Part shown: positions 1-64,000 of the stretch, one piece after another
Position numbering within the stretch: the stretch's first letter is position 1
How the letters are laid out: every line of letters begins with the position of its first letter
Assembly (NCBI RefSeq): GCF_008107695.1
Contig: NZ_VIRG01000066.1
Coordinates: 434,001-498,000, forward strand
DNA from: Stappia sp. BW2
Lineage (GTDB): Bacteria > Pseudomonadota > Alphaproteobacteria > Rhizobiales > Stappiaceae
Reading direction: 5' to 3'
DNA: 64,000 nucleotides
Program-made: the position numbers and the translations under genes
The notes under the pieces: generated by a model
What the model was told of the DNA's origin: nothing
The model's input: only the letters and a program-made list of their open reading frames with translations
Database searches by the model: none

Positions 1-117
1 TGCTTGTGCATCGGCTTTTTCCGCTGGCAAAATTCAGCTCGCCCATCCCTTCAATTCTTCAAAGGGCTGACCTACTCTCATTTGAAACAACGCATCATCC
101 CAGGGGGAGACGACACG

Positions 118-672
118 ATGGCTGCCATTCCACCCGTTTGCGATTTCGGCTGGAAAGCTCCCGATTTCGAGCTGCCTGCAACCGATGGCAAAACCTACAA
201 GCTGTCCGACATTGCCGGCCCCAAGGGCACGTTGATCATGTTCATCTGCAACCACTGCCCCTATGTGGTTGCCGTGCGTGACAGGATCCTGCGCGACGCC
301 CGCGATCTTCAGGCGATTGGAATTGGCGTTGCCGCGATCAGCGCCAATGATGTGGAGAGCTATCCCGAAGACAGTTTTGAGAAAATGACCGAACTGGCGA
401 AGCGGGAGAACTTCTCCTTCCCCTATCTTTACGACGAAGACCAGTCTGTCGCCCGCGCCTATGATGCAGTCTGTACGCCGGATTTCTTCGGCTTCAACAC
501 CGCGCTGGAACTGCAATACCGCGGGCGTCTTGATGCGTCTCGCCGGGAAACCGGGCCTGCGGACCTGCGGCGTGACCTGTTCGAAGCCATGCGGCAGGTG
601 GCGGAAACGGGCAAGGGACCGGAAGACCAGATCCCGTCCATGGGATGCTCCATCAAATGGAAAACTGCGTGA
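118..672 (+). CDS. Thioredoxin-fold (AhpC/TSA-like) redox protein
   Basis: The 184-residue product is a soluble thioredoxin-fold protein. The N-terminal pattern APDFELPATDGK is typical of the peroxiredoxin/AhpC-TSA superfamily. A CxxC active site (Cys-Asn-His-Cys, residues about 44-47) follows the first hydrophobic strand, so a thiol-disulfide or peroxide-reducing role is likely; the substrate cannot be read from sequence. I chose the ATG at 118 because GGGGGAGA lies just upstream and the domain begins immediately. The frame is open further upstream to position 4, but that extension has no domain character. The stop overlaps the beginning of the next gene, which suggests translational coupling with the HAD phosphatase. 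Confidence 0.85.
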   Translation: MAAIPPVCDFGWKAPDFELPATDGKTYKLSDIAGPKGTLIMFICNHCPYVVAVRDRILRDARDLQAIGIGVAAISANDVESYPEDSFEKMTELAKRENFSFPYLYDEDQSVARAYDAVCTPDFFGFNTALELQYRGRLDASRRETGPADLRRDLFEAMRQVAETGKGPEDQIPSMGCSIKWKTA

Positions 673-1331
673 CACCGATCCTGATTTTCGACCTCGACGG
701 AACGCTGATTGACAGCGCACAGGATCTGCACGCAGCGGCAAGCCGCCTGCTGCAAGGCGAAGGCCTGCCGACGTTGTCGCTTGAGACCATCCGGTCTTTT
801 ATCGGCAACGGGATTCCGACGTTGGTCGACCGCATGATCAATGCCACAGACCTTCAGCCCAGGGATCGCACCCGCCTGATTTCGGCCTTCCTAGACGACT
901 ACCAGGCGCATGCGACAGACCTGACCGCGCCGTACCCCGGCGTTGAAGCGACGCTCACCCAACTGCGGAAATCCGGATATGTTCTGGCAATCTGTACCAA
1001 CAAGCCACAGCGGCCTGCCGAGAAGATTATCGAAGACCTTGGCCTGTCGCATTTCTTCGACGCGCTGGTGGGCGGTGACAGTCTGACCACCCGCAAACCC
1101 GATCCGGCAGGCCTGCACTATCTGCAATCGTCCCTCGGAGGTGGCCCCGTCGTCTATGTCGGCGACAGCGAGGTAGATGCCGAAAGCGCCGTCAACGCCG
1201 GCATGCCCTTCGCGCTGTTCAGCGAGGGCTACCGCAAAAGCCCGGTCTCCGAGATCCCGCACACGGTGGTCTTTTCGAACTTCACCGACCTTCCGTCCCT
1301 TGCCGAGAACCTTTTGTCCGCCCCGGCCTGA
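657..1331 (+). CDS. gph: HAD-superfamily phosphatase, phosphoglycolate phosphatase-like
   Basis: The product is a cytoplasmic HAD hydrolase of about 224 residues. Motif I is FDLDGTLIDS (nucleophile Asp near residue 12), a Thr/Asn motif sits in ICTNKPQ, a Lys follows in TRKPDP, and the acidic motif is GDSEVDAESA. The cap arrangement and length fit Gph-type phosphoglycolate phosphatases, which dephosphorylate 2-phosphoglycolate from DNA repair or oxygenase reactions. Substrate assignment within HAD enzymes is uncertain. The gene overlaps the preceding one; ATG 657 and GTG 669 are both plausible starts. The GTG overlaps the upstream TGA and has GGAA 6 bases before it. Confidence 0.8.
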   Translation: MENCVTPILIFDLDGTLIDSAQDLHAAASRLLQGEGLPTLSLETIRSFIGNGIPTLVDRMINATDLQPRDRTRLISAFLDDYQAHATDLTAPYPGVEATLTQLRKSGYVLAICTNKPQRPAEKIIEDLGLSHFFDALVGGDSLTTRKPDPAGLHYLQSSLGGGPVVYVGDSEVDAESAVNAGMPFALFSEGYRKSPVSEIPHTVVFSNFTDLPSLAENLLSAPA

Positions 1332-1523
1332 AGCGGGTTTGCGACAATTCCGGCCCCCCGTCCAAACGAATTGCGGCTCCTTGCATTTACCCCGACCGAT
1401 CTCAACTCAAAGTTGATATCGTCTTCGGTTAAATTAAGCCCTCATTAAAACGATTGTATTATTGTTCGATTACGTAAAGTCCAGCAAACACCGAAGTTCC
1501 GCAAGATAATTTGTCGTACAAAT

Positions 1524-1907
1524 ATGGTAACATCAGCAAAAACGACGATGGTAAAACCTCAAATCGTCTCAGAGTATTCAATCTCTACCTACGTACCATT
1601 TGCCCTGATCAGCGTGGCGGGATTTCTGGTTGTTGGCTATCTGACCTTGTTTAGTTTCGCCGAAGATGCCCCGGTGATTGTCATTTCATCTCCGTGGGAC
1701 AGCGAACGACAGGCGGTTACCAGAGCGCTGACACCTGCATCCAAACTTATACGATCCGACTTTGACGGAACATTTGTGACAGTTTTGCCTGAGCAACAGG
1801 ATTACCCGGCAAAGGTCCGGGCGCTTGGTGCATGGGCGGTCATCAGTTCCCTGGGTATCGGAGGCTGCAATCCGAAACCTTCAACGAGCTACGGCAGCAA
1901 CATTTAA
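1524..1907 (+). CDS. Small single-pass membrane protein, unknown function
   Basis: I do not recognise this 127-residue protein. It has a short polar N-terminus, one strong membrane segment (about residues 22-46, rich in Val, Leu, Phe and Gly) and a mainly polar C-terminal domain predicted to be outside the membrane. It ends 51 bases before the chemoreceptor gene on the same strand, so the two may be co-transcribed. The upstream 190 bases are AT-rich. An internal ATG at 1548 is an alternative start; neither has a strong ribosome binding site. Reality as a gene rests on its length, hydrophobic profile and position. Confidence 0.5.
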   Translation: MVTSAKTTMVKPQIVSEYSISTYVPFALISVAGFLVVGYLTLFSFAEDAPVIVISSPWDSERQAVTRALTPASKLIRSDFDGTFVTVLPEQQDYPAKVRALGAWAVISSLGIGGCNPKPSTSYGSNI

Positions 1908-1958
1908 GAAAAGCACCAAATCAGCTTAATCCTGATCAAGCTTATCCAGAGGCCACAA

Positions 1959-3458
1959 ATGCACGCTACCTCCGCATCATCCGACGTTGAAACCGCCCCT
2001 GAACTGGTAAGACTTCGCCAAATAGCGAGCAAGGCATTCGTTGCCGGCCTTTGGCTCATGGTCGCGGTCATTGGAGGCGTCTCTTCTTTTACGTCTGCAC
2101 CAGCTCTGACGACATCTGTGATCGCAGCAGCTCTTGCCGGCATCTCGACGCTCATGTTTCTCAAGGATCCAATTGGACCGTCGACCAGATTTGCCATTGG
2201 GGCATCCCTGACCACTGACTGGGCGCTCCTGGTCTATTGCGCAAGTGGATTGCCGGATGGACTGGTTCTGGATGCCCACATGCTGTTTTTCGTTTTGAAT
2301 GCAGTGCTGGTCATCTATTGCTGCTGGCGCACAATCCTCATCGTCAACGTATTGGCGACTGTGCACCACCTGGTCTTTTCCTTGCTTTTGCCGCTCTATA
2401 TCTGGCCGTCGGCTGAGTATGTTCTGCATCATTTCCTCATCCATGCCACATATGTTGTGCTGGTGGGCGGGCCGATGCTCTGGCTAGCCTTTCGCATCAA
2501 TCGCCAGTTCACAGACAATTATCAGGCGATGAAAGATCTGAATCTGGCTCAGACCGAGGCTGGACAACTGGTAGAAGAAACCAGAATCCGCGCAGAACAA
2601 GAAGAGACCAAGCGGGCAGCCATGTTTGCGTTGGCCGAGAAACTCGATACGAGCGTGGCAGAAGTTGTCGGATCTTTGTCCTCCGCATCGACCCAACTCC
2701 GGGCGTCCGCCCAGGAAATGGCCGCCGGAGCGACACAAACAAACCAACAAAGCCAGACCATGTCTCAAGCAGCCAACGAGACTTCAAGCAATCTCGAAAC
2801 ATTGGCAGCAGCTTCTGAAGAACTATCCGCCTCGATCGCCGAGATCAGCGGGCAGATTAGCCAGTCAACCGACATTGCAAGTGGGGCTGCGAGGGAAGCA
2901 GAAGAAACCAACCAGAAGATTCAGGGTCTGGCCAAGGCCTCCTCAAAAGTTGGCGAGGTTGTCCAGCTGATCACTGCCATTGCAGAACAAACCAATCTTC
3001 TGGCTCTCAACGCCACGATTGAAGCTGCCAGAGCCGGGGATGCCGGTAAGGGCTTTGCCATTGTGGCAGCGGAAGTCAAGGAACTGGCCAATCAGACCTC
3101 GAGCGCTACGGACAGCATCGTGGACCAGATTTCTCAAATTCAGAGCGCCACACAGGAAGCTGTTGATGCCATTGATGGCATCGGCAAGACCATCGACAAG
3201 GTGAAGGAAATCTCGGTTTCCATCTCCAGCGCCATTGAAGAACAGGACAGCGCCACCCGCGAAATTGCTCGCAATGTCGAACAAGCTGCAAACGGCGTAA
3301 AAGACGTTGCCGACAACCTTTCAGATGTCGCCAGTGTTTCTGAAAGAAATCTCAAATCGGTTGGAAACTTTGCCGATACGGCTGAGGAACTTTCCAACCA
3401 ATCCCAAGCTTTGCGGACAGAAGTCGACGACTATCTGAACAAAACAAAAGCCATTTGA
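1959..3458 (+). CDS. Methyl-accepting chemotaxis protein with polytopic membrane anchor
   Basis: The 499-residue protein has an N-terminal integral membrane region (about residues 23-178, about six hydrophobic stretches) instead of the usual periplasmic ligand domain. A coiled-coil cytoplasmic signalling domain follows. The highly conserved hairpin tip, which contacts CheA and CheW, is at about residues 338-360 (pattern AIAEQTNLLALNATIEAARAG-like). Such receptors probably sense a membrane-associated or intracellular cue. No C-terminal CheR/CheB tether pentapeptide is evident. The ATG at 1959 follows CAGAGG. A strong palindrome immediately downstream probably terminates the transcript. Confidence 0.92.
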   Translation: MHATSASSDVETAPELVRLRQIASKAFVAGLWLMVAVIGGVSSFTSAPALTTSVIAAALAGISTLMFLKDPIGPSTRFAIGASLTTDWALLVYCASGLPDGLVLDAHMLFFVLNAVLVIYCCWRTILIVNVLATVHHLVFSLLLPLYIWPSAEYVLHHFLIHATYVVLVGGPMLWLAFRINRQFTDNYQAMKDLNLAQTEAGQLVEETRIRAEQEETKRAAMFALAEKLDTSVAEVVGSLSSASTQLRASAQEMAAGATQTNQQSQTMSQAANETSSNLETLAAASEELSASIAEISGQISQSTDIASGAAREAEETNQKIQGLAKASSKVGEVVQLITAIAEQTNLLALNATIEAARAGDAGKGFAIVAAEVKELANQTSSATDSIVDQISQIQSATQEAVDAIDGIGKTIDKVKEISVSISSAIEEQDSATREIARNVEQAANGVKDVADNLSDVASVSERNLKSVGNFADTAEELSNQSQALRTEVDDYLNKTKAI

Positions 3459-3476
3459 TTGGCAAATAACTCCCAC

Positions 3477-3524
3477 AAAATGGCAAATATTTTTTCAGGT
3501 TACAGAAAGAATATTTGCCATTTT
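3477..3524 (+). terminator. 15-bp perfect inverted repeat after the chemoreceptor gene
   Basis: AAAATGGCAAATATT (3477-3491) is the exact reverse complement of 3510-3524, with an 18-base loop. It lies 19 bases after the stop codon. A T-rich run is inside rather than after the stem, so it may act as a bidirectional terminator or RNA-stabilising hairpin. Confidence 0.6.
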
Positions 3525-4379
3525 CACGAGTGCTTCCAGGGGCGCATCGCGAGACAGCGAAGCAGATATCATGGCGTGTTGACTGGCAATGAAGAGCCGT
3601 GACTGGGTAAGGACCCGAACATCTTTTCATTGATCCAGAGTGTACCAACGGGAAACATTCAACCCTCGCGGTGAACGCTCCTGCTCTTAAGTCCCGGGCC
3701 TCGCAACGCTGGCCATAACGAACCGGTCAACTGATAGCGGTGCGCCCTTTCGTGGACCCGGCAGACGGCAGTTCTGGGCAGGTTCCATTTATCTGTCTCG
3801 CCGGCTCCCAAAATCCCGCCGGCATCAATACCACGCCTCTCTCCAGACCCAACGCTGATCGTAATCGCCCCATTAGCCTCCCCCGCCTTCAAAGCGGCCC
3901 GCCAATGTCCGTTCTTGCCAACGGCAGCTGAGGCATAGCATCAGCGGGATATAACTGCTCTCCGCCCAGATATTGATTTGGTTTTGGATTGGCCGTGTGC
4001 GTCTGAGCTAAGGTGACTGTCTCAAAGGTCCGCGATCCATACGCCTGAAGGGCGTTCGTGATGCGCTCTGCATCAAAGAACGGGTTGCAGCCACCTTAGA
4101 AAGCAGTCCAGCAGCCGTGGGGAAGAATAGGTCTTCAAACAGACACGCTTCCAGGACACCGAGACAAGCGCGTTACATTGCTGTCGGCTCGACCAGGGAT
4201 CACAAGTTCCCGGCAGGAAAACTGGCTGAACGTATCGGGGAGAAATAGAGAGAAAAATGGGCCCGGGGGCAAGTGGCGGGCCATGCGGGATAGCGATGAG
4301 AACCATGTCTACGCCATAGCCCTCCAAGGCGACTCAATCCTTCGTCGCAGGAAATCTCCCCGCCGGAGCGGTCCGGTTT
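3525..4379. other. Gene-free interval
   Basis: About 850 bases lie between the chemoreceptor terminator and the 3' end of the dienelactone-hydrolase-like gene. Short open frames exist on both strands (up to about 84 codons), but none has a convincing start, a domain or codon use like its neighbours. I see no RNA gene. It may be decayed coding sequence. Confidence 0.5.
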
Positions 4380-5096
4380 TTACGACGCTTCTACCTGTTC
4401 GTCTATGAAGGCCTTGATAGCCGAGCGGGCGCGGGCCGCGGACAGCGGTGAATAACAAAGGCGCGCTTTTGGGTCGCTTCCAGCCTCCGGATTGTCGAAG
4501 GCGTGGCCGGTCTGACTGAACAGCATGACACGCAGGTCGTTGCCCGCGGCATCCATTTCGGCAACCAGTTCGGCAATCACCGCCATCGGCGAGACCTGAT
4601 CCTGCGTTCCCTGCAACACCAGCACCGGTGCCGCGATCCGCGTCCCCATCCCCTCCGCTGCCGCCTTAAGGAGCGCCGAACATGTGATGATCCCGGCAAC
4701 AGCGCCGCCACTGCGTCCGAAATCCAGCGCCGCCGTGCCGCCGGCGCTGAACCCGAGGCAAAAGATCGGCGTGCCTTCAGGCAGTGCCGCTTTCAGAGCT
4801 GCGACGCAGGACGCCACTGCGGCCGCTCCTTCGTGCCGGTGGCCGAGAAGGTGCTGCACCATCGGGCCGACCTGATCCGGGCTGTCCGGGTTGAATCCGT
4901 CGCCATAGAGATCGGCGATGACGACCGTGCAACCGAGGGCGATGAGGTGCTGGGCATGGTCATGCGCCAACGGACCTTGTCCGCGCCAATCGGGGAGCAG
5001 GACCACGCCGGCACGCGGTGTCTCGACCCTCGCGGCTATGAAGGTGCCGATATAATTGCGCGCGCCAGCGGAGTAGTGGATAGCTGTGTCAGTCAT
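4380..5096 (-). CDS. Dienelactone hydrolase family alpha/beta hydrolase
   Basis: The 238-residue cytoplasmic alpha/beta hydrolase carries a nucleophile elbow GFSAGG (Ser rather than the Cys of classical dienelactone hydrolase). A late Asp is found in QGTQDQVSP and the catalytic His in QTGHAFDNP. The order Ser-Asp-His and the length fit the DLH family, which hydrolyse esters, lactones or related small substrates. It lies 60 bases downstream of the DJ-1/PfpI gene on the same strand, so a two-gene operon is likely, probably controlled by the divergent LysR gene. The ATG at 5096 follows GAGGGACAGG. Confidence 0.82.
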   Translation of the reverse strand: MTDTAIHYSAGARNYIGTFIAARVETPRAGVVLLPDWRGQGPLAHDHAQHLIALGCTVVIADLYGDGFNPDSPDQVGPMVQHLLGHRHEGAAAVASCVAALKAALPEGTPIFCLGFSAGGTAALDFGRSGGAVAGIITCSALLKAAAEGMGTRIAAPVLVLQGTQDQVSPMAVIAELVAEMDAAGNDLRVMLFSQTGHAFDNPEAGSDPKARLCYSPLSAARARSAIKAFIDEQVEAS

Positions 5097-5156
5097 GACC
5101 TGTCCCTCGTGTGAAGTAACGACGATCAGGGTCCGGCAGACGGGATGGCCCCGGAT

Positions 5157-5894
5157 TTAAGCCGCGACCGGCGGGTCGATTGCCGCCACCAGCAATTCGG
5201 CGACGGCCTGAACCGAAGCCGGGTTCTGGCCGGTGATCAGATTCCCGTCACGGATAGCGTAGCTGGCAAAATTGTCGGTGCCTTCGAAGATCGCTCCATT
5301 GGCCCGCAATGCGCTTTCAACCAGAAATGGCACCGTTTTCGTCAATCCCACGGCCTCCTCTTCGGCGTCGGTAAAGGAATTGACGCGCCGCCCTTGAACG
5401 ATGGGGGTCCCGCTAGAAGTCCTTGCCTCGATCAATCCGGCGGGGCCATGGCAAACGGCGCCGACAATGGCATTTCGATCAAACATGCGGCCAACAACAC
5501 GGGCCAGATTGGCGGATTGAGCGAAATCCCACATGGTGCCATGGCCACCGGGAAGGAAGATCAGGCCATAGGCATCGGGATCGACATCTGCGATGGCGAT
5601 GGAGCTCTGCAGTGCAGCCATCGCGGCAGGATCGTCCAGAAACCGCTGAACCGAGGATTTACGGCTTCCTTCCTCGCCTATCGAAACTGGATCGGCAGGC
5701 GGTCTGCCACCGGCAATTGAAGCGATTTCGACGGTCACGCCGGCATCATGCAAGGCCCAATAGGGCGTTGCCATCTCATCCATGTAAAAACCCGTCCTGC
5801 GTCCCGCCTGCGCGCCGGCCTCGGCGGGAAAGGCGCCGACGGAGGTCAGAACAATCAAGGCTCGATTTGGTGCGAAAGTCATTCGTTCATCCAT
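5157..5894 (-). CDS. DJ-1/PfpI (class I glutamine amidotransferase-like) protein
   Basis: The 245-residue product belongs to the DJ-1/PfpI superfamily. The nucleophile-elbow Cys is in AVCHGPAGL and an upstream conserved stretch reads FLPGGHGTMWDF. The N-terminal pattern, with a TG-FYMDE segment, resembles Hsp31/HchA-like members, which act as glyoxalase III/deglycase or chaperones; the specific reaction is not established here. A second in-frame ATG lies at 5882. The gene is divergent from a LysR regulator across about 120 bases, a usual arrangement for regulator and target. Confidence 0.85.
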   Translation of the reverse strand: MDERMTFAPNRALIVLTSVGAFPAEAGAQAGRRTGFYMDEMATPYWALHDAGVTVEIASIAGGRPPADPVSIGEEGSRKSSVQRFLDDPAAMAALQSSIAIADVDPDAYGLIFLPGGHGTMWDFAQSANLARVVGRMFDRNAIVGAVCHGPAGLIEARTSSGTPIVQGRRVNSFTDAEEEAVGLTKTVPFLVESALRANGAIFEGTDNFASYAIRDGNLITGQNPASVQAVAELLVAAIDPPVAA

Positions 5895-6013
5895 TTATGA
5901 GGGCTCGGCATCAGAAGCCATGCTCAGGATGTAGGTCGCTCCAGTTATTCGCAGTAGCAAGAAGTTCATGTAGCTGCCATAATTTATCTTATGTCGACCC
6001 GCGGTTTTTGGCC

Positions 6014-6886
6014 ATGAACCTCAATCATCTTCGCACCTTCGCCGAGGTCTGGCGCACGAGATCCATTTCGCGCGCATCGGACATTTTGAACATCACCCAG
6101 CCCGCCGCGTCGGGCCAGATCAGGGCGCTGGAAGCCGAGCTTGGCCATGCCCTGTTTCGTCGTCACGCGAGAGGCGTCGAGCCGACTGTGGTTGCCAATG
6201 AGCTGGTAAACATGATCGGCGACAGGCTTGATGGTGCTGACGCTGCGTTTGAACGGCTGCGGTTGCGTTCGGATGCGTTGGAAGGCGTCGTTCACTTCGC
6301 CGGACCTGCGGAGTTCGTGGGGGCTTCAATGCCGCCCGTTACCGCCGTCTTGGCCACGCAGGGAATTGACCTGCATATCCGCTTGGGTGGGCGGGATGCA
6401 ATCTATCAGTGGTTCGCGGATGAGGTGATAGAGCTTGCGATCACGGCCTCCGAACCCGATGATCGGGCGCTTGGCTATCAATCCGTTTTCGAGGAAGAGC
6501 TGCTTGTCGTTGCAGCCCCGAATCTCGATCTAACTTCGATCCCTCGCGCTGACTGGCCGTGGCTGGCCTATGATGAAACATTGCCACTGATCCGCAGCTA
6601 TCTTGCCGCCGTTCACACCGACATTCCAGCGCGCCCGGCTCTGATCGCAGGGTCGCTGACTTTTTTGCGGGATGCCGCGATGGCTGGAGCTGGCGTCGCG
6701 GTTCTTCCTGACTATCTTTGCAGCGCCGCGATCAGCGAGGGAAAGCTAGTCCATGTCGACCCGATAAACCGGCTTCCGGCCAATCGCATCTTCCTCGCAT
6801 GGCGCAAGGCCGCGCTCCGCAGCCCCCGTGTCGTGTTCACCCGAGACAGATGCCTCGTAGAACTTGCAAAGCTGGAAGCCAGATAA
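6014..6886 (+). CDS. LysR-family transcriptional regulator
   Basis: The 290-residue protein has the LysR N-terminal winged helix (MNLNHLRTFAEVWRTRSISRA..., HTH about residues 18-37, with ITQPAASGQIRALE) followed by a periplasmic-binding-like effector domain. It is transcribed away from the DJ-1/PfpI and hydrolase genes and probably controls them. The open frame extends upstream into the neighbouring gene, but the family start is clearly the ATG at 6014. The effector is unknown. An electrophile or aldehyde signal would fit the DJ-1 partner, but that is inference. Confidence 0.9.
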   Translation: MNLNHLRTFAEVWRTRSISRASDILNITQPAASGQIRALEAELGHALFRRHARGVEPTVVANELVNMIGDRLDGADAAFERLRLRSDALEGVVHFAGPAEFVGASMPPVTAVLATQGIDLHIRLGGRDAIYQWFADEVIELAITASEPDDRALGYQSVFEEELLVVAAPNLDLTSIPRADWPWLAYDETLPLIRSYLAAVHTDIPARPALIAGSLTFLRDAAMAGAGVAVLPDYLCSAAISEGKLVHVDPINRLPANRIFLAWRKAALRSPRVVFTRDRCLVELAKLEAR

Positions 6887-6998
6887 GGTTCGGGAGTCAT
6901 TCGATAGTACGCACTCAACAGCCGAGCCCGATGAGGGGGGGGTCAGTAGCGTACAATCGGCGGCGCGATGGCTATTGGAAGCGGCAATCGGCGGCCAA

Positions 6999-7088
6999 TG
7001 GCGGAGAGGAAGGGATTCGAACCCTCGAGACGGTTGCCCGTCTACTCCCTTAGCAGGGGAGCGCCTTCGACCACTCGGCCACCTCTCC
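6999..7088 (-). tRNA. tRNA-Ser (anticodon GCU), CCA encoded
   Basis: On the minus strand the sequence begins GGAGAGGTGGCCGAGTGG and ends CCTCTCC-G-CCA. It forms a 7-bp acceptor stem, a type II tRNA with long variable arm, a TTCGAATCC T-loop and an anticodon stem CTCCCCTGCTAAGGGAG with anticodon GCT. The discriminator is G and the CCA end is encoded (6999-7001). Decodes AGC/AGU serine codons. Confidence 0.97.
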
Positions 7089-7540
7089 GGTCCGTCCCGT
7101 TTAGTGCCCGAAGCCTTGGGAAGCAAGCCCTTTTTGATTTACAGAGCAGGTTTTCCACGCCCCCTGCTGCGTAACCGTGTGCCGAAATAATCGGCGGGCG
7201 AATGGAGATACACGGGTTTGTCCTGGCAAATCACCACCGATGTCCACGCTGCCGGATTACGCGCGGCTGCGCGCGGTTCTCACCGTTCGGTTTGTGACTT
7301 CGTTTGAAACGCGGACTGATTATTGAGGCTCGTTGTGCGCACCGGACAAACCCGTTTTTCCCGCCCTGGAAACATCGACGCTGCGAACGCAATCAATTTG
7401 TCGAAGAACATGGCCAAGATCCGGCTGTTCGACATCTTCGAAGAAACCCGGCAACCGGTTGTACGGCAGTATGCTTTGCTCGTAGGATCAGTCGATACCA
7501 TCGCTGCCCCCAACCCGGGCCGTATACTTAGGAAATTCCG
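7089..7540. other. Intergenic interval upstream of bactofilin-like gene
   Basis: About 450 bases between the 5' end of tRNA-Ser and the bactofilin-like gene. Overlapping frames of 73-77 codons exist on both strands, but neither shows a domain or convincing start. The stretch just upstream of 7088 on the minus strand should contain the tRNA promoter; I cannot point to clear boxes. Confidence 0.45.
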
Positions 7541-7834
7541 ATGAGACAGATCGAAGGAATTATCGAGGGGCCGCTGACGATTACCGACGACAGCCGCTTA
7601 AGCGGTATCGCAAACGGAGATATCTCTGTCGCGCCAAACGTCTCGTTCAAAATGTCCGGCATTTTGAACGGCGATCTGATCTTGGGGGAAAACAGTCGGG
7701 TGACGTTTGACGGCATGATCAACGGAACGCTACGCAACAAAGGCGGCACGGCAACCGTGGTCGGAAAAGTTTCCGCGGTAGACGACCCATCCGGTTCCAC
7801 GGTTGTATCGCCCGATTTTCAGTCAAGCGAATGA
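7541..7834 (+). CDS. Small bactofilin-like (polymer-forming) protein
   Basis: The 97-residue product consists of short repeating beta-strand units, with periodic Gly and hydrophobic residues (IEGIIEGPLTI, LSGIANGDISV, MSGILNGDLIL, FDGMINGTLRN). This is the right-handed beta-helix pattern of bactofilins (DUF583). Bactofilins polymerise into cytoskeletal filaments or act as scaffolds. This one is shorter than most and lacks Pro-rich tails, so it may be a minimal or divergent member. It stands alone, with intergenic gaps on both sides. Confidence 0.55.
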   Translation: MRQIEGIIEGPLTITDDSRLSGIANGDISVAPNVSFKMSGILNGDLILGENSRVTFDGMINGTLRNKGGTATVVGKVSAVDDPSGSTVVSPDFQSSE

Positions 7835-8175
7835 GAGCATCCTGGCAGATTTACCTTGAAAGCGGTGTGAAATTTCTCTCACTTTCAAGCGTTCGGGCGA
7901 TGGCACACTCATCTGATTTTGCCTCCGGGAGAATGTTGTCACGCCCCTGATATTCCGGTTCAATTACCCGCTGAGCAGCGCGGCGGAACTGGGCCGTAGA
8001 CAGCTTCAGGCCCAATAGACAAACCGCAAATCAGCCGGCTGCGTGTGCGCGTGTTCTGACCTTCTTCCTGTGCCACTCTTGAACGCGCTCATGTTCCATC
8101 GCACCTTCATAATTAAGCCGCAGTCCTCTGGTGCGATGGGCACTCTTCAACTTGTCCGAGTATCGGAGAAGTGCC
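7835..8175. other. Intergenic interval
   Basis: About 340 bases without a supported gene. It contains one weak inverted repeat (7855-7862 with 7882-7889, arms CTTGAAAG and CTTTCAAG) about 20 bases after the bactofilin-like stop, possibly a terminator. The promoter and ribosome binding site (GGAGAAG) of the DUF930 gene lie at the right end. Confidence 0.4.
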
Positions 8176-8940
8176 ATGGCCGAGCTCACTCCTCCGACAC
8201 ATCCGGCACACCTGACACGCTTTGTCGCGGAAAAGTTTCCGTGGCTCTGTGCGCTTTGGCTGCACCTTGTGCTTTATGTGGTGTTGAGCGACGCAGCCCT
8301 GTGGCGGAGCGTTTTGCCGGTTCCGCCTGAGCCTGTCTCGGTCGAGATCATTCCGGAATTCCTGCCACCATCCCCGCCGGAAGTGCCAGCGGAGGAACCT
8401 CAAGAAAGCCGGCCGCAAACGGCAGCGGTTCCGCCGCAGAGTTTGCCCGATCCTGCTTCCGGTTCGACGGGCGCTTCGGACCAGCCGCCCTCCTCTAGTG
8501 CCCGTGTGCCGGAACAGACAGCCCCGCCGTCTTCTGCCCCCAAACCTGAACAGGAGTGGGTTACTGCCAAAACCTATTTTGCCACTGACGTGCTGGACGA
8601 CCCGCGCTCCGCGCAGGCACGTGAGTTTCTTCCGACACTTACTAGTGAAGACGGGCGCGAGCAGATATGCGCGTTGGAGGCGATGGAGCAGGTGCGCCAT
8701 GCACGGCCGGGGTTCAAGCCAACACGGCTTGCGCCGCATGCTTTCCGAAATTCATTTCAAAAGGAAGATACGATCGTCGTGCCCGCCGGTGCTCTCAGAA
8801 GCAACAGGGTCTGGTATGAGATCGCCTATAGGTGCCGGCTGGACGCCAGCGGCAAGGTCGTCAACTGGTTCGAATATGCGCTTGGTGCGCCCATCGACCG
8901 ATCGCTCTGGGACGAATACGGTCTGGCGCCGATCCATTGA
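8176..8940 (+). CDS. DUF930 protein with TonB-like N-terminus
   Basis: The 254-residue protein has one N-terminal membrane anchor (about residues 23-43), a Pro/Glu/Ser-rich linker of about 100 residues, and a globular C-terminal domain. That domain has the conserved DUF930 features CALEAMEQVRH, an internal Cys in YRCRLD, and ALGAPIDRSLWDEYGL. The architecture (anchor, Pro-rich spanner, periplasmic domain) resembles TonB, but the C-terminal domain is not TonB. Function unknown. I chose ATG 8176 because GGAGAAG sits 5 bases upstream. Confidence 0.75.
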   Translation: MAELTPPTHPAHLTRFVAEKFPWLCALWLHLVLYVVLSDAALWRSVLPVPPEPVSVEIIPEFLPPSPPEVPAEEPQESRPQTAAVPPQSLPDPASGSTGASDQPPSSSARVPEQTAPPSSAPKPEQEWVTAKTYFATDVLDDPRSAQAREFLPTLTSEDGREQICALEAMEQVRHARPGFKPTRLAPHAFRNSFQKEDTIVVPAGALRSNRVWYEIAYRCRLDASGKVVNWFEYALGAPIDRSLWDEYGLAPIH

Positions 8941-9052
8941 CGGGATCGGTCCCGGCAAAGGTCCGGGAACTGGACGCGGCAGAAAACTGTGCTGCCGCGT
9001 CAGGGTGTGAAATTTGGTTCAGGTGCCGTATGGCCGGCAGCCTTCACGCAGT

Positions 9053-9322
9053 TCAATGCATCGACAGCCATTCACGGGCCGAACGCTGCGCTTCGGCGAT
9101 TTCGGTCGAGGACATTTCACCGGAGATTTCCTTGCGGTAACGTGCTGCGTCCTTGTTGCCCTTGAGAGCGGCAATGTTGAACCACTTATGCGCGGTGATC
9201 AGGTCCGTCGCGCCATGACGGCCACATGCGCTGTCCAGACCCATCTGGAACAGGATGTCAGCGGTAACCGGCTTTTCGCCGATGATGGCCATATCGGCCG
9301 AGTTGATTTCAAAACGAGCCAT
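9053..9322 (-). CDS. Sel1-repeat small protein
   Basis: The 89-residue product contains one Sel1-like alpha-helical repeat (LITAHKWFNIAALKGNKDAARYR, shown in pieces: AHKWFNIAALKGN then DAARYR) followed by a charged helix ending REWLSMH. Sel1 repeats mediate protein contacts. Such short single-repeat proteins are common in alphaproteobacteria and have no assigned role. The ATG at 9322 follows GGGGAGCG. No operon partner; it is divergent from the DUF2147 genes. Confidence 0.7.
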   Translation of the reverse strand: MARFEINSADMAIIGEKPVTADILFQMGLDSACGRHGATDLITAHKWFNIAALKGNKDAARYRKEISGEMSSTEIAEAQRSAREWLSMH

Positions 9323-9860
9323 AACGCTCCCCTTTCGTCGTCTTTTCGACTTCTGTGGAACGGGCCGATCCTTCTGGATCGACCGTTCCGGTTCCTACTG
9401 CCTATCGGTCGCGTTGCTGAACACAAATGCCCGCCACGGACCGACCCAAGAAACACAAGCTTTCACGAAGCTTTCCCCGTTGTTTCTTGATCTCTACTTC
9501 ATCAGCAGCAGTTAAAAGGGGCGTTAAGAGACAGGTTTAACGTAATGCGAATAAAATTTTAAATAAGTCTGAAATTCACAATGCGGTAAGTATGTGGTTG
9601 AAATTTCCTCTTTTCAATCAATCACATTCTCCGAAAATTTGACAAGGTCGATCAACCTTCTGTTCACCATGGATTCGTTTCCACATCTCTTTGTCTGACT
9701 GTGTCCCTCTCCGGGGCTACCAGATCGCAGCGCTTCGCTTTCTCTCCACCAGCACAAGGTTTTCGGTAGAGGTGACGTTGGGTGACGGCTTTTCAGCGGG
9801 TTTTCAGGCCTATACATTCCCTTTCCGTAAACGGAAGGCTTTCCGCTTTGGGAGGAACAA
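9323..9860. other. Intergenic interval between divergent genes
   Basis: About 540 bases separate the Sel1 gene (leftward) from the first DUF2147 gene (rightward). The stretch 9510-9650 is AT-rich and holds a possible -35 TTGACA (9640-9645), so promoters in both directions are likely. I see no gene or structured RNA. Confidence 0.4.
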
Positions 9861-10283
9861 ATGCTCAAGACCATTCTGACGTCCGCATTTCTGGCGGGCG
9901 CCCTCATCACCACAACGGCAACGATATCCCTGGCCGGCGATGCCACGGGCGACTGGGTCCGGCCCAACGGCGCTTCCAAGATCCGGATCAGCTCCTGCGG
10001 CAGCTCCCTGTGCGGCAAGCTGATCTGGCTGAGAGACCCGCGCAATGACACGAAGAACCCGGACGCGGCCAAACGGGATCGGCCGCTACTGGGCGTGCAG
10101 ATCGTTCACGCCATGAAGCCGACCGACAAGGAAGATCAGTGGAAGGGCAAGGTCTATAACGCCGAGGATGGCAAGACCTATACCGGTTTCATTGAACTGA
10201 CGTCCGCCAACGCGCTGAAGCTGGAGGGTTGCGTCATGGGTGGCCTGATCTGCAAGGGGGAAACCTGGAAACGGGTGCAATAA
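9861..10283 (+). CDS. DUF2147 exported protein, first of an adjacent pair
   Basis: The 140-residue product has a signal peptide (about residues 1-25, cleavage near SLAG-DA) and a mature DUF2147 domain: GDWVRPNGASKIRISSCG, CGKLIWLRDP, then WKGKVYN, DGKTYTG, LEGCV and a terminal ETWKRV. Four Cys in the mature part probably form disulfides. The periplasmic function is unknown. A good ribosome binding site (GGGAGGAAC) precedes ATG 9861. It is followed by a second, diverged DUF2147 gene, suggesting tandem duplication. Confidence 0.85.
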   Translation: MLKTILTSAFLAGALITTTATISLAGDATGDWVRPNGASKIRISSCGSSLCGKLIWLRDPRNDTKNPDAAKRDRPLLGVQIVHAMKPTDKEDQWKGKVYNAEDGKTYTGFIELTSANALKLEGCVMGGLICKGETWKRVQ

Positions 10284-10397
10284 ACGCCTGACCAGAGCCT
10301 GAAATTGCCAAATCAACTGATTTGGCCTTTCCTCCGTCGCAATTGCCGGTCACAGATTGTGGCGCAGTCGTCACCAGCATTGCGGCGGGGGATAATC

Positions 10398-10871
10398 TTG
10401 GTTCCTTTTTCTTTCTTTGTGTCTGCTTTTCCAGCTTCCAAACTTTATTCACGCGCGGGTCTGTTTGCGCTTCTGCTTGCGGGGGCTGGTGGAGAAGCCG
10501 CGGCCGCGCCGGACATCAACGGCAAATGGCAGACACCGGCAGGGGCCGTCATCAAGATTGAAAAATGCGGCAAGGTGCCCTGTGGCAAGATCGTCCGGTT
10601 TCCGGCGCCCAAAGGCTATTCCATGGAATCCACGCCGGATCTCAAAAACAATGACCCAAGCAAGCGCAAGCGGAAGGTGCTCGGCCTGACCGTGCTCTGG
10701 CGGCTTGCACCGCAAAAGAATAGCTGGAAAGGTCGGGTCTACGACCCTCGGCGCGGCTTCAGCGCAAATGCCACCGTACACCGCAAAAGCGCATCCGCCC
10801 TGGAAGTACAGGGCTGCGTCCGCGTTGTCTTCAATGTGTGCGAGAAGGAAACCTGGCGCCGGGTCGACTGA
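10398..10871 (+). CDS. DUF2147 exported protein, second of an adjacent pair
   Basis: About 157 residues. A signal peptide (hydrophobic AGLFALLLAGAGGEAAAA) leads into the same domain plan as its neighbour: NGKWQTPAGAVIKIEKCG, CGKIVRF, SWKGRVYDP, LEVQGCV and ETWRRVD. I place the start at TTG 10398 because GCGGGGGAT lies 6-8 bases upstream and the result is a normal signal peptide; a longer frame reaches back to a TTG at 10305. It lies 114 bases after its paralogue and 33 bases before the DUF4440 gene on the same strand. Function unknown. Confidence 0.78.
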   Translation: MVPFSFFVSAFPASKLYSRAGLFALLLAGAGGEAAAAPDINGKWQTPAGAVIKIEKCGKVPCGKIVRFPAPKGYSMESTPDLKNNDPSKRKRKVLGLTVLWRLAPQKNSWKGRVYDPRRGFSANATVHRKSASALEVQGCVRVVFNVCEKETWRRVD

Positions 10872-10904
10872 CCACGCCAATTTCCAAGATCAGCCCGGTG
10901 AACC

Positions 10905-11303
10905 ATGCCTGACACGAGCCTCCAGCCAGCGGATGTCGAAACGCTCACAAGGCTGGAAGAAAGCCTGTGGCAGACCGAAACGCGTTACGATCCGGTCCTG
11001 ATGGATCAGCTTTTTGCGGACGACTTTTTGGAATTCGGCCGATCCGGCCGTGTTTACACGCGTGAAGACCTGATCCTGCCTGCAAGTGCCAAGCGGCCCA
11101 TCGATATGCGTTTGCCCCTGCCCCGCCTGAGGTTCACGCTGATCGACACGAACTCGGTGCTCGTGACCTATGTCAGCGAAGTCCGACGCGAGAGCGGTGA
11201 GGTTGAACGGGCGAACCGCAGTTCGATCTGGAGCAGACATAACGGAGCCTGGAAACTGAGGTTCCATCAGGGCACGCCGATCCAGACACCGGCTGATACC
11301 TGA
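10905..11303 (+). CDS. DUF4440 (NTF2-like) protein
   Basis: The 132-residue protein shows the NTF2-like/DUF4440 cone fold pattern: an N-terminal helix LEESLWQTETRYDPVLMDQLFADDFLEFGRSG (read as three parts), then strands with VLVTYVSEV and a C-terminal SIWSRHNGAWKLRFHQGT. Members are small ligand-binding or enzyme-like proteins with unassigned substrates. It follows the DUF2147 genes closely and is convergent with the GNAT gene, whose stop lies 5 bases away. Confidence 0.75.
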   Translation: MPDTSLQPADVETLTRLEESLWQTETRYDPVLMDQLFADDFLEFGRSGRVYTREDLILPASAKRPIDMRLPLPRLRFTLIDTNSVLVTYVSEVRRESGEVERANRSSIWSRHNGAWKLRFHQGTPIQTPADT

Positions 11304-11307
11304 AGGC

Positions 11308-11784
11308 TCAGACGAACATCTTCTTGTAGCCGAGATGACTTTGATCATAGCCAAGGCGTTTGTAGAAGTGATGGGAGCCTTCACGTTCCTTGTTCGACGT
11401 CAGTTGCACCATGCAGGCGTTGCCCTGTCGTGCCAGGTCCTCGGCCTTCTCCATCATCAACCTGCCGATGCCGGCGCCGCGCTGGTCTGCGCGCACATGA
11501 ACGCTTTCCAGTTCCACCCTGGGGCGGCCCTGAAAGGCGAGGCCCTTCATGAAATGAATCTGGAAGGTACCAACCACCTCGCCCCTTTCCGAAAGCGCTA
11601 CATAGATGTCGCACTCAGGAGCCGTAACCAGAGCATCAAAAGCTGCTCGGTAGTCCTGCCAGTCGGCAAACTCCTTGTCCTTGCGCACGCTGGTTGCGCC
11701 CGCATTGATGATAGCAACAATCTCACGCAGATGTTCCGGGCGGGCTTTTTCGATGGAAATCGCTGAGTGTGTTGTGTCCGGCAT
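11308..11784 (-). CDS. GNAT family N-acetyltransferase
   Basis: The 158-residue product carries GNAT motifs: ARPEHLREIVAIINAG near the N-terminus, strand GEVVGTFQIHFM, the acetyl-CoA pyrophosphate loop RADQRGAGIGRLMMEKAE (Q/RxxGxG/A), and a C-terminal HHFYKRLGYDQSHLGYKKMF. It transfers an acetyl group from acetyl-CoA to an unknown amine. The EGSHHFYKRLGY ending is typical of small-molecule or amino-acid acetyltransferases. It lies 35 bases downstream of the GT39-like gene on the same strand and may share its transcript. Confidence 0.85.
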   Translation of the reverse strand: MPDTTHSAISIEKARPEHLREIVAIINAGATSVRKDKEFADWQDYRAAFDALVTAPECDIYVALSERGEVVGTFQIHFMKGLAFQGRPRVELESVHVRADQRGAGIGRLMMEKAEDLARQGNACMVQLTSNKEREGSHHFYKRLGYDQSHLGYKKMFV

Positions 11785-11819
11785 GATCGGTTCGCGCCTT
11801 TGGTCGGGAAAGTGTTCGG

Positions 11820-13364
11820 TCAGCGGCAGACGGGGCTTTCAGGCGGGAGCTTGGCAACGCCCCACCAGCTCGTCCGCCAACCGGTTGCCTTCCACAAATG
11901 CGGCCAGGCGCCGGTCAGATATGTTGCCTCCAGCGGCTCGGCAGCGCCCCAGAAAGCGGCTTGCTGAAAGCGCTCTGCGGCAGGCGCATCCGGCTCCCTG
12001 TCGCCCTCTTCCCAGATGAAGAAACAGCTTGAACGTGGCGGCGTTCTGGCCGGAATGGCCTTGGTTACAAGGCGGGCGTCAGGGAAGAGAACCCTCAGGT
12101 TGCCGCCGGTGTAACCATCGTCAGCAACCAGGGTCGCGTCCGCTGCTCCCAGTTCGGCCAGTGGCGCTTTCAGGTCCGCGTAGGGCTTCATATGCCGGCA
12201 CTTGCCACCGCACCAGAATTTGTCCGGGGCTATCAACCCGGGAACGCGGGCAAGAAAGGCAACGGCGACGACTGCCAGAAGAATGGCTGTCAGCCAGCGC
12301 CACTGTCTTTGGAAACCAAAGCGCTCGAGATCGGCGAACAGCCACACGGGCAACAGCAACAGCAGCGGGTGCATGTGCCGTTCCTTCACGTAGGTCGCGC
12401 CGGTAAGCGCAATCATCAGCGCGGTCAGCAGGATCATCACCAGAACCGTGCGCCCGCACAGGCGCGCCACGTTACTGACGGGGGGTGTTTCGGGTTGCCT
12501 GCGACCGAGATAGCGTGGCCAGAACAACAGCAGCAGTAGCGGAACCAGCGGAACGGAAAAGCCGACAAGTCCGAAGGCAAGCTTCCCGAGCCCTTCGCCG
12601 GCGCGCATCAGATGGGATGTTTGTGCGCTGACGCCCATGGTGTCGGAGACCGATGCCAGCAGCTTCAGCCCTTCGCTGAAGATCCAGTAGGCGTAAGGGC
12701 TGTAGATCAGTGCCGCCGCAAAGGGCACGAGCACCAGACCTGAAACACGCAGCCGGCTGCGCCAGGATTGGTCGCTTGCCGCGGCCAGGATCAGGGCCAG
12801 AACGAAAATCGGGTAGGAATGCTTGCCGAGCAGCCCTGCCCCGGCCGCCATGCCGAACAACACGTAGAAGCCGAGCCGCCCCGTCTCCAGTGCCTTCAGG
12901 AAGAAGAAAGCGCTCATGGCGCAAGCGGTGGTCAGAACCACCGTGTGGGTCACACCTTCATGAAGGTTCCAGCCGAACTGGTAGAACAGCGAATAGGAAA
13001 AGACACACAGCGCCGCAAGGCGCGTGTCGTGAATGGCCTTGCGCGCGATCAGGAACAGAAACAGCGCGGCTATGGAAATCAGGGTGTATTTGACGAAAAG
13101 CGCCGCCCAGATCGTCGGGCCGAACACCTGTTGCGCAGACCAGAGCAGCCACTCGTAAAGCGGCGGCTGACGCAGCATGTAACCGGGCTCCAGGGTCTGC
13201 ACCAGAACGTTCTCGAACATGTCGTCCGTGCCGAGCACCGGCGTGTTCAGTGCCCTCAGCAGGATATGCGCGAGCCCCCAGAGGGCGACGATGGCCCAGA
13301 CGCCAGCAGGCGTTGCATAAAACGGAGCCGGCCTTGTCCCGGCGGTCGAACTGCGAAACATCAT
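11820..13364 (-). CDS. GT39/ArnT-like membrane glycosyltransferase
   Basis: About 514 residues with roughly ten membrane segments. The first periplasmic loop contains the acidic pair in NTPVLGTDDMFENV and the motif QPPLYEWLLW, which matches the catalytic and conserved region of the PMT/ArnT (GT39) clan. These enzymes transfer sugars from a polyprenyl-phosphate donor on the periplasmic side. A long C-terminal soluble part ends with a Trp-rich segment. The longer frame starts at 13424, inside the terminator of the ABC operon, so I prefer the ATG pair at 13364/13361. Acceptor unknown. Confidence 0.8.
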   Translation of the reverse strand: MMFRSSTAGTRPAPFYATPAGVWAIVALWGLAHILLRALNTPVLGTDDMFENVLVQTLEPGYMLRQPPLYEWLLWSAQQVFGPTIWAALFVKYTLISIAALFLFLIARKAIHDTRLAALCVFSYSLFYQFGWNLHEGVTHTVVLTTACAMSAFFFLKALETGRLGFYVLFGMAAGAGLLGKHSYPIFVLALILAAASDQSWRSRLRVSGLVLVPFAAALIYSPYAYWIFSEGLKLLASVSDTMGVSAQTSHLMRAGEGLGKLAFGLVGFSVPLVPLLLLLFWPRYLGRRQPETPPVSNVARLCGRTVLVMILLTALMIALTGATYVKERHMHPLLLLLPVWLFADLERFGFQRQWRWLTAILLAVVAVAFLARVPGLIAPDKFWCGGKCRHMKPYADLKAPLAELGAADATLVADDGYTGGNLRVLFPDARLVTKAIPARTPPRSSCFFIWEEGDREPDAPAAERFQQAAFWGAAEPLEATYLTGAWPHLWKATGWRTSWWGVAKLPPESPVCR

Positions 13365-13425
13365 GGCAGGGGGATACAAGATTTTCAGAAGCCTGTAACC
13401 TCGCATTTTCCCATGCGAAAACAAA

Positions 13426-13452
13426 AAACGCGCGGCTTGGCACCGCGCGTTT
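13426..13452 (-). terminator. Rho-independent terminator of the amino-acid ABC operon
   Basis: A 10-bp stem AAACGCGCGG / CCGCGCGTTT with a 7-base loop. Read on the minus strand it is followed by TTTTTTGTTTTC. It lies 21 bases after the binding-protein stop codon. Confidence 0.85.
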
Positions 13453-13473
13453 CAAGCGTTCATCCGGATGGCT

Positions 13474-14262
13474 TCAAAGGGCTGGCAACGGCGGCAGTGG
13501 TGTCTTCAGCCATTTCTTCGAAAGTTCATCCAGCTTGCCGTTCAGCTTCTTGTGCAGAACGAAAACATTGACCCACTGCAGCAGGTCGATGTTGCCCGTC
13601 TTCACACCAATGAAAGACGGCGAGTTGGCGATGATGAACTTGTTTTCCAGATCGAAGTCCGGGTTGTCATTGGAAATACCCAGCGCGACCATGTTGCCGG
13701 TCACGATGACATCTGCCTGGCCGGAAACATAGGCAGCGATGGTGGCGGCATTGTCGCCAAACCGGATGATCTCGGCATCTTCCGGCGCATCCGCCGTGAT
13801 TGCCAGATCTTCAAGCGTGCCGCTGGTGACGGCGATTTTCTTGCCCGAGAAATCCTCGATGGCGGATACTTCAACGTCAGGCTTGGCAAAGGCTCCGGAA
13901 AAGAACGGGGCATAGGCAGAAGAGAACCAGATCGACTTTGCCCTTTCCGGATTGGCACCGAGCGTCGCGATTACCAGATCCGCCTTGTCTGTTTCCAGAA
14001 ACGGAATGCGCTGTTTGGAGGTGACGGGCACCAGTTCCAGTTCGACGCCGAGATCTTCGGCAATCATCTTGGCGACGTCGATATCGTAGCCTTCATACTC
14101 GCCTTCGCTGCCCAGCGAGCCGAATGGCGGAAAGTTTTCCGGTGTAGCGATCTTGATCTTGCCGGCTTCCAGAATGTCCTTCAGCTCTGCGGATGCGGGA
14201 CTTGCGATCATCAAGGCGGCAGATACCGCCAAGCCGGTCAGCCCCAGAAATCTTTTCAACAT
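13474..14262 (-). CDS. Amino-acid-type ABC transporter substrate-binding protein
   Basis: The 262-residue protein has a signal peptide (MLKRFLGLTGLAVSAALMIASPASA) and a family 3 periplasmic binding fold: IATPENFPPFGSL, YEGYDIDVAKMIAEDLGVELE, then the domain-hinge pattern KKIAVTSGTLEDL and a C-terminal helical stretch WVNVFVLHKKLNGKLDELSKKW. It probably binds an amino acid or a related organic acid in the periplasm. It is the last gene of a three-gene leftward operon after two permeases. No ATPase gene is present in the operon. Confidence 0.9.
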   Translation of the reverse strand: MLKRFLGLTGLAVSAALMIASPASAELKDILEAGKIKIATPENFPPFGSLGSEGEYEGYDIDVAKMIAEDLGVELELVPVTSKQRIPFLETDKADLVIATLGANPERAKSIWFSSAYAPFFSGAFAKPDVEVSAIEDFSGKKIAVTSGTLEDLAITADAPEDAEIIRFGDNAATIAAYVSGQADVIVTGNMVALGISNDNPDFDLENKFIIANSPSFIGVKTGNIDLLQWVNVFVLHKKLNGKLDELSKKWLKTPLPPLPAL

Positions 14263-14301
14263 TACGCGACCCTCCTTCGGTTGTTCTTCAAGCGCGATTT
14301 G

Positions 14302-15012
14302 TCAGGTGGCGGCGGCAGCCCCACCTCTGGACGATGCGGACCCAAGACGCCTTTCCAGACGCCGCGACCACACAGACAACGGAAAACACAGAGAAAAGTA
14401 GATCATCGCCATCAGCGGATAGATGACGAAGGGCTGAGTGCCGGGCACGGGTGCGTTCGCCCAGCGTTTGCCAATCGTCATAAGGTCGTGAAAGCCGATG
14501 ATGTAGGCAAGAGACGTACCCTTGATGATCTGCACCATGAAGCCGACCGTAGGCGCAATGGCCAGGCGAAACGCCTGTGGCAGAATGATCAGAAGCATGA
14601 TCTGCGCAAAGGTCATGCCCAGCGCCTTGCCGCCTTCATGCTGACCTGCAGGAATGGCTGTCAGTGCCCCGCGCCAGACTTCAGCCAGATAGGCGCTGGT
14701 ATAAAGCGTCAGGGCAATGCCGGCCGCCCGCCACGGATCCACCTGGATCTTGAATAGATGCGGAACACCCAGCCCAAGCAGGAACAGCAGCATCAACAGG
14801 GGGACTGACTGGAACAGCCAGGTGTAGGCAGTGAAGATCCGGCGAAGTGTCCTGACCGGCGAGACCCGAGCGGCGGTGACGCACGCACCGATCAAGCCGC
14901 CACCGATGAAAGCGATCAGCGACAGATAGATCGTATATTGGGTCGCTTCCACAAGCTGGAACAGGACGATGCCAAAAGGCTTGCCAAGGATAGCGACAAA
15001 GGCGTCTTTCAT
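14302..15012 (-). CDS. Amino-acid ABC transporter permease (HisM/GlnP type)
   Basis: About 236 residues with five or so membrane helices. The EAA loop that docks the ATPase is recognisable (EGGKALGMTFAQIMLLIILPQAFRLAI, around residues 145-170). The N-terminal region YTIYLSLIAFIGGGLIGA is typical of the HisMQ family. Its ATG at 15012 overlaps the upstream permease stop in an ATGA junction, so the two are translationally coupled and should form a heterodimeric channel. A longer start at 15027 is possible but less economical. Confidence 0.9.
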   Translation of the reverse strand: MKDAFVAILGKPFGIVLFQLVEATQYTIYLSLIAFIGGGLIGACVTAARVSPVRTLRRIFTAYTWLFQSVPLLMLLFLLGLGVPHLFKIQVDPWRAAGIALTLYTSAYLAEVWRGALTAIPAGQHEGGKALGMTFAQIMLLIILPQAFRLAIAPTVGFMVQIIKGTSLAYIIGFHDLMTIGKRWANAPVPGTQPFVIYPLMAMIYFSLCFPLSVWSRRLERRLGSASSRGGAAAAT

Positions 15013-15689
15013 CGAACCACCTTCCATTTGAACAGCCAGTCATGCAGCAGCGACAGGACTGTTTTGAACCCCAGCGACATCAGCAGATAGATGATCGTGA
15101 GCGTGAAGAAGATCTCGAAAGATCGGAAATTCCGGCTGTCGATGAACAGGCCTGCCCAGGTCAGGTCGGTAACGCCAATTTCCGAAATGATGCCGGTCGT
15201 CAGGAACAGGAAGATGAACTGACTGTTGAGCGAGGGAAACATGGAGGCGACCGCCTGAGGCAGGCACACCTTCACGAAGCTGAGCCAGCGCGGCAGGCCG
15301 AGCGCATCGGCGGCCTCAGTCTGACCATCATCAAGGGAGGCCAACCCCGCGCGAAGGATCTCGGCAAAATAGGCGGAAAAATTGATCGAGAGCGCCAGCA
15401 GTGCATGGGCCCAGAAGGGCCATTGATAGCCAAGCAGCAGCGGCAGCCCGAAAGCGACGAAAAACATCTGCACGATCAGGGGCGTGTTCCGGATGAATTC
15501 CACATAAGCCGCCGCCACTTGGGCCAGAACCGGGATCTTGTAATGACGGACAGCGGCCAACAGTACGGCCAGCAGAAACCCGAGAACGCCGCCGCCGATC
15601 GTCAGCGCGGCACTGATGAAAGCCCCCTTGGCAAGAAGCCACAGGTATTCCGGATTCCGGTATATCTCGAAAAATCTAAGGTTTGACAT
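15009..15689 (-). CDS. Amino-acid ABC transporter permease (HisQ type)
   Basis: The 226-residue integral membrane protein contains the HisMQ signature: GAFISAALTIGGGVLGFLLAVLLA, YVEFIRNTPLIVQMFFVAFGLP, YFAEILRAGLASL, and an EAA loop TEAADALGLPRWLSFVKVCLPQAV. It is the first gene of the operon, with AT-rich sequence upstream (15690-15900) where the promoter should lie. With the second permease it forms the membrane channel. The energising ATPase must come from elsewhere in the genome. Confidence 0.9.
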   Translation of the reverse strand: MSNLRFFEIYRNPEYLWLLAKGAFISAALTIGGGVLGFLLAVLLAAVRHYKIPVLAQVAAAYVEFIRNTPLIVQMFFVAFGLPLLLGYQWPFWAHALLALSINFSAYFAEILRAGLASLDDGQTEAADALGLPRWLSFVKVCLPQAVASMFPSLNSQFIFLFLTTGIISEIGVTDLTWAGLFIDSRNFRSFEIFFTLTIIYLLMSLGFKTVLSLLHDWLFKWKVVR

Positions 15690-15935
15690 TCATGCCAACC
15701 AGAGAAGCAAGGCCACCCTTCATCTCATTCTTCCAATGGTTCGAACCTGAGCCCAAAAAGCAAGGCTTGTGCCAAAGGAAAGAATTGGAGGTCTGCGCAG
15801 TAAATCTGCGACACTACTTTAAGTATAAGCGAACGACGAAGGCATTTGCCTATTTATTGATCAGGGTCTTTTTTGAGCAAACTGTAATCGCCCGACATAA
15901 ACGGAAATCAGGGCCGTCAGCAAGAGCGGGCCGCT

Positions 15936-16331
15936 TCAGTCCACAAAGGTCCAGGTATCGGCACCGTCGAAATGGCGCAGGCCGATGGCTTCGATGGTAC
16001 CGGGAGGGGCAAGGCGGAGGTTTACGGCCAGGCGGTCGGGATAGTCTGCCGACAGGCTTTGCCAGTGCGTGGTGCAGCCGCAGGTGCTGCATGTATAGAA
16101 CGCCAGCCCCTTGTCACCCCAGGAATAACTGAGCGTTGCACCGGGTGCTGCCTTGATCTCGATATCGCCGGTTTTCCCATGGCCCCAGATGGTGCCAAGA
16201 CGGCGGCAGAGAGAGCAGTTGCATTCAACAGCGTGACGAGGCGGTGTCTTCATTTCATAAGACACAGCCCCGCAATGGCAGGAACCGGTGATGGGCAGCT
16301 CGACTTTCGAAGCTGTCCCCTCACCGGCCAT
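15936..16331 (-). CDS. GFA-family zinc protein (glutathione-dependent formaldehyde-activating-like)
   Basis: The 131-residue product has the GFA zinc-site pattern: CHCGAVSYEM, then CNCSLCRR about 15 residues later, and a second Cys pair in YTCSTCGCTTHWQS. These residues bind two zincs in the Gfa fold. The founding member was proposed to accelerate glutathione-formaldehyde adduct formation, but most members have unknown roles. It starts 4 bases after the gatB stop on the same strand, so it is probably read through from gatB. Confidence 0.85.
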   Translation of the reverse strand: MAGEGTASKVELPITGSCHCGAVSYEMKTPPRHAVECNCSLCRRLGTIWGHGKTGDIEIKAAPGATLSYSWGDKGLAFYTCSTCGCTTHWQSLSADYPDRLAVNLRLAPPGTIEAIGLRHFDGADTWTFVD

Positions 16332-16335
16332 GGTC

Positions 16336-17814
16336 TTATTCCAGACCGATCTTCTGTTTCAGCATGTCGCTGACGGCCTGCGGGTTAGCCTTGCCCTGAG
16401 ACTGTTTCATCACCTGGCCGACGAACCAGCCGAGCAGACCCGGCTTGGCGATGGCCTGCTGAACCTTGTCCGGGTTTGCGGCAATGATCTCGTCGACGAT
16501 GGCTTCAATGGCACCGAGGTCGGTCACCTGCTTCATGCCCTCTGTTTCAACGACTTCTGCGGGATCTCTGCCCGTTTCGTAGACGATCTCGTAGACATCT
16601 TTTGCAATTTTTCCAGAGATTGTGCTGTTCGATATCATCTGCACAATGGCACTGTTTGCTTCTGGTGAAACAACCATCAGATTGACGGGTACGTCTTTGT
16701 TAACCCGGCCCAAATGTTCGTTTATCAACCAATTAGCTGCTCGCTTCGCGTCAACACCTGTTGCAATCATTTTATCAAAATAGTCAGCTAATTCTTTCTC
16801 CGATACAAGCACGGAGGCATCGTAAGGGGAAAGGCCAAGTGAAACGAAACGATTCTTCTTCTGATCCGGCAATTCCGGCAGGTGCTGTGCCAGTTCGTCG
16901 ACGAATTCCTGCGTGAACTCCAGCGGCAGCAGATCCGGGTCCGGGAAATAGCGGTAGTCATGCGCTTCTTCCTTGGAGCGCATGGACCGCGTTTCACCCT
17001 TTACCGCGTCGAACAGGCGGGTTTCCTGATCGATGGAGCCGCCGTCTTCCAGAATGGCAACCTGACGGCGGGCTTCATATTCGATGGCCTGACCGACGAA
17101 ACGGATCGAGTTGACGTTCTTTATCTCGCAGCGGGTGCCGAATTCACCGCCCGGGCGGCGCACAGAAACGTTGACGTCAGCCCGCATGGAGCCCTGGTCC
17201 ATGTTGCCGTCGCAGGTGCCGAGATAACGCAGGATGGTGCGCAACTTGGTCAGATAGGCCTTGGCTTCGTCAGAAGAGCGCAGATCCGGCTTGGAGACGA
17301 TTTCCATCAGAGCCACGCCGGAGCGGTTCAGGTCGACGAACGACATGGTCGGATGCTGGTCATGTAACGACTTGCCGGCGTCCTGTTCCAGGTGCAGACG
17401 CTCGACACCGATCTCGACCTGTTCGTCCGGCATGTCGAGCAGGATCTTGCCCTCGCCGACAATCGGCTGCTTGAACTGGGAAATCTGGTAGCCCTGCGGC
17501 AGATCCGGGTAGAAGTAGTTCTTGCGGTCGAACACGGATTTCAGATTGATCTCGGCCTTGAGCCCGAGGCCGGTGCGGATCGCCTGACGCACGCATGCCT
17601 CGTTGATCACCGGCAACATGCCCGGCATCGCCGCGTCGACAAGGCTGACGTTATCGTTTGGGTCCTTGCCGAATTCCGTGGAGGCGCCGGAAAAGAGCTT
17701 GGCTTCGGACGTGACCTGGGCATGGACTTCCATACCGATCACGATTTCCCAATCGCCCGTCGCGCCCTTGATGAATTTCTTCGGATCGGGTGTGCGTACG
17801 TCGACAATCGTCAT
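16336..17814 (-). CDS. gatB: Asp-tRNA(Asn)/Glu-tRNA(Gln) amidotransferase subunit B
   Basis: The 492-residue protein is GatB of the GatCAB complex, which converts misacylated Glu-tRNA(Gln) and Asp-tRNA(Asn) to the correct amidated forms by ATP-dependent transamidation. Landmarks: [13 protein letters not shown] near the N-terminus, the [19 protein letters not shown] motif, [17 protein letters not shown], and the tRNA-binding YqeY-like C-terminal domain ending [21 protein letters not shown] 17814 is preferred over a TTG at 17823. gatA and gatC are not in the window. The segment 16561-16860 is much less GC-rich than the rest of the gene (see findings). Confidence 0.97.
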
Positions 17815-18043
17815 AGTCGTCAAAAATCCTGTTCGTTTTGATTTCGCGCTCGATCAAACAGCGGGGAAGACTTGCTGCGGCGCGAATTTGTAGCCGTTTG
17901 ATGACCTAGTCGGGAATTGTCCCGGCTGCAAGGTTTTCCTTGCCCGAAACGTCGGCTTTCGCACAGCAGGACGCAACTTCGTCGCTGAACGGCCTGACAA
18001 TCCCCTCCCTGCAGCGGCTGACCTTGGGGCCAGCCAGATTGGG

Positions 18044-18328
18044 TCATTCCTGCGGAGGGTGCTTGGCATGCCCGGTGCGCATGATAAATCCGATCAACAC
18101 GGCAACCGCCTGATACAGCTCAATCGGAATTTCCTGATCGACCTCGATCTGCGACAGGGCCTCCGCCATCATCGGGTTCTGTTCAATCGGCACGCCTGCT
18201 TCACGTGCAAGCCGCTCGATCTGCTCCGCCACGGATCCGGTGCCCTTGGCGGTGAGGACAGGAGCGCCCTCATTCGCATATTGTAGCGCGACCGCCAGCT
18301 TCTTGCCTGGTTTGTCCTGTTCGCTCAT
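18044..18328 (-). CDS. FlhB-like C-terminal-domain protein
   Basis: The 94-residue product matches the cytoplasmic C-terminal domain of FlhB/EscU export-switch proteins: KLAVALQYANEGAPVLTAKGTG, EQIERLAREAGVPIEQNPMMAEAL and IPIELYQAVAVLIGFI. The self-cleaving NPTH loop is absent (the corresponding stretch reads QYANEGAP), so it cannot autocleave like FlhB. Such stand-alone domains are encoded next to fliK in many alphaproteobacteria and may modulate export-substrate switching; that role is inference. It lies 13 bases after fliK. Confidence 0.85.
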   Translation of the reverse strand: MSEQDKPGKKLAVALQYANEGAPVLTAKGTGSVAEQIERLAREAGVPIEQNPMMAEALSQIEVDQEIPIELYQAVAVLIGFIMRTGHAKHPPQE

Positions 18329-18341
18329 GGCCGGTTCCGTC

Positions 18342-21068
18342 TCATGATTGCCTGTCGATCAGCGCGCCAAATTTGGCGGCGGTTCTTGGCGGCAGTCCCC
18401 GGATCAGACGCAGTTCCTGAAGATCCAGCCCCGCATCGGCAAAAGCGGCTTCCATGGTTTCGCGCACTGCGTTCAGACTGTCGAAGGTCTCCTTGCGGTC
18501 AACCCACAAGCTGGCATAGGTACCACCACCGCGCAGGCTGATCGCGGCTTCCAGTGGGCCTGTGGCCGTCAGATCGAGCGCAAAACGCAGGCGCCAGGCC
18601 GGTTCGCTCTCGTCTTCGTCCTTGTTTCCAGCGCCATCGCGGCCGACCTGCATCTGGAGGACGGCCGTTTCATGACCGAACGCAAGCGGCAGCTCAACCA
18701 CAAGATCCATCGGTCGCGAGCCTACGCGCGGCGCATCCTCCCTCGACAGTTTCGTGTTGCTGAGCTGGGTGAGCCGCAGCCGTGCCAAGGCAGAATCGGT
18801 TTCCTTCAGAAGAGCCTGAAGATTTTGCGAGGCCGCCCCTGCCCAGAAGCCGCTGCTGGTCTGTTGCGCCTGCCCGTGCGGCGCCCCATGCCGGGAGGGC
18901 GCCGGGGGCTGTCCCGCGGGACGGCTGATTTCGGAGCGCGCACCCAGTTGCTGCAACAGGGCCTTGAACGATAACAGGGCGGATTTCAGGTCGGGCAGCG
19001 CAGCTTGCCCCGCTACAGGCGCGCCAGAAGGCAGAGCCAATTGTGCTTCGCGGAATTGTCCGGACAGGCGTACGGCCTGCTGCAAGTCCTGCGCTGTCGG
19101 TGCCTGGGTGGACGGCAGGCGAAACCCGAGGATCTGCTGCATTGCCTTGACCACGGGATCAGGCAAAGAAACGTTTCCGCTGCTCTGCGCCGACATGAGG
19201 CTTCCAATCTGGGCAAAGAGACTGCCCAGACCGGCCTGCTGCTCGCTCAGCGGCTGCTTGAGCATGTCTGCGATCTGGCTGGCCGGTTGTGAGCTTGCCG
19301 GCGGCAGACTGGCGGCTTGCCCTTGTCCGGCAGAAGTGGCGGCTTGTGAAACGGATCCGCCTGCAGAAGCCGGATAGGGCTGGGAAACGGCGGTGCGCGT
19401 CAGCACTGCCGCTTGTCCCCCCGATGACAAGAAGGTGCTGCTTGTCTGTGCAGTGGCTTGATTGGCCGCTCCAGGCCCAGGCGGGTATGCGGCGGGCGCG
19501 GAAGACGGACCGGCATTTGACGTTGAGACGAGCGGCGGCGGCTGTGTACCCAGATTGGAACTGTTACTGATCACGCCTGACGTCGGACCTGGCCCCGGTG
19601 CTGTGTTGGCAAGCGGGGTAGCCGTTCCTCCCCCACTTGCTGGCATCGAACCCGATGCCTGTCCGACGACCGGAGCTGGAGCGCCAGGCGTGCTTCCGGC
19701 TGGCGGGCTGGGGTTTCCTGCAGCAACACCACCTGGCAGTGGCGCTGATGCCGGATTGCCCTGCGAAGCGGGCGGCGTTGAAGCAACCGCTGAGCCTGTT
19801 GCTGGTGAGGTCGGCAGTCCTTGAGCAGATGCGACGGTGGGGGAAGCAAAAGGTGCGGTCGCCACCGGTGCGGCTTGCAGGGGTGAGCCCGTAGCGGCTG
19901 GAGCGGTCGCTGCCGCCGGCGTCGACACCGGTTGGCTGATTTGCTGGCCCGGCAAACCAACCCCGGGTTGACCTGAACTGCTTGGTGCCGGGGCTCCTGC
20001 CCCCGGCTGAACCACACCGGTTGCAGTGTTCGTCAAGGCGGCAGGCGACGAGGACTGAGGAGCTGTGGTGACAGGGCCCCCTGCTTGAGGTGTCGTACCT
20101 GCTGGGGCCGGCGCGGTCGCTGTCTGCGGCATAGCTGCCGCCAGTTGCCCGGCACCTGCGCTTGAGGTTGCACTGTTTGGAACCGGCGCGGAAAACTGAG
20201 CTTGGCCGATTGCAACCGGAGGCACCGCAGAACCTTGAACTGCAGGACCTGCCGGAGGTGTCGCATTGACAGGAACTTGTACCGAAGCGGTCACCGGGGG
20301 CAGAGGTTGAGCCTGTGCCGTGTTTCCGGGAACTGCTGGCTGCGCCGAAGCGCCCCCTTGTGGGGCAGAGGCAGGAACAGGACCTGCCGAAGGTGGAGCC
20401 TGTGGCAGAGGCTGGCCACTACCGGTTGCCTGCCCCGGCGCCGTGTTGACGGACAGGACCTGTATCAAATGCGCCAGAACCGGCGCCGGCTTGGGATAGG
20501 CCGCAGCCGTCGAGGGCTGTGGCTGCAATTGCGCGCCGGCCTCCGACAGCAAGAGGGCCTGGCCGGCCTGGCCTATTGGGGCTGGCGCTTGCGATCCCTG
20601 AGCTTGGGGTATCTGGCCTTGTGATCCCAGAGCTTGAGGTGCCTGAGTTTGTGGTGCTTGAGTTTGTGGTGCTTGAGTTTGTGGTGCTTGAGTCTGGGGT
20701 GTCTGAGTCTGGACGGTTTGTGTCTGGGGTGACTGGGCCTGAGGCGTCTGGGGTTGGGATCCCGGATTTGGCGACGATGGCGCTGGTGTGGCCGGCTGCT
20801 GCGTCTGCGCCTGCTCCTTGCCGACGGTTATCAGGATGGCGGGCTGCTGCCGGGTGCCGGATACGGTTACAGTCACCGCGCCGCCTTCAGGGAGAGGCGC
20901 AGGAACGCGCAGCTCCAGCTTTGCATCGGCAGTTGCCAGGCGCACCACGCCTCCCGGCAGGTTCGCCTCGACCTTGGCCTTGAGTTCCGTTCCCGGCTCA
21001 AGCCCCTGGTTTACCGCGCCATTGCCGGATGCCTGAGGCAGCGGCGATGCGCTCACCGTTTCAACCAT
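18342..21068 (-). CDS. fliK: Flagellar hook-length control protein FliK
   Basis: The product has about 908 residues, large for FliK. A short folded N-terminus (LKAKVEANLPGGVVRLATADAKLELRVP) precedes about 500 residues of low-complexity Pro/Gln/Ala/Ser/Gly sequence. This includes a QAPQT pentapeptide array and is the molecular-ruler or tether region. The C-terminal FliK domain (about residues 760-905) contains LVVELPLAFGHETAVLQMQVGRD, WRLRFALDLTATGPLEAAISL and LRLIRGLPP, and switches FlhB export specificity once the hook is complete. ATG 21068 follows GGAGACGG; a GTG sits directly before it. No other flagellar structural genes are in the window. Confidence 0.92.
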   Translation of the reverse strand: MVETVSASPLPQASGNGAVNQGLEPGTELKAKVEANLPGGVVRLATADAKLELRVPAPLPEGGAVTVTVSGTRQQPAILITVGKEQAQTQQPATPAPSSPNPGSQPQTPQAQSPQTQTVQTQTPQTQAPQTQAPQTQAPQTQAPQALGSQGQIPQAQGSQAPAPIGQAGQALLLSEAGAQLQPQPSTAAAYPKPAPVLAHLIQVLSVNTAPGQATGSGQPLPQAPPSAGPVPASAPQGGASAQPAVPGNTAQAQPLPPVTASVQVPVNATPPAGPAVQGSAVPPVAIGQAQFSAPVPNSATSSAGAGQLAAAMPQTATAPAPAGTTPQAGGPVTTAPQSSSPAALTNTATGVVQPGAGAPAPSSSGQPGVGLPGQQISQPVSTPAAATAPAATGSPLQAAPVATAPFASPTVASAQGLPTSPATGSAVASTPPASQGNPASAPLPGGVAAGNPSPPAGSTPGAPAPVVGQASGSMPASGGGTATPLANTAPGPGPTSGVISNSSNLGTQPPPLVSTSNAGPSSAPAAYPPGPGAANQATAQTSSTFLSSGGQAAVLTRTAVSQPYPASAGGSVSQAATSAGQGQAASLPPASSQPASQIADMLKQPLSEQQAGLGSLFAQIGSLMSAQSSGNVSLPDPVVKAMQQILGFRLPSTQAPTAQDLQQAVRLSGQFREAQLALPSGAPVAGQAALPDLKSALLSFKALLQQLGARSEISRPAGQPPAPSRHGAPHGQAQQTSSGFWAGAASQNLQALLKETDSALARLRLTQLSNTKLSREDAPRVGSRPMDLVVELPLAFGHETAVLQMQVGRDGAGNKDEDESEPAWRLRFALDLTATGPLEAAISLRGGGTYASLWVDRKETFDSLNAVRETMEAAFADAGLDLQELRLIRGLPPRTAAKFGALIDRQS
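20637..20700 (-). repeat. fliK: 15-bp tandem repeat inside fliK
   Basis: A 15-base unit (plus-strand GGTGCTTGAGTTTGT) repeats about four times with few differences, encoding QTQAP/QAPQT pentapeptides. Because the unit is a multiple of three, copy-number change would lengthen or shorten the FliK tether without a frameshift. Confidence 0.85.
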
Positions 21069-21314
21069 CACACCGTCTCCAGGTGTTGCGGCGCTCCGAA
21101 GTGCAGGAGGCTGCCTGGCAGGGTCGCAGAATCATGAACCTTCAGTATGGCCGCTTTCGCGATGCTTGCCCAGAGTTGACCCTGATCAAGGTAACGCAGT
21201 TGTTTCTGCAGCAGAGTGTCCTCCTTATTCGGCGCCAAAAACCAGAACGGTGCCAACAGACAGAAGGCCTTGGCAGACATGGTCTGCACATGTCCCATGG
21301 GAAGGAGAAACGGC

Positions 21315-21566
21315 TTGAACTGGATGAATCGCCTCAACGAGCGTGCCGAACTTATGGGCAGAATGCTGGAAACAATCGGCGCCATGAACCATGTCCCAAC
21401 GGGCGCGCACACGGACGCGGCCTTGAGATCTGCCGCTCATCGCTGCATCAATTGCACTGAGACAGAAGCCTGTCGTTCCTGGCTGGAGAGCCATCCGGAC
21501 GGTGCCGACGAGGCGCTGCGAAACTGCCCCAACGCGTCTCTCTTCAACAGCTGGATCAAAAGCTGA
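21315..21566 (+). CDS. DUF6455-like small protein with Cys motif
   Basis: About 83 residues. The body (MNRLNERAELMGRMLETIG) is followed by CINCTETEACRSWLESHPDG and CPNASLFNSW, so there are Cys residues in a CxxC...C...C arrangement. This resembles small DUF6455 proteins of alphaproteobacteria; function unknown, and metal binding is possible. Start choice: AAGGAGA at 21302-21308 lies 6 bases before TTG 21315, whereas ATG 21324 is 15 bases away. It is divergent from fliK and convergent with the next gene. Confidence 0.65.
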   Translation: MNWMNRLNERAELMGRMLETIGAMNHVPTGAHTDAALRSAAHRCINCTETEACRSWLESHPDGADEALRNCPNASLFNSWIKS

Positions 21567-21636
21567 TCCTTCAGCTCAAGGCTGTGGCCCGCGCTGGCCC
21601 TTGCATCTCCACCCAGGGGCCGGGCTTTGATGTGCC

Positions 21637-21936
21637 TCAGGCGCGTTTTGCGCGGCGGCTGAGCCAATAAGTCACGGCAGAGGCGATCAGGCCACCGACA
21701 AAGCGGAATGGAAAGACCGCCAGCGCACCCGCGTCATGAGCAAATGGCTGCGGTACAGGCAGCGCGCCTATTGCGACGTCCAGAATAAGCGTCAGCGCTG
21801 CAGCAGCAAATCCCGCGATCCAGAGCTTTTGCGGCCGGTCTGCCTTCCATCCCAAATATCCGCCGATCAGCAGCGCAAAAGGGTTGAGCAGGCCAGCAAG
21901 GCCTAAGAGGTCGTACCAGGTTTCGGAAAGCGTCAT
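21637..21936 (-). CDS. Small polytopic membrane protein, unknown function
   Basis: About 99 residues with three hydrophobic segments: LLGLAGLLNPFALLIGGYLGW, LWIAGFAAAALTLILDVAIG and AVFPFRFVGGLIASAVTYWL. It ends with a basic RRAKRA tail. I do not recognise the family. The start ATG 21936 (or 21939) follows GAGAGGCTC; a longer frame reaches 22026 but has no supporting features. It stands alone on the minus strand, convergent with the DUF6455-like gene. Confidence 0.6.
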   Translation of the reverse strand: MTLSETWYDLLGLAGLLNPFALLIGGYLGWKADRPQKLWIAGFAAAALTLILDVAIGALPVPQPFAHDAGALAVFPFRFVGGLIASAVTYWLSRRAKRA

Positions 21937-22226
21937 CATGAGCCTCTCATACCCGCGCACGGGGCAAAATGCGAGCCGGTTTCCGGTTTTGGCGTCACTA
22001 AATTGGTGGCAAATTGCTGCAGGCACCGTCTGAACGGTTTACCGTAAGACTATGTAATTTCATGAAACAGGCCGCCTGTCCCGGCAAGGCTCCGAAACAT
22101 GAACGATCACTCATATCAATTAAAATGGTTTTGCATAGCAAAACTCTATGCTACTTTTGTCTCAGTAAGTATTTACCATGAATTGCCACCGAAAGTTCCC
22201 ATTACCTGTAGCAAGTATTTAAAACC

Positions 22227-22481
22227 ATGACTTTGCATTCCTCTATTGAAACTGACGATCCCACGGTTGAGACCCTCTACAGGACGGACAGGCGTCTCGC
22301 CATATTCTGCCATCACTGTGGCCGCTTCCGTTACATGAACTTTGCCCGGTTCACGGGAGATCAAAGAGTATCGTCTTTGAGCGAAAAACTGACTTGCGCC
22401 TCTTGTGGCTCGCAGGATGTCGAGGCTGTCGCTGTTTCCCGTGACCCCGACAACGGCTACTGGCCCGCCGAACACAGCTGA
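22227..22481 (+). CDS. Small zinc-ribbon-like protein
   Basis: The 84-residue protein has two Cys pairs, CHHC (in AIFCHHCGRFRYM) and CASC (in KLTCASCGSQDVEAV), spaced about 35 residues apart. This is consistent with a zinc ribbon. The centre is basic (RFRYMNFARFTGDQRV), which would suit nucleic-acid or protein binding. I do not recognise a named family. The upstream region is AT-rich and contains two similar AAGTATTTA stretches (near 22166 and 22213), possibly regulatory. No strong ribosome binding site is evident. Confidence 0.55.
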   Translation: MTLHSSIETDDPTVETLYRTDRRLAIFCHHCGRFRYMNFARFTGDQRVSSLSEKLTCASCGSQDVEAVAVSRDPDNGYWPAEHS

Positions 22482-22674
22482 GGCCTATCAACGCCTGAAG
22501 CCGGACAAACGAACACCGATGGTCCGGATCGCTGCGGATTTACAACAGCCACCGACATATCTCACGCCTCGCCTCTCCGTTGAACCTCGGCGCGTTGCCG
22601 CATCTTGATGCCTGTGCTACGAGAATTTTTCCAACTGAGAGGTTTTATGCGCGGATTGCAACAGTCCCGGTAAA

Positions 22675-22696
22675 CCCCGGCTGACGTTAGCCGGGG
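22675..22696. repeat. Perfect hairpin between zinc-ribbon gene and yjhX
   Basis: CCCCGGCT (22675-22682) pairs exactly with AGCCGGGG (22689-22696) around a 6-base loop. No T-run follows. It lies 77 bases before the yjhX-like start, so it could be a leader structure or a weak terminator of the upstream gene. Confidence 0.5.
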
Positions 22697-22772
22697 ACAG
22701 TCACAACAGCGCTGCAAGCGGTTTGCTGCAGCGGCTGCATTTCTGTGCATACTTTCAGGCAACTTCACATCA

Positions 22773-23030
22773 ATGGACATTTCCAAAGCCGAGCAGCGGG
22801 TCCTGCACCTGCTGGCTCAAGGCGGCCATATCCTTGTGCAAAAGGACGAGGACGGCCGTGTCGTCAAACATGAAACCGTTACGCGCGATGGCTGGTACTG
22901 GGGAGGCTGTTCGCCGCACCTGTTCCGGAAGCTGAAATACAAACGGCTGATCGCCTCCAGAAAAAGTGGTCCCTATCGCATTACCCCGCTTGGGCTGAAA
23001 CGCGTGAGGGCACAGCTGGACAACAGATGA
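22773..23030 (+). CDS. yjhX: YjhX-family (UPF0386) protein
   Basis: The 85-residue product aligns along its whole length with YjhX: MDISKAEQRVLHLLAQGG at the start, the central DGRVVKHETVTRDGW, then LFRKLKYKRLI and the characteristic end PYRITPLGLKRVRAQLDNR. In E. coli, YjhX has been described as a toxin paired with the acetyltransferase-like antitoxin YjhQ. No GNAT gene adjoins it here. The fold looks like a small winged helix. A strong terminator follows immediately. Confidence 0.88.
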   Translation: MDISKAEQRVLHLLAQGGHILVQKDEDGRVVKHETVTRDGWYWGGCSPHLFRKLKYKRLIASRKSGPYRITPLGLKRVRAQLDNR

Positions 23031-23036
23031 GAGCAA

Positions 23037-23067
23037 CCGCCGGGAGTGCCTGTGCGCTTCCCGGCGG
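23037..23067 (+). terminator. Terminator after yjhX
   Basis: A 9-bp stem CCGCCGGGA / TCCCGGCGG with a 13-base loop is followed by CTTTTCC. It begins 7 bases after the yjhX stop and may also serve the convergent soxR transcript. Confidence 0.8.
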
Positions 23068-23090
23068 CTTTTCCGAAACCTGAAACCGGT

Positions 23091-23555
23091 TCAGTCTTCA
23101 GTGATTTCCGGACGGTCGCCAAGCAGATAGCGCGGGCCCCGCCCTTTGCTGGCGGCAGCGTCTCCCGCATTGTAAAGCTGGCAGGACTTCATCGACAGAC
23201 AACCGCAGCCAATGCAGCTGTCCAGCTTGTCTCGCAAGGCCGTCATGCGCTCGATTTTTCGGTCGAGGTGCATCCGGAACTCGCCGCTGATCCTGGTCCA
23301 GTCTGCTTTCGTCGGCGCTCGCCCCTCAGGCAAGCGTTGAAGCTGCGCCGCGATTTCCGCAATGGAAAACCCGAATTCCTGCGCAACCAGCACGAAGGAC
23401 AGGCGCCGAATGTCGGCCCTGAGAAAACGCCGCTGCCCTCCCGCATTGCGGCTTGGGTGCACCAGCCCCTTTTCTTCGTAAAACCGAATGGCCGACACGG
23501 ACAGGCCCGTTCGCTCGGACAGGTCTCCGATGGTCAGCAGATCCGAGCCCTTCAT
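23091..23555 (-). CDS. soxR: Redox-sensitive MerR-family regulator SoxR
   Basis: The 154-residue protein is SoxR. It has an N-terminal MerR winged helix (LTIGDLSERTGLSVSAIRFYEEKGLV), a dimerisation coiled coil, and the [2Fe-2S] ligands Cys114, Cys117, Cys119 and Cys125 in the exact C-x2-C-x-C-x5-C spacing. Oxidation by redox-cycling compounds switches it to an activator that untwists promoters with an over-long spacer. ATG 23555 is preferred over TTG 23567. A SoxR box with such a promoter faces the divergent VOC gene. No soxS is present, as usual outside enterobacteria. Confidence 0.96.
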   Translation of the reverse strand: MKGSDLLTIGDLSERTGLSVSAIRFYEEKGLVHPSRNAGGQRRFLRADIRRLSFVLVAQEFGFSIAEIAAQLQRLPEGRAPTKADWTRISGEFRMHLDRKIERMTALRDKLDSCIGCGCLSMKSCQLYNAGDAAASKGRGPRYLLGDRPEITED

Positions 23556-23585
23556 GGCTTTGTTCAAAATATCGCCTCGCCTCTC

Positions 23586-23616
23586 TTGACCTCAACTAAG
23601 GTTGAGGAATTATCTC
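23586..23616 (+). promoter_or_regulatory. SoxR-dependent promoter with soxbox
   Basis: A -35 TTGACC (23586-23591) and a -10-like TATCTC (23611-23616) are separated by 19 bases. Between them lies the inverted repeat CCTCAACTAAGGTTGAGG (23590-23607), which closely matches the known SoxR box. The long spacer is the hallmark of MerR-family targets. It drives the VOC gene starting at 23656. Confidence 0.88.
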
Positions 23617-23655
23617 TGGTGTCCACCAAAGGTCAAACCTTGAAAGGACACCGAA

Positions 23656-24045
23656 ATGAGCAGCGCATTCCTGGAACACGTGAACGTCACGGTCAGCGAC
23701 CCCGAAGCGACCTCCAAACGTCTGGAAACTTGGTTTGGCTGGAAAGTTCGCTGGAAGGGCGCAAGCCTTGGCGGTGGCACGACGTACCATATCGGCAATG
23801 AAACCAGCTATGTTGCGGCCTACTCTCCACCGGGCACGACAAGCAAAGTTGCCGGAGACAGCTACAGCCAGCACGGCGGCCTCAATCATATCGCCGTCGT
23901 GGTTGACGATATTGACGCCACCGAAACACTCATCAAGGCCGATGGTTACAGCACGCACAATCACGGCGACTACGAGCCGGGCCGCAGGTTCTATTTCTAC
24001 GATGACGATGGAATCGAGTTCGAAGTGGTAAGCTACACCAAGTGA
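23656..24045 (+). CDS. VOC/glyoxalase-like protein, SoxR target
   Basis: The 129-residue product is a vicinal-oxygen-chelate fold protein: FLEHVNVTVSDPEATSKRLETWFGW at the start, a central HGGLNHIAVVVDDIDATE, and a C-terminal FYFYDDDGIEFEVVSYTK in which the Glu would be a metal ligand. VOC proteins include glyoxalase I, dioxygenases and antibiotic-binding proteins. Control by SoxR suggests detoxification of redox-active compounds or their products. The ribosome binding site AAAGGA precedes ATG 23656. Confidence 0.88.
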   Translation: MSSAFLEHVNVTVSDPEATSKRLETWFGWKVRWKGASLGGGTTYHIGNETSYVAAYSPPGTTSKVAGDSYSQHGGLNHIAVVVDDIDATETLIKADGYSTHNHGDYEPGRRFYFYDDDGIEFEVVSYTK

Positions 24046-24057
24046 CAGACCAACAAT

Positions 24058-24093
24058 CCGGCGGAACGGAACGGTTTCGTGCTGTTCCGCCGG
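24058..24093. terminator. Bidirectional hairpin between convergent genes
   Basis: CCGGCGGAAC (24058-24067) pairs with GTTCCGCCGG (24084-24093) around a 16-base loop. It lies between the VOC gene and the convergent HlyD-like gene and should stop transcription from both sides. The T-run is weak. Confidence 0.7.
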
Positions 24094-24105
24094 AATATGA
24101 TTGGT

Positions 24106-25347
24106 TTAATGGCCCGTAAGGACAAGGGCCTGGATCGGGTACAGCAATGCCTGCAGACGGATGATCATGGCATGGACCAGACCGACCGTGTCGACCACAT
24201 GCAGGAAGATGAACTGTCCCGTTCCAAGGGGTTCGCCGGAGGTCAGGCGGTCATGATTGCTGGTATAGGCGTTGACCGTGCAGATTGCTCCCGGGGGAAG
24301 CTTTTCCAGACCGTCCTTGTAAAGCGGTTCCAGCATCGTGGTGATCGTCGCCGGTTTTACGCTTTGAGCGGTGTCGATAAGCTGTCCGGACGTGGTGATC
24401 TGTCCGGAGGCGATCTGTGACTGAACCTCTGTGACCACCAGCGGAATGATGGTGAAGGGAACGGCCCCGCAAAAAGCTTCCGCCACCATTCCTTCCTTCA
24501 GAACCTGCGCCTCGATCTGGCCGAAGCCCGCAACGATCCGCTCCCGTTGCGCGTCCTTGGGAATGAGCACACCTGCGGGCCGCATCATCGGGTTGACCAT
24601 GTCGCCCGGGCGCAGAATAAACTGGCTCATCGTTCCATCCACGCCGGCGTAGACGGTCATCTTCTCCAGCTCCACCTGAGCCTCGCTCAACCTGGCTTCC
24701 GCGCTTTTCAGGCGAGCCGGCAGAAAAACCGTGATCTTGGTCTGCACCAGCTCCTGATTGGACTGTGCCGCACGCAGCGCCCCTGCCCGTGCATCCACGG
24801 TGTTCTGAAGCTTTTCGATGTCCCGCTCGCTGACAACATTGGCATTGCGGTTGAAAAGCTCCTGTCTCGTGTCGAGTTCGTCCTGCGCCTGCTTCAGTGA
24901 AGCCTGTGCCTGATCGACCTGGGCATTGGCAACGGACAGTTCGCTTTGGGCCAGCGCAAGCTCGCCCTCGATTTCGACCACCTGCTGCTGCGCGGTCACG
25001 ACATCGGCTTCCTGGCGTGTGCTGTCGAGCTTGAAGATCGGATCGCCCGCCTTGATCTCGACCTCAAGCTCACGCGGAACGAAGGTTTCGATGACCCTGC
25101 CGGAAGCTTCCGGCAGAACGGAGATCGTCCGGAAGGTCGAAACGGCCGTGGTTGCCGTGGGATGGTAATAGAAGATCAGCGTGATCAGGGAAACGGTCAG
25201 CATCAGGCAGAGCACGATGCCATATCGCAGCTCGAACCAGACCGAATAGAGCGTTATTTCCCGGCCGATGCGTTTTCCCTGGACATATCTGCGGATCAGA
25301 TAGTCTGGCAATATCGTGAGAAGGGAACAGAACAGGAGTTCAAACAT
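24106..25347 (-). CDS. HlyD-family membrane fusion protein, YiaV-like
   Basis: The 413-residue product has two N-terminal hydrophobic segments (about residues 1-18 and 40-62) and a barrel-lipoyl half motif near PEASGRVIETFVPRELEVEIKAGDPIFKLD. A long alpha-helical hairpin rich in Gln, Ala, Glu and Leu follows, then the second lipoyl and beta-barrel parts. Membrane fusion proteins bridge an inner-membrane pump to an outer-membrane channel. No pump or channel gene is adjacent. Its partner is the small membrane protein just upstream, which it overlaps by 8 bases. This resembles the E. coli yiaV/yiaW pair. Confidence 0.82.
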   Translation of the reverse strand: MFELLFCSLLTILPDYLIRRYVQGKRIGREITLYSVWFELRYGIVLCLMLTVSLITLIFYYHPTATTAVSTFRTISVLPEASGRVIETFVPRELEVEIKAGDPIFKLDSTRQEADVVTAQQQVVEIEGELALAQSELSVANAQVDQAQASLKQAQDELDTRQELFNRNANVVSERDIEKLQNTVDARAGALRAAQSNQELVQTKITVFLPARLKSAEARLSEAQVELEKMTVYAGVDGTMSQFILRPGDMVNPMMRPAGVLIPKDAQRERIVAGFGQIEAQVLKEGMVAEAFCGAVPFTIIPLVVTEVQSQIASGQITTSGQLIDTAQSVKPATITTMLEPLYKDGLEKLPPGAICTVNAYTSNHDRLTSGEPLGTGQFIFLHVVDTVGLVHAMIIRLQALLYPIQALVLTGH

Positions 25348-25846
25348 GTTTGTTCTCCTGCGTTTCTGCCGACGAGACGACCGGAGTACCCTGCTCTGCA
25401 GAAGGTTCGTGGAGTGTTGCGTCCGTGACGTTCATGCCGTCTTGCGCCGCATGCTCCTCCTGCTCGAGATCACGTTCGACCAGCGTATCGGAGGGAATAC
25501 CGCCCGTTCCAGCCAGCCGACTCAGGGAGTGAGCCATCGATTCCAGCGGTGTCCAGAAATCGGGAAGCTGAATGAAGGCAAGCAGAAGCGCTGCGACCCA
25601 GAAGATGTTGTTGTGTGTGAACAACGCCAGAAGGCCGAGAACGGCAACAAGTTCGAACTGCATGCGCCCGTGTTTGTGGGCGAGCCGTTCGGGAATCGAA
25701 TGCAGATGCAGATAGAAAACACCGACAAGGATCGCACCGATAATCAGCACGACCAGCATCACGGTAAAAAGCCAATCACTACCGTCCGCTGCCGGTATGA
25801 ACGGCGGCAGATGATGCGGCGCAAGCTCATGAGCACTTTCCGCCAT
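25340..25846 (-). CDS. Membrane protein resembling YiaW (DUF3302-like)
   Basis: The 168-residue protein has two to three membrane helices (LFTVMLVVLIIGAILVGVFYL; FELVAVLGLLALFTHNNIFWVAALLLAF) and a polar acidic C-terminal tail of about 70 residues. The core IPERLAHKHGR...LALFTHNNIFW resembles the IPYLIAKKRNHP...SLFTLHVIW stretch of YiaW/DUF3302. That comparison is from memory, so the family call is tentative. It is first in a two-gene operon with the membrane fusion protein, whose ATG lies inside its 3' end. Confidence 0.6.
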   Translation of the reverse strand: MAESAHELAPHHLPPFIPAADGSDWLFTVMLVVLIIGAILVGVFYLHLHSIPERLAHKHGRMQFELVAVLGLLALFTHNNIFWVAALLLAFIQLPDFWTPLESMAHSLSRLAGTGGIPSDTLVERDLEQEEHAAQDGMNVTDATLHEPSAEQGTPVVSSAETQENKHV

Positions 25847-26045
25847 AGAATACTCCCCTTTTGGTCACTCCACCTACAATGGCGAAATCCGTAACGTAAC
25901 CTTAGAAGGGATTTTTGCCCATGCGTACGAAAAAGTGTGACCGTGGAGGAGTTTGACACAACCTATCCGCCCGGCGGCCTTTCAGCATCGGCCGGGCAGA
26001 TTGTGCTGTTTGCGTATCCGTGATGCGGCGTCTGGTGCAGCTATC

Positions 26046-26813
26046 TCACCGGGGAGCCATGCGGATGGCGCCGTCCAAGCGGATAGTCTCGCCGTTCAGC
26101 ATGTCGTTCTCGCAAATGGATTTGACCAGCTGGGCATATTCCGTGGCCTTGCCGAGACGCGAGGGGAACGGAACCTGCTGACCGAGAGAATCCTGCACCT
26201 CTTGCGACAGGCCCAGCAGCATCGGCGTTTCAAAGATACCCGGTGCAATCGTCATGACCCGAATGCCGGACTTGGACAGGTCACGGGCGACAGGCAACGT
26301 CATGCCTGCGATCCCTGCCTTGGACGCGGCATAGGCGACCTGACCGATCTGGCCATCGAAGGCGGCAACCGACGCCGTGGAAACGATCACGCCGCGGCCA
26401 CCGTCCTGTGTGACGGGGTCCATCCCGGCCATGCCGGTTGCCGCAATCGAAAGACACCGGAAGGAACCGATCAGGTTGACCGAAATCACCTTCTCGAACA
26501 TGTCCATCGGGTGAGGTTCGCCGCGGGAAACGGTCTTGGCCACCGGAGCAATCCCGGCGCAATTGACCAGAATCCTTTCCTGACCATGCGCCGCCCGCGC
26601 TTTTTCGAAACCGGCTTCCACGCTGGCCTGGTCCGTCACATCGACGTCGGCAAAGACACCGCCGATTTCGGTGGCAACCTCTGCTCCCTGCCCGGCGTTA
26701 CGATCAAACAGCGTCACCTTGACGCCTTCGGCTGCCAGCATGCGTGCAGTTGCAGCACCCAGCCCGGATGCGCCGCCCGTAACAACGGCAGCAAGTGTTG
26801 AGTCCAGTTTCAA
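26046..26813 (-). CDS. SDR-family 3-hydroxyacyl-CoA dehydrogenase-like enzyme
   Basis: About 255 residues of a classical short-chain dehydrogenase: cofactor motif TGGASGLG near the N-terminus, NCAG in ILVNCAGIAP, catalytic Ser in STASVAAF, and YxxxK in AYAASKAG. The sequence VTGGASGLGAATARMLAAEG and the end ETIRLDGAIRMAPR are typical of the HSD10-like branch, which oxidises 3-hydroxyacyl-CoA with NAD. The start is taken as TTG 26813, because TTTGGAGG lies 6 bases upstream and the family normally begins M-K-L. A 22-bp perfect palindrome lies in its promoter region. Confidence 0.88.
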   Translation of the reverse strand: MKLDSTLAAVVTGGASGLGAATARMLAAEGVKVTLFDRNAGQGAEVATEIGGVFADVDVTDQASVEAGFEKARAAHGQERILVNCAGIAPVAKTVSRGEPHPMDMFEKVISVNLIGSFRCLSIAATGMAGMDPVTQDGGRGVIVSTASVAAFDGQIGQVAYAASKAGIAGMTLPVARDLSKSGIRVMTIAPGIFETPMLLGLSQEVQDSLGQQVPFPSRLGKATEYAQLVKSICENDMLNGETIRLDGAIRMAPR

Positions 26814-26833
26814 GGCAACCTCCAAATGGGTAC

Positions 26834-26855
26834 AATTCATTGATATCAATGAATT
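26834..26855. promoter_or_regulatory. 22-bp perfect palindrome, probable operator of the SDR gene
   Basis: AATTCATTGAT (26834-26844) is followed directly by its exact reverse complement (26845-26855), with no spacer. It sits 21 bases upstream of the SDR start codon, just before the ribosome binding site. This is a good position for a repressor of the TetR or MarR kind. No such regulator gene adjoins it. Confidence 0.65.
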
Positions 26856-26969
26856 TAATCTATCTAATTGACGATAAGGTCAACTTTGGAGGCAAAGTGG
26901 CCCAGATTGACGTGCGGGTCAAGCGCTTCCGTATCCACCAAAAAGACAAGACCGAGAGTGGTCAGGTTC

Positions 26970-28325
26970 CTAACTTGCCAGAACAACCAGATCGACCGGC
27001 TGCTTGATACCGGTCACATTGGCTTTGACCCGGGCTTCGAGCAGAGGCAGTTCGAGGCCCTGACTGAGTGCAAGTTCGAACGTCGCCCTGTCCGTCAGTC
27101 CTGTTGTGCGTTGGATCTTGTTGGCGTCTTCCAGTTTCGCAGCGCGGTTGACGGCGTCGCCGATGACCGTAAATTCCAGGCGCTGCTTCGACCCGATCAC
27201 GCCGACCGTGACCGGCCCGGCGGCGGCGGCCGTACCGATACGCATAGGCTGCGGCCAGCCTGCATCGAGAAAACGCTGCTGATCCCGTTCCACAGCTTCC
27301 ACAAGCCGCCTTGCAGCCCGCAGCGCGTCGGCTGCATAAGTCGTTGAAGGACAAACGGCCCCGAAGGTCGCCAGAATGCCGTCGCCCAGAAATTTGTCGA
27401 CCCTGCCGCCTTCCTCCACGATCACATCCACCGCAAGGTTCTGGTACTCGGCCAGGACCCTCAGAACGGTCTCCGGTGCCAATGACGCAGAGGTCGAGGT
27501 GAAGGAGCGGATATCGGCATACAGAATGGCGACGTCGCGCAAAGTCCCCTCGCCGGCCTGCAACTCGGTGTTCGAGCCTGTGATCGAGGCGGCGACTTCA
27601 GGCGAAAAGAAACGGCTCAGGTCCATGGCAGCCGCATGGTCTTTCGAGGCCTCGAACAACATGGAACGCCCCCGGTAGAGGGCAACGGACAGAATGATGG
27701 TCACAGCCAAGATGACCATGGTCTTGTCGAGTTCGGCGCCGATCAGGATAGTGTTGCCAGTCAGGTATTCGACGTAATTGCGGGTCACACGCATGTGGTC
27801 CATGTCGGAGAACACCGCATAGAAGACCAGCCCCAGCCAACCGGTCACCGCTACAAGGCCCGTGGTCAACACGAAGCGAGGATCGAACCGCAAGGCTCTC
27901 AATCCGATAAAGATGAAGACATACATCAAGGTGGGCGTCTTGAGGTAGAACGTCGGGTGCTGGCCATATTGAATATGGAAGGAAAAGATCAGTCCCACCA
28001 GAAGCGCCATATCGACGATGATCGATACCAGCAGATACCAGCGCGGCAATTCAAACCTGTAGGACAGCATGAGCCGCAGGACGGTGAACAGGAAATAGGC
28101 TGCAAGCGCAATCGGCACGAAGTTGAAGCCAGCGGACCCCTCGGCCCTCGGGGCGATGGCATACAAAACTGAAAAGAACAGCACCAGGCCCAGTTGAACC
28201 CAACCGATCAGACGCTCGGAAGACGCTTCACGCGCCTGGATCTCGGACCGTACCCGATCAGGGATACCGGTGTCGGGCGGTCCCCCGCGCAGGACATAAC
28301 GCAGTGTCTTTGAAATGGAGGTCAT
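26970..28325 (-). CDS. Membrane-anchored class III adenylate/guanylate cyclase
   Basis: The 451-residue protein has about six N-terminal membrane helices (roughly residues 40-220) and a C-terminal class III cyclase domain. The domain has metal-binding Asp in VAILYADIRSFTS, VDKFLGDGILATFGA, and EFTVIGDAVNRAAKLED, with the transition-state Asn/Arg pair in DAVNRAAKL. It makes a cyclic nucleotide, most likely cAMP, at the inner face of the membrane. The polytopic input domain is not a named sensor I recognise. It is one of two class III cyclases in this window, and cyclic-nucleotide-binding and MBL-fold proteins are encoded about 3 kb away. Confidence 0.9.
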   Translation of the reverse strand: MTSISKTLRYVLRGGPPDTGIPDRVRSEIQAREASSERLIGWVQLGLVLFFSVLYAIAPRAEGSAGFNFVPIALAAYFLFTVLRLMLSYRFELPRWYLLVSIIVDMALLVGLIFSFHIQYGQHPTFYLKTPTLMYVFIFIGLRALRFDPRFVLTTGLVAVTGWLGLVFYAVFSDMDHMRVTRNYVEYLTGNTILIGAELDKTMVILAVTIILSVALYRGRSMLFEASKDHAAAMDLSRFFSPEVAASITGSNTELQAGEGTLRDVAILYADIRSFTSTSASLAPETVLRVLAEYQNLAVDVIVEEGGRVDKFLGDGILATFGAVCPSTTYAADALRAARRLVEAVERDQQRFLDAGWPQPMRIGTAAAAGPVTVGVIGSKQRLEFTVIGDAVNRAAKLEDANKIQRTTGLTDRATFELALSQGLELPLLEARVKANVTGIKQPVDLVVLAS

Positions 28326-28426
28326 ATTGCCGCTGATAAGACGTTATTCGTGCGCGGAGTTTCCCCCGGCGGCAAGAAATGCGCAAGCGACCCCGCGGGA
28401 AAGTGAGTGGACGTGAGCGCGCCCTG

Positions 28427-29575
28427 TTACCTGCCCTGCAGTCGTAATTGCTCGATGCTTCGCACTAGGTCGACCTGGCGGCGGACACCGGTCTTGGACA
28501 GGGCCGACTTGATCTGGTTGCGGACTGTGAAAACGCTGATCCGTCGCTCCGCGGCGATTTCGGCAGGTGTCCGTCCATCGGCCAGCTTCAGAACGGTTGC
28601 CGCCTCGGCGGGGCTCAGGCCGAGTTTCTTCTCAATATGAGCCTGGAACGTTTCGATGCCAATTTCCGGCCTGACCGCCAGCAGAACCGCAGAAACGGAT
28701 TTGTTCATGAATGCACCGAAGGGGGAGCTGTCCAGGTCGGCCAGCTGCAAACCAACCGACCGGCACAACCAGCTTCCACCGTTGCCGTCCTTTGACTGCC
28801 AATTCCGGAACACGTTGAACTCGCCCATGGACTGAAGCTTGACGAAAGCGGCAAACTGTCCCTGATCCTCCGGCGTGCGGAATTGAAGCCGCCGGTCCCA
28901 GCCGCTCCCCAAAAAGGATCCCGATGCCAGAAGTTTCTGGGCTTCGGCGCATGCGTAATGGATCTGCATGGCGGTATCGACAACGAAAATTGCTGTCCCC
29001 GATCCCAGACGATGCTGTTCTGCCGCCCATTTTTCAAAGGTCAGGCCAGAGATTGTCCGGTTGATTTCGAGCGACTGGCGGATAACCGGGGCAAGATGGC
29101 CACATAACTGCAGCCAATCTTCTTCGTATTTGTCGCGATCCTTCGAACGCATGTTGCCGCCGATCAGAAACATGCGGTCACCGTCCAAAGCCAGCATCGC
29201 GCCCCCTCCAGCAACGATATCTTCAAGCGGCAACAGAAGATCGGCGTAGAACTGGGTCTTCCTGAGGGTTTCCGGCGGACACAACTGCTGTGTCGTGATC
29301 ACGTCTCCCACCCTGCACTCGGCAAACCTGGCGGCAAACGGGTTCTTGTCCGCGTAGTGCTCTTCGTAAAGCGTTAGAATGTGAGGGTCATATCCGGATG
29401 TAAAAGTAAGCGGCGTGGCTTTGGTCAGGTCGTCATACCCTATCAATTGCGTGCACACGCGCGTGCCAATGCTTTGGCTCAGCGCGTCGAGAAGCACCTG
29501 CCATCGCTCCGGATCCAGTGCCGCCGATACCGCAAGGTTCGACAGCCGTCGCAATTCTTCCGCACTAACAGCCAA
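28427..29575 (-). CDS. LuxR-type HTH transcriptional regulator
   Basis: The 382-residue product ends with a LuxR/FixJ-type HTH: LGLSPAEAATVLKLADGRTPAEIAAERRISVFTVRNQIKSALSKTGVRRQ (about residues 325-372). The N-terminal 300 residues contain two PAS/GAF-like stretches but no response-regulator receiver and no clear acyl-homoserine-lactone pocket, so the input signal is unknown. The start is a TTG at 29575 preceded by CGGGGG. A long intergenic region with possible operator repeats lies upstream. Confidence 0.85.
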   Translation of the reverse strand: MAVSAEELRRLSNLAVSAALDPERWQVLLDALSQSIGTRVCTQLIGYDDLTKATPLTFTSGYDPHILTLYEEHYADKNPFAARFAECRVGDVITTQQLCPPETLRKTQFYADLLLPLEDIVAGGGAMLALDGDRMFLIGGNMRSKDRDKYEEDWLQLCGHLAPVIRQSLEINRTISGLTFEKWAAEQHRLGSGTAIFVVDTAMQIHYACAEAQKLLASGSFLGSGWDRRLQFRTPEDQGQFAAFVKLQSMGEFNVFRNWQSKDGNGGSWLCRSVGLQLADLDSSPFGAFMNKSVSAVLLAVRPEIGIETFQAHIEKKLGLSPAEAATVLKLADGRTPAEIAAERRISVFTVRNQIKSALSKTGVRRQVDLVRSIEQLRLQGR

Positions 29576-29840
29576 CTCAACCCCCGGAGCTCCTGCTGTA
29601 TCACGCCAGCAAATGAAGTCGGCCCGGTCCTGTCACTCTCACAGCGCGCTTAGGGCCACCCCAAGCTGCTGATACGCGTCCCAGTCCCGACCGCTGCGGT
29701 TCCGGGCATATTCAGAATCCGCAGGCAACACTTTAACCTCGATCAAAACCCGAATTTTCTAGCAACGATTTCCGATACTGAAGCTTGCCGCATTTTTATC
29801 GCAACAAAACACCACAGCTTTCCCCAGATGCAGAAAACTC
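29576..29840. other. Intergenic region upstream of the LuxR-type gene
   Basis: About 265 bases with no supported reading frame. The leftward promoter of the LuxR-type regulator must lie here. The next 200 bases hold structured sequence and a rightward terminator (listed separately). Confidence 0.45.
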
Positions 29841-29849
29841 ACATTTATA

Positions 29850-29861
29850 GTCCAAATGGAC
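29850..29861. promoter_or_regulatory. Inverted repeat, possible regulator site
   Basis: GTCCAAATGGAC: 5-bp arms GTCCA/TGGAC around AA. It lies about 280 bases upstream of the LuxR-type gene start. It could be a binding site for it or a chance repeat. Confidence 0.3.
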
Positions 29862-29899
29862 CATGCAAGTAATGCCTACAACCTGTAAACAACTAGTGA

Positions 29900-30050
29900 T
29901 CGTATCCGGCAGACACGTGTAACGATATTTCAAGTTACAAAGGTATGTTTTCCGGCTGCAACAAAGGGATTCCCACATCCCTGCGACCGGCGATCGATCT
30001 ATTTTTTAGCCTTAGTGTTTTTTGGGCGGCTATTTGAGCCGCCCATTTTT
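29900..30050 (+). ncRNA. Candidate small RNA ending in a strong terminator
   Basis: There is no reading frame on the plus strand here, yet a rightward intrinsic terminator is present at 30024-30050. Upstream of it are a hairpin TGTAAC/GTTACA (29918-29939) and a compound stem. In the compound stem CCGG and GCA (29952-29960) pair with TGC and CCGG (29982-29990), enclosing GGGAT/ATCCC (29966-29981), followed by ATTTTTT at 30001-30007. The 5' end is a guess and no convincing promoter was found. Confidence 0.35.
30024..30050 (+). terminator. Rightward rho-independent terminator with no upstream gene
   Basis: An 8-bp perfect stem GGGCGGCT / AGCCGCCC with a 5-base loop is followed by ATTTTTTATT on the plus strand. 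On the minus strand it is followed by A residues, so it is oriented to stop rightward transcription. Confidence 0.85.
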
Positions 30051-30085
30051 TATTATCCGGCAAGCCTCGGCCCGACGGCTACCGC

Positions 30086-30910
30086 TCAAGGCTTCAGGAT
30101 CATGCCTTCGCTGGCGACAAGCGTTCCGGGATAGGCATTTTGCGCGGCAAGGCCGATTTCATCGAGCTCATCATCAGATCTGCGTGGATCATGATGGAAA
30201 AGGACTGGTGTCTTGACGTTGCCGGCCTTCGCCAGTTCAACGGCTTTCTGCCAGGTGGAGTGCCCCCACCCCTTGAAGGTGGTGTATTCGTCGTCGGTGA
30301 ACATGGCGTCGTAGATCATCACGTCCGAGTTTCGGACAAAATCCGGGAGAGCAGCATCAATTTCCGGATCGCCATGTTCATGATCCGTGATGATGCAAAT
30401 CGATTTGCCGTGAAAATCAAAGCGATAACCGCAGGCACCACCGGGGTGGTTGAGGCGGGTGGTGCGGATGACGAGCTCGTCCGTACGCGGAAGCTGGTCC
30501 CCTGCGGTAAAGGATTTGAACTCGACCGCCTTCAGGGTCTTGGCCGCAACCGGAAAGATCGGCGGTGACATGATGCGGCTGACAATTTCAACGAGGTTGG
30601 TGTCGTCCTGAAAATGCCCGGCCCAGGCGGTGACGTTGAAACTGGGATCGTAGGCCGGCTTGAAAAAGGGAAGACCGCAGATGTGGTCGAGATGAGTATG
30701 AGTGAACAGAAGGTCGAAGGTGCGTGTCTTGCAGCTGCAGATTTCCATACCCAGGTTTCGGGCGCCGGAACCGCAGTCGACAAGAACCAGCGCATCGCCT
30801 GCCCGGATCTCAAAACAAGACGTTTCGCCGCCATAGCGGAGTGTGCTCGCCCCCGGGGTCGGGGTGGACCCTCTGACGCCCCAGCAACGAAGCGAAAATT
30901 CCTCAGCCAC
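30086..30910 (-). CDS. MBL-fold metallo-hydrolase, phosphodiesterase-like
   Basis: The 274-residue protein has the metallo-beta-lactamase signature THTHLDH (HxHxDH) with later metal ligands in LNHPGGACGY, ITDHEHGD and HHDPRRSD. The N-terminal RCWGVRGSTPTPG...LRYGGETSCFEI pattern belongs to a branch that includes cyclic-nucleotide and other phosphodiesterases. Hydrolysis of a cyclic nucleotide is attractive because the next gene upstream encodes a cNMP-binding protein, but it is unproven. The start is GTG 30910 with GGGAG 6 bases upstream; the gap to the cNMP-binding gene is 10 bases, so they share an operon. Confidence 0.85.
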   Translation of the reverse strand: MAEEFSLRCWGVRGSTPTPGASTLRYGGETSCFEIRAGDALVLVDCGSGARNLGMEICSCKTRTFDLLFTHTHLDHICGLPFFKPAYDPSFNVTAWAGHFQDDTNLVEIVSRIMSPPIFPVAAKTLKAVEFKSFTAGDQLPRTDELVIRTTRLNHPGGACGYRFDFHGKSICIITDHEHGDPEIDAALPDFVRNSDVMIYDAMFTDDEYTTFKGWGHSTWQKAVELAKAGNVKTPVLFHHDPRRSDDELDEIGLAAQNAYPGTLVASEGMILKP

Positions 30911-30920
30911 GTGTTACTCC

Positions 30921-31379
30921 CTAACCGCCGGCAGCGCCTCGACGGGCGTCGGCAAGATCCCGGGTCGTCCGTTCAAGCCGCAGCGCCAGTGTCCGCATCA
31001 CCTCCAGCGAAATATCCGGAAATTCTTTCAATAGTTTCAAAAAATCATCTTTCGAAACAGTCAGAACATCCATGTCGTTGGCGGCAACCAGTGTCGCGGT
31101 TCTTGGTACGTCGCACAGAATAGCGATTTCGCCAACAATTGAATTCTCCGAAACCTGAGCCACTTTTTTTTCGCCTTCAGGCGTTTCAACCAGAACATCG
31201 GCAGCGCCGGACAGGATGATGAAGGCACAATCGCCTTCTTCCCCCTGAGAGCACAGACGCTCGCCGGAGGGATACTCCGTCCGGTCGCTAATAAAAGCCA
31301 GAAGCCGCAACTTGGTCTCGTCGATCCCGCGGAACAACGGCACTTTGCGGAGCGCCTCGACTTCGGTTTCAAGTGTCAT
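30921..31379 (-). CDS. Single-domain cyclic-nucleotide-binding protein
   Basis: The 152-residue product is essentially one cNMP-binding beta-barrel: VPLFRGIDETKLRLLAFISDRTEYPSGERLCSQGEEGD, then the phosphate-binding cassette VGEIAILCDVPRTATLVA (Glu and Arg ligands present), and C-terminal helices ending ERTTRDLADARRG. There is no DNA-binding helix-turn-helix, so it is not a Crp-type regulator; it should act by protein contact. It lies between the ABC-like protein and the MBL hydrolase on the same strand, which suggests it couples cyclic-nucleotide level to one of them. Confidence 0.9.
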   Translation of the reverse strand: MTLETEVEALRKVPLFRGIDETKLRLLAFISDRTEYPSGERLCSQGEEGDCAFIILSGAADVLVETPEGEKKVAQVSENSIVGEIAILCDVPRTATLVAANDMDVLTVSKDDFLKLLKEFPDISLEVMRTLALRLERTTRDLADARRGAAGG

Positions 31380-31484
31380 CTTCTTCTCCCGCGCCCAATT
31401 TTGTTCCGTTCCGTCCTGACTGGTTCGTCCGGCCGGTTCCTGCAGAAAGGTTGCCCACCTATTGTCACACCCACCGTCTTATCC

Positions 31485-34061
31485 TTATTCAGAGAGCCGT
31501 CCTTGATCCAGAATGAAGCGCTGATCGAATTCTGCGGCTATGTCAGCGTCGGACGTACCGAACAGGAAGGTTTTTCCGGACAGGATTTGCCTCAAGCCTT
31601 TACGAAGCGTCCTGTCCTCTTCCGTCACACCGGTGGCGATATCGTCCAATATGGTGATTTTCGCGTTTTTCAGAAGACCGCGCACCAGAGCGATCTTGCG
31701 CCGCTGGCCTGCGGACAGACGGGAACCGGACACGCCGACGTGGTAACCGAATCCCGCATAGATGATCGCGCGCCGCAAACCGGTCTCCTCGACAATGGTT
31801 CGTATGACATCGTCGATCCGCCGCCGGGCATCCCTGCGGTCGACACGCGCGCGGCCGAACAGAAGGTTATCCTCAATGGTCAGCGGCGGCAGATAAACGT
31901 CCGGTTCAAACGCGACGAAGTTGTCGCTGTTCTTGACCACCTCGTCCAGGAACGTTTGACGGGCGCTGATGATGTCGCGTTTCAACTCATCCGACATGAC
32001 ACCCAGACGATGCCGGGCCGGGACAAGCTTGAAAGCCAGTCCTGTCAGACGGGAACGGTCGGCGTCGGTCAGGCCTGGGCGCGGCTGATCGGACTTGGCA
32101 ATCCGCACGATGCGCTCGAAATCGGGGATCTCGTCCAGCGTGATGAAGGAATAGGCCCCCAACAGGCCGCTGTCGCCGGAAACGTTGGAAAACAGTTCCA
32201 GCATGGTTTCGGCAATCTTGAGACCGATCTGCTGGAGCTTCTTGTCGAAACCGGTGTCGGCCAGGAAGGTCTTGACCTGTTCGAGATCCGGCACCTGATC
32301 CATCGTGATTTCCGGATCGGCCGGCACCGCAAAGAACAGGTTGTCCGCAAGGCTGGCGCTGGCATTGAAACGGTCCCGGTGCCACAACTCGACCAGACCG
32401 CCGAGGTCCGGTTCATCGGCAATGCGCTCGGCAAGCGCCTTACGCACGTTCAGGATCTTGTCGGCGAAATCGTCGTCCATGGACGGGTCAAACCGGGACT
32501 GCAGACCGAGCCGATAGATGTCCTTGTCGATCTTGACCGTTTCAAGCAGTTCAAGCGCCTTGGTGTCGAGTTCGTCTTCATTGCCGACACCAGCGGCTTC
32601 AAAATCATCCCATTCGGCGGCAAGATCGTAGGTGGGATTGCGCGTTTCCTTGGCTTCGGAGAGCCGCCGATTGTAGTTCTTCAAGCTCTCCCCTTCCCGC
32701 TGGGGCGGGACGAGCGGACGGTGGCGCAAACCGTAGTATAGATTGTCACGAATGGTGCCCGTCCAGACATGCACCGCCCCGCCGACATAGGCGATCTGGC
32801 GCCCCAGCGTGGAATCGGTCAGCTTGTCGAGATCGTGGTTTCCGATGCAGACCTTGCCGGAGACAGGAGCAACAAGCCCTGCGGCGAGTTGCAGCACTTC
32901 CGATCTGCCGGACCCGTCCGGCCCGACAATCGCACAGGCACTTCCCGCAGGAACCGTCATCGATATGTCGACGACCTCCTGGCCGGCAGCACCACCGGCG
33001 AAATTGACGCTCTCCAGCTTGACGTCGCCGCTCAGGTCCACCGTGTCGTCCGAGGTCAGCCGCTCCTGGTCGTAGATATCCAACGGGTCGAAGTTCTCGA
33101 CGACCGTCTGGTATTTGACGCTGACATCCGCCGTCATCTGATAGAAGGAGAGCAGTTCTTTCCAGGGCCCTGCAAGATCCTTGTAGGCAGCGATCACCGC
33201 CAGCAGCGCACCGATGCTGAGATTGCCTTCAATAACCAGATAGCCGCCGATCAGGTAGAAGAAGAACGGCGTGAGCTGGTTCATGAAGTTGTTCAGAAAC
33301 TTGATCAGGAATTTCCGGTTGAAGATGTCATACCGGATCTTGAAGTTCTCATAGAGCCGGTCGGAAATATCCGCCGAATGCCAGGCGGCCGCGTCGTTGG
33401 CGTGGATTTCGGCAACGCCTGTGATGCTTTCGCCCACCTTGTCTGCGATGACACGGATGTTGCGCACCCGCTGCCTGGACAGCAGCACCACCTTGCGCTG
33501 TAGAAGCGGGATCACATACCCCTGGATGGGATAGGAGCTGATGGCTGCAAGGCCCAGAAGCGGGTCCTGCATGAAGATAAACCCGATCTGCACGACCAGC
33601 ATACCACCCTGATAGGCAGGCAGCGCGAAGGCTTCACCGATGTAGCCGCCAACATCCTCCACTTCCGATGTGATCATCGGAATGATTTCGCCTGAACTGA
33701 CTTTCCTGAAATGCGGCAGGCGGAAGCGCAGCACCCGCTGGAACAGCTCGAAGCGCAGGCGCCGCAGCATGCGTTCTCCAAGGCGGCCCTTGTAGACGTT
33801 GAGGTAGAACTTCAGCCCGTTCGAAACGACGACCAAAGACAGGAACGAAAAACACAGGAGAATAAGATAGGGGACCTGATCGAAATCGATTCCCAGAATC
33901 GTCCTGGGAAAATTGTCGCCCTGGACCGCATCGTTGACGATCAGTTTCGGCAGTTCGAGAAGGATATAGACCACCGGATACGTGAGTACGGTGACCATGA
34001 GAATGAAGATTTGCTGTCTGGAGCTATATTTCCAAATAAAACCGAAAAGGCTCTTTTCCAT
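31485..34061 (-). CDS. ABC exporter-like membrane protein with expanded, non-consensus ATPase domain
   Basis: About 858 residues, far longer than a normal half-transporter (about 580-600). The N-terminal part (about residues 1-310) has six membrane helices of the ABC exporter type. In the nucleotide-binding part, Walker A reads GPDGSGRS (Lys replaced by Arg, about residue 380). The signature LSAGQRRKIAL is about 400 residues later instead of about 110. Walker B is ITILDDIATG (catalytic Glu replaced by Asp), and the switch His is missing (FLFGTSDAD). The insertion holds repeated motifs TIRDNLYYG, SLADNLFFA and TIEDNLLFG. ATG 34061 has GGATGAG upstream. It is divergent from a glycosyltransferase operon. 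Confidence 0.85.
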   Translation of the reverse strand: MEKSLFGFIWKYSSRQQIFILMVTVLTYPVVYILLELPKLIVNDAVQGDNFPRTILGIDFDQVPYLILLCFSFLSLVVVSNGLKFYLNVYKGRLGERMLRRLRFELFQRVLRFRLPHFRKVSSGEIIPMITSEVEDVGGYIGEAFALPAYQGGMLVVQIGFIFMQDPLLGLAAISSYPIQGYVIPLLQRKVVLLSRQRVRNIRVIADKVGESITGVAEIHANDAAAWHSADISDRLYENFKIRYDIFNRKFLIKFLNNFMNQLTPFFFYLIGGYLVIEGNLSIGALLAVIAAYKDLAGPWKELLSFYQMTADVSVKYQTVVENFDPLDIYDQERLTSDDTVDLSGDVKLESVNFAGGAAGQEVVDISMTVPAGSACAIVGPDGSGRSEVLQLAAGLVAPVSGKVCIGNHDLDKLTDSTLGRQIAYVGGAVHVWTGTIRDNLYYGLRHRPLVPPQREGESLKNYNRRLSEAKETRNPTYDLAAEWDDFEAAGVGNEDELDTKALELLETVKIDKDIYRLGLQSRFDPSMDDDFADKILNVRKALAERIADEPDLGGLVELWHRDRFNASASLADNLFFAVPADPEITMDQVPDLEQVKTFLADTGFDKKLQQIGLKIAETMLELFSNVSGDSGLLGAYSFITLDEIPDFERIVRIAKSDQPRPGLTDADRSRLTGLAFKLVPARHRLGVMSDELKRDIISARQTFLDEVVKNSDNFVAFEPDVYLPPLTIEDNLLFGRARVDRRDARRRIDDVIRTIVEETGLRRAIIYAGFGYHVGVSGSRLSAGQRRKIALVRGLLKNAKITILDDIATGVTEEDRTLRKGLRQILSGKTFLFGTSDADIAAEFDQRFILDQGRLSE

Positions 34062-34192
34062 AAGCTCATCCAAACAGACAAGGATCAAATATGTGCAAGC
34101 AGATCATATTTGGTATATTAGCGATCCGAGTTAGTTGCGCCAGCCGGGATTAACATTTGACACAACTGCATAAGAAGGGTCCGCAGACCGTT

Positions 34193-34236
34193 CCTTGTCA
34201 AAAGTCCCCTGTCAAGAGATAACCGACGTGACAAGG
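34193..34236. promoter_or_regulatory. Inverted repeat in the divergent glycan/ABC promoter region
   Basis: CCTTGTCA (34193-34200) and TGACAAGG (34229-34236) are exact reverse complements 28 bases apart, and a third half-site CCTGTCA lies between them (34208-34214). The repeats sit between the ABC-like gene and the glycosyltransferase operon, so one regulator could control both directions. Confidence 0.4.
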
Positions 34237-34291
34237 GCCAATCGATTGAGACATAAGCGGTTTAGGCCAGCATTACAAATTTAGGGGCAGT

Positions 34292-35506
34292 ATGAGTTCC
34301 AAGACGCCGAAGATCCTGATTTACAGCCACGATTCCTTCGGGTTGGGCCATCTGAGACGCTGCCGGGCAATTGCGCAATCCCTTGTCGGCGACTTCGATA
34401 CCTTGTCCGTACTGATCCTGTCGGGTTCCCCGATCATAGGCAGTTTCGAGTTTCGATCCCGTGTCGATTTCGTGCGGATTCCGGGCGTGATCAAGCTGCG
34501 CAACGGCGAGTACACCCCGCTGTCGCTGCACATCAACATCGACCAGACTCTGGCGATCAGATCCTCGATTATCGAACATACTGCCAAGGTGTTCGATCCG
34601 GACATCTTCATCGTCGACAAGGAGCCCCTCGGGCTGCGCGGCGAAGTGCTGCGCACGCTAGAGGCCCTGAAGGATACCGACACGCGACTGGTTCTTGGAC
34701 TGCGCGATGTCATGGACGACCCGCAGGTGCTGAAGGAAGAATGGGATCGCAAGAACGTCTATCCGGCCCTGCGCGATCTTTACGACGAGATCTGGATCTA
34801 CGGACCGGAAGACATCTGCGATCCGCTGGAAGGCATCGACCTGCCGCAATCCGTCCGCGACAAGCTGCGCTACACCGGTTACCTGCGCCGGGAGCTGCCC
34901 AAATCGGCGCTCGACAATCCGGCCCCTGCCCCGTTCGATGAAGAACCGTATATCCTCGTGACGCCAGGTGGCGGTGGCGATGGCGTTGAAATGGTCGATT
35001 GGGTGATGCGCGCCTATGAAGCCCGGCAGCGCCCGCTGTTCCCGGCCCTCATCGTGCTTGGTCCCTTCATGCCCGCTGCGGCCGCGACCCAGTTCAGCGA
35101 AAGGGCGGAGCATCTGCGCGATGTCGAGATCATTCGCTTCACGCCGCAGATCGAACCCTATCTTGCCAAGGCCACGGCGATTGTCGGCATGGGCGGCTAC
35201 AACACCTTCTGCGAGATCCTGTCCTTCGACAAACCGACGCTCATGGTGCCCCGCGTCATTCCACGCCGGGAGCAGGCAATCCGGGCGGAGCGTGCGGAAC
35301 AGAGCGGGCTTTTGAAGGTGCTGCCGATCGACCAGTACCCAGATCCGGACTTGATGGCTGCGGCCTTGTCCGAACTGCCTGGCATGGCATCTCCTTCGGC
35401 TGCGGGCGTCGACAATCTGCTTGGCGGTCTGGATGTCATATCCAGCCGGGTCGGCGAAATCTTTGAAGAACAGCAGGCCACCAGCAGGAAGCTGGTCAAC
35501 TTCTGA
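34292..35506 (+). CDS. MurG-like (GT28-type) glycosyltransferase
   Basis: The 404-residue GT-B enzyme has the N-terminal loop SHDSFGLGHLRRCRAIAQSL (like the GGTGGH loop of MurG). Its C-terminal donor-binding domain has VTPGGGGDGVEMVD and MGGYNTFCEILSFDKPTLMVPR, which match GT28 nucleotide-sugar binding. No membrane segment is present; it probably acts at the cytoplasmic membrane face. First gene of the five-gene operon; ATG 34292 follows AGGGGCAG. Acceptor and sugar are unknown. It is similar in plan to the fourth gene of the same operon. Confidence 0.82.
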   Translation: MSSKTPKILIYSHDSFGLGHLRRCRAIAQSLVGDFDTLSVLILSGSPIIGSFEFRSRVDFVRIPGVIKLRNGEYTPLSLHINIDQTLAIRSSIIEHTAKVFDPDIFIVDKEPLGLRGEVLRTLEALKDTDTRLVLGLRDVMDDPQVLKEEWDRKNVYPALRDLYDEIWIYGPEDICDPLEGIDLPQSVRDKLRYTGYLRRELPKSALDNPAPAPFDEEPYILVTPGGGGDGVEMVDWVMRAYEARQRPLFPALIVLGPFMPAAAATQFSERAEHLRDVEIIRFTPQIEPYLAKATAIVGMGGYNTFCEILSFDKPTLMVPRVIPRREQAIRAERAEQSGLLKVLPIDQYPDPDLMAAALSELPGMASPSAAGVDNLLGGLDVISSRVGEIFEEQQATSRKLVNF

Positions 35507-35549
35507 CCACCCCGTCACCAGCAAACCGAATTCTTTCAAGGGCCGACCG

Positions 35550-36770
35550 ATGTCCCGTATCGCCGTTGTGGTCAAAGGCTATCCCCGCCTGTCCGAAACC
35601 TTTATTGCCCAGGAAATGCTTGGTCTGGAGCGGCGGGGAATCGAAATTCTGATTGTCGCCCTGCGCAGGCCTTACGATCCCTATATCCACGACCTGCACC
35701 GGCAGATCAGCGCGGAAGTCATGTATCTGCCGGAATATGTGAAAGACGACCCGGCACGTGTTGCCCGTGCCAAACGCTGGGCAGAAAATCAGCCGACTTT
35801 CAAGGAAGCCAAGGCTCTGTTCGATGCCGACTTCGCGCATCAGCCGAACGCAGACCGGCAGCGCCGTTGGGCGCAGGGGTGCGTCTTCGCGCATGAATTG
35901 CCGGAAGACGTGACCTGGATCTACACCCACTATCTGCATACGCCCTGCTCCGCCTCGCGCTATGCGGCGCATCTTTCCGGGCGGAAATGGTCCTTCTCGG
36001 CGCACGCCAAGGACATCTGGACCAGCCCGGACTGGGACCTGAGGACCAAGATCAACGACGCGGCCTGGGGCGTCACCTGTACGGCGGTCAACGCCGAACA
36101 TCTGAAAGGCCTCGCCGACGAGCCGGACAAGATCGAACTGCTCTATCACGGGCTCGACTTCTCCGGTTTTCCCGAGCCAAAGGCAAAAGGAGCGGCGCGT
36201 GACGGCGGTGCGGAGCCCGTGCGCCTGGTTTCCGTCGGTCGCGCCGTCGAGAAGAAGGGCTATGACGACCTTCTGGACGCGCTTGTACAGCTTCCCGCGT
36301 CTCTCAACTGGCAGTTCACGCATATTGGCGGCGGTGAGCTTTCCGACATCCTGAAGGCAAAGGCTGATGAGTTGAACCTGTCGGACAGGATCATCTGGCG
36401 GGGAGCCCAGCCACGCGAAGAGGTGATTGCGACCTGCCGCGAGGCGGACCTCTTCGTGCTACCGTCCAAGCTTGCCAGATCCGGTGACAGGGATGGCCTG
36501 CCCAACGTCTTGATGGAAGCACAATCCATGGGGATTTGCTGCCTCTCCACCAGGGTTTCCGCGATACCTGAATTGATCCTGGATGGCGAAACCGGTGTGC
36601 TGGTTGATCCGGGCGCGCCAGAGGCTCTGGCTGCAGCAATGCAGAACCTGATGACCGCGCCTGAAACACGTCACCGTCTTGGGCTTGCCGCGGCCAAGCG
36701 GGTCAGAACGACCTTCTCGACAGACCCGGGTCTTGATCGGCTCGCAGACAAATTCCGCAAGGTCCTTTAG
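35550..36770 (+). CDS. GT4-family glycosyltransferase
   Basis: The product has about 406 residues. The start MSRIAVVVKGYPRLSETFIAQEML is typical of family 4 colanic-acid/EPS-type enzymes (KGYPRLSETFI motif). The C-terminal Rossmann domain has LVSVGRAVEKKGYDDLLDAL, a lysine-containing EX7E-type region DLFVLPSKLARSGDRDGLPNVLMEAQSMG, and PELILDGETGVLV. It is a retaining GT-B enzyme using a nucleotide sugar. The open frame extends back into the preceding gene, but ATG 35550 gives the family start. The gap to the upstream gene is 43 bases. Confidence 0.9.
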   Translation: MSRIAVVVKGYPRLSETFIAQEMLGLERRGIEILIVALRRPYDPYIHDLHRQISAEVMYLPEYVKDDPARVARAKRWAENQPTFKEAKALFDADFAHQPNADRQRRWAQGCVFAHELPEDVTWIYTHYLHTPCSASRYAAHLSGRKWSFSAHAKDIWTSPDWDLRTKINDAAWGVTCTAVNAEHLKGLADEPDKIELLYHGLDFSGFPEPKAKGAARDGGAEPVRLVSVGRAVEKKGYDDLLDALVQLPASLNWQFTHIGGGELSDILKAKADELNLSDRIIWRGAQPREEVIATCREADLFVLPSKLARSGDRDGLPNVLMEAQSMGICCLSTRVSAIPELILDGETGVLVDPGAPEALAAAMQNLMTAPETRHRLGLAAAKRVRTTFSTDPGLDRLADKFRKVL

Positions 36771-36790
36771 GCCCTACGCTTAGGAAAATC

Positions 36791-37918
36791 ATGAAAATCG
36801 CTTTCACTGCCCCGATGAAACCGCTGGATCATCCAGTCCCGTCCGGCGACCGGACCATGGGACGATTGATCGTGAAGGCACTGGAAAGTCTCGGGCATGA
36901 GGTGACGATTGCCAGCCGGTTCCGGTCGTGGCGCAAGGACGGCAGCGACAGTATCCAGTCTGAAGTGCGCGAGCAGGCGCTCGCCGAGGCAGAGCGGATA
37001 GGCGCCGACTGGGAGCAGTCGGGCTACCGGCCCGATCTTTTCCTGACCTATCATCTTTACCACAAGGCGCCAGACTGGATCGGCCCTGCTCTTGCTGACC
37101 GGTTCGACCTTCCCTACGCCATCGTGGAAGCCAGCCGCGCGCCGAAACGGCAACAGGGCGACTGGGCGTCCGGCTTTGCCGCCGCCGACGCGGCCTTGCA
37201 GCGCGCCGACGCCGTCGCTGCGCTCCACCATGCGGATGCCGAATGCCTTGCAGAGGTCGTCCCTCATCGCTGTCTTTCGGTGATGCTGCCGTTTCTGGAT
37301 GCCGACCCCTTTCTGGCCGCCGCGGCCTACGCCAAGCCTCTGGCAGCACCTCCGCTCAACCTGCTGGCTGTCGGCATGATGCGCGAGGGCGACAAGCAGC
37401 GCTCCTACGAAGTGCTTGCCGCGGCGCTGGCCGAGCTTCGGGATCTGCCCTGGCAACTGACACTGATTGGCGACGGCCCGGTGCGCGATCAGGTGCTGGG
37501 GCTTTTTCCAGCCGAGCGGATCACCTGGCTCGGCGCTCTGTCCGGCGAGGACCTTCCTGCCCAATACGCGCGGCACGACCTCCTCGTCTGGCCGGCGATC
37601 CGAGAAGCCTTCGGCCTCGTTCTGCTGGAAGCGCAAGCAGCAGGCGTCGGTGTCATTGCCGGTGACACCTTCGGGGTTCCCGATATTGTCCGCGACGGGG
37701 AAACAGGATTGCTGTCGCCTGAGGGGGACGCACATGCCCTCGCCGCCAACCTGCGCCGTGCGATGCAGGAGCCGGCGCTTGTGGACAGGCTGGGCCTGGC
37801 CGCGCGCCATCACATCCAGCATTTTCACACCCTTCCGGCAGGCGCTGCCCGGCTGGAAGCCCTTGCGGAAAAGGCCGTGCGGAACCACCTGAGCCGCCGG
37901 GAGACGAAAGACGCATGA
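36791..37918 (+). CDS. GT4-family glycosyltransferase
   Basis: The 375-residue product starts MKIAFTAPMKPLDHPVPSGDRTMGRLI. Its C-terminal GT-B half has LLAVGMMREGDKQRSYEVLAAAL, LVWPAIREAFGLVLLEAQAAGVGVIAGDTFGVPDIVRDGETGLL (the EX7E region EAFGLVLLE) and a tail of helices. It is a retaining nucleotide-sugar-dependent transferase, donor unknown. It starts 20 bases after the previous gene and overlaps the next by 4 bases (ATGA), so translation is coupled. Confidence 0.88.
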   Translation: MKIAFTAPMKPLDHPVPSGDRTMGRLIVKALESLGHEVTIASRFRSWRKDGSDSIQSEVREQALAEAERIGADWEQSGYRPDLFLTYHLYHKAPDWIGPALADRFDLPYAIVEASRAPKRQQGDWASGFAAADAALQRADAVAALHHADAECLAEVVPHRCLSVMLPFLDADPFLAAAAYAKPLAAPPLNLLAVGMMREGDKQRSYEVLAAALAELRDLPWQLTLIGDGPVRDQVLGLFPAERITWLGALSGEDLPAQYARHDLLVWPAIREAFGLVLLEAQAAGVGVIAGDTFGVPDIVRDGETGLLSPEGDAHALAANLRRAMQEPALVDRLGLAARHHIQHFHTLPAGAARLEALAEKAVRNHLSRRETKDA

Positions 37919-39069
37919 GCTTCAAGGCCCTCATTCATGTTCAGCATCTGCTTGGGACAGGCCACGTCGTGCGGGCGGCCGCCATCGGCAAGGCGCTGTC
38001 CGCCGAAGGCGTGGAGGTTACCCTTGCCAGCGGCAACGCCATACCGCCGACACTCGACACCGGGCCGCTGAAGGTCGTCGAGCTCCCAGCCTGCAAAAGC
38101 CCGGATGCCAGCTTCAAGCGCCTTGTGACTTTGGATAATGAAGATATTGACGAGGCTTGGAAAATCGCGCGCGTTAAAGCATCGATTCAAGTTCTCGATG
38201 CCGACGACTACGACCTGCTTTTGACCGAGACCTACCCTTTCGGCCGCCGCCAGCTCGACTTTGAGCTGACCCCGCTGCTGGAAGCGGCAACGTCCCGCAC
38301 AAGGGCGCCGCTGATTGCCACGTCCATCCGGGATATTCTGGTGCGCAAGAAGCAGCTCTGGAAGGAGCGCTGGATGGCGGACCAGGCGCTGAAATACTAC
38401 GACCGGATCCTGATCCATTCCGATCCCGACTTCATCCGCCTTGCCGACAGTTTCCCCTTTGCCGAGGAGGTCGACCATCTGGTTCGCTACACCGGGTATG
38501 TGGGCGGCGAGCCCCGGCCTGCCGCTGAAGGCACCGATGGCGAGGACGAGGTGGTCATTTCTTGTGGCGGCGGCGCCGTTGCCGAAAGCCTGCTGTCGGC
38601 AGCGTTGGAAGCAAGGCCACTGTCCCGGCGAGCCGAAGACACACAGTGGCGGGTGCTGATCGGTCACGATATTTCCGACGATGCCTTTGCCATCTACCGG
38701 CAAAGCGCCGTCGACGGCGTGATCGTGGAGCGGGCCCGGCGAGACTTCCCGGACCTTCTGAAACGCGCGCGGCTTTCCGTCAGCCAGGCGGGTTACAACA
38801 CGGTGCTCGACATTCTACAGGCCGGGGTTCCAGCCGTTTTCGTGCCCTTTGCCCAGATCAACGAAACCGAACAGACGCAACGCGCGGAAGCGCTGGCCGG
38901 CCATGGCCGGGCCATTGTCACGCCGGAGGCAGACCTTACGCCGGAGCGGCTTGCTGGCGCCATTGACGATGCCCTTGCCCTTTCCCGCAGCAAGCACACA
39001 GTCCGCCTCGGCGGCGCCGAGGAAAGCGCCCGCGTCCTGCTTCAAGACCTGAAGGACCGGATGACATGA
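37915..39069 (+). CDS. MurG-like (GT28-type) glycosyltransferase
   Basis: The 384-residue product has the same plan as the first gene of the operon: N-terminal loop HVQHLLGTGHVVRAAAIGKAL and a C-terminal GT28-like donor domain with VISCGGGAVAESLL and SQAGYNTVLDILQAGVPAVFVPF. The central acceptor region differs, so the two probably use different acceptors. The ATG overlaps the upstream stop, and its own stop overlaps the next ATG, indicating tight co-expression with both neighbours. Confidence 0.82.
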   Translation: MSFKALIHVQHLLGTGHVVRAAAIGKALSAEGVEVTLASGNAIPPTLDTGPLKVVELPACKSPDASFKRLVTLDNEDIDEAWKIARVKASIQVLDADDYDLLLTETYPFGRRQLDFELTPLLEAATSRTRAPLIATSIRDILVRKKQLWKERWMADQALKYYDRILIHSDPDFIRLADSFPFAEEVDHLVRYTGYVGGEPRPAAEGTDGEDEVVISCGGGAVAESLLSAALEARPLSRRAEDTQWRVLIGHDISDDAFAIYRQSAVDGVIVERARRDFPDLLKRARLSVSQAGYNTVLDILQAGVPAVFVPFAQINETEQTQRAEALAGHGRAIVTPEADLTPERLAGAIDDALALSRSKHTVRLGGAEESARVLLQDLKDRMT

Positions 39070-39848
39070 CCACTGATGCGAAGCGCTTCCGGCAAGAGCT
39101 GACCGATCATCTCGACTGGTTCGCCGAACGCGGCCGCAAGGTGCGCTTCTGGTGGCGGGATGACGATGCCGTCGAGCCGACGCCTGCCCTTGAGCGTATG
39201 CTGTCGCTCGCCGACAGCCACAACGTCGATCTGGCATTCGCCGTCATTCCGAAGATGGCCACCAGAGCCCTTGCAGAGCGGCTTGCCGGGGAGCCTCATG
39301 CGCTGGTCTTGCAGCATGGCTGGCAGCACAAGAATTTCCAACGGAAGGATCTCGGCGAAAAGGCCGCGGAGCTTGGCTCCCGGCGGGACCCGGACGAACT
39401 GATGGCCGAGCTCAAGTCAGGCCATGACCGCCTTCAGGAGCTCTTCGGCGAGAAGTTCGTCAAGGCCATGGTGCCGCCCTGGAACCGGATCGACCCGGAA
39501 ATCTCGCGCCGTCTGCCTGGCCTCGGCCTGCCGGGTCTTTCAACCTTTACCTGGCACAACTTTCCGCGGGCGCATCAGCTCCAGTCGCACATCGACATCC
39601 TGAAATGGAAAAAGCAGGTGCGCTTCATCGGCTGGGAAAGCGCGCGCCTTCGTTTCGATCTACAGCTGACCCGCCGGCGCAACACCGGCACCGAGCCGGT
39701 TGGCCTCCTCACGCACCATCTGGTGCATGACGATGGCTGCTTCGAGTTTCTGGACGTTTTCCTGGAGATTGCCGCCCATCATGAAGGTGCGGAATGGCCG
39801 GAGGTGAAGAGCCTTTTCGGCGAGAATGGCTCCTGGCCGTTCGGATGA
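39066..39848 (+). CDS. NodB-like polysaccharide deacetylase
   Basis: The 260-residue protein has the NodB-homology first motif as FWWRDDDAVEPTP (catalytic base Asp and metal Asp), a His-containing second motif in LVLQHGWQHKNFQ, and a third region VPPWNRIDPEIS (Arg/Pro motif). A late LTHHLVHDD could supply the catalytic His. No signal peptide is seen, so it appears cytoplasmic. It would remove acetyl groups from an N-acetylated sugar, probably on the operon's glycan precursor. Last gene of the operon. Confidence 0.8.
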   Translation: MTTDAKRFRQELTDHLDWFAERGRKVRFWWRDDDAVEPTPALERMLSLADSHNVDLAFAVIPKMATRALAERLAGEPHALVLQHGWQHKNFQRKDLGEKAAELGSRRDPDELMAELKSGHDRLQELFGEKFVKAMVPPWNRIDPEISRRLPGLGLPGLSTFTWHNFPRAHQLQSHIDILKWKKQVRFIGWESARLRFDLQLTRRRNTGTEPVGLLTHHLVHDDGCFEFLDVFLEIAAHHEGAEWPEVKSLFGENGSWPFG

Positions 39849-39900
39849 GGCTTGGAGCGTGTCGCCTAAAGCGCGCTCCTGAAAGAGAGGCTATCAAGTC

Positions 39901-40206
39901 ATGAAAGACACGCTTTATATTCTCACTCCCGGCTTCGAAGATCCCGCCTATCCCGGCAAGACCTTCTACTGCTGGCATTGCGCGCTGATGGAAGGCGTGC
40001 TTGCCTCCTTTCCGGAGCTTGCAGAACGTCTCGATGTTCGCCGCATTGCCTGGCCGAAACCGCGCAAGGAAGTTGCAGATTTGCTGGGGGAAGACAATCA
40101 GTCTTTGCCGGTGCTGGTGCTCGCCGAAGGCGGTTTCATCGATGACAAGGATGCGATCCTCGACGCCCTCACCGAGCGGCATGGCTTTCCGCATCCTCAC
40201 CCCTGA
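39901..40206 (+). CDS. DUF3088 protein
   Basis: The 101-residue product matches the DUF3088 pattern: DTLYILTPGFEDPAYPGKTFYCWHCALMEGVL with a CxxC-like CWHC, then VRRIAWPKPRKEVADLLGEDNQSLPVLVLAEG. The layout resembles a small thioredoxin or glutaredoxin-like fold with the CWHC pair placed near the N-terminus. No function has been assigned. It starts 52 bases after the deacetylase and may be the tail of the same transcript; the short gap contains GGAGCG/CGCTCC arms. Confidence 0.75.
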   Translation: MKDTLYILTPGFEDPAYPGKTFYCWHCALMEGVLASFPELAERLDVRRIAWPKPRKEVADLLGEDNQSLPVLVLAEGGFIDDKDAILDALTERHGFPHPHP

Positions 40207-40239
40207 CAGGCAGAGACAAGACCTGGCGTTCGTCCTCGT

Positions 40240-40758
40240 CTATTCCGCCGCTTCCAGCCGCTCCGGCTTCAACACGGCAGAATATTGCTTGCGCAACAGC
40301 GCGAGTTTCGGGTCGATATAGGTCTTGCAGAATGGACGCTCCGGACCCTTGGCGTAATAGTTCCGGAACTGCTCATCCGACGGTTTGAACTGGGCAAGCG
40401 TCATCACACTGGTGACAAGCGGTTCGTCGAATTCGTGCTGCAGGCCGCGCAGAATGCGCCCGACCTTTACGCCTGTCCCTGCGTCATAGACATAGACCGC
40501 GCTGCGGTACTTGCCGCGCATCTTGTGGCGCGACATGCTGGAGTGGGTGCGCAGATGGATCTCGATCAGGACCTCCAGCGGCAGCGCGACCGGATCGAAG
40601 GTGACAACCACCGCTTCTGACCAGGCGTCTTCAGGCGGATCGGAGCGGATAAAGCCCTGGTCCACGTTCGAAATGCCCGCAATTGCCTGAAAGACGGCCT
40701 CGGTGCACCAATGGCATCCACCGCCCAGCCCGATTTTCACCCCGGCCTCCAATGTCAT
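40240..40758 (-). CDS. msrA: Peptide methionine (S)-S-oxide reductase
   Basis: About 172 residues of MsrA. The catalytic motif reads GGGCHWCTEAVF (Cys near residue 15; the usual Phe after Cys is His), followed by GISNVDQGFI, the Glu/Asp region and HSSMSRHKMRGKYRSAVYVYD. The motif HSSMSRHKMRGKYRS replaces the usual DPTxxNxQGxDxGxQYRS, so this is a divergent MsrA clade. It reduces methionine-S-sulfoxide in proteins. The longer frame to 40860 lacks family character; ATG 40758 has GGAG 8 bases upstream. It is convergent with the DUF3088 gene. Confidence 0.88.
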   Translation of the reverse strand: MTLEAGVKIGLGGGCHWCTEAVFQAIAGISNVDQGFIRSDPPEDAWSEAVVVTFDPVALPLEVLIEIHLRTHSSMSRHKMRGKYRSAVYVYDAGTGVKVGRILRGLQHEFDEPLVTSVMTLAQFKPSDEQFRNYYAKGPERPFCKTYIDPKLALLRKQYSAVLKPERLEAAE

Positions 40759-41050
40759 GATCGATGCTCCCAGTGTGACGTCAGGCGTTTCATTTGCAAA
40801 ACGGCTTGGCGAAGATTCCCCCAGAGGAGATCGTATGCCGTCAATTGACAGAAGACGCACAACAGAAGATTGTGAGGCATGATCAATCGCGCGGCCCTAC
40901 ATCTAACCATGGTGCACATCGTCGTTCCCGCAGGGGACGCGAAGGGATCGCCGTTGGCTGAAAAAGCCTAGCCGGATCACATCGCAACCCTGCTTCGAGG
41001 AGCAGGGTTTGCCAGATGCCTGCTCTCTCGATCACATCCAAGAGAGCAAC

Positions 41051-41599
41051 ATGAACATATCAGACATTCCTGCGGAGTTTGCTCCGGTTTCCATGGCCAG
41101 AAGCTGGCCTGAAGGCCTGGTCATTCGCGCTGAAAGACCGGAAGACGTGGACGGCCTGACCGTTCTGCAAGGTCTGCCGAAGTTCCGGGAGGGCACATTG
41201 CGCCTGCCCTACCCAAGGCGCAAGGACGTCGAGGCCCGTGTGAGCCAGTCCTCACCGGACAAGGTGTCCCTGGTCGGTTACCTGGGCGAAAAACTGGTCG
41301 CCGCCGCCGGCTTTACCCGATTTGCCGGCAGGCGCGGACATGCTGCCAGTCTGGGGATGGGGGTGCACGACGATTATTCCGGACGCGGGATCGGCCAGGC
41401 GATGCTGGGCGAACTGATCGAGATTGCCGAAAACTGGATGAACATCCACCGGCTGGAACTAACCGTCTTTGCGGACAACGATCCTGCTGTCCGGCTCTAT
41501 CAGAAGCTCGGCTTCGAAATTGAAGGCACCTTGAGAGACTTCGCCTTCCGCTCCGGGGCATTTGTCGATGCTTACGCGATGGCGCGCCTGAGGGAGTGA
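41051..41599 (+). CDS. GNAT family N-acetyltransferase
   Basis: About 182 residues. Motifs: LVIRAERPEDVDGLTVLQ, the central LVAAAGFTRFAGRRGHAASLGMGVHDDYSGRGIGQAMLGELIEIAE with the acetyl-CoA loop SGRGIG, and the C-terminal LTVFADNDPAVRLYQKLGFEIEGTLRDFAFRSG. The ending is close to RimL/SpeG-like and phosphinothricin-type acetyltransferases. Substrate unknown. I use ATG 41051; the frame is open to 41009. Confidence 0.85.
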   Translation: MNISDIPAEFAPVSMARSWPEGLVIRAERPEDVDGLTVLQGLPKFREGTLRLPYPRRKDVEARVSQSSPDKVSLVGYLGEKLVAAAGFTRFAGRRGHAASLGMGVHDDYSGRGIGQAMLGELIEIAENWMNIHRLELTVFADNDPAVRLYQKLGFEIEGTLRDFAFRSGAFVDAYAMARLRE

Positions 41600-41629
41600 G
41601 TGAAAGGCACGCGCTAATCTCTTTCCTTG

Positions 41630-41750
41630 TCGTCCCGGTTTGCCGCTTAAGCGGCAGGACCGGGACCCAGTATTCGCACATCTCGGCCGAAAACTGGGCA
41701 ATCTCAGAAGGTTACTGGATCCCGGCCTTTTCTGGGAGGACAAGTGACGT
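41630..41750. repeat. Dispersed palindromic repeat, copy 1
   Basis: A first hairpin (41633-41665) has arms TCCCGGT / ACCGGGA around the palindrome GCCGCTTAAGCGGC. It is followed by a second imperfect unit ACTGGATCCCGGCC...CTGGGAGGACA (41714-41742). The CGTC-CCCGG / CCGGGA-CCCAGT style is that of the short interspersed repeats of alphaproteobacteria. It lies between convergent genes and may terminate both. Confidence 0.55.
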
Positions 41751-41792
41751 CTGCTTGAACATGCAGCGAAACTGGTGGTTCGCCCTGCTGGC

Positions 41793-42020
41793 TCAAGCCG
41801 CTTCCCTTTTCTCCGCCGCCTTGGGATTGGCCGCGAAGTCGATGGCTGCCTTCATGACATCCGTATCACCGATCTGGTTGGCGAGGATGAGGATCAGCCG
41901 GGCATTCATGCAATTGGCGTCCTCATCACTCATATGGCGCTGGCTGGAGACCAGATACTCATAAAAGCCGTCCGGATCGGGCAGATTGCGTGTCAGGTTC
42001 AGCTTCGGATTCAGGGGCAT
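41793..42020 (-). CDS. DUF2783 small protein
   Basis: The 75-residue product fits DUF2783: LNLTRNLPDPDGFYEYLVSSQRHMSDEDANCMNARLILILANQIGD, ending with an alanine/lysine-rich tail. It begins 3 bases after the stop of the FAD monooxygenase on the same strand. DUF2783 genes are usually found beside such monooxygenases, so it may be an accessory or regulatory subunit; its biochemical role is not known to me. Confidence 0.8.
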   Translation of the reverse strand: MPLNPKLNLTRNLPDPDGFYEYLVSSQRHMSDEDANCMNARLILILANQIGDTDVMKAAIDFAANPKAAEKREAA

Positions 42021-42023
42021 GGT

Positions 42024-43634
42024 TCATGCGCCTCCCATCGCGGTCTTCAAGGCAGCTTCTACCTTGTTGTCGTTGAAATAGCGCCAGCGAGCGGCGACGT
42101 GCTGGTCCGGACGGATCAGATAGACCGTGCCGGGGGCAGCGTCGTAGCGGGCGGCGAGTGTCCCGTCGTTGTCCTGAAGGTCCTTGCCCACGCGCAGGAC
42201 ACGGGCCTTGACGTTGCCAGTTGTTACATCTTCTGCCGCTTCATCGCCAAAGATCAGCAGCGTGAAGCCGTCGCCGATCTGATTGAGGAACCAGGCCGCC
42301 TCGCCATTCACGTTCACCGGTGCGTCGGCGCAACAGGTGCCCGGGGTCATGTTTCCGGCGAAGCTGGATTCATCGGCTGTGTTGAGTTGGCTTTCCACAT
42401 AGGGTGTCGGTGCAGACAGACGTCCGGAATTCACCAACGGTTTTGCAAAGTCGGTGACTTCCGATAAATCCAGTACCGCATCGCGGAACCTTCGCGAGGC
42501 CTCGTTCTTGGGCGTGATGAAGTCGGTGGATCGGGTCGAGTTCAGCAGGTTGTCTTCTGCCGCAAAGGCTCTTTCCGTATGGTAGCTGTCGATGAGGCTT
42601 TCCGGAGCATCGCCATCCAGCACCAGTTTCAGCTTCCAGCCCAGATTGTCGATGTCCTGAACACCCGTGTTGGCGCCACGTGCACCGAAGGGCGAGACCT
42701 GATGGGCAGCATCGCCCGCAAACAGCACCCGGCCATAGCGGAAGTTATCGATCCGCCGGCAGGCGAACTGGTAGACGGAAGCCCATTCCAGCTCGAACTC
42801 CTTGTCCTCGCCCAGCATGGCCCGGACGCGCGGAATGATGTTTTCCGGTTTTTTCTCTTCTTCCGGGTCGGCCTCCCAGCCGAGCTGGAAGTCCAGCCGC
42901 CAGACGTCGTCGCACTGCTTGTGCAGCAAAGCCGATTGGCCACGATGGAACGGCGGATCAAACCAGAACCAGCGTTCTGTCGGAAAATCGGCCTTCATGA
43001 TGATGTCGGCAATCAGGAACCGGTCCTGGAAGAACTGGCCGGAAAAGCCTGCCCCGACCATCTTGCGTGTATCGGAATTGGCACCATCGCAGGCGACCAC
43101 CCACTCGGCTTCCATCTTGAAGACGCCGTCCGGCGTTTCAACGGTCAGAACCGCGTGGTCTTCGTTCTGTTGCAGGTTCAAAAGCTTGTGCTTCCAGCGC
43201 AGGTCGATGAGGTTCGATTTCTGCGCCTCTTCCACCATGTATTCCTCCAGATAATATTGCTGGAGGTTGATGAAGGCCGGGATCTTGTGGCCGTCTTCCG
43301 GCAGAAGGTCGAAGGTATAGGCAAGATCGTCGCGGAAGAAGACCTTGCCGATCTTCCATTCAATGCCCTTGTCGATCATGCGCGTGGCGCAGCCGAGCCT
43401 GTCCCAGATCTCAAGCGGCCGCTTGGCATAACAGACCGCGCGCGAGCCGATGGAAACGGTGTTGTTGTCGTCCAGAACGACCGTGGGTATGCCTCTTTGG
43501 GCGAAATCAAGCGCGGCCGTCAGCCCGACCGGCCCAGCGCCGATCACCACCACCTTGTGGCGTTTGACCGTATCGGCCTTTTGTTCCTCTGATTGCCGGT
43601 AGTCGTACTGCGGATATTGATAGGTCTGAAACAT
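42024..43634 (-). CDS. FAD-dependent aromatic-ring monooxygenase (PHBH/MhpA-like)
   Basis: About 536 residues. A dinucleotide fold VVVIGAGPVGLTAALDFAQRGIPTVVLDD, a DG motif VVACDGANSDTRKMVG, and the second FAD motif RVLFAGDAAHQVSPFGARGANTGVQDIDNLGWKL place it in the group A flavoprotein monooxygenases that hydroxylate phenolic substrates with NAD(P)H and O2. The C-terminal thioredoxin-like domain typical of MhpA-type enzymes is present. ATG 43634 gives the family-like start. Neighbouring VOC and DUF2783 genes suggest an aromatic degradation operon; substrate unknown. Confidence 0.88.
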   Translation of the reverse strand: MFQTYQYPQYDYRQSEEQKADTVKRHKVVVIGAGPVGLTAALDFAQRGIPTVVLDDNNTVSIGSRAVCYAKRPLEIWDRLGCATRMIDKGIEWKIGKVFFRDDLAYTFDLLPEDGHKIPAFINLQQYYLEEYMVEEAQKSNLIDLRWKHKLLNLQQNEDHAVLTVETPDGVFKMEAEWVVACDGANSDTRKMVGAGFSGQFFQDRFLIADIIMKADFPTERWFWFDPPFHRGQSALLHKQCDDVWRLDFQLGWEADPEEEKKPENIIPRVRAMLGEDKEFELEWASVYQFACRRIDNFRYGRVLFAGDAAHQVSPFGARGANTGVQDIDNLGWKLKLVLDGDAPESLIDSYHTERAFAAEDNLLNSTRSTDFITPKNEASRRFRDAVLDLSEVTDFAKPLVNSGRLSAPTPYVESQLNTADESSFAGNMTPGTCCADAPVNVNGEAAWFLNQIGDGFTLLIFGDEAAEDVTTGNVKARVLRVGKDLQDNDGTLAARYDAAPGTVYLIRPDQHVAARWRYFNDNKVEAALKTAMGGA

Positions 43635-43708
43635 TGGGCTCTCCTCCCAGATCCGCCAAGGCGGCTTCAATCGAACGGCATTTGCCGCATTGGCGGCATG
43701 TGTCCTCC

Positions 43709-44251
43709 TCACACATCGGCCAACTCTTTGGCATGCAGCCAGTCAGCGTGTTTCGGGGCCCGTTTGGTTTTCGACCACTCCTCCAGCATCTCCCACTTGA
43801 CCTTGTCCAGGCGCGCCAGAAGCTTGTCTTCCTCCGGGTCCGGGCAAGCCAGTTCCACACGGTGGCCGTTCGGGTCGAAGAAATAGATCGAGTGGAAGAT
43901 CGAGTGATCCGTGACGCCCAGAACGTCGACGCCGTTCTTTTCCAGGTGGTCCTTGAAGGCAATCAGCTCGTCCCGGTCCTTCACCTTGAAGGCGATATGC
44001 TGCACCCAGCGCGGCGTGTTCGGGTCAAACCCCATTTCCGGCTTGGTCGGCAATTCGAAGAATGCCAGAACATTGTCGTTACCCGCATCCAGGAAGACGT
44101 GCATGTAGGGGTCCGGATCGTGGGTGGACGGCACATGATCTTCGGCGATGGCCAGAACAAAATCCATGTTCAGCATCTTGCCGTACCATTCCACGGTTTC
44201 CTTGGCGTCCTTGCACCGATAGGCGACGTGATGCATCTGCTCGATCTTCAT
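43709..44251 (-). CDS. VOC-fold protein, ring-cleavage-dioxygenase-like
   Basis: The 180-residue product has VOC metal-ligand positions: His in MHHVAYRCKDAKETVEWYGKMLNMDF, His in WVQHIAFKVKDRDELIAF, and Glu in FFDPNGHRVELACPD. It resembles single-domain extradiol-dioxygenase or glyoxalase-type proteins. It is the first gene of a leftward operon with the monooxygenase and DUF2783 genes, 74 bases ahead of the monooxygenase start. Two palindromic operator-like sites sit directly upstream, one of them overlapping the leader. Confidence 0.88.
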   Translation of the reverse strand: MKIEQMHHVAYRCKDAKETVEWYGKMLNMDFVLAIAEDHVPSTHDPDPYMHVFLDAGNDNVLAFFELPTKPEMGFDPNTPRWVQHIAFKVKDRDELIAFKDHLEKNGVDVLGVTDHSIFHSIYFFDPNGHRVELACPDPEEDKLLARLDKVKWEMLEEWSKTKRAPKHADWLHAKELADV

Positions 44252-44271
44252 GGGACCGCTCCTCCAAATTA

Positions 44272-44285
44272 GTTACATATGCAAC
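44272..44285. promoter_or_regulatory. Operator-like palindrome, proximal site
   Basis: GTTACATATGCAAC, one mismatch from the perfect palindrome at 44329. It lies 20 bases upstream of the VOC start codon, next to the ribosome binding site GGAGGAGC. Center-to-center spacing to the second site is 57 bases. Confidence 0.65.
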
Positions 44286-44328
44286 CATATTGGAAGCGCG
44301 CGTCCACGCCTTGATCTAAGTCAAATTG

Positions 44329-44342
44329 GTTACATATGTAAC
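44329..44342. promoter_or_regulatory. Operator-like palindrome, distal site
   Basis: GTTACATATGTAAC is a perfect 14-bp palindrome, flanked by TTG and TAA. Together with the proximal site it is a typical paired operator for a dimeric repressor such as a MarR- or GntR-type catabolic regulator. No regulator gene is adjacent. Confidence 0.7.
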
Positions 44343-44370
44343 TAATCTTCGGAACCGACCCGTCCGACAT

Positions 44371-44420
44371 CGTCATCCCGGACAAGTGAGACGAGGCCGA
44401 ATACCGATCCGGGAGGACAG
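44371..44420. repeat. Dispersed palindromic repeat, copy 2
   Basis: CGTCATCCCGGACAAGTG at the left and GATCCGGGAGGACAGG at the right form a hairpin (TCCCGGA 44375-44381 with TCCGGGA 44408-44414). The ends share the CGTC.CCCGG and CCGGGAGGACA patterns of the copy at 41630. Confidence 0.5.
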
Positions 44421-44514
44421 GTGCCGCGTAATTCCAGATAACCACCACGTGTTTGATTTGACAGGTCTCGACCTGCGTTCTCATATGTGACACCCGCGAC
44501 ATCAGGAGCCGTTC

Positions 44515-45156
44515 ATGTCCGCTCACGACCACGATCATTCCCACGATCACGACCATTCCGAACTCAGCGAAGTCGAGCTGCGCGTGCGCGCCCTGGAAAC
44601 GCTGCTGACGGAAAAGGGCTATGTCGATCCTCCTGCCCTGGACGAATTGATCGAGACCTACGAGAGAAAAATCGGCCCGCGGAACGGCGCCCTTGTGGTG
44701 GCAAAGGCGTGGACTGACCCGGACTATCGGGAGCGGCTATTGAAAGACGCAACGGCAGCCATAGCCGAGCTTGGTTTCACCGGCCGGCAGGGCGAACACA
44801 TGGTGGCCGTCGAGAATACCGACGACATTCACAACATGGTCGTCTGCACGCTGTGCTCCTGTTATCCGTGGACCGTCCTGGGTCTGCCGCCGGTCTGGTA
44901 CAAATCTGCGCCCTACCGCTCCAGAGCCGTACGCGACCCGCGCGGCGTTCTGGCCGAGTTCGAAGTGACGCTGCCCGATGACACCGAGATCCGCGTCTGG
45001 GATTCGACGGCCGAAATCCGGTATCTGGTGATCCCGAAACGTCCTGCAGGAACCGATGGCTGGAGCGAAGACCGCCTGGCCGATCTTGTCACCCGCAACA
45101 GCATGATCGGAACCGGGCTCGCCCTTGAACCTTCCACCCTGGAGGATGCAGCATGA
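44515..45156 (+). CDS. nthA: Nitrile hydratase alpha subunit, cobalt type
   Basis: The 213-residue subunit hydrates nitriles to amides together with the beta subunit. The metal-claw motif VCTLCSC (Cys111, Cys114, Cys116) has Thr at the position that indicates low-spin Co(III) rather than Fe(III); two of these cysteines are oxidised in the mature enzyme. An unusual N-terminal tail [11 protein letters not shown] holds seven His in the first 14 residues and might help metal loading. The stop overlaps the beta start (ATGA). It is divergent from the aromatic operon. Confidence 0.95.
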
Positions 45157-45815
45157 ACGGTGCGCAGGATCTGGGTGGGCAGATGGGCTTCGGCCCCATT
45201 GAACTGGAAGAAAACGAGCCGAACTTTCACGCCAAATGGGAAGAACGTGCCTTTGCCATGACATTGGCCATGGGCGCGACCGGATCCTGGACGCTGGATG
45301 CCTCGCGCTTTGCCCGCGAATCCTTGCCGCCGGTCACCTATCTCTCTTCCAGCTATTACGAGATCTGGACCCGGGGACTGGAAAAACTCCTGCTTTCCAA
45401 CGGCCTTGTAACGGAAGAGGAGCTGAAAGAAGGCCGAAAGCTCGAAGAGCCCAAGTCTGTCAAGCGCGTGCTCTTGGCAGATGACGTCGCCGGAACCCTG
45501 TCCAAGGGTGCGCCGGTTGAGCGGGACGTGCACCAGCCTGCCAGGTTCCAGGTCGGTGACAAGGTTCACACACGACGCATAAACCCCGAACACCACACCC
45601 GCCTGCCCCGTTACGCCCGCGATGCCGTCGGCACGATTGAGGTCGTTCACGGCGTTCACGTGTTTCCAGACACAAACGCCCACGGCGAAGGCGAACAGCC
45701 TGCCTGGCTCTACGGCGTTCTCTTCAAGGGCACGGACATCTGGGGGCGGGATAGCGATCCCAAGCTGACCCTGCGCATTGATCTCTGGGAGCCTTATCTT
45801 GACCTTGCCCGCTGA
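45153..45815 (+). CDS. nthB: Nitrile hydratase beta subunit
   Basis: The 220-residue subunit begins [41 protein letters not shown], the standard beta N-terminus. It contains [13 protein letters not shown] and the C-terminal SH3-like barrel [43 protein letters not shown] with [12 protein letters not shown]. It supplies Arg residues that contact the oxidised cysteines of the alpha subunit. The gene order is alpha, beta, accessory protein. Confidence 0.95.
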
Positions 45816-46155
45816 GTTTCTGACTACGCCGCGCCTTCCGCTTGATGAAGACGGTGGCCCCGTGTTCAGCGCCCCCTGGGAAGCGAGGATTTTCGCCATG
45901 ACGGTGAAGGCGCATCAAGCCGGCGTGTTCACCTGGGGCGAATGGGCCGAGGCACTTGGCGCCGAACTAGCCAAGGACGGCGATGGCAGCGGCGAGACTG
46001 AAGGCTATTACGATCGCTGGCTGGCCGCTTTTGAGGCACTGCTTACGGCCAAGAACATTGCGGCCGCCGGACAGCTGGCAGACCTGCGCAGGGCCTGGGA
46101 CGAGGCAGCCAAAGCGACACCGCATGGCAAGCCCATCGTCCTTCAGAACACCTGA
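45778..46155 (+). CDS. Nitrile hydratase accessory/activator protein
   Basis: Up to 125 residues, homologous to the N-terminal half of the beta subunit (LDEDGGPVFSAPWEARIFAMTVKAHQAGVFTWGEWAEALG). This is the hallmark of the small accessory proteins (P14K/NhlE-like) needed for cobalt insertion and cysteine oxidation. Its start overlaps the beta gene; TTG codons at 45778, 45799 and 45805 are candidates and no ATG is available near the family start. It completes the nitrile hydratase operon. Confidence 0.85.
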   Translation: MISGSLILTLPAEFLTTPRLPLDEDGGPVFSAPWEARIFAMTVKAHQAGVFTWGEWAEALGAELAKDGDGSGETEGYYDRWLAAFEALLTAKNIAAAGQLADLRRAWDEAAKATPHGKPIVLQNT

Positions 46156-46163
46156 GGCAAAGC

Positions 46164-46616
46164 ATGCGCCTGTTGCTTCCCCCTCCTGTCGTCCTCGGGT
46201 TTGGGCTTCTGCTGCTCTATGCAGGTGCCAAACTGTTTCCGGCGCTCAACGTCACCTTTGCAGGACAGGACGCGCTCGCCCTCTTGTTTCTGATTGCCGG
46301 ACTGGCGATTGGCGGGCATGCCCTTTTTCGCTTCATCCTGGCCAGAACAACCTTCAATCCGACAACACCGGGCAAGGCCAAGGCGCTGGTGAGCGACGGC
46401 TTTTACAGGGTGTCGCGCAACCCGATGTATGTCGCCGATGTTCTGCTGTTGCTGGCGTTCGGCGCTTATCTCGGCACAGCCACGATCTTCGTCGTTGTAC
46501 CGGCTTTCGTCTGGTATCTGACGGAATTCCAGATCAAGCCCGAGGAAGAGCATCTTAAGCGCCTGTTCGGCCACACATACCTTGACTATTGTGCGCGCGT
46601 CCGCCGCTGGCTATGA
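46164..46616 (+). CDS. Isoprenylcysteine methyltransferase-like membrane protein
   Basis: The 150-residue protein has four hydrophobic segments and the ICMT/PEMT-like C-terminal motif SDGFYRVSRNPMYVADVLLLLAFG ... EEEHLKRLFGHTYLDYCARVRRW. RNPMY and the EE...F...Y..Y..V.R pattern bind S-adenosylmethionine in this superfamily. The bacterial substrates are mostly unknown. It starts 8 bases after the nitrile hydratase accessory gene, so it is probably in the same transcript, although a link to nitrile metabolism is not obvious. Confidence 0.82.
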   Translation: MRLLLPPPVVLGFGLLLLYAGAKLFPALNVTFAGQDALALLFLIAGLAIGGHALFRFILARTTFNPTTPGKAKALVSDGFYRVSRNPMYVADVLLLLAFGAYLGTATIFVVVPAFVWYLTEFQIKPEEEHLKRLFGHTYLDYCARVRRWL

Positions 46617-46631
46617 ACCTGCGAACCTCTT

Positions 46632-47522
46632 TCAATTCCCGAGATACAGACCGCTGTTTTCCTTGAAGGCGTCAGCGGCGAAGCGCAGAAACGTGCGCAC
46701 ACGGGCCACATTCTTCAGGTCCGGATGCGTCAGGATCCAGATGTCGAAGTATCGGCTTGGCTCCACACCCGGCAAGCGGATCAGCTCCGGGTCCGGGTCG
46801 CCCACGAAGCACGGCAAACGGCCAATACCCATACCGGCTCGCACCGCCGCATGCATGGTGATCATGTCGTCGGTCACCGTCGCCACCTCTCCATTGGGGA
46901 AACGCTCGCGCAATTCTCTCGGCACCTTGTTGCCCCACCATTTGAAGGCGATGAACGGCACAGCCTGCGATGTCACCGTTTCAAGCGCAGCGTGCCGGTA
47001 CCGGCGGGCAAAATCTCGCGACACGTAGAAACAGCGGTTCTGGCCGGTGGCGAGACGTCCGAACAGGCTTTCGTCGGGCTTGTCGGTGACACGCACCGCA
47101 ATATCGGCTTCGCGCCGGTGCAGGCTCAGAATTTCGTTGGCCGCGTTCATGGTCACGTCAATGGCCGGGTGCCGTTCCTTGAAACGGGCGACGATCTCGG
47201 CCAGTTGCACCTGGAAAATGAGCTGGGCCGCCGTGACCCGAAGCGGGCCTTCCAATTCGGCATCCTTGTCGGCAATGCGCATGTCCAGCGCAAGCACTTC
47301 CATTTCCATCCGGCGGGCGGCCTCAACCGCCTCTTCACCGGCGGTGGTCGGCGTGAACCCTTCGGGAAGACGGTCGAACAGACGTGCGCCGATCTCCTCT
47401 TCCAGCGACGACAGCCGCCGCGACACGGTGCTGTGCGTTACACCAAGGCTGCGGGCGGCCTTTGTCAGACTGCCGGCATTGGCGATGGCGAGCACGAATT
47501 TCAGATCATCCCAGCTATACAT
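46632..47522 (-). CDS. LysR-family transcriptional regulator
   Basis: About 296 residues. N-terminal winged helix YSWDDLKFVLAIANAGSLTKAARSLGVTHSTVSRRLSSLEEEIGARLFDRLPEGF, then an effector domain with LRVTAAQLIFQVQLAEIVARFKERHPAID. Divergent from the DUF1330-like gene across 100 bases, so that gene is the likely target. The longer frame to 47651 crosses the divergent promoter; ATG 47522 is the family start. It is convergent with the methyltransferase gene (15-base gap). Confidence 0.9.
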   Translation of the reverse strand: MYSWDDLKFVLAIANAGSLTKAARSLGVTHSTVSRRLSSLEEEIGARLFDRLPEGFTPTTAGEEAVEAARRMEMEVLALDMRIADKDAELEGPLRVTAAQLIFQVQLAEIVARFKERHPAIDVTMNAANEILSLHRREADIAVRVTDKPDESLFGRLATGQNRCFYVSRDFARRYRHAALETVTSQAVPFIAFKWWGNKVPRELRERFPNGEVATVTDDMITMHAAVRAGMGIGRLPCFVGDPDPELIRLPGVEPSRYFDIWILTHPDLKNVARVRTFLRFAADAFKENSGLYLGN

Positions 47523-47622
47523 GGCGGTGCATTTTTGCACAGTTCGATTACAAATTTGAAGAATTTTTCGCATGACCGCTCTGCGATAGCATTTCAGCAT
47601 CTCAAGCAAAGGAGACAATGAG

Positions 47623-47910
47623 ATGTCTGTACAAGCCCTCGCCATGATCACCGTAACCGACCGCGACGCCCTCGGCGCGTACCGGGAGAAAGCCGCAGGC
47701 GCCCTCGCCCGTCACGGCGGCAGCGTTATCGCCACCGATCCGGACCCTCTGGTTCTGGAAGCTGCCATCGATGCGCCGAACATGGTGGCCCTGCTGACCT
47801 TCCCAAACGCGGAAGCCGCCAAGGCCTGGCACCGCGACCCCGACCTTGCCCCCGTTCATGCCCTTCGCAACAAAGGTGGCAAATCAACGATTGTCGTGCT
47901 TCCGGGCTGA
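47623..47910 (+). CDS. DUF1330-like ferredoxin-fold protein
   Basis: The 95-residue protein matches DUF1330: ALAMITVTDRDALGAYREKAAGALARHGGSVIATDPDPLVLEA, then VALLTFPNAEAAKAWHRDPDLAPVHALRNKGGKSTIVVL. This small dimeric alpha/beta fold is related to antibiotic-biosynthesis monooxygenases and muconolactone isomerase-like proteins; the reaction is unknown. AAGGAGA precedes ATG 47623. Control by the divergent LysR regulator is likely. Confidence 0.85.
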   Translation: MSVQALAMITVTDRDALGAYREKAAGALARHGGSVIATDPDPLVLEAAIDAPNMVALLTFPNAEAAKAWHRDPDLAPVHALRNKGGKSTIVVLPG

Positions 47911-48115
47911 CCGACCAGAAGCGGCGAAGCGCTGCCTTATTCGCATCGCTTCGCGACGGTTTGAAGCTACCCGGCAACTGCGCGGCAAATACGTGCGAAC
48001 GGGACGGTTTGCGTGGGGCCTGACGCCTTTTTCCAGAGCACTACCCGACCGTCCTGCAAGCATGGGCGGATGCCATCACTCTTTCCGATCTTGCCGGTTT
48101 TTGCCTGTCAGCAGA

Positions 48116-48736
48116 TCACTTTGCCGGGTCCGTGTTGGACCAGAGGACTGGACCACCTTCCTTTTCGTATGCCATCCCCTGCGGGAAGGATATCGCCTCC
48201 ATCTGCAGCCCCCAGGGCGCAAAGAAATAGAGGATCGTCTGGCCCGCTGCCGGACCTTCGGTAACCGGAAGAGGCCCGCCTAGCGTCCTGACGCCATTGG
48301 CTCTCAGATACTCGGCGGCCTTGTCGATATCCTCGACATAGATCGCGATGTGATAGCCGCCAATGTCGCTGTTTTTCGGATAGATCGTCTGCTGGTCGGG
48401 AGAAGTGTAGCTAAACAGTTCGATGTTCGAGCCAAAGCCGCATCTCAACAAGGTGATCTCTTCGATGACGGCGCGCGGATCGACATTCAGCATGTCCTGC
48501 ATGAAAGTGCCCTTGTCATCGCGAAACGGACCGAAGGACATCGCTTTTTCGCAGCCCAGAACGTCGCTGAAGAAGGTCACCGCCTGGCCCATGTCCGGCA
48601 CGGTCAGGCCGATATGATTGACACCCCGCATGCCAGGCACAGGCTCGGCGCGAGCGGCCGTACCGAATGCAACGACCGCGAACAGCGCCAAGGCTGCGGC
48701 CATCCGGGGAGACTGGCTACCTAACTTACATGTCAT
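48116..48736 (-). CDS. Exported VOC/glyoxalase-like protein
   Basis: About 206 residues. The start MTCKLGSQSPRMAAALALFAVVAFGTAARAEPV is a signal peptide, so the protein is periplasmic, unusual for the VOC fold. Mature motifs: MRGVNHIGLTVPDMGQAVTFFSDVLGC (His ligand), IGGYHIAIYVEDIDKAAEYL (His ligand) and FFAPWGLQMEAISFP (Glu ligand). Function unknown. ATG 48736 follows GAAGGGAAAAG; a frame is open to 48904 but lacks character. Confidence 0.82.
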   Translation of the reverse strand: MTCKLGSQSPRMAAALALFAVVAFGTAARAEPVPGMRGVNHIGLTVPDMGQAVTFFSDVLGCEKAMSFGPFRDDKGTFMQDMLNVDPRAVIEEITLLRCGFGSNIELFSYTSPDQQTIYPKNSDIGGYHIAIYVEDIDKAAEYLRANGVRTLGGPLPVTEGPAAGQTILYFFAPWGLQMEAISFPQGMAYEKEGGPVLWSNTDPAK

Positions 48737-49549
48737 GACTTTTCCCTTCTTGAAAAATGGCTTCCGATCCTCCTCCCGCCATCGCTCCTTCAACTGTCCT
48801 GTCTGCGGACATTGACGGGTCTCTGTTTTCGGGAGAAAGAAGCGTGTGGCGCGCCTCCTGAAGAGCTGCCAAACACCAGGTTTGAGCGCCAGCAAAGGCG
48901 ACATTCAACGACGGACTTTCCAGAGCCGGCCTGCGATCCCCCCTTCGCTTTCGCCCCCTCCAAGCAACTCGCAAAGCTTCGATAATATGTCCACCGAGAG
49001 CATTCTGACTGCTTGAAGTAAGGAGACCGATCGACTGGCTCGCAAGCGTTAGCCTAGACACCAATACATGCAAATACAAATATTTTATCCAAATCAGTCG
49101 ACGGCAAATGAGTGACGGATTTGATGCCGCGCGGACCAGAATGAGGCGTGGCGCACGCACTGCGGTGAAGCCTACGAGCTTGGCAGTCCTTATTCAGCAT
49201 GAGGTCTACTGCCTGCGCTCGAGGCTTCCGGAAAAAGCCAATGAGGAAGCCTGCCTCGTTCATTCGCGTCTTCTAGAGCTGCTCGCAGGCTGATCAAAGT
49301 TATTGCATTTACATATTTTATGCTGAAAATATCTATTGATCCGGGCAGCGTGAGCTTTCCATATCATTGCGGAACGTCGCCAGACCAGGAATAGCCTCAG
49401 CCGTCATGGCATACTCATGACGCCTAAAAAACGACAGTTCCGCGGGAAGCAACACGGCAGTCTCCAGAAACGCCGGCTTCCGGCATGACGGCCAAAAACA
49501 AGAGTCTCGAAAAGAGGACAATTCCACAAATCAATCAGAGGGAATTGCG
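48737..49549. other. Long intergenic interval
   Basis: About 810 bases between the VOC gene (leftward) and the cupin gene (rightward). A 61-codon frame at 49108-49293 on the plus strand could be a small basic protein, but no family is recognised. A palindrome-bounded element lies at 49400-49492 (listed separately). The stretch 49280-49350 is AT-rich. Confidence 0.4.
49400..49492. repeat. Element bounded by 9-bp terminal inverted repeats
   Basis: GCCGTCATG (49400-49408) and CATGACGGC (49484-49492) are exact inverted repeats enclosing 75 bases, with internal short repeats. No coding capacity. It could be a MITE-like or dispersed palindromic element; no flanking target-site duplication is seen. 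Confidence 0.45.
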
Positions 49550-49999
49550 ATGAAAGATCTGGAAAAGGGCATAACCGAGAATGGCACAGGTTATGAAGAC
49601 GTCGTCTGGAACATTCTCGGCCAAGTCTATTATCCCAAGGCCGTCTGCGAGGCGGCTTTCGCCTTCGAGACGAATTCCGAACCCGGCCAGTTCGTGCCCG
49701 TTCACATCCACCCTGATCAGGACGAGTTCATTCTCGTTCAGGAAGGCGAACTGGATCTGAAACTCGACGGGGTATGGACAAAGGCGAAGGCAGGCGATCT
49801 CGTGCGCATGCCGCGCGGCATCCCGCACGGCTATTTCAACAAGTCGGACAAACCCTGCCGTGCGCTTTTCTGGGTGTCTCCGATGGGGCAGCTCAAGGAT
49901 CTGTTCGAAGCGCTGCACGATCAGACCGACGTCGCCCGCATCGTCGAACTGTCAGCCCAGCACGCGGTCGATTTCCTGCCTGAAGAAGCCAACGAGTGA
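49550..49999 (+). CDS. Cupin-domain protein
   Basis: The 149-residue product is a single cupin: motif 1 in PGQFVPVHIHPDQDEFILVQEGELDLKLDG (HxH...E metal ligands), motif 2 in KAKAGDLVRMPRGIPHGYFNKSD (PxG...H). A metal-binding beta-barrel of this type may be a small dioxygenase, isomerase or ligand-binding protein; the substrate is unknown. AGAGGGAATT precedes ATG 49550. No operon partner follows. Confidence 0.9.
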   Translation: MKDLEKGITENGTGYEDVVWNILGQVYYPKAVCEAAFAFETNSEPGQFVPVHIHPDQDEFILVQEGELDLKLDGVWTKAKAGDLVRMPRGIPHGYFNKSDKPCRALFWVSPMGQLKDLFEALHDQTDVARIVELSAQHAVDFLPEEANE

Positions 50000-50124
50000 T
50001 CTGACCGGGCCGTCCGCCACGTTTGCGCGCGACGGCCTGCCCGTTGTCATGGCCGAGGCCGGTTCTCCTTGGAGACGGGTCTGCCTTTCCTCCTCAGGAT
50101 CGGTTCCTTGTAAATGCCGGCTGA

Positions 50125-50718
50125 TTAGCGAACCGGTTTCACCAGCCGCATGCGCCAGGTGACGCCTTTCTTGTCGGAGACGAGACGGTAGTCATCGAGG
50201 ACTTCCCACTTGCTCGTATCGTCGGACGCTTCCCAGAGCTTGTTGATCAGCTTGTTGGCACCTGACTCCGGCTTCTTCGGTGAATACATCGACAGGGCGA
50301 TGACGCCGTTTTCCTTCAGGAACGGGACATAGCGGGCAACGACGGCAGCCGGATCTTCCGCAAAGTGAAGAACCTCGTTGAAGACGATGGCCGAGAAGGT
50401 CTCGCCCTCCTGCGCCTCGAATGTGTGCATGTCGCCTGCCCGCAGGCTGGCAATCGCGGGGTCGACATTAGCGATCTGCAGTGAAGCCGGGGAAAGATCC
50501 ATGCCGACGTAGCGCTTCACGCCCATGGGCTGAAGGCGCTCGTAAAGCAGGCCTTCACCACAGCCGATATCGAGAACCTCGTCCATGGAACCGGTCAGGT
50601 TCAACCACATGCCGATAATGCCATAGCGACCGCTTTCGGGCAGCGAGCGCAGGAAGGCCCAGCGACCGGCTTCATATTCCTCGTCCCAGCCGGCGGCGGT
50701 GGTGGCATTCTTCGACAT
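50125..50718 (-). CDS. Class I SAM-dependent methyltransferase
   Basis: The 197-residue enzyme contains the SAM-binding glycine motif EVLDIGCGEGLLYERL, an acidic strand end in YVGMDLSPASLQIA, and IVFNEVLHFAEDP (post-IV region). The N-terminal WDEEYEAGRWAFLRSLPE is typical of small cytosolic methyltransferases of unknown substrate. It is the last gene downstream of the peptide-type ABC operon, after a hairpin. Confidence 0.82.
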   Translation of the reverse strand: MSKNATTAAGWDEEYEAGRWAFLRSLPESGRYGIIGMWLNLTGSMDEVLDIGCGEGLLYERLQPMGVKRYVGMDLSPASLQIANVDPAIASLRAGDMHTFEAQEGETFSAIVFNEVLHFAEDPAAVVARYVPFLKENGVIALSMYSPKKPESGANKLINKLWEASDDTSKWEVLDDYRLVSDKKGVTWRMRLVKPVR

Positions 50719-50737
50719 TGTGACTTCCTAACAGCAA

Positions 50738-50758
50738 GGCGGGCCAGAACGGCCCGCC
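50738..50758 (-). terminator. Hairpin after the oligopeptide-type ABC operon
   Basis: GGCGGGCC (50738-50745) pairs with GGCCCGCC (50751-50758) around a 5-base loop. It lies between the last permease stop (50781) and the methyltransferase start (50718). It is not followed by a long T-run, so it may only partly terminate transcription. Confidence 0.5.
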
Positions 50759-50780
50759 GGTTCTTCAGATTTCAGATGCA

Positions 50781-51959
50781 TCACTTATAGGGATCTGCCG
50801 CGTCGCGCAAACCGTCACCCAGGAAATTGAACGCCAATACCACGATGATGATCGGCAACACCGGAGCCATCAGCCATGGATAGACGGTGACCACCGAAAT
50901 GTTCTGCGCCTCGTTCAGAAGAACACCCCAGGAAACGGCAGGCCGGCGCAGGCCGAGGTTCAGGTAGGACAGAGCCGTTTCACCCAGGATCATGGACGGG
51001 ATCGACAATGTCGCCGACGCAATGATGTGGCTGGTGAAGCCGGGCAACAGGTGCCGCGTGATCACCCGCTTCGGCTTGGCGCCCATCAGAACCGCCGCCT
51101 TGGCGTATTCCTCTTCCCGAAGCGACAGCAGCTTGGATCTGACAGCACGCGCCAACCCGGGCCAGTCGAGCAGACCGAGGATGATCGTCAGACCGAAATA
51201 GATCCAGACCGGGCTCCAGGTCACCGGCAGCGCTGCAGACAGCGCCATCCACAGCGGAAGTTCGGGAAGCGATCGCAGGATCTCGATGGCACGCTGGATC
51301 AGACTGTCGATCCAGCCGCCGAAATAGCCGGCGATGCCGCCGAAGAAGAGCCCGAGAACAATCGAGATGGCAACACCGATCAGACCGACGGTAAGCGACA
51401 GTCGAGCTCCATAGATAAGGCCTGACAACTGGTCACGGCCAAGGCGGTCCGTACCGAGCAGGAACATCGTCCCGCCTTCCGCCGGACAGACAAGGTGAAA
51501 GGAGGCGTCCCACAGCCCCCAGAACTTGTACTTAGCGCCGCTGCAGAAGAAGCGGAGCGGCTGGACATCGTTCGGATCGTCCTTGAACACCCATTGCAGG
51601 GTTTCCATGTCGATTTCCGACGTCATGCCATAGACGAATGGGCCGACGAGACTGCCGTCATGAAACAGGTGGATCGGTTGCGGAGGCGCATACAGATGCA
51701 TGCTGTCGCGGCTGTTGGCACCATAGGGCGCGATTACCTCTGCAAAGGGTACACACAGATAGAACAGGATCAGGACCACGCCCGACCAGACCGCAATCTT
51801 GTGGCGCTTGAATTTCCACCACATGATCTTCCACTGGGAAGCCTGGTAGTAGCGCTCCTGTTCGGCGGTCATTTCCTCGGTGACAGCCGGGTTGAAGGGC
51901 GTCGGATCGACGTAATGTTCCACCTCGCGCCCGGGCGTTTTCTTCACGTCCATGGTCAT
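50781..51959 (-). CDS. Peptide-type ABC transporter permease (OppC/YejE-like)
   Basis: The 392-residue protein has a long N-terminal cytoplasmic tail, one early membrane helix, a roughly 110-residue periplasmic loop, and the C-terminal DppC-type permease domain. The EAA loop (EYAKAAVLMGAKPKRVITRHLLPGFT) and the preceding conserved GTDRLGRDQLSGLIYGARLSLTVG are clear. The N-terminal extension and length match YejE-type permeases of the microcin C/peptide class. ATG 51959 overlaps the upstream permease stop. Confidence 0.9.
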   Translation of the reverse strand: MTMDVKKTPGREVEHYVDPTPFNPAVTEEMTAEQERYYQASQWKIMWWKFKRHKIAVWSGVVLILFYLCVPFAEVIAPYGANSRDSMHLYAPPQPIHLFHDGSLVGPFVYGMTSEIDMETLQWVFKDDPNDVQPLRFFCSGAKYKFWGLWDASFHLVCPAEGGTMFLLGTDRLGRDQLSGLIYGARLSLTVGLIGVAISIVLGLFFGGIAGYFGGWIDSLIQRAIEILRSLPELPLWMALSAALPVTWSPVWIYFGLTIILGLLDWPGLARAVRSKLLSLREEEYAKAAVLMGAKPKRVITRHLLPGFTSHIIASATLSIPSMILGETALSYLNLGLRRPAVSWGVLLNEAQNISVVTVYPWLMAPVLPIIIVVLAFNFLGDGLRDAADPYK

Positions 51960-52981
51960 GTCGAGGCCCTCCCGCCGAGGCGAATACGGGGATCGAGCAC
52001 CGCCAACAACAGATCGGAAATCAGCATCCCGATCAGGGTCAGAACGGCAACGAACAGGAGTATGAAACCGGACAGGAACTGATCCTGGGATTGAAGCGCG
52101 GCCACCAGAACCGGGCCGACAGTCGGAAGACTCATCACCACCGAAACGATCACCGATCCGGATACAAGCGAGGGGATCAGGTTGCCGATGTCTGCAATGA
52201 ACGGGTTGATGGCCATGCGCAGGGGATATTTCACCAGAAGCTGGTTTTCCTTGAGGCCCTTGGCCCGGCCCGTGGTGACATATTGCTTGTGCAACTCGTC
52301 AAGAAGGTTGGCGCGCAGGCGGCGGATCATGGCCGCCGTGCCCGACGTTCCAATCACGATGGTGGGCACGATCAGATGGCCCAGCACCGACATCGCCTTG
52401 TCGAAACTCCAGGGCTGGTCGATGTATTGAGGATCCATCAGCCCGCCGACGGACAGGCCGAACCACCGATTGAAAAAGTAGAGCAGGACGAGCGCCAGCA
52501 GGAAGTTGGGTGTTGCAAGTCCGAAATAGCCCAGAAAGGTGAAACCGTAGTCTCCCCAGGAATACTGGCGGGTTGCAGAGAATATACCGATGGGGAACGA
52601 CACCACGTAGACGAACAGGATCGTCGCGAAATTCAGAACCACGGTCAGGGGCAACGTCGGCCCGATAACCTGCTCCACGGGTTTGTCGAATTCAAAGGAC
52701 CAGCCCCAGTTGCCCTGGATAAGACCGTCGAACCCGTGAGGTCCCGGCCAGAGGCCGACCCAGATCAGGTAGCGTTCCATAAAGGGTCTGTCGAGGGAGA
52801 ACTCCTGGCGCAGAAACTCGAGCTTGGCGACCGACGAACTTTCACCGGAGGATTTGAGGGCAGCAATCTGATTGGAGATATAATCACCGGACGGCAGCTC
52901 GATGATGAAGAAAATCAGTAAACTGATCACCAGCAAGGTGGGCACCATCATCAAAATACGTCGGACAATATAATAGAGCAC
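51956..52981 (-). CDS. Peptide-type ABC transporter permease (OppB/YejB-like)
   Basis: The 341-residue protein has six membrane helices of the DppB type. Motifs: MLYYIVRRILMMVPTLLVISLLIFFIIELPSGD, RQYSWGDYGFTFLGYFGLATPNFLLALVLLYFF, and the EAA loop RAKGLKENQLLVKYPLRMAINPF. The start codon is GTG 52981, with GGGGAG 5 bases upstream. It pairs with the downstream permease through an ATGA overlap. A 274-base gap with a strong hairpin separates it from the binding-protein gene. Confidence 0.9.
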   Translation of the reverse strand: MLYYIVRRILMMVPTLLVISLLIFFIIELPSGDYISNQIAALKSSGESSSVAKLEFLRQEFSLDRPFMERYLIWVGLWPGPHGFDGLIQGNWGWSFEFDKPVEQVIGPTLPLTVVLNFATILFVYVVSFPIGIFSATRQYSWGDYGFTFLGYFGLATPNFLLALVLLYFFNRWFGLSVGGLMDPQYIDQPWSFDKAMSVLGHLIVPTIVIGTSGTAAMIRRLRANLLDELHKQYVTTGRAKGLKENQLLVKYPLRMAINPFIADIGNLIPSLVSGSVIVSVVMSLPTVGPVLVAALQSQDQFLSGFILLFVAVLTLIGMLISDLLLAVLDPRIRLGGRAST

Positions 52982-53204
52982 CTAAACTCCCCTCAGCCCC
53001 GGCACTTTGCGCAGATCAGGCTCTGACTTCTGCACTCAAGGTCAACTTCGAATTCGATAATATGACGTTTTTCAAACAAGAGTCAGTCCCTCGGAAAACG
53101 TCTGGCGGAATACCGGATCAACATCTCCGCTTCCGGTTCGTATGTCTTCCTGACCCGGACGCCATGTCCGGCAGGAGCGTATCCATCCGTCAAACCTGAA
53201 ATCA

Positions 53205-53235
53205 CCGGTCCGGCTGGTGTCTTCAGCCGGACCGG
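53205..53235. promoter_or_regulatory. Strong hairpin between binding-protein and permease genes
   Basis: An 11-bp perfect stem CCGGTCCGGCT / AGCCGGACCGG with a 9-base loop begins 21 bases after the binding-protein stop. In ABC operons such hairpins often stabilise the upstream mRNA or reduce read-through so that the binding protein outnumbers the permeases. Confidence 0.7.
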
Positions 53236-53255
53236 AAAACAGGCAGAGTTCCGAC

Positions 53256-55138
53256 TTATTCGGCCGCGTAGAATTCATCCATGCGATGGATCCCGAAATG
53301 CGCGCCCGGATCCCAACCATAGATACCTTCCAGCGGCACGTTTTCCACTTTCTTGATCACCACCGGCTGACGGACACCGGATACGAGACCGATGTGAATG
53401 GTTTCGTCGGCATGGATCTGGAGCATTTCCTCCCAGATGGCGGTGCGCTCTTCCGCCGTTCTGGAATTCAGCCAGGAATTATAGAGCTCCATCAGGCGTT
53501 CGGCCGGGGCCCAGTCAGGCTTCTCACCGCCCTTACCCTGCGTTTCGTAATAGTCGCCCCACTTGTGCCAGGAGAACGAATCGCCGTGTACCGGAGCATA
53601 GTCATCCGGCGGCATTTCGGACGTCGGAATTCCGTTCTCGAAACCCCACCAGACAGACATCATCAGATCACCGGTGATCGCCCGCTCGCGCATGTTGTCG
53701 CGCTGGCTCGGCTTGGCAAACAGAGCGACGCCGATTTCCTTCCACATTTCCTTGACCAGTTCCAGGGCATCATCCTGAGCCTGATCCTCGCCTGCGGTTT
53801 CCACGATGATTTCCAGCGGACGGCCATCTGGCAAAAGGCGAATGCCTTCACCGTTGCGTTCGGTCAGGCCGATCTCGTCCAGAAGCGCGCTTGCCTGTTC
53901 CGGATCGTATTCCGCCCATTTGGTGGTGAATTCAGCTTCGTAAAGCGGGCTGGAGGCCAGAACGGTGTCGTTGCCCGGTGTTCCCAGGCCGAAAAACAGG
54001 ACACGGTTGATCAGGTTCCGGTCGATCCCGAGCGACAGGGCGTGCCGGAACTTCGTGTTGCGCATCAGCTCTCGCCAGACCGGATCATTCACGGTCAGGT
54101 TCGGCAGGATCGAGATTTCCGAACCTTTGGTGTTGGACCAGAGCGCAGTGACGTAGTCGTTGTCCTTCTCGCCCCGCTTCAGCACGGTGATGTCGGAAAA
54201 GCTGAGATTGCGCGCCTGCAGATTGCTTTCGCCCGCCTGAGCCTTCGCCGGGATCAGCTTGCCATCGGCAACGGTCATGATGACCTGGTCGACATAAGGC
54301 AGCTGCTGGCCGGTGCTGTCGACCCGGTGATAGTAAGGGTTGCGTTCCAGAACGAAGCGCAGATCGCTGTCATCGCGGTTGCGCACCCATGGCTGCAGCG
54401 ACGGCATGTCGACGTTCTGGGCGTTGTACATGTCGTCTTTTTTGTTGTGCAGCGGTGCCCAGCTTCGCGCCTTGACCTTTTCAGCTTCCTTGGCGATGAA
54501 ATCCGGGTCGCCGTATTTCTCGTGGAACTGCTTCAGATAGTGGGCAGGACGATAGATGAATGGAGGACGTGCCTTTGCCAGTTCCGGCAGGAACAACGGG
54601 TTCGGGCTGTCCCAGGTAAAGCGGACAGTTGTTTCGTCCAGAACCTCGAATTCAGGCGCCTTGCCATCGGCCATCAGGAATGGCGGCAGGCCTGCCGGGG
54701 TCAGACTTTTGTTGCTGACAATGTCCTCGAAATAATAGCGGAAGTCCTCGGCGCCAAAGGGGTGACCGTCAGACCATTTATGGCCCTCACGCGTGTGAAG
54801 CGTGAAAATGCGGCCATCCTCAACTTCCACATCCGCGAGGATATCGGGCAGCAGATCCAGTTGCTCGTTATAACCGACAAGGCGTGCATAGCCCCAGACG
54901 TTGATCAGGCGCACATCCTTGGCCCGGCCAATCAACGTGTCGATCTTGCCACCCGGTTTGCCAACGGTGCGTCCCGTGGCTTCAAGGTCAACGATCAGCG
55001 GTTCGGAAGGCACCCGTTCCGCTACGGGCGGAAGAGACGGATCAAGGCCCGGTGTCTCCTTCAGCTCCAGCGCGGCCAATGGCCCTGCTATCAGAGCCGC
55101 GGTCAGGAAAAGACCGGCTCTCAAGGAATTCAAAAAGT

Positions 55139-55142
<4 letters not shown>
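53256..55142 (-). CDS. Peptide-type ABC transporter substrate-binding protein (family 5)
   Basis: The 628-residue periplasmic protein has a signal peptide (MNFLNSLRAGLFLTAALIAGPLAA) and the two-lobe family 5 fold: LIGRAKDVRLINVWGYARLVGYNEQLDLLPDILADVEVEDGRIFTLHTREGHKWSDGHPFGAEDFRYYF (three conserved stretches) and later FRHALSLGIDRNLINRVLFFG. Its length exceeds that of DppA, as in YejA-type proteins. It probably binds peptides or peptide-like compounds. The ATG overlaps the ATPase stop; this placement between ATPase and permeases is unusual. Confidence 0.88.
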
Positions 55143-57025
<1,883 letters not shown>

Positions 57026-57314
57026 CGCGCATTTCCTTCCAGGCAAGCATTGTCTGACAGAGGCTTACTAAGCCCTCATTGCATTTCAAAGACAACCAAA
57101 TTCGCCAGTGGATAGCAATGCAGGATTCAGGAAACATGACTGCGATGTTCGTCACAGATCGCAAGAGCAAACCTGTCCTGCCCTTCGATAAACGGGGCTA
57201 ATCGGAGAATAAACCGCAGTTGCCGGACGCGGCTGAACTTATTTTTCTGCTTTCATCTGAACATCAGCCAGACGAAAGGAACGCTTTGTCGGCCATGAAC
57301 GCGACAGGCGGGAA

Positions 57315-59192
57315 TCACTCGGCAGCAGACACCGGCCGTTCCTCTGGCCTTTGCGCCGACGTCGGTTGCGGAAAAGGATCAAGCCAATAGACTTCCATCT
57401 GTCCGCTTCGGCCACGCAGATGGTGCGCGCCGACAGGCCGCTGGTGTGTTTCGCTTGGCAGATGAGCAACAGTATCCGCACTTGCCAGGATAATCACTTC
57501 CGGGCACTCGGGCACTTCCTTGCCAAGCGTCTGCAAGCGTTCGGCCGCATTCACGGTGTCGCCGACAACGGTGTAGTTCCAGCGATCAAGCCCGCCGACA
57601 TTGCCGACAACAGCCGGTCCGGTATGGATGCCGATGCGCAGCGCCATCGACGGACGACCTTCCGCGACAGCTTTCAGGTTTGCCTCATGAAGTGCGGCCG
57701 CGATCCGGCGCGCGGTTCTGACAGCAGCTTCAGCGTGGTCCGGGCGGGCGTCGGGAGCGCCCCAGAAGGCCAGCATGCCATCGCCAAGGAACTTGTCCAC
57801 CGTGCCGCCTTCCCCCTCGACGGCCTCCACCAGAATGGCAAAATGCTCGTTGAGCAGGCTGGCGGTTTCTTCGGCGCTCAAGTGCTCGGAAAGCGCCGTA
57901 AAGCCGACGATATCCGTGAACAGAATGGTGAGTTCCGCGCCACGTGCCTGCGCGGCGTTGCCACCTCCCAGCCGCATAAGTTTGATGAACAGCGACCGGG
58001 GCACATAGGTGTTCATGGCCTTGAGGCCCTCGACCATGGAATTGAACGCCAGCGCCACCTGGTCGATCTCCGCAACGCGGCTGCGCGGCAGCGGTTCAAC
58101 CTCGTTGAGCGACAGGCTGCCGATCCGTTGGGACTGAACCGCGAGGTTCCGCAGCGGGCGGGCAACACGCCGCCCCATCCAGAAGGCAATCAGCACAGAC
58201 ACCACCAGTGCGCCGAAGCCAACAAACATGGACCCGGCCAGCCGGCGAAGCTCCCGCGAAACAGTCGCGCTGAGGTAATACTGGCCGACTGTCCAGGGTC
58301 GGTCACTGAAGCCGTCCAGTTTCGCCTTCATGAGGATATATTCTTCTTGATTGGCTTCGACCATGGAAACGTCGATGCCGAGTTCAGCAGCCTTCTTGAA
58401 TTCGTCCAGCTTTTGTTCGTTCGCCATGGCCGCCAGCACGGGATCACCAATCGTCTGCCAGGTCCCTGGAAGTTTGTCCTGGATGCTGCCGCCGGTCTGC
58501 AGCCAGGCCGCATCCGAATGCAGGATCACCTGATCGCCGTCGGCGATGATGAAGACTGTGTTGTCGCTGCCCTCGTCCTGGGCGGAAACGATTTGCGCGA
58601 GCTCTTCCATGGACGTTGCCGCCGTCAGCATTCCGGCAAGCTTTCCGTCGCGTACCAGAGGCACGGACACATTCGCAAAGAGGCCGACCTTGTGCTTGAC
58701 GAGCTTGCCCCATGTCGGCGGACTGTCCGCACTCAGTTGCGGCATCTGCTGAATGTTCATGCCGGGCGGCGGCGAGTCCGTCTCGATCCGCCACAATTTG
58801 CCGTTCGGTGCCCGGTAGATCCCCAGTTTGCTTCCATCCAGCGTTGTCGCCACCAAAGTGGTGATGTCGCTATTCGATTTCAGCGCGATCGACAGGTCCT
58901 GCAGGGTTCTGTCAGCATCGTCAAACCCGAGCGTGCCGTCGTCGAAATAGGGTTTCAGACCCACAATCGCATTTTCGACAGAAATGAAATGCGTCCGCAG
59001 CTGCGTTTCGAGCGCCTGGGTACTCATGATCGTCTTGTCATTGAGCAGGGAAAACGTGTTGCGGAAATTTGCGGAAACAGACAGGCCAAGAACGAGGCCG
59101 ATGGCAATTGCCACAAACGCACCGAACCCCAGCCCGACGACAGTCGTCAGGGGCAGCATGATGCGCCGTCCGGTGGGCTTCGAGTTTTTCAT
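57315..59192 (-). CDS. Class III adenylate cyclase with extracellular sensor and HAMP
   Basis: The 625-residue protein begins with a membrane helix (about residues 14-38), then an extracytoplasmic Cache-like sensor domain of about 270 residues, a second membrane helix (LAGSMFVGFGALVVSVLIAFWMG), a HAMP linker (RRVARPLRNLAVQSQRI), and a class III cyclase domain: ILFTDIVGFTALSE, VDKFLGDGMLAFWGAP and NYTVVGDTVNAAERLQ. It should make cAMP in response to an external ligand. Start ATG 59192. Its divergent neighbours give no clue to the ligand. Confidence 0.9.
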   Translation of the reverse strand: MKNSKPTGRRIMLPLTTVVGLGFGAFVAIAIGLVLGLSVSANFRNTFSLLNDKTIMSTQALETQLRTHFISVENAIVGLKPYFDDGTLGFDDADRTLQDLSIALKSNSDITTLVATTLDGSKLGIYRAPNGKLWRIETDSPPPGMNIQQMPQLSADSPPTWGKLVKHKVGLFANVSVPLVRDGKLAGMLTAATSMEELAQIVSAQDEGSDNTVFIIADGDQVILHSDAAWLQTGGSIQDKLPGTWQTIGDPVLAAMANEQKLDEFKKAAELGIDVSMVEANQEEYILMKAKLDGFSDRPWTVGQYYLSATVSRELRRLAGSMFVGFGALVVSVLIAFWMGRRVARPLRNLAVQSQRIGSLSLNEVEPLPRSRVAEIDQVALAFNSMVEGLKAMNTYVPRSLFIKLMRLGGGNAAQARGAELTILFTDIVGFTALSEHLSAEETASLLNEHFAILVEAVEGEGGTVDKFLGDGMLAFWGAPDARPDHAEAAVRTARRIAAALHEANLKAVAEGRPSMALRIGIHTGPAVVGNVGGLDRWNYTVVGDTVNAAERLQTLGKEVPECPEVIILASADTVAHLPSETHQRPVGAHHLRGRSGQMEVYWLDPFPQPTSAQRPEERPVSAAE

Positions 59193-59307
59193 CGGGCGGT
59201 GACCCTTGTTGCGAACAGGCAGCTTACCTGCAGGACGGTTTCCGTCAAATTAAGGCAAGCTTTCGGCTATCCACCGCAATGGCCTGCGACCGCGATGTCT
59301 TTCGCCT

Positions 59308-59892
59308 TTAGCCGGCCAACTGTTTCAGGGCCAGGTCCTGAAGCAGAACGATGGTCTTGGCATCCATGATCTCGCCAGACCGGATCATGCCGAGTGCCTT
59401 GTCGAGCGGAACGTGAAGCACCTCGATGTCCTCCCCCTCGGTTTCCTTGCCTCCACCAGCGGCAACCTTGTCCTTCAGATGGTATGTGCCTCGGAAAAAT
59501 GCCACATATTCGGTGACCGAGCCCGGGCTCATGAAAGCATCGAACAGGTGCTCGAGTTCCGAAACTTCAAATCCCGTTTCCTCGATCAGCTCCGCCCGCA
59601 TCCGGTCTTCTGGATGCGCGCCTTCCAGAAGACCGGCAGGCGCTTCGATCACCATCGGGTCGCGTCCTGCGACCCAGACAGGCAGCCGGAACTGACGCGT
59701 CAGCAAAACGCAGTTCCGCTCCGGATCGTAGAGCAGGCAGGTTGCGCCATGGCCCTTGTCATAGACTTCGCGCAGTTGCTCCTGCCTGGCGCCGTCCCGG
59801 CGCCTGTACTCGATCCGGTGACGGGTCAAGGTGCCCCAGGCATCGGCCAGGACTTCACTTTCGACCACCTTGAGGTAATCCGGAGTGCTCAT
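59308..59892 (-). CDS. Nudix hydrolase, NudK/ADP-sugar pyrophosphatase-like
   Basis: The 194-residue enzyme has the Nudix region PAGLLEGAHPEDRMRAELIEETGFEV, where the EE-G core and flanks match NudK-type GDP-mannose/ADP-sugar pyrophosphatases; one conserved Glu of the box is His here, as the NudK branch tolerates. The downstream LFDAFMSPGSVTEYVAFFRG is also NudK-like. It hydrolyses a nucleoside-diphosphate sugar or ADP-ribose. ATG 59892 is 18 bases after the CoA-transferase stop on the same strand, so they probably share an operon. Confidence 0.85.
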   Translation of the reverse strand: MSTPDYLKVVESEVLADAWGTLTRHRIEYRRRDGARQEQLREVYDKGHGATCLLYDPERNCVLLTRQFRLPVWVAGRDPMVIEAPAGLLEGAHPEDRMRAELIEETGFEVSELEHLFDAFMSPGSVTEYVAFFRGTYHLKDKVAAGGGKETEGEDIEVLHVPLDKALGMIRSGEIMDAKTIVLLQDLALKQLAG

Positions 59893-59909
59893 GTGAGTGC
59901 TTTCTTCGT

Positions 59910-61094
59910 TCAGGATTTCGCGCCGGTGGCGATACCGAGTTCTTTCAGGATTTCGTCCGTATGCTCGCCAAGTGCAGGCGCGGCCCGATCCAGCACCAGC
60001 TTGCCATTCCTGAACCGGATGGGGGTGCGAACCGAGGCGACCGAGCCGCCATCGACGCCGGTTGACGGCAATTCGACCTTCATTTCCCTGTGCAGCACCT
60101 GCTTGTCGTTGAAGACGTCTTCCACGGAGTTGATCGGTCCGGCCGGAACGCCCTCGCCTTCCAGAGCTGCCAACAGGTCGTCGCGGGCTCTGGTCGCCGT
60201 TTCCGCCGTCAGGATTGGCACAAGATCCGAGCGAGCGGCAACCCGCGCGGAATTGGTTGCATAGCGCGGGTTGTCGGCAAGTTCAGGCAGACCGAGAACC
60301 GCGCAAAGCCGCCTGAACTGGCCGTCATTGCCGACTGCAATGATCAGATGACCGTCGCTGGCTGGAAAGACCTGATAGGGAACGATGTTGGGATGTGCAT
60401 TGCCCAGACGCTTTGGCGTTTTGCCCGAGACGAAATAGTTGAGGGCCTGGTTTGCCAGCACGCCGACCTGCGCATCGAGCAACGCCATGTCAACCCATTC
60501 CCCTTCACCGGTTTCATCCCGCCTGCGCAGGGCAGCAAGAACACCGACAACGCCGTAAAGACCGGTGAAGATATCCGCGAAGGCCACGCCGATCTTCTGC
60601 GGGTCGCCCTCAGGCTCCCCGGTCAGATCCATGATGCCGCCCATGCCCTGGATCATGAAGTCGTATCCGGCGCGGTGCGCGTATGGCCCGTCCTGACCGA
60701 ACCCCGTGATCGAGCAATAGATCAGTTTCGGATTGACCTTCGACAGGCTGTCGTAGTCGAGGCCGTATTTGGCGAGCCCGCCAACCTTGAAGTTCTCGAT
60801 CAGGATGTCGGCATCCGCCACCAGTCGGCGGACGAGCTCCTGTCCGTCCTCGGTCCGGAAATCCACTGCAATCGAGCGTTTGCCGCGGTTGCAGGCGTGG
60901 AAATAGGCGGCATCCCTGTCCGTGCCGGTCTCGTCCTTGACGAAAGGTGGTCCCCAGCCGCGGGTGTCGTCACCTTGCGGGCTTTCCACCTTGATGACGT
61001 CCGCCCCGAGATCTGCGAGGGTCTGCCCTGTCCAGGGCCCAGCCAGAATGCGGGCCAGTTCGACAACCTTGATACCTTTAAGCGGCGCGGTCAT
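59910..61094 (-). CDS. CaiB/BaiF family class III CoA-transferase
   Basis: The 394-residue product starts PLKGIKVVELARILAGPWTGQTLADLGADVIKVESPQGDDTRGWGPPF. It has the catalytic Asp in VDMALLDAQVGVLANQALNY and conserved GYDFMIQGMGGIMDLTGEPEG. Family III enzymes move CoA between acyl groups without a covalent acyl-enzyme of the class I kind; acceptor and donor are not predictable here, and formyl-CoA or succinyl-CoA type reactions are possible. It precedes the Nudix gene in the same orientation. Confidence 0.9.
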   Translation of the reverse strand: MTAPLKGIKVVELARILAGPWTGQTLADLGADVIKVESPQGDDTRGWGPPFVKDETGTDRDAAYFHACNRGKRSIAVDFRTEDGQELVRRLVADADILIENFKVGGLAKYGLDYDSLSKVNPKLIYCSITGFGQDGPYAHRAGYDFMIQGMGGIMDLTGEPEGDPQKIGVAFADIFTGLYGVVGVLAALRRRDETGEGEWVDMALLDAQVGVLANQALNYFVSGKTPKRLGNAHPNIVPYQVFPASDGHLIIAVGNDGQFRRLCAVLGLPELADNPRYATNSARVAARSDLVPILTAETATRARDDLLAALEGEGVPAGPINSVEDVFNDKQVLHREMKVELPSTGVDGGSVASVRTPIRFRNGKLVLDRAAPALGEHTDEILKELGIATGAKS

Positions 61095-61121
61095 GTGTCT
61101 CTTCCTGAAGAATGCCGACGG

Positions 61122-61619
61122 TCAGGCTTCTGATGTCTTGCGGTAGATATGGTAACGGCCCTGGTGAATGCCGTCCGGTTTCTTCACGGTTTCGTAATTC
61201 AGCAGGTCAAGTTCGAGCGCGCACAATATTGTGCCGCCAACAGCCATATGCGCATCAATTGCCGGCGCCAGCCAGAAGGCTGTCGCGAGGTCATTGGTCG
61301 GATCAGCCGAGCCGATGTCGATGTGGGCGAACGATGCCTTTGCCCCGATCCGCGGACCGCAGAAAACAAGCGTGTCGCGAATGTTGCCAAGGATCATGTG
61401 ATCCGCATCTGGAGCGCAGCTCGGATGGCAGTCCATGGCGAAATCGAACACAAAAATTTCCTTGTTGGGATAAATCTCGCGCAAATGGTCATACGTCCGG
61501 CCATTGCCCAACCCCAATTCAAGGACCGGCCCCTCTACCTTGTTGACCTCGTCGACCAGAAATTCGAGCAATATTTTCTGCGATGTCATTCGGCGAATAA
61601 AACTGTCCAAACGGCTCAT
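61122..61619 (-). CDS. Small class I SAM-dependent methyltransferase
   Basis: About 165 residues. The core motif PVLELGLGNGRTYDHLREIYPNKEIFVFDFAMDCHP combines a glycine loop and an acidic strand end typical of Rossmann methyltransferases. The C-terminal LAPAIDAHMAVGGTILCALELDLLNYETVKKPDGI is a conserved small-family pattern. Substrate unknown. The frame continues to 61745, but ATG 61619 (AGGGA 8 bases upstream) fits the family start. It lies 27 bases before the CoA-transferase gene and is probably co-transcribed with it. Confidence 0.75.
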   Translation of the reverse strand: MSRLDSFIRRMTSQKILLEFLVDEVNKVEGPVLELGLGNGRTYDHLREIYPNKEIFVFDFAMDCHPSCAPDADHMILGNIRDTLVFCGPRIGAKASFAHIDIGSADPTNDLATAFWLAPAIDAHMAVGGTILCALELDLLNYETVKKPDGIHQGRYHIYRKTSEA

Positions 61620-61885
61620 TAAAAAGATCCCTGCAACTTGCGAAGTCCATGACATAGACAATGCCCCGGCTGGCGTCAAAACCTCCAATCGGTATTTAGA
61701 TATTATCAATAAGCTTACAAACCGGTGGCCGTTGCGGAAGGTCAAAGAGGACTTTGCGGGAATCCGCGATCATGCTAACGCCTAGAACAACCTCACAACC
61801 TCATGAGGGTGCGGTCCAGACCCGGCCAGAACGTTCCAGGCAGGCTCGGGCAGGCCCTTGCGCCTAACATCAGCAGGAGATTTAG

Positions 61886-64000
61886 ATGCGTTCCGAAACG
61901 GCGCCGGCCATACGGCTGGAAGACTACAAACCGCCACTTTATCGCATCGACAAGGTCGCCCTGAATGTTGAGCTGGCGCCAAAGGCGACGCGCGTCACCG
62001 CAACTTTTGAGGTCAACAGACAACCGGGAACAGACGCCGGCGCTCCGCTGGTGCTTGATGGTGACGAATTGTCGCTTGCCGACATCAGCTTGAACGGCGA
62101 GACGCTGGACGAAACCGCCTACACCGCGACCGACGACCGCCTTGAAGTTCTCTCTCCCCCTGCCGACACGTTCGAGTTGACGCTCGTGACCGAACTCGAT
62201 CCGGACGCGAACACCAAATTGATGGGCCTTTACCGCTCCTCTGGGACCTATTGCACCCAATGCGAGGCCGAGGGCTTTCGAAGGATCACCTATTTTCTCG
62301 ACCGTCCGGACGTTCTTGCTGTCTACACGACACGTCTGGAAGCCTCGAAGACGGATTGCCCGGTTCTCCTGGCCAATGGCAACCTTGTGGAGACAGGCGA
62401 CATCAAGGGCACCGGCAGGCACTACGCTGTCTGGCACGACCCGCATCCCAAGCCCGCCTATCTGTTCGCGCTCGTTGCCGGCGATCTCGCGGAAGTTCCG
62501 GACAGGTTCACGACCATGTCCGGGAAGGACGTCGCGCTCAATATCTACGTCGAGCACGGCAAGGAAGGCCTGTGCGACTGGGCCATGGATTCCCTCAAGC
62601 GATCCATGCGCTGGGACGAAGAAGTGTTCGGCCGTGAATACGATCTGGAGGTGTTCAACATCGTCGCCGTGTCGGACTTCAACATGGGTGCGATGGAAAA
62701 CAAGGGCCTGAACATCTTCAACGACAAGTACGTTCTGGCCGACCCGGACACGGCAACCGATCAGGACTACGCCAATATCGAAGCCGTTATCGCGCACGAA
62801 TATTTCCACAACTGGACCGGCAATCGCATCACCTGCCGGGACTGGTTCCAGTTGTGCCTGAAGGAAGGCCTGACGGTGTTCCGCGATCAGGAGTTTTCCT
62901 CCGACATGCGCTCGCGTCCAGCCAAGCGCATTGCGGATGTACGCCTTCTGAAATCGCATCAGTTTCCCGAGGACGCAGGCCCGCTCGCACACCCTGTGCG
63001 TCCGAGAAGCTATCACGAAATCAACAACTTCTACACAGCCACCGTTTATGAAAAGGGCGCCGAAGTCGTCCGCATGCTCCAGACGTTTCTGGGGGAGCAG
63101 GCGTTCCGGGCGGGGCTGGATCTCTATTTCGCGCGCCACGACGGGCAAGCAACCACGATCGAAGCCTTCCTGACCTGCTTCGAGGAAGCCTCCTCCACTG
63201 ACCTTGAACAGTTTTCGCTCTGGTACGAGCAGGCCGGAACGCCCGTGGTGTCGGTGGAGACGAAGTATGATCCCGACCGCAAGACGTTCTGCGTTTCGCT
63301 GTCACAGGAAATTCCGCCTCTCGCCGGACAGAAGTCCAGCAAACCTGCTGTCATCCCGCTGCGTTTCGGGCTGATCGGCCCCAACGGCGAGGATATGGAG
63401 ACAGGCCCTGCGGAGGGCGCCACAGTCAGCGGCGATGTGCTTGTCCTCGACAAGGCCCATCAGGACGTGATCTTCAAAAATGTTGCCGCGGCTCCCGTTC
63501 TCTCTCTTCTGCGCGGGTTCTCCGCGCCCGTCCGGCTGAACCAGCCTCTCGATTCGAAGGATCTTCTGTTTCTGGCAGCGCAGGACCGGGACCCCTTCAA
63601 TCGGTGGCAAGCAGTTCAAACGCTGGCGATGCAGGATCTCGTCAGGCTTGCGGGCCTCGTGGGCGATGGCGCGCAAGACGCTCCGTCCGAAGACGTCATC
63701 GGTGTCCTTGCATCCGTCCTGGAGGAAACCCAGCTCGACGAAGCCTTGCGCGCACAGGCACTCACCCTGCCGAGCGAGGCGGATATCGCCCAGGAAATGG
63801 GCAAGGACGTCAACCCGGATGCCATCCATGCGGCGCGGGAGATGCTGCGGCGGGCTGTCGCCGCCCGCCTCGGCTCCGCACTGCTGCCCTTCATTTCCGG
63901 TCCCTCCGCCAGCGGAACCTATTCGCCGGATGCCGAGGCCGCCGGAAAACGGGCGCTCGCAAACCGCTGCCTGCATTACTATGCAGCCTCCGGTGCGGAC
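61886..64000 (+). CDS. pepN: Aminopeptidase N (M1 family), 3' end outside window
   Basis: The frame stays open to the window end (705 codons of about 880). Landmarks: N-terminal LEDYKPPLYRIDKVALNVEL, the exopeptidase motif GAMEN (residues 268-272), zinc motif HEYFH (304-308), and third zinc ligand Glu327 in LKEGLTVFRDQEF, all in PepN spacing. It removes N-terminal residues from peptides in the cytoplasm. The ribosome binding site CAGGAGA precedes ATG 61886. Divergent from the methyltransferase gene. Confidence 0.96.
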   Translation, partial: MRSETAPAIRLEDYKPPLYRIDKVALNVELAPKATRVTATFEVNRQPGTDAGAPLVLDGDELSLADISLNGETLDETAYTATDDRLEVLSPPADTFELTLVTELDPDANTKLMGLYRSSGTYCTQCEAEGFRRITYFLDRPDVLAVYTTRLEASKTDCPVLLANGNLVETGDIKGTGRHYAVWHDPHPKPAYLFALVAGDLAEVPDRFTTMSGKDVALNIYVEHGKEGLCDWAMDSLKRSMRWDEEVFGREYDLEVFNIVAVSDFNMGAMENKGLNIFNDKYVLADPDTATDQDYANIEAVIAHEYFHNWTGNRITCRDWFQLCLKEGLTVFRDQEFSSDMRSRPAKRIADVRLLKSHQFPEDAGPLAHPVRPRSYHEINNFYTATVYEKGAEVVRMLQTFLGEQAFRAGLDLYFARHDGQATTIEAFLTCFEEASSTDLEQFSLWYEQAGTPVVSVETKYDPDRKTFCVSLSQEIPPLAGQKSSKPAVIPLRFGLIGPNGEDMETGPAEGATVSGDVLVLDKAHQDVIFKNVAAAPVLSLLRGFSAPVRLNQPLDSKDLLFLAAQDRDPFNRWQAVQTLAMQDLVRLAGLVGDGAQDAPSEDVIGVLASVLEETQLDEALRAQALTLPSEADIAQEMGKDVNPDAIHAAREMLRRAVAARLGSALLPFISGPSASGTYSPDAEAAGKRALANRCLHYYAASGAD

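Follow-up and report, generated by a model that had tools for sequence, protein, structure and literature searches.

The gene at 31485..34061 of the window (the whole stretch of 64,000 nucleotides from Stappia sp. BW2 that was analysed) encodes an ABC-exporter-type half transporter of 858 amino acids, in which the nucleotide-binding domain (NBD) is greatly enlarged and a short motif occurs three times, and the next gene downstream encodes a cyclic-nucleotide-binding (CNB) protein. With somewhat less than even confidence, we propose that the transporter is a CNB-controlled flippase or exporter of a presumptive glycan precursor, with a putative mechanism in which the enlarged NBD would serve partly or wholly as a regulatory platform. 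The gene is laid out as follows:

31485..34061, minus strand: ABC-exporter-like gene, 858 aa (ATG at 34061, stop at 31485; conserved family)
33072..34061, minus strand: transmembrane domain (TMD), residues 1-330 (PF00664 at 53-290; Pfam and AF2), the most conserved part
32727..33071, minus strand: NBD N-terminal half, residues 331-445 (best PF00005 stretch 365-470; NBD fold by VIA-align)
31878..32726, minus strand: NBD insert, residues 446-728 (all 102 non-redundant family members have the expanded spacing; invariant W484, R540, N574 and R701)
31488..31877, minus strand: NBD C-terminal half, residues 729-858 (residues 712-806 against the canonical segment: score 123.9 over 81 columns)

On re-reading of the open reading frame (ORF), the coordinates, strand and motifs given for this protein in a first-pass annotation all proved exact. 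Pfam recognizes PF00664 with 61.5 bits (cut-off 28) and PF00005, in two stretches, with 64.7 bits (cut-off 25); no further Pfam domain was found at E 0.1, and no C39 peptidase. TIGR02203 (MsbA) is the best NCBIfam model, at 157.4 bits, i.e., below the curated cut-off of 602. The AF2 model has a pLDDT of 81.2, with residues 155-182 and 288-297 under 50. VIA-align matches this model to the NBD of ComA (Z 25.2, 219 residues, rmsd 2.6) and to TM287/288 (Z 25.6, 417 residues, rmsd 4.5). As modelled, the exporter fold of TMD and NBD is retained, and the NBD is predicted still to fold as an NBD.

The nucleotide site is unusual in both its residues and its spacing. It contains the following sequence motifs:

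32901..32924, minus strand: Walker A GPDGSGRS (Lys to Arg), residues 380-387
31704..31718, minus strand: signature LSAGQ, residues 782-786
31641..31658, minus strand: Walker B ITILDD (catalytic Glu to Asp), ILDD being residues 804-807
31548..31556, minus strand: H-loop position, with TSD in place of His (GTSD being residues 835-838)

As had been described before, the Walker A pattern GxxGxGK[ST] is not matched by GPDGSGRS, and the catalytic Glu of Walker B and the switch His of the H-loop are both absent (ILDD; GTSD). The LSGGQ-like signature is present as LSAGQ, a variant also found in two ordinary exporters of the same genome (L186 and L188). Walker A and signature are separated by 402 residues, vs. 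102-109 in 13 other exporters of the genome, i.e., those among 20 other ABC_membrane proteins in which both motifs were found by pattern, the other seven being unscorable. This bears out the earlier reading of about 400 residues rather than about 110.

Within the extra spacing, the motif copies are located as follows:

32730..32756, minus strand: copy 1, TIRDNLYYG, residues 436-444 (aligned by hhalign to the canonical post-Q-loop element)
32328..32354, minus strand: copy 2, SLADNLFFA, residues 570-578 (hhalign and pattern)
31854..31880, minus strand: copy 3, TIEDNLLFG, residues 728-736 (hhalign and pattern; runs into the ordinary C-terminal NBD half)

In exporters, the post-Q-loop element helps to receive the coupling helices. 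The pattern [ST][IVLM]x[DE]N[LIM]x[FY][GA] is found three times, at residues 436, 570 and 728, whereas 100,000 residue shuffles of the stretch between Walker A and signature yielded one copy in eight cases and two or more in none. Residues N574, N732, R540, R701 and W484 are kept in all 102 family members, and N440 in 99 of them. When non-overlapping repeat units were compared, units 1 and 2 aligned over 19 columns, 1 and 3 over 61, and 2 and 3 over 58; overlapping units gave longer alignments, in which columns are shared by construction. Folded alone, the insert reached a pLDDT of 85.5. The isolated insert had no significant structural match (best Foldseek E-value 2.1), and its best VIA-align row, residues 440-511 of MsbA (Z 3.2, rmsd 2.9, 68 residues), is only suggestive since unrelated proteins tie with it. 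Judged from the alignments, the three motifs are a real threefold repeat, in which repetition is demonstrable only for the motif and its neighbourhood. The internal amplification of one NBD segment put forward in the first-pass annotation therefore stands at the level of the motif; amplification of the whole segment is not borne out by the 19 columns shared by units 1 and 2 and the structural searches with the insert.

The family is alphaproteobacterial and was found in 37 of 37 genomes of the genus and in 131 of 385 genomes of the class. The set compared here consists of 143 proteins that scored 250 or more against the profile (L151-L153 scored below), reduced to 102 after dropping L086 and removing near-copies; organisms overlap widely between loci L009-L037 and L038-L095. 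Among the plasmid records listed, the annotations, where there are any, read ABC transporter ATP-binding protein, ATP-binding cassette, or ABC transporter transmembrane domain-containing protein. No paper recognizable as dealing with this ABC family was found in the literature searched by family or architecture and for HetC, the coverage of which excludes most subscription journals. Judging by map position, SMb20813 may be the Sinorhizobium meliloti member. This gene is named as the msbA homologue of S. meliloti in one paper (PMC10945364).

The missing catalytic residues, the record of S. meliloti 1021, which does not read through, and the internal stop in a metagenome copy (L086) could indicate a misassembly or a decaying pseudogene that has lost its function. 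The probability of this is close to nil, since conservation weighs strongly against it: the same architecture recurs in all 37 genus genomes and far outside the genus, which eliminates the assembly artefact considered in the first-pass annotation, and the copy of S. meliloti strain 2011 does read through. Furthermore, dN/dS is low, ranging by region from 0.035 to 0.365 in five pairs; most dS values exceed 1, and one of the TMD values was inestimable. Purifying selection seems to act on the ORF, and this explanation was rejected.

Conservation is uneven along the protein. Across 29 genus genomes, identity was 0.913 in the TMD, 0.813 and 0.845 in the NBD halves, and 0.762 in the insert, where close relatives differ most, whereas one canonical exporter had values of 0.906 in the TMD and 0.913 in the NBD over 29 genomes, these being the best-scoring ones of each search rather than one fixed set. 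In comparison with six far members, the TMD was again the most conserved part (0.46 vs. 0.23-0.25 in the NBD parts). The NBD is apparently relaxed relative to the TMD, unlike in the canonical exporter, and constraint is apparently shifted from the catalytic residues to residues of the insert.

The spacing between Walker A and signature is 388-473 residues in all 102 members, and a canonical homologue at normal spacing was not found among them. The Walker A itself varies: 24 members have Lys, 54 have an in-register Arg and 24 have neither of them, a class that includes 10 of the 64 members with Arg at this position because they lack the preceding Gly. Some of the latter class, e.g., L138 and L139, retain a glycine-rich loop without Lys, whereas the Rhodobacteraceae-type ones do not. 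The Lys state has changed at least 10 times across the family (10 times on a tree built from the TMD alone). Lys, Asp-Glu and His occur together in two of the 102 members, with the switch His sought in a four-residue window. The insert, found in 102 of 102, is together with the repeated Asn a trait of the whole family, whereas Arg, Asp and the missing His are traits of the branch of the window protein. Homologues that would speak against the first-pass annotation were thus found in part only, canonical residues surviving in those two members and canonical spacing in none.

Impaired ATP hydrolysis, already suggested in the first-pass annotation, is the likeliest consequence for the window protein, because it lacks the Walker A Lys, the Walker B Glu and the H-loop His, three residues that drift in the family as a whole. 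Since some members have Lys and two have the complete set, ATP use may nevertheless persist. The protein could be an ATP-driven exporter that hydrolyzes slowly despite Arg and Asp, or that forms a heterodimer with an ordinary half encoded elsewhere, the CNB protein being a mere regulator. Besides the Lys-containing members, this explanation has in its favour that both the signature LSAGQ and the Asp of Walker B are preserved in the window protein, that the same genome encodes at least 13 ordinary exporter halves, and that degenerate sites are common in non-homodimeric exporters, 21 of the 29 in humans having one (review PMC7756269). We nonetheless consider it rather unlikely. No linked ordinary exporter half was recognized in 78 stretches reaching up to about 10 kb on each side (profile E 1e-40, at least 450 aa), and members that show no recognizable Walker A or signature are still maintained, with the TMD well conserved; in two of these, Pfam detects no ABC_tran domain. 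Another ABC protein of at least 450 aa was present in 12 of the 78 stretches, but all 12 belong to one related group, 47-73% identical to the copy at L155. They contain GESGSGK[ST] and, in 10 of 12, SFSGGQRQRIGIAR, and in S. meliloti the gene is accompanied by those for a solute-binding protein and two permeases. We read them as a probable fused importer-type ATPase, and rejected them as linked heterodimer partners; a distant partner is still conceivable.

The partner that does recur is the CNB protein. Together with the other genes around the transporter gene, it is located as follows:

30921..31379, minus strand: CNB protein, 152 aa, next gene downstream of the ABC gene, with phosphate-binding cassette GEIAILCDVPRTAT (PF00027 E 1.1e-20)
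34292..35506, plus strand: GT28-like glycosyltransferase, divergent from the ABC gene (profile matches)
35547..36770, plus strand: GT4-type glycosyltransferase (profile matches)
36791..37918, plus strand: GT4-type glycosyltransferase (profile matches)
37915..39069, plus strand: second GT28-like glycosyltransferase (profile matches)
39066..39848, plus strand: polysaccharide-deacetylase-like protein (PF01522 22.9 bits, just below the 23.1 cut-off)
30086..30910, minus strand: MBL-fold hydrolase (cyclic-nucleotide phosphodiesterase model NF041851 weak, far below cut-off; RNase Z models also below)
26970..28325, minus strand: class III adenylate/guanylate cyclase (PF00211)

Neither the CNB protein nor the glycosyltransferase cluster had been noticed in the earlier account of the ABC protein. 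PF00027 is matched with 73.8 bits (cut-off 27.5), the cassette pattern GE...R[TSA]A is present as the stretch given above, and ligand binding is predicted; the Thr in its PRTAT part makes cGMP a candidate ligand. In the scan of loci L038-L150 and L154-L173, every locus had a CNB domain, either fused or encoded on the same strand no more than 3 kb downstream: 58 of 58 (L038-L095), 55 of 55 (L096-L150) and 20 of 20 (L154-L173), in sets that overlap; L086, whose ORF is interrupted by a stop, is counted among the separate ones. The profiles for the CNB protein and the neighbours were built from L038-L085, so their presence there is partly by construction, whereas adjacency is not. A CNB domain was also found somewhere in the stretch at 29 of 29 genus loci. 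By contrast, none was found near a control exporter (0 of 30 loci) or near other exporters of the same genome (0 of 20); the latter is the weaker control, because these TMD-centred loci reach only a few hundred bases beyond the gene.

Whereas the CNB domain is a separate chain in the window, it is fused to the C terminus of the ABC protein in other branches, the fusion occurring in two separate branches of the TMD tree. In the fused members L085 and L087, Pfam gives PF00664 and PF00027, but no PF00005. Of the 24 members with neither Lys nor Arg in Walker A, 10 have a canonical CNB cassette. The strict cassette pattern is not matched in the 13 fused members without these residues, and control by cyclic nucleotides is therefore not general. 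The linkage as such suggests control by a signal molecule besides, or in place of, ATP hydrolysis.

Most copies of the ABC gene adjoin a glycosyltransferase cluster. The first GT28-like gene was found at 48 of 48 loci of L038-L085, one of 10 of L086-L095 and 17 of 20 wider loci; glycosyltransferases were absent from the stretch in nine of 10 loci of L086-L095 and in two to three of the 20 wider loci. The MBL gene (45 of 48 loci of L038-L085; two of 20 wider loci) and the cyclase gene (39 of 48, five of 10 of L086-L095, and one of 20 wider loci) are outside the wider cluster. Perhaps, the protein is not a transporter at all but a membrane-anchored scaffold or sensor, which gathers glycosyltransferases and reports a cyclic nucleotide signal, with the exporter fold as a platform. 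The linkage of glycosyltransferases and CNB protein, the expendable ATPase motifs and the gain of about 280 residues, some of them invariant N, R and W, would fit. However, the TMD is the most conserved part, as expected for continued transport, and the glycosyltransferases are missing from most loci of L086-L095, and we regard this possibility as improbable.

A CNB-controlled flippase or exporter of a glycan precursor is the reading that we prefer. Its observed side consists of the anatomy, the motif repeats, the family-wide insert, the repeated Walker A change, the linkage or fusion of the CNB domain and the frequent linkage of glycosyltransferases. We infer that it forms one half of a membrane protein, probably a homodimer, with the type IV ABC-exporter fold, which would serve the neighbouring glycosyltransferase cluster, most likely by letting a glycan or glycolipid intermediate cross the inner membrane. 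Two further copies of the post-Q-loop element would have been added within the extra NBD residues, the ATPase residues would no longer be strongly constrained, and control would have passed, partly or wholly, to the adjoining CNB protein. The latter may dock on the enlarged NBD, and binding of a cyclic nucleotide, or another CNB ligand, could then switch the membrane part. In a bolder version, to which we assign a low probability, lower than that of the scaffold, gating via a CNB protein that docks on the repeat-derived insert of the former ATPase domain would have replaced ATP hydrolysis in a flippase or channel for glycan precursors, with intermediates spanning the range from Lys-bearing members to those with no recognizable ATP site. 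If true, the family offers a natural series of stepwise ATPase loss in an ABC transporter with the membrane part under strong selection, and names the CNB protein as candidate replacement for the ATPase. It would also open two questions to direct testing: can a protein with the ABC-exporter fold function without hydrolyzing ATP, and is surface-glycan export in Alphaproteobacteria, including Roseibium and rhizobia, under the control of cyclic nucleotides?

Among known systems, the MsbA/ABCB-type (type IV) exporters, e.g., MsbA, TM287/288 and, for the NBD, ComA, share with the window protein the PF00664 TMD joined to an NBD and the fold of the whole chain, but not the 280-290 or so extra NBD residues, the Walker A Arg, the Walker B Asp and the lack of a switch His. 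CFTR and SUR are likewise examples of an ABC-exporter fold with a degenerate site that was turned to gating or regulation. However, they retain ATP binding and one working site, and are not known to have a CNB partner or a repeated NBD motif. Degenerate-site exporters, such as TAP and BSEP, likewise lack the catalytic Glu and the H-loop His (PMC7756269); they form asymmetric pairs in which one site of the two is affected, whereas the window protein has a large insert and no linked partner was found for it, and in many members of its family the Walker A Lys itself is lost. HetC of Nostoc PCC 7120 is an ABC exporter that requires its CNB domain for function; this domain bound ppGpp best and did not bind cAMP, and the ATPase Glu is essential (PMC10986499). 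HetC has an N-terminal CNB domain and a C39 peptidase besides this Glu, whereas the CNB domain is separate or C-terminal in the family described here, and the window protein has no peptidase match and no Glu. Nevertheless, the combination of ABC exporter and CNB domain is common to both, and HetC provides a precedent for the proposed control by a CNB protein (PMC10986499).

An ABC exporter-type gene and its cyclic-nucleotide-binding (CNB) partner lie next to each other in the window:

31485-34061, minus strand: ABC exporter-type open reading frame, 858 residues
30921-31379, minus strand: CNB gene (PF00027, cassette GEIAILCDVPRTAT), the next gene, 105 bases downstream of the ABC gene

In the ABC protein, Pfam places ABC_membrane at residues 53-290 and splits ABC_tran over two stretches, with 365-470 as the better match. 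The motifs that the first-pass annotation had listed, i.e., GPDGSGRS (Walker A), ILDDIATG, GTSD and LSAGQ (signature), are all there, and the gap of about 400 residues that it had claimed between Walker A and the signature measures 402. Among 20 other exporters of the same genome, this distance is 102-109 in the 13 in which a pattern could locate it; the other 7 were not scorable. We consider this anatomy practically certain. An AF2 model, built from an alignment of 53 sequences (pLDDT 81.2, pTM 0.73; NBD and insert mostly 80-93), was matched by VIA-align to the exporter TM287/288 over the whole chain (Z 25.6, 417 residues, rmsd 4.5) and to ComA in the NBD (Z 25.2, 219 residues, rmsd 2.6). The insert, i.e., the extra sequence at residues 446-728, is an addition to a complete NBD.

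The insert was suggested to result from amplification of one NBD segment, with three DN motifs as its mark. Indeed, the element [ST][IVLM]x[DE]N[LIM]x[FY][GA] occurs at residues 436, 570 and 728, and not one of 100,000 shuffles contained even two copies. Non-overlapping units (423-555, 556-711 and 712-799) gave pairwise profile scores of 38.2 (1-2), 30.9 (1-3) and 72.8 (2-3), against 21.0, 16.6 and 19.0, respectively, for the best of 60 shuffles. When compared with a profile of the segment from behind the Q-loop to Walker B in 13 ordinary exporters, unit 1 scored 57.8 over 22 columns, unit 2 34.5 over 36 columns and unit 3 (712-806) 123.9 over 81 columns (best of 40 shuffles 16.4, 21.2 and 17.8, respectively; two TMD stretches, as control, ~10). 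Hence, the same canonical element is present three times, and unit 3 is the ordinary C-terminal half of the NBD. In each unit, the predicted order is strand, DN helix, helical stretch and then, ahead of the next strand, a long helix with an Arg that is invariant or nearly so (R540, R701 and R794, the last in 100 of 102 members). On this ground, equivalence of the whole units is attractive but not proven, since the alignments are short and the insert folded in isolation found no significant fold match.

The gene is found in all 37 genomes of the genus, its own included, and in 46 of 61 relatives altogether (E 1e-100). Roseibium aggregatum IAM 12614 (96% identical) is the closest named relative found, in a search from which entries closest to the window's genome may be missing. 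Of 385 genomes sampled within the class, 131 matched a profile of the insert region (E 1e-20; 118 of the 315 good ones); in a phylum-wide sample, 31 of 398 did so (E 1e-15), all 31 belonging to the Alphaproteobacteria. Large replicons also carry the family, with 262 plasmid records from Rhizobium, Sinorhizobium, Azospirillum, Ruegeria and others. In Sinorhizobium meliloti, the gene of strain 1021 (L175:14001-16710, NC_003078.1) is one base longer than that of strain 2011; the latter reads through, the former does not. A stop also lies within the reading frame of the L086 copy (match from 10001), from a metagenome-assembled Rhodobacteraceae.

Homologues were surveyed for the Arg, the Asp and the missing His singled out in the annotation. 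These ATPase residues drift; it is the repeat Asn and the insert Arg and Trp that are steady. Of the 102 non-redundant members, 24 have Lys in Walker A, 54 have an Arg in register and 24 have neither; the acid pair of Walker B and the H-loop are variable. N574, N732, R540, R701 and W484 are present in all 102 and N440 in 99. Members with canonical Lys, Asp-Glu and His were sought as counterexamples; only two were found (L098 and L102), yet the spacing between Walker A and signature is 388-473 in all 102. At least 10 changes of Walker A state were counted on a quickly built TMD-only tree (87 family and 7 outgroup rows), in which the Lys forms lie closest to the outgroup and the root is uncertain because the outgroup branches are very long. 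Pfam ABC_tran gave no match in the Rhodobacteraceae-type members L087 and L085; the S. meliloti copy, in which the Walker A Lys is also gone (GGTSGGGEAL), still matches (39.6 bits). Elsewhere in the window's own genome, two adjoining exporter genes on one strand (G000:C17:1486530-1489852; L003, L005, L181, L182) have an intact Walker A and no recognisable LSGGQ, with VPTSTLQRI and IPDNMKQRI at that site.

Identities with 29 genus genomes were 0.913 for the TMD, 0.813 and 0.845 for the NBD halves and 0.762 for the insert, as compared with 0.906 (TMD) and 0.913 (NBD) for one ordinary exporter, likewise in 29 genus genomes. The dN/dS was <0.4 for every region and pair estimated and lowest for the TMD, values that are rough since dS was mostly >1. 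Together, these figures indicate that the TMD is constrained like that of an ordinary exporter, whilst the NBD is relaxed but retained. The insert changes fastest overall, its invariant residues notwithstanding.

A CNB domain, fused or on the same strand within 3 kb downstream, was found at 58/58, 55/55 and 20/20 loci of three overlapping sets (fused at 10, 6 and 2, respectively), with a median of 79-100 bases between the ABC and CNB matches, and within the stretch at 29/29 genus loci. None was found at 30 loci of one control exporter or, with shorter flanks, at 20 other exporters of the window's genome. Close solved relatives of the CNB protein include the cyclic-nucleotide-binding domains of cGMP- and cAMP-dependent protein kinases. 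Of the 24 members lacking both Lys and Arg in Walker A, 10, all with a separate CNB, have a canonical cassette, 13 are fused and do not match it, and one is unclear; three fused members with Walker A Lys retain it. The S. meliloti CNB retains GEIAILCNTPRTAT, while the Walker A Lys of its ABC partner is gone.

Four glycosyltransferase genes, two of them GT28-like and two GT4-type, stand divergent from the ABC gene, together with a gene for a deacetylase-like protein.

Loci with a neighbour matched by profile (E 1e-25) in L038-L085 (48), L086-L095 (10) and L154-L173 (20); the two GT28 models cross-match, as do the two GT4 models
GT28a: 48/48, 1/10, 17/20
GT1a: 48/48, 1/10, 18/20
GT1b: 47/48, 1/10, 18/20
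GT28b: 47/48, 1/10, 17/20
Deacetylase-like: 46/48, 1/10, 14/20
MBL-fold hydrolase (MBL): 45/48, 0/10, 2/20
Cyclase: 39/48, 5/10, 1/20

Thus, the link to glycosyltransferases is broad, though at L086-L095 the part of the locus that was read mostly lacks it. MBL and cyclase accompany the ABC gene chiefly in Roseibium and its relatives. Gene order deviates at L085, L092, L171 and L172. The five cyclase genes at L086-L095 are of class III (L086, L087, L089, L090, L095), and at L086, L087, L089 and L095 they lie upstream of the ABC-CNB gene. Past the glycosyltransferase cluster, a related importer-type ABC ATPase is found at 12 of 78 loci (L084, L085, L154-L156, L158, L159, L163, L164, L168, L170, L171), and in S. 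meliloti (L174:1-5340) an ATPase gene at that place is followed by genes for a solute-binding protein and two permeases; an importer therefore seems to travel along with the cluster. The window also contains genes for nitrile hydratase alpha and beta subunits (44515-45812, plus strand; PF02979, PF21006, PF02211).

The finding of the first-pass annotation is real and more interesting than stated there, owing to the CNB partner and to the loss of the ATP site by degrees. The conserved TMD, the relaxed and enlarged NBD, the CNB at every scanned locus and the glycan genes suggest a CNB-controlled exporter or flippase that moves a glycan intermediate, with the NBD turning into a regulatory platform, a tentative reading to which we give somewhat less than an even chance. 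A published likeness is HetC (PMC10986499), an ABC exporter whose function needs its own CNB domain, for which ppGpp was the best ligand found in vitro, and whose catalytic Glu is essential.
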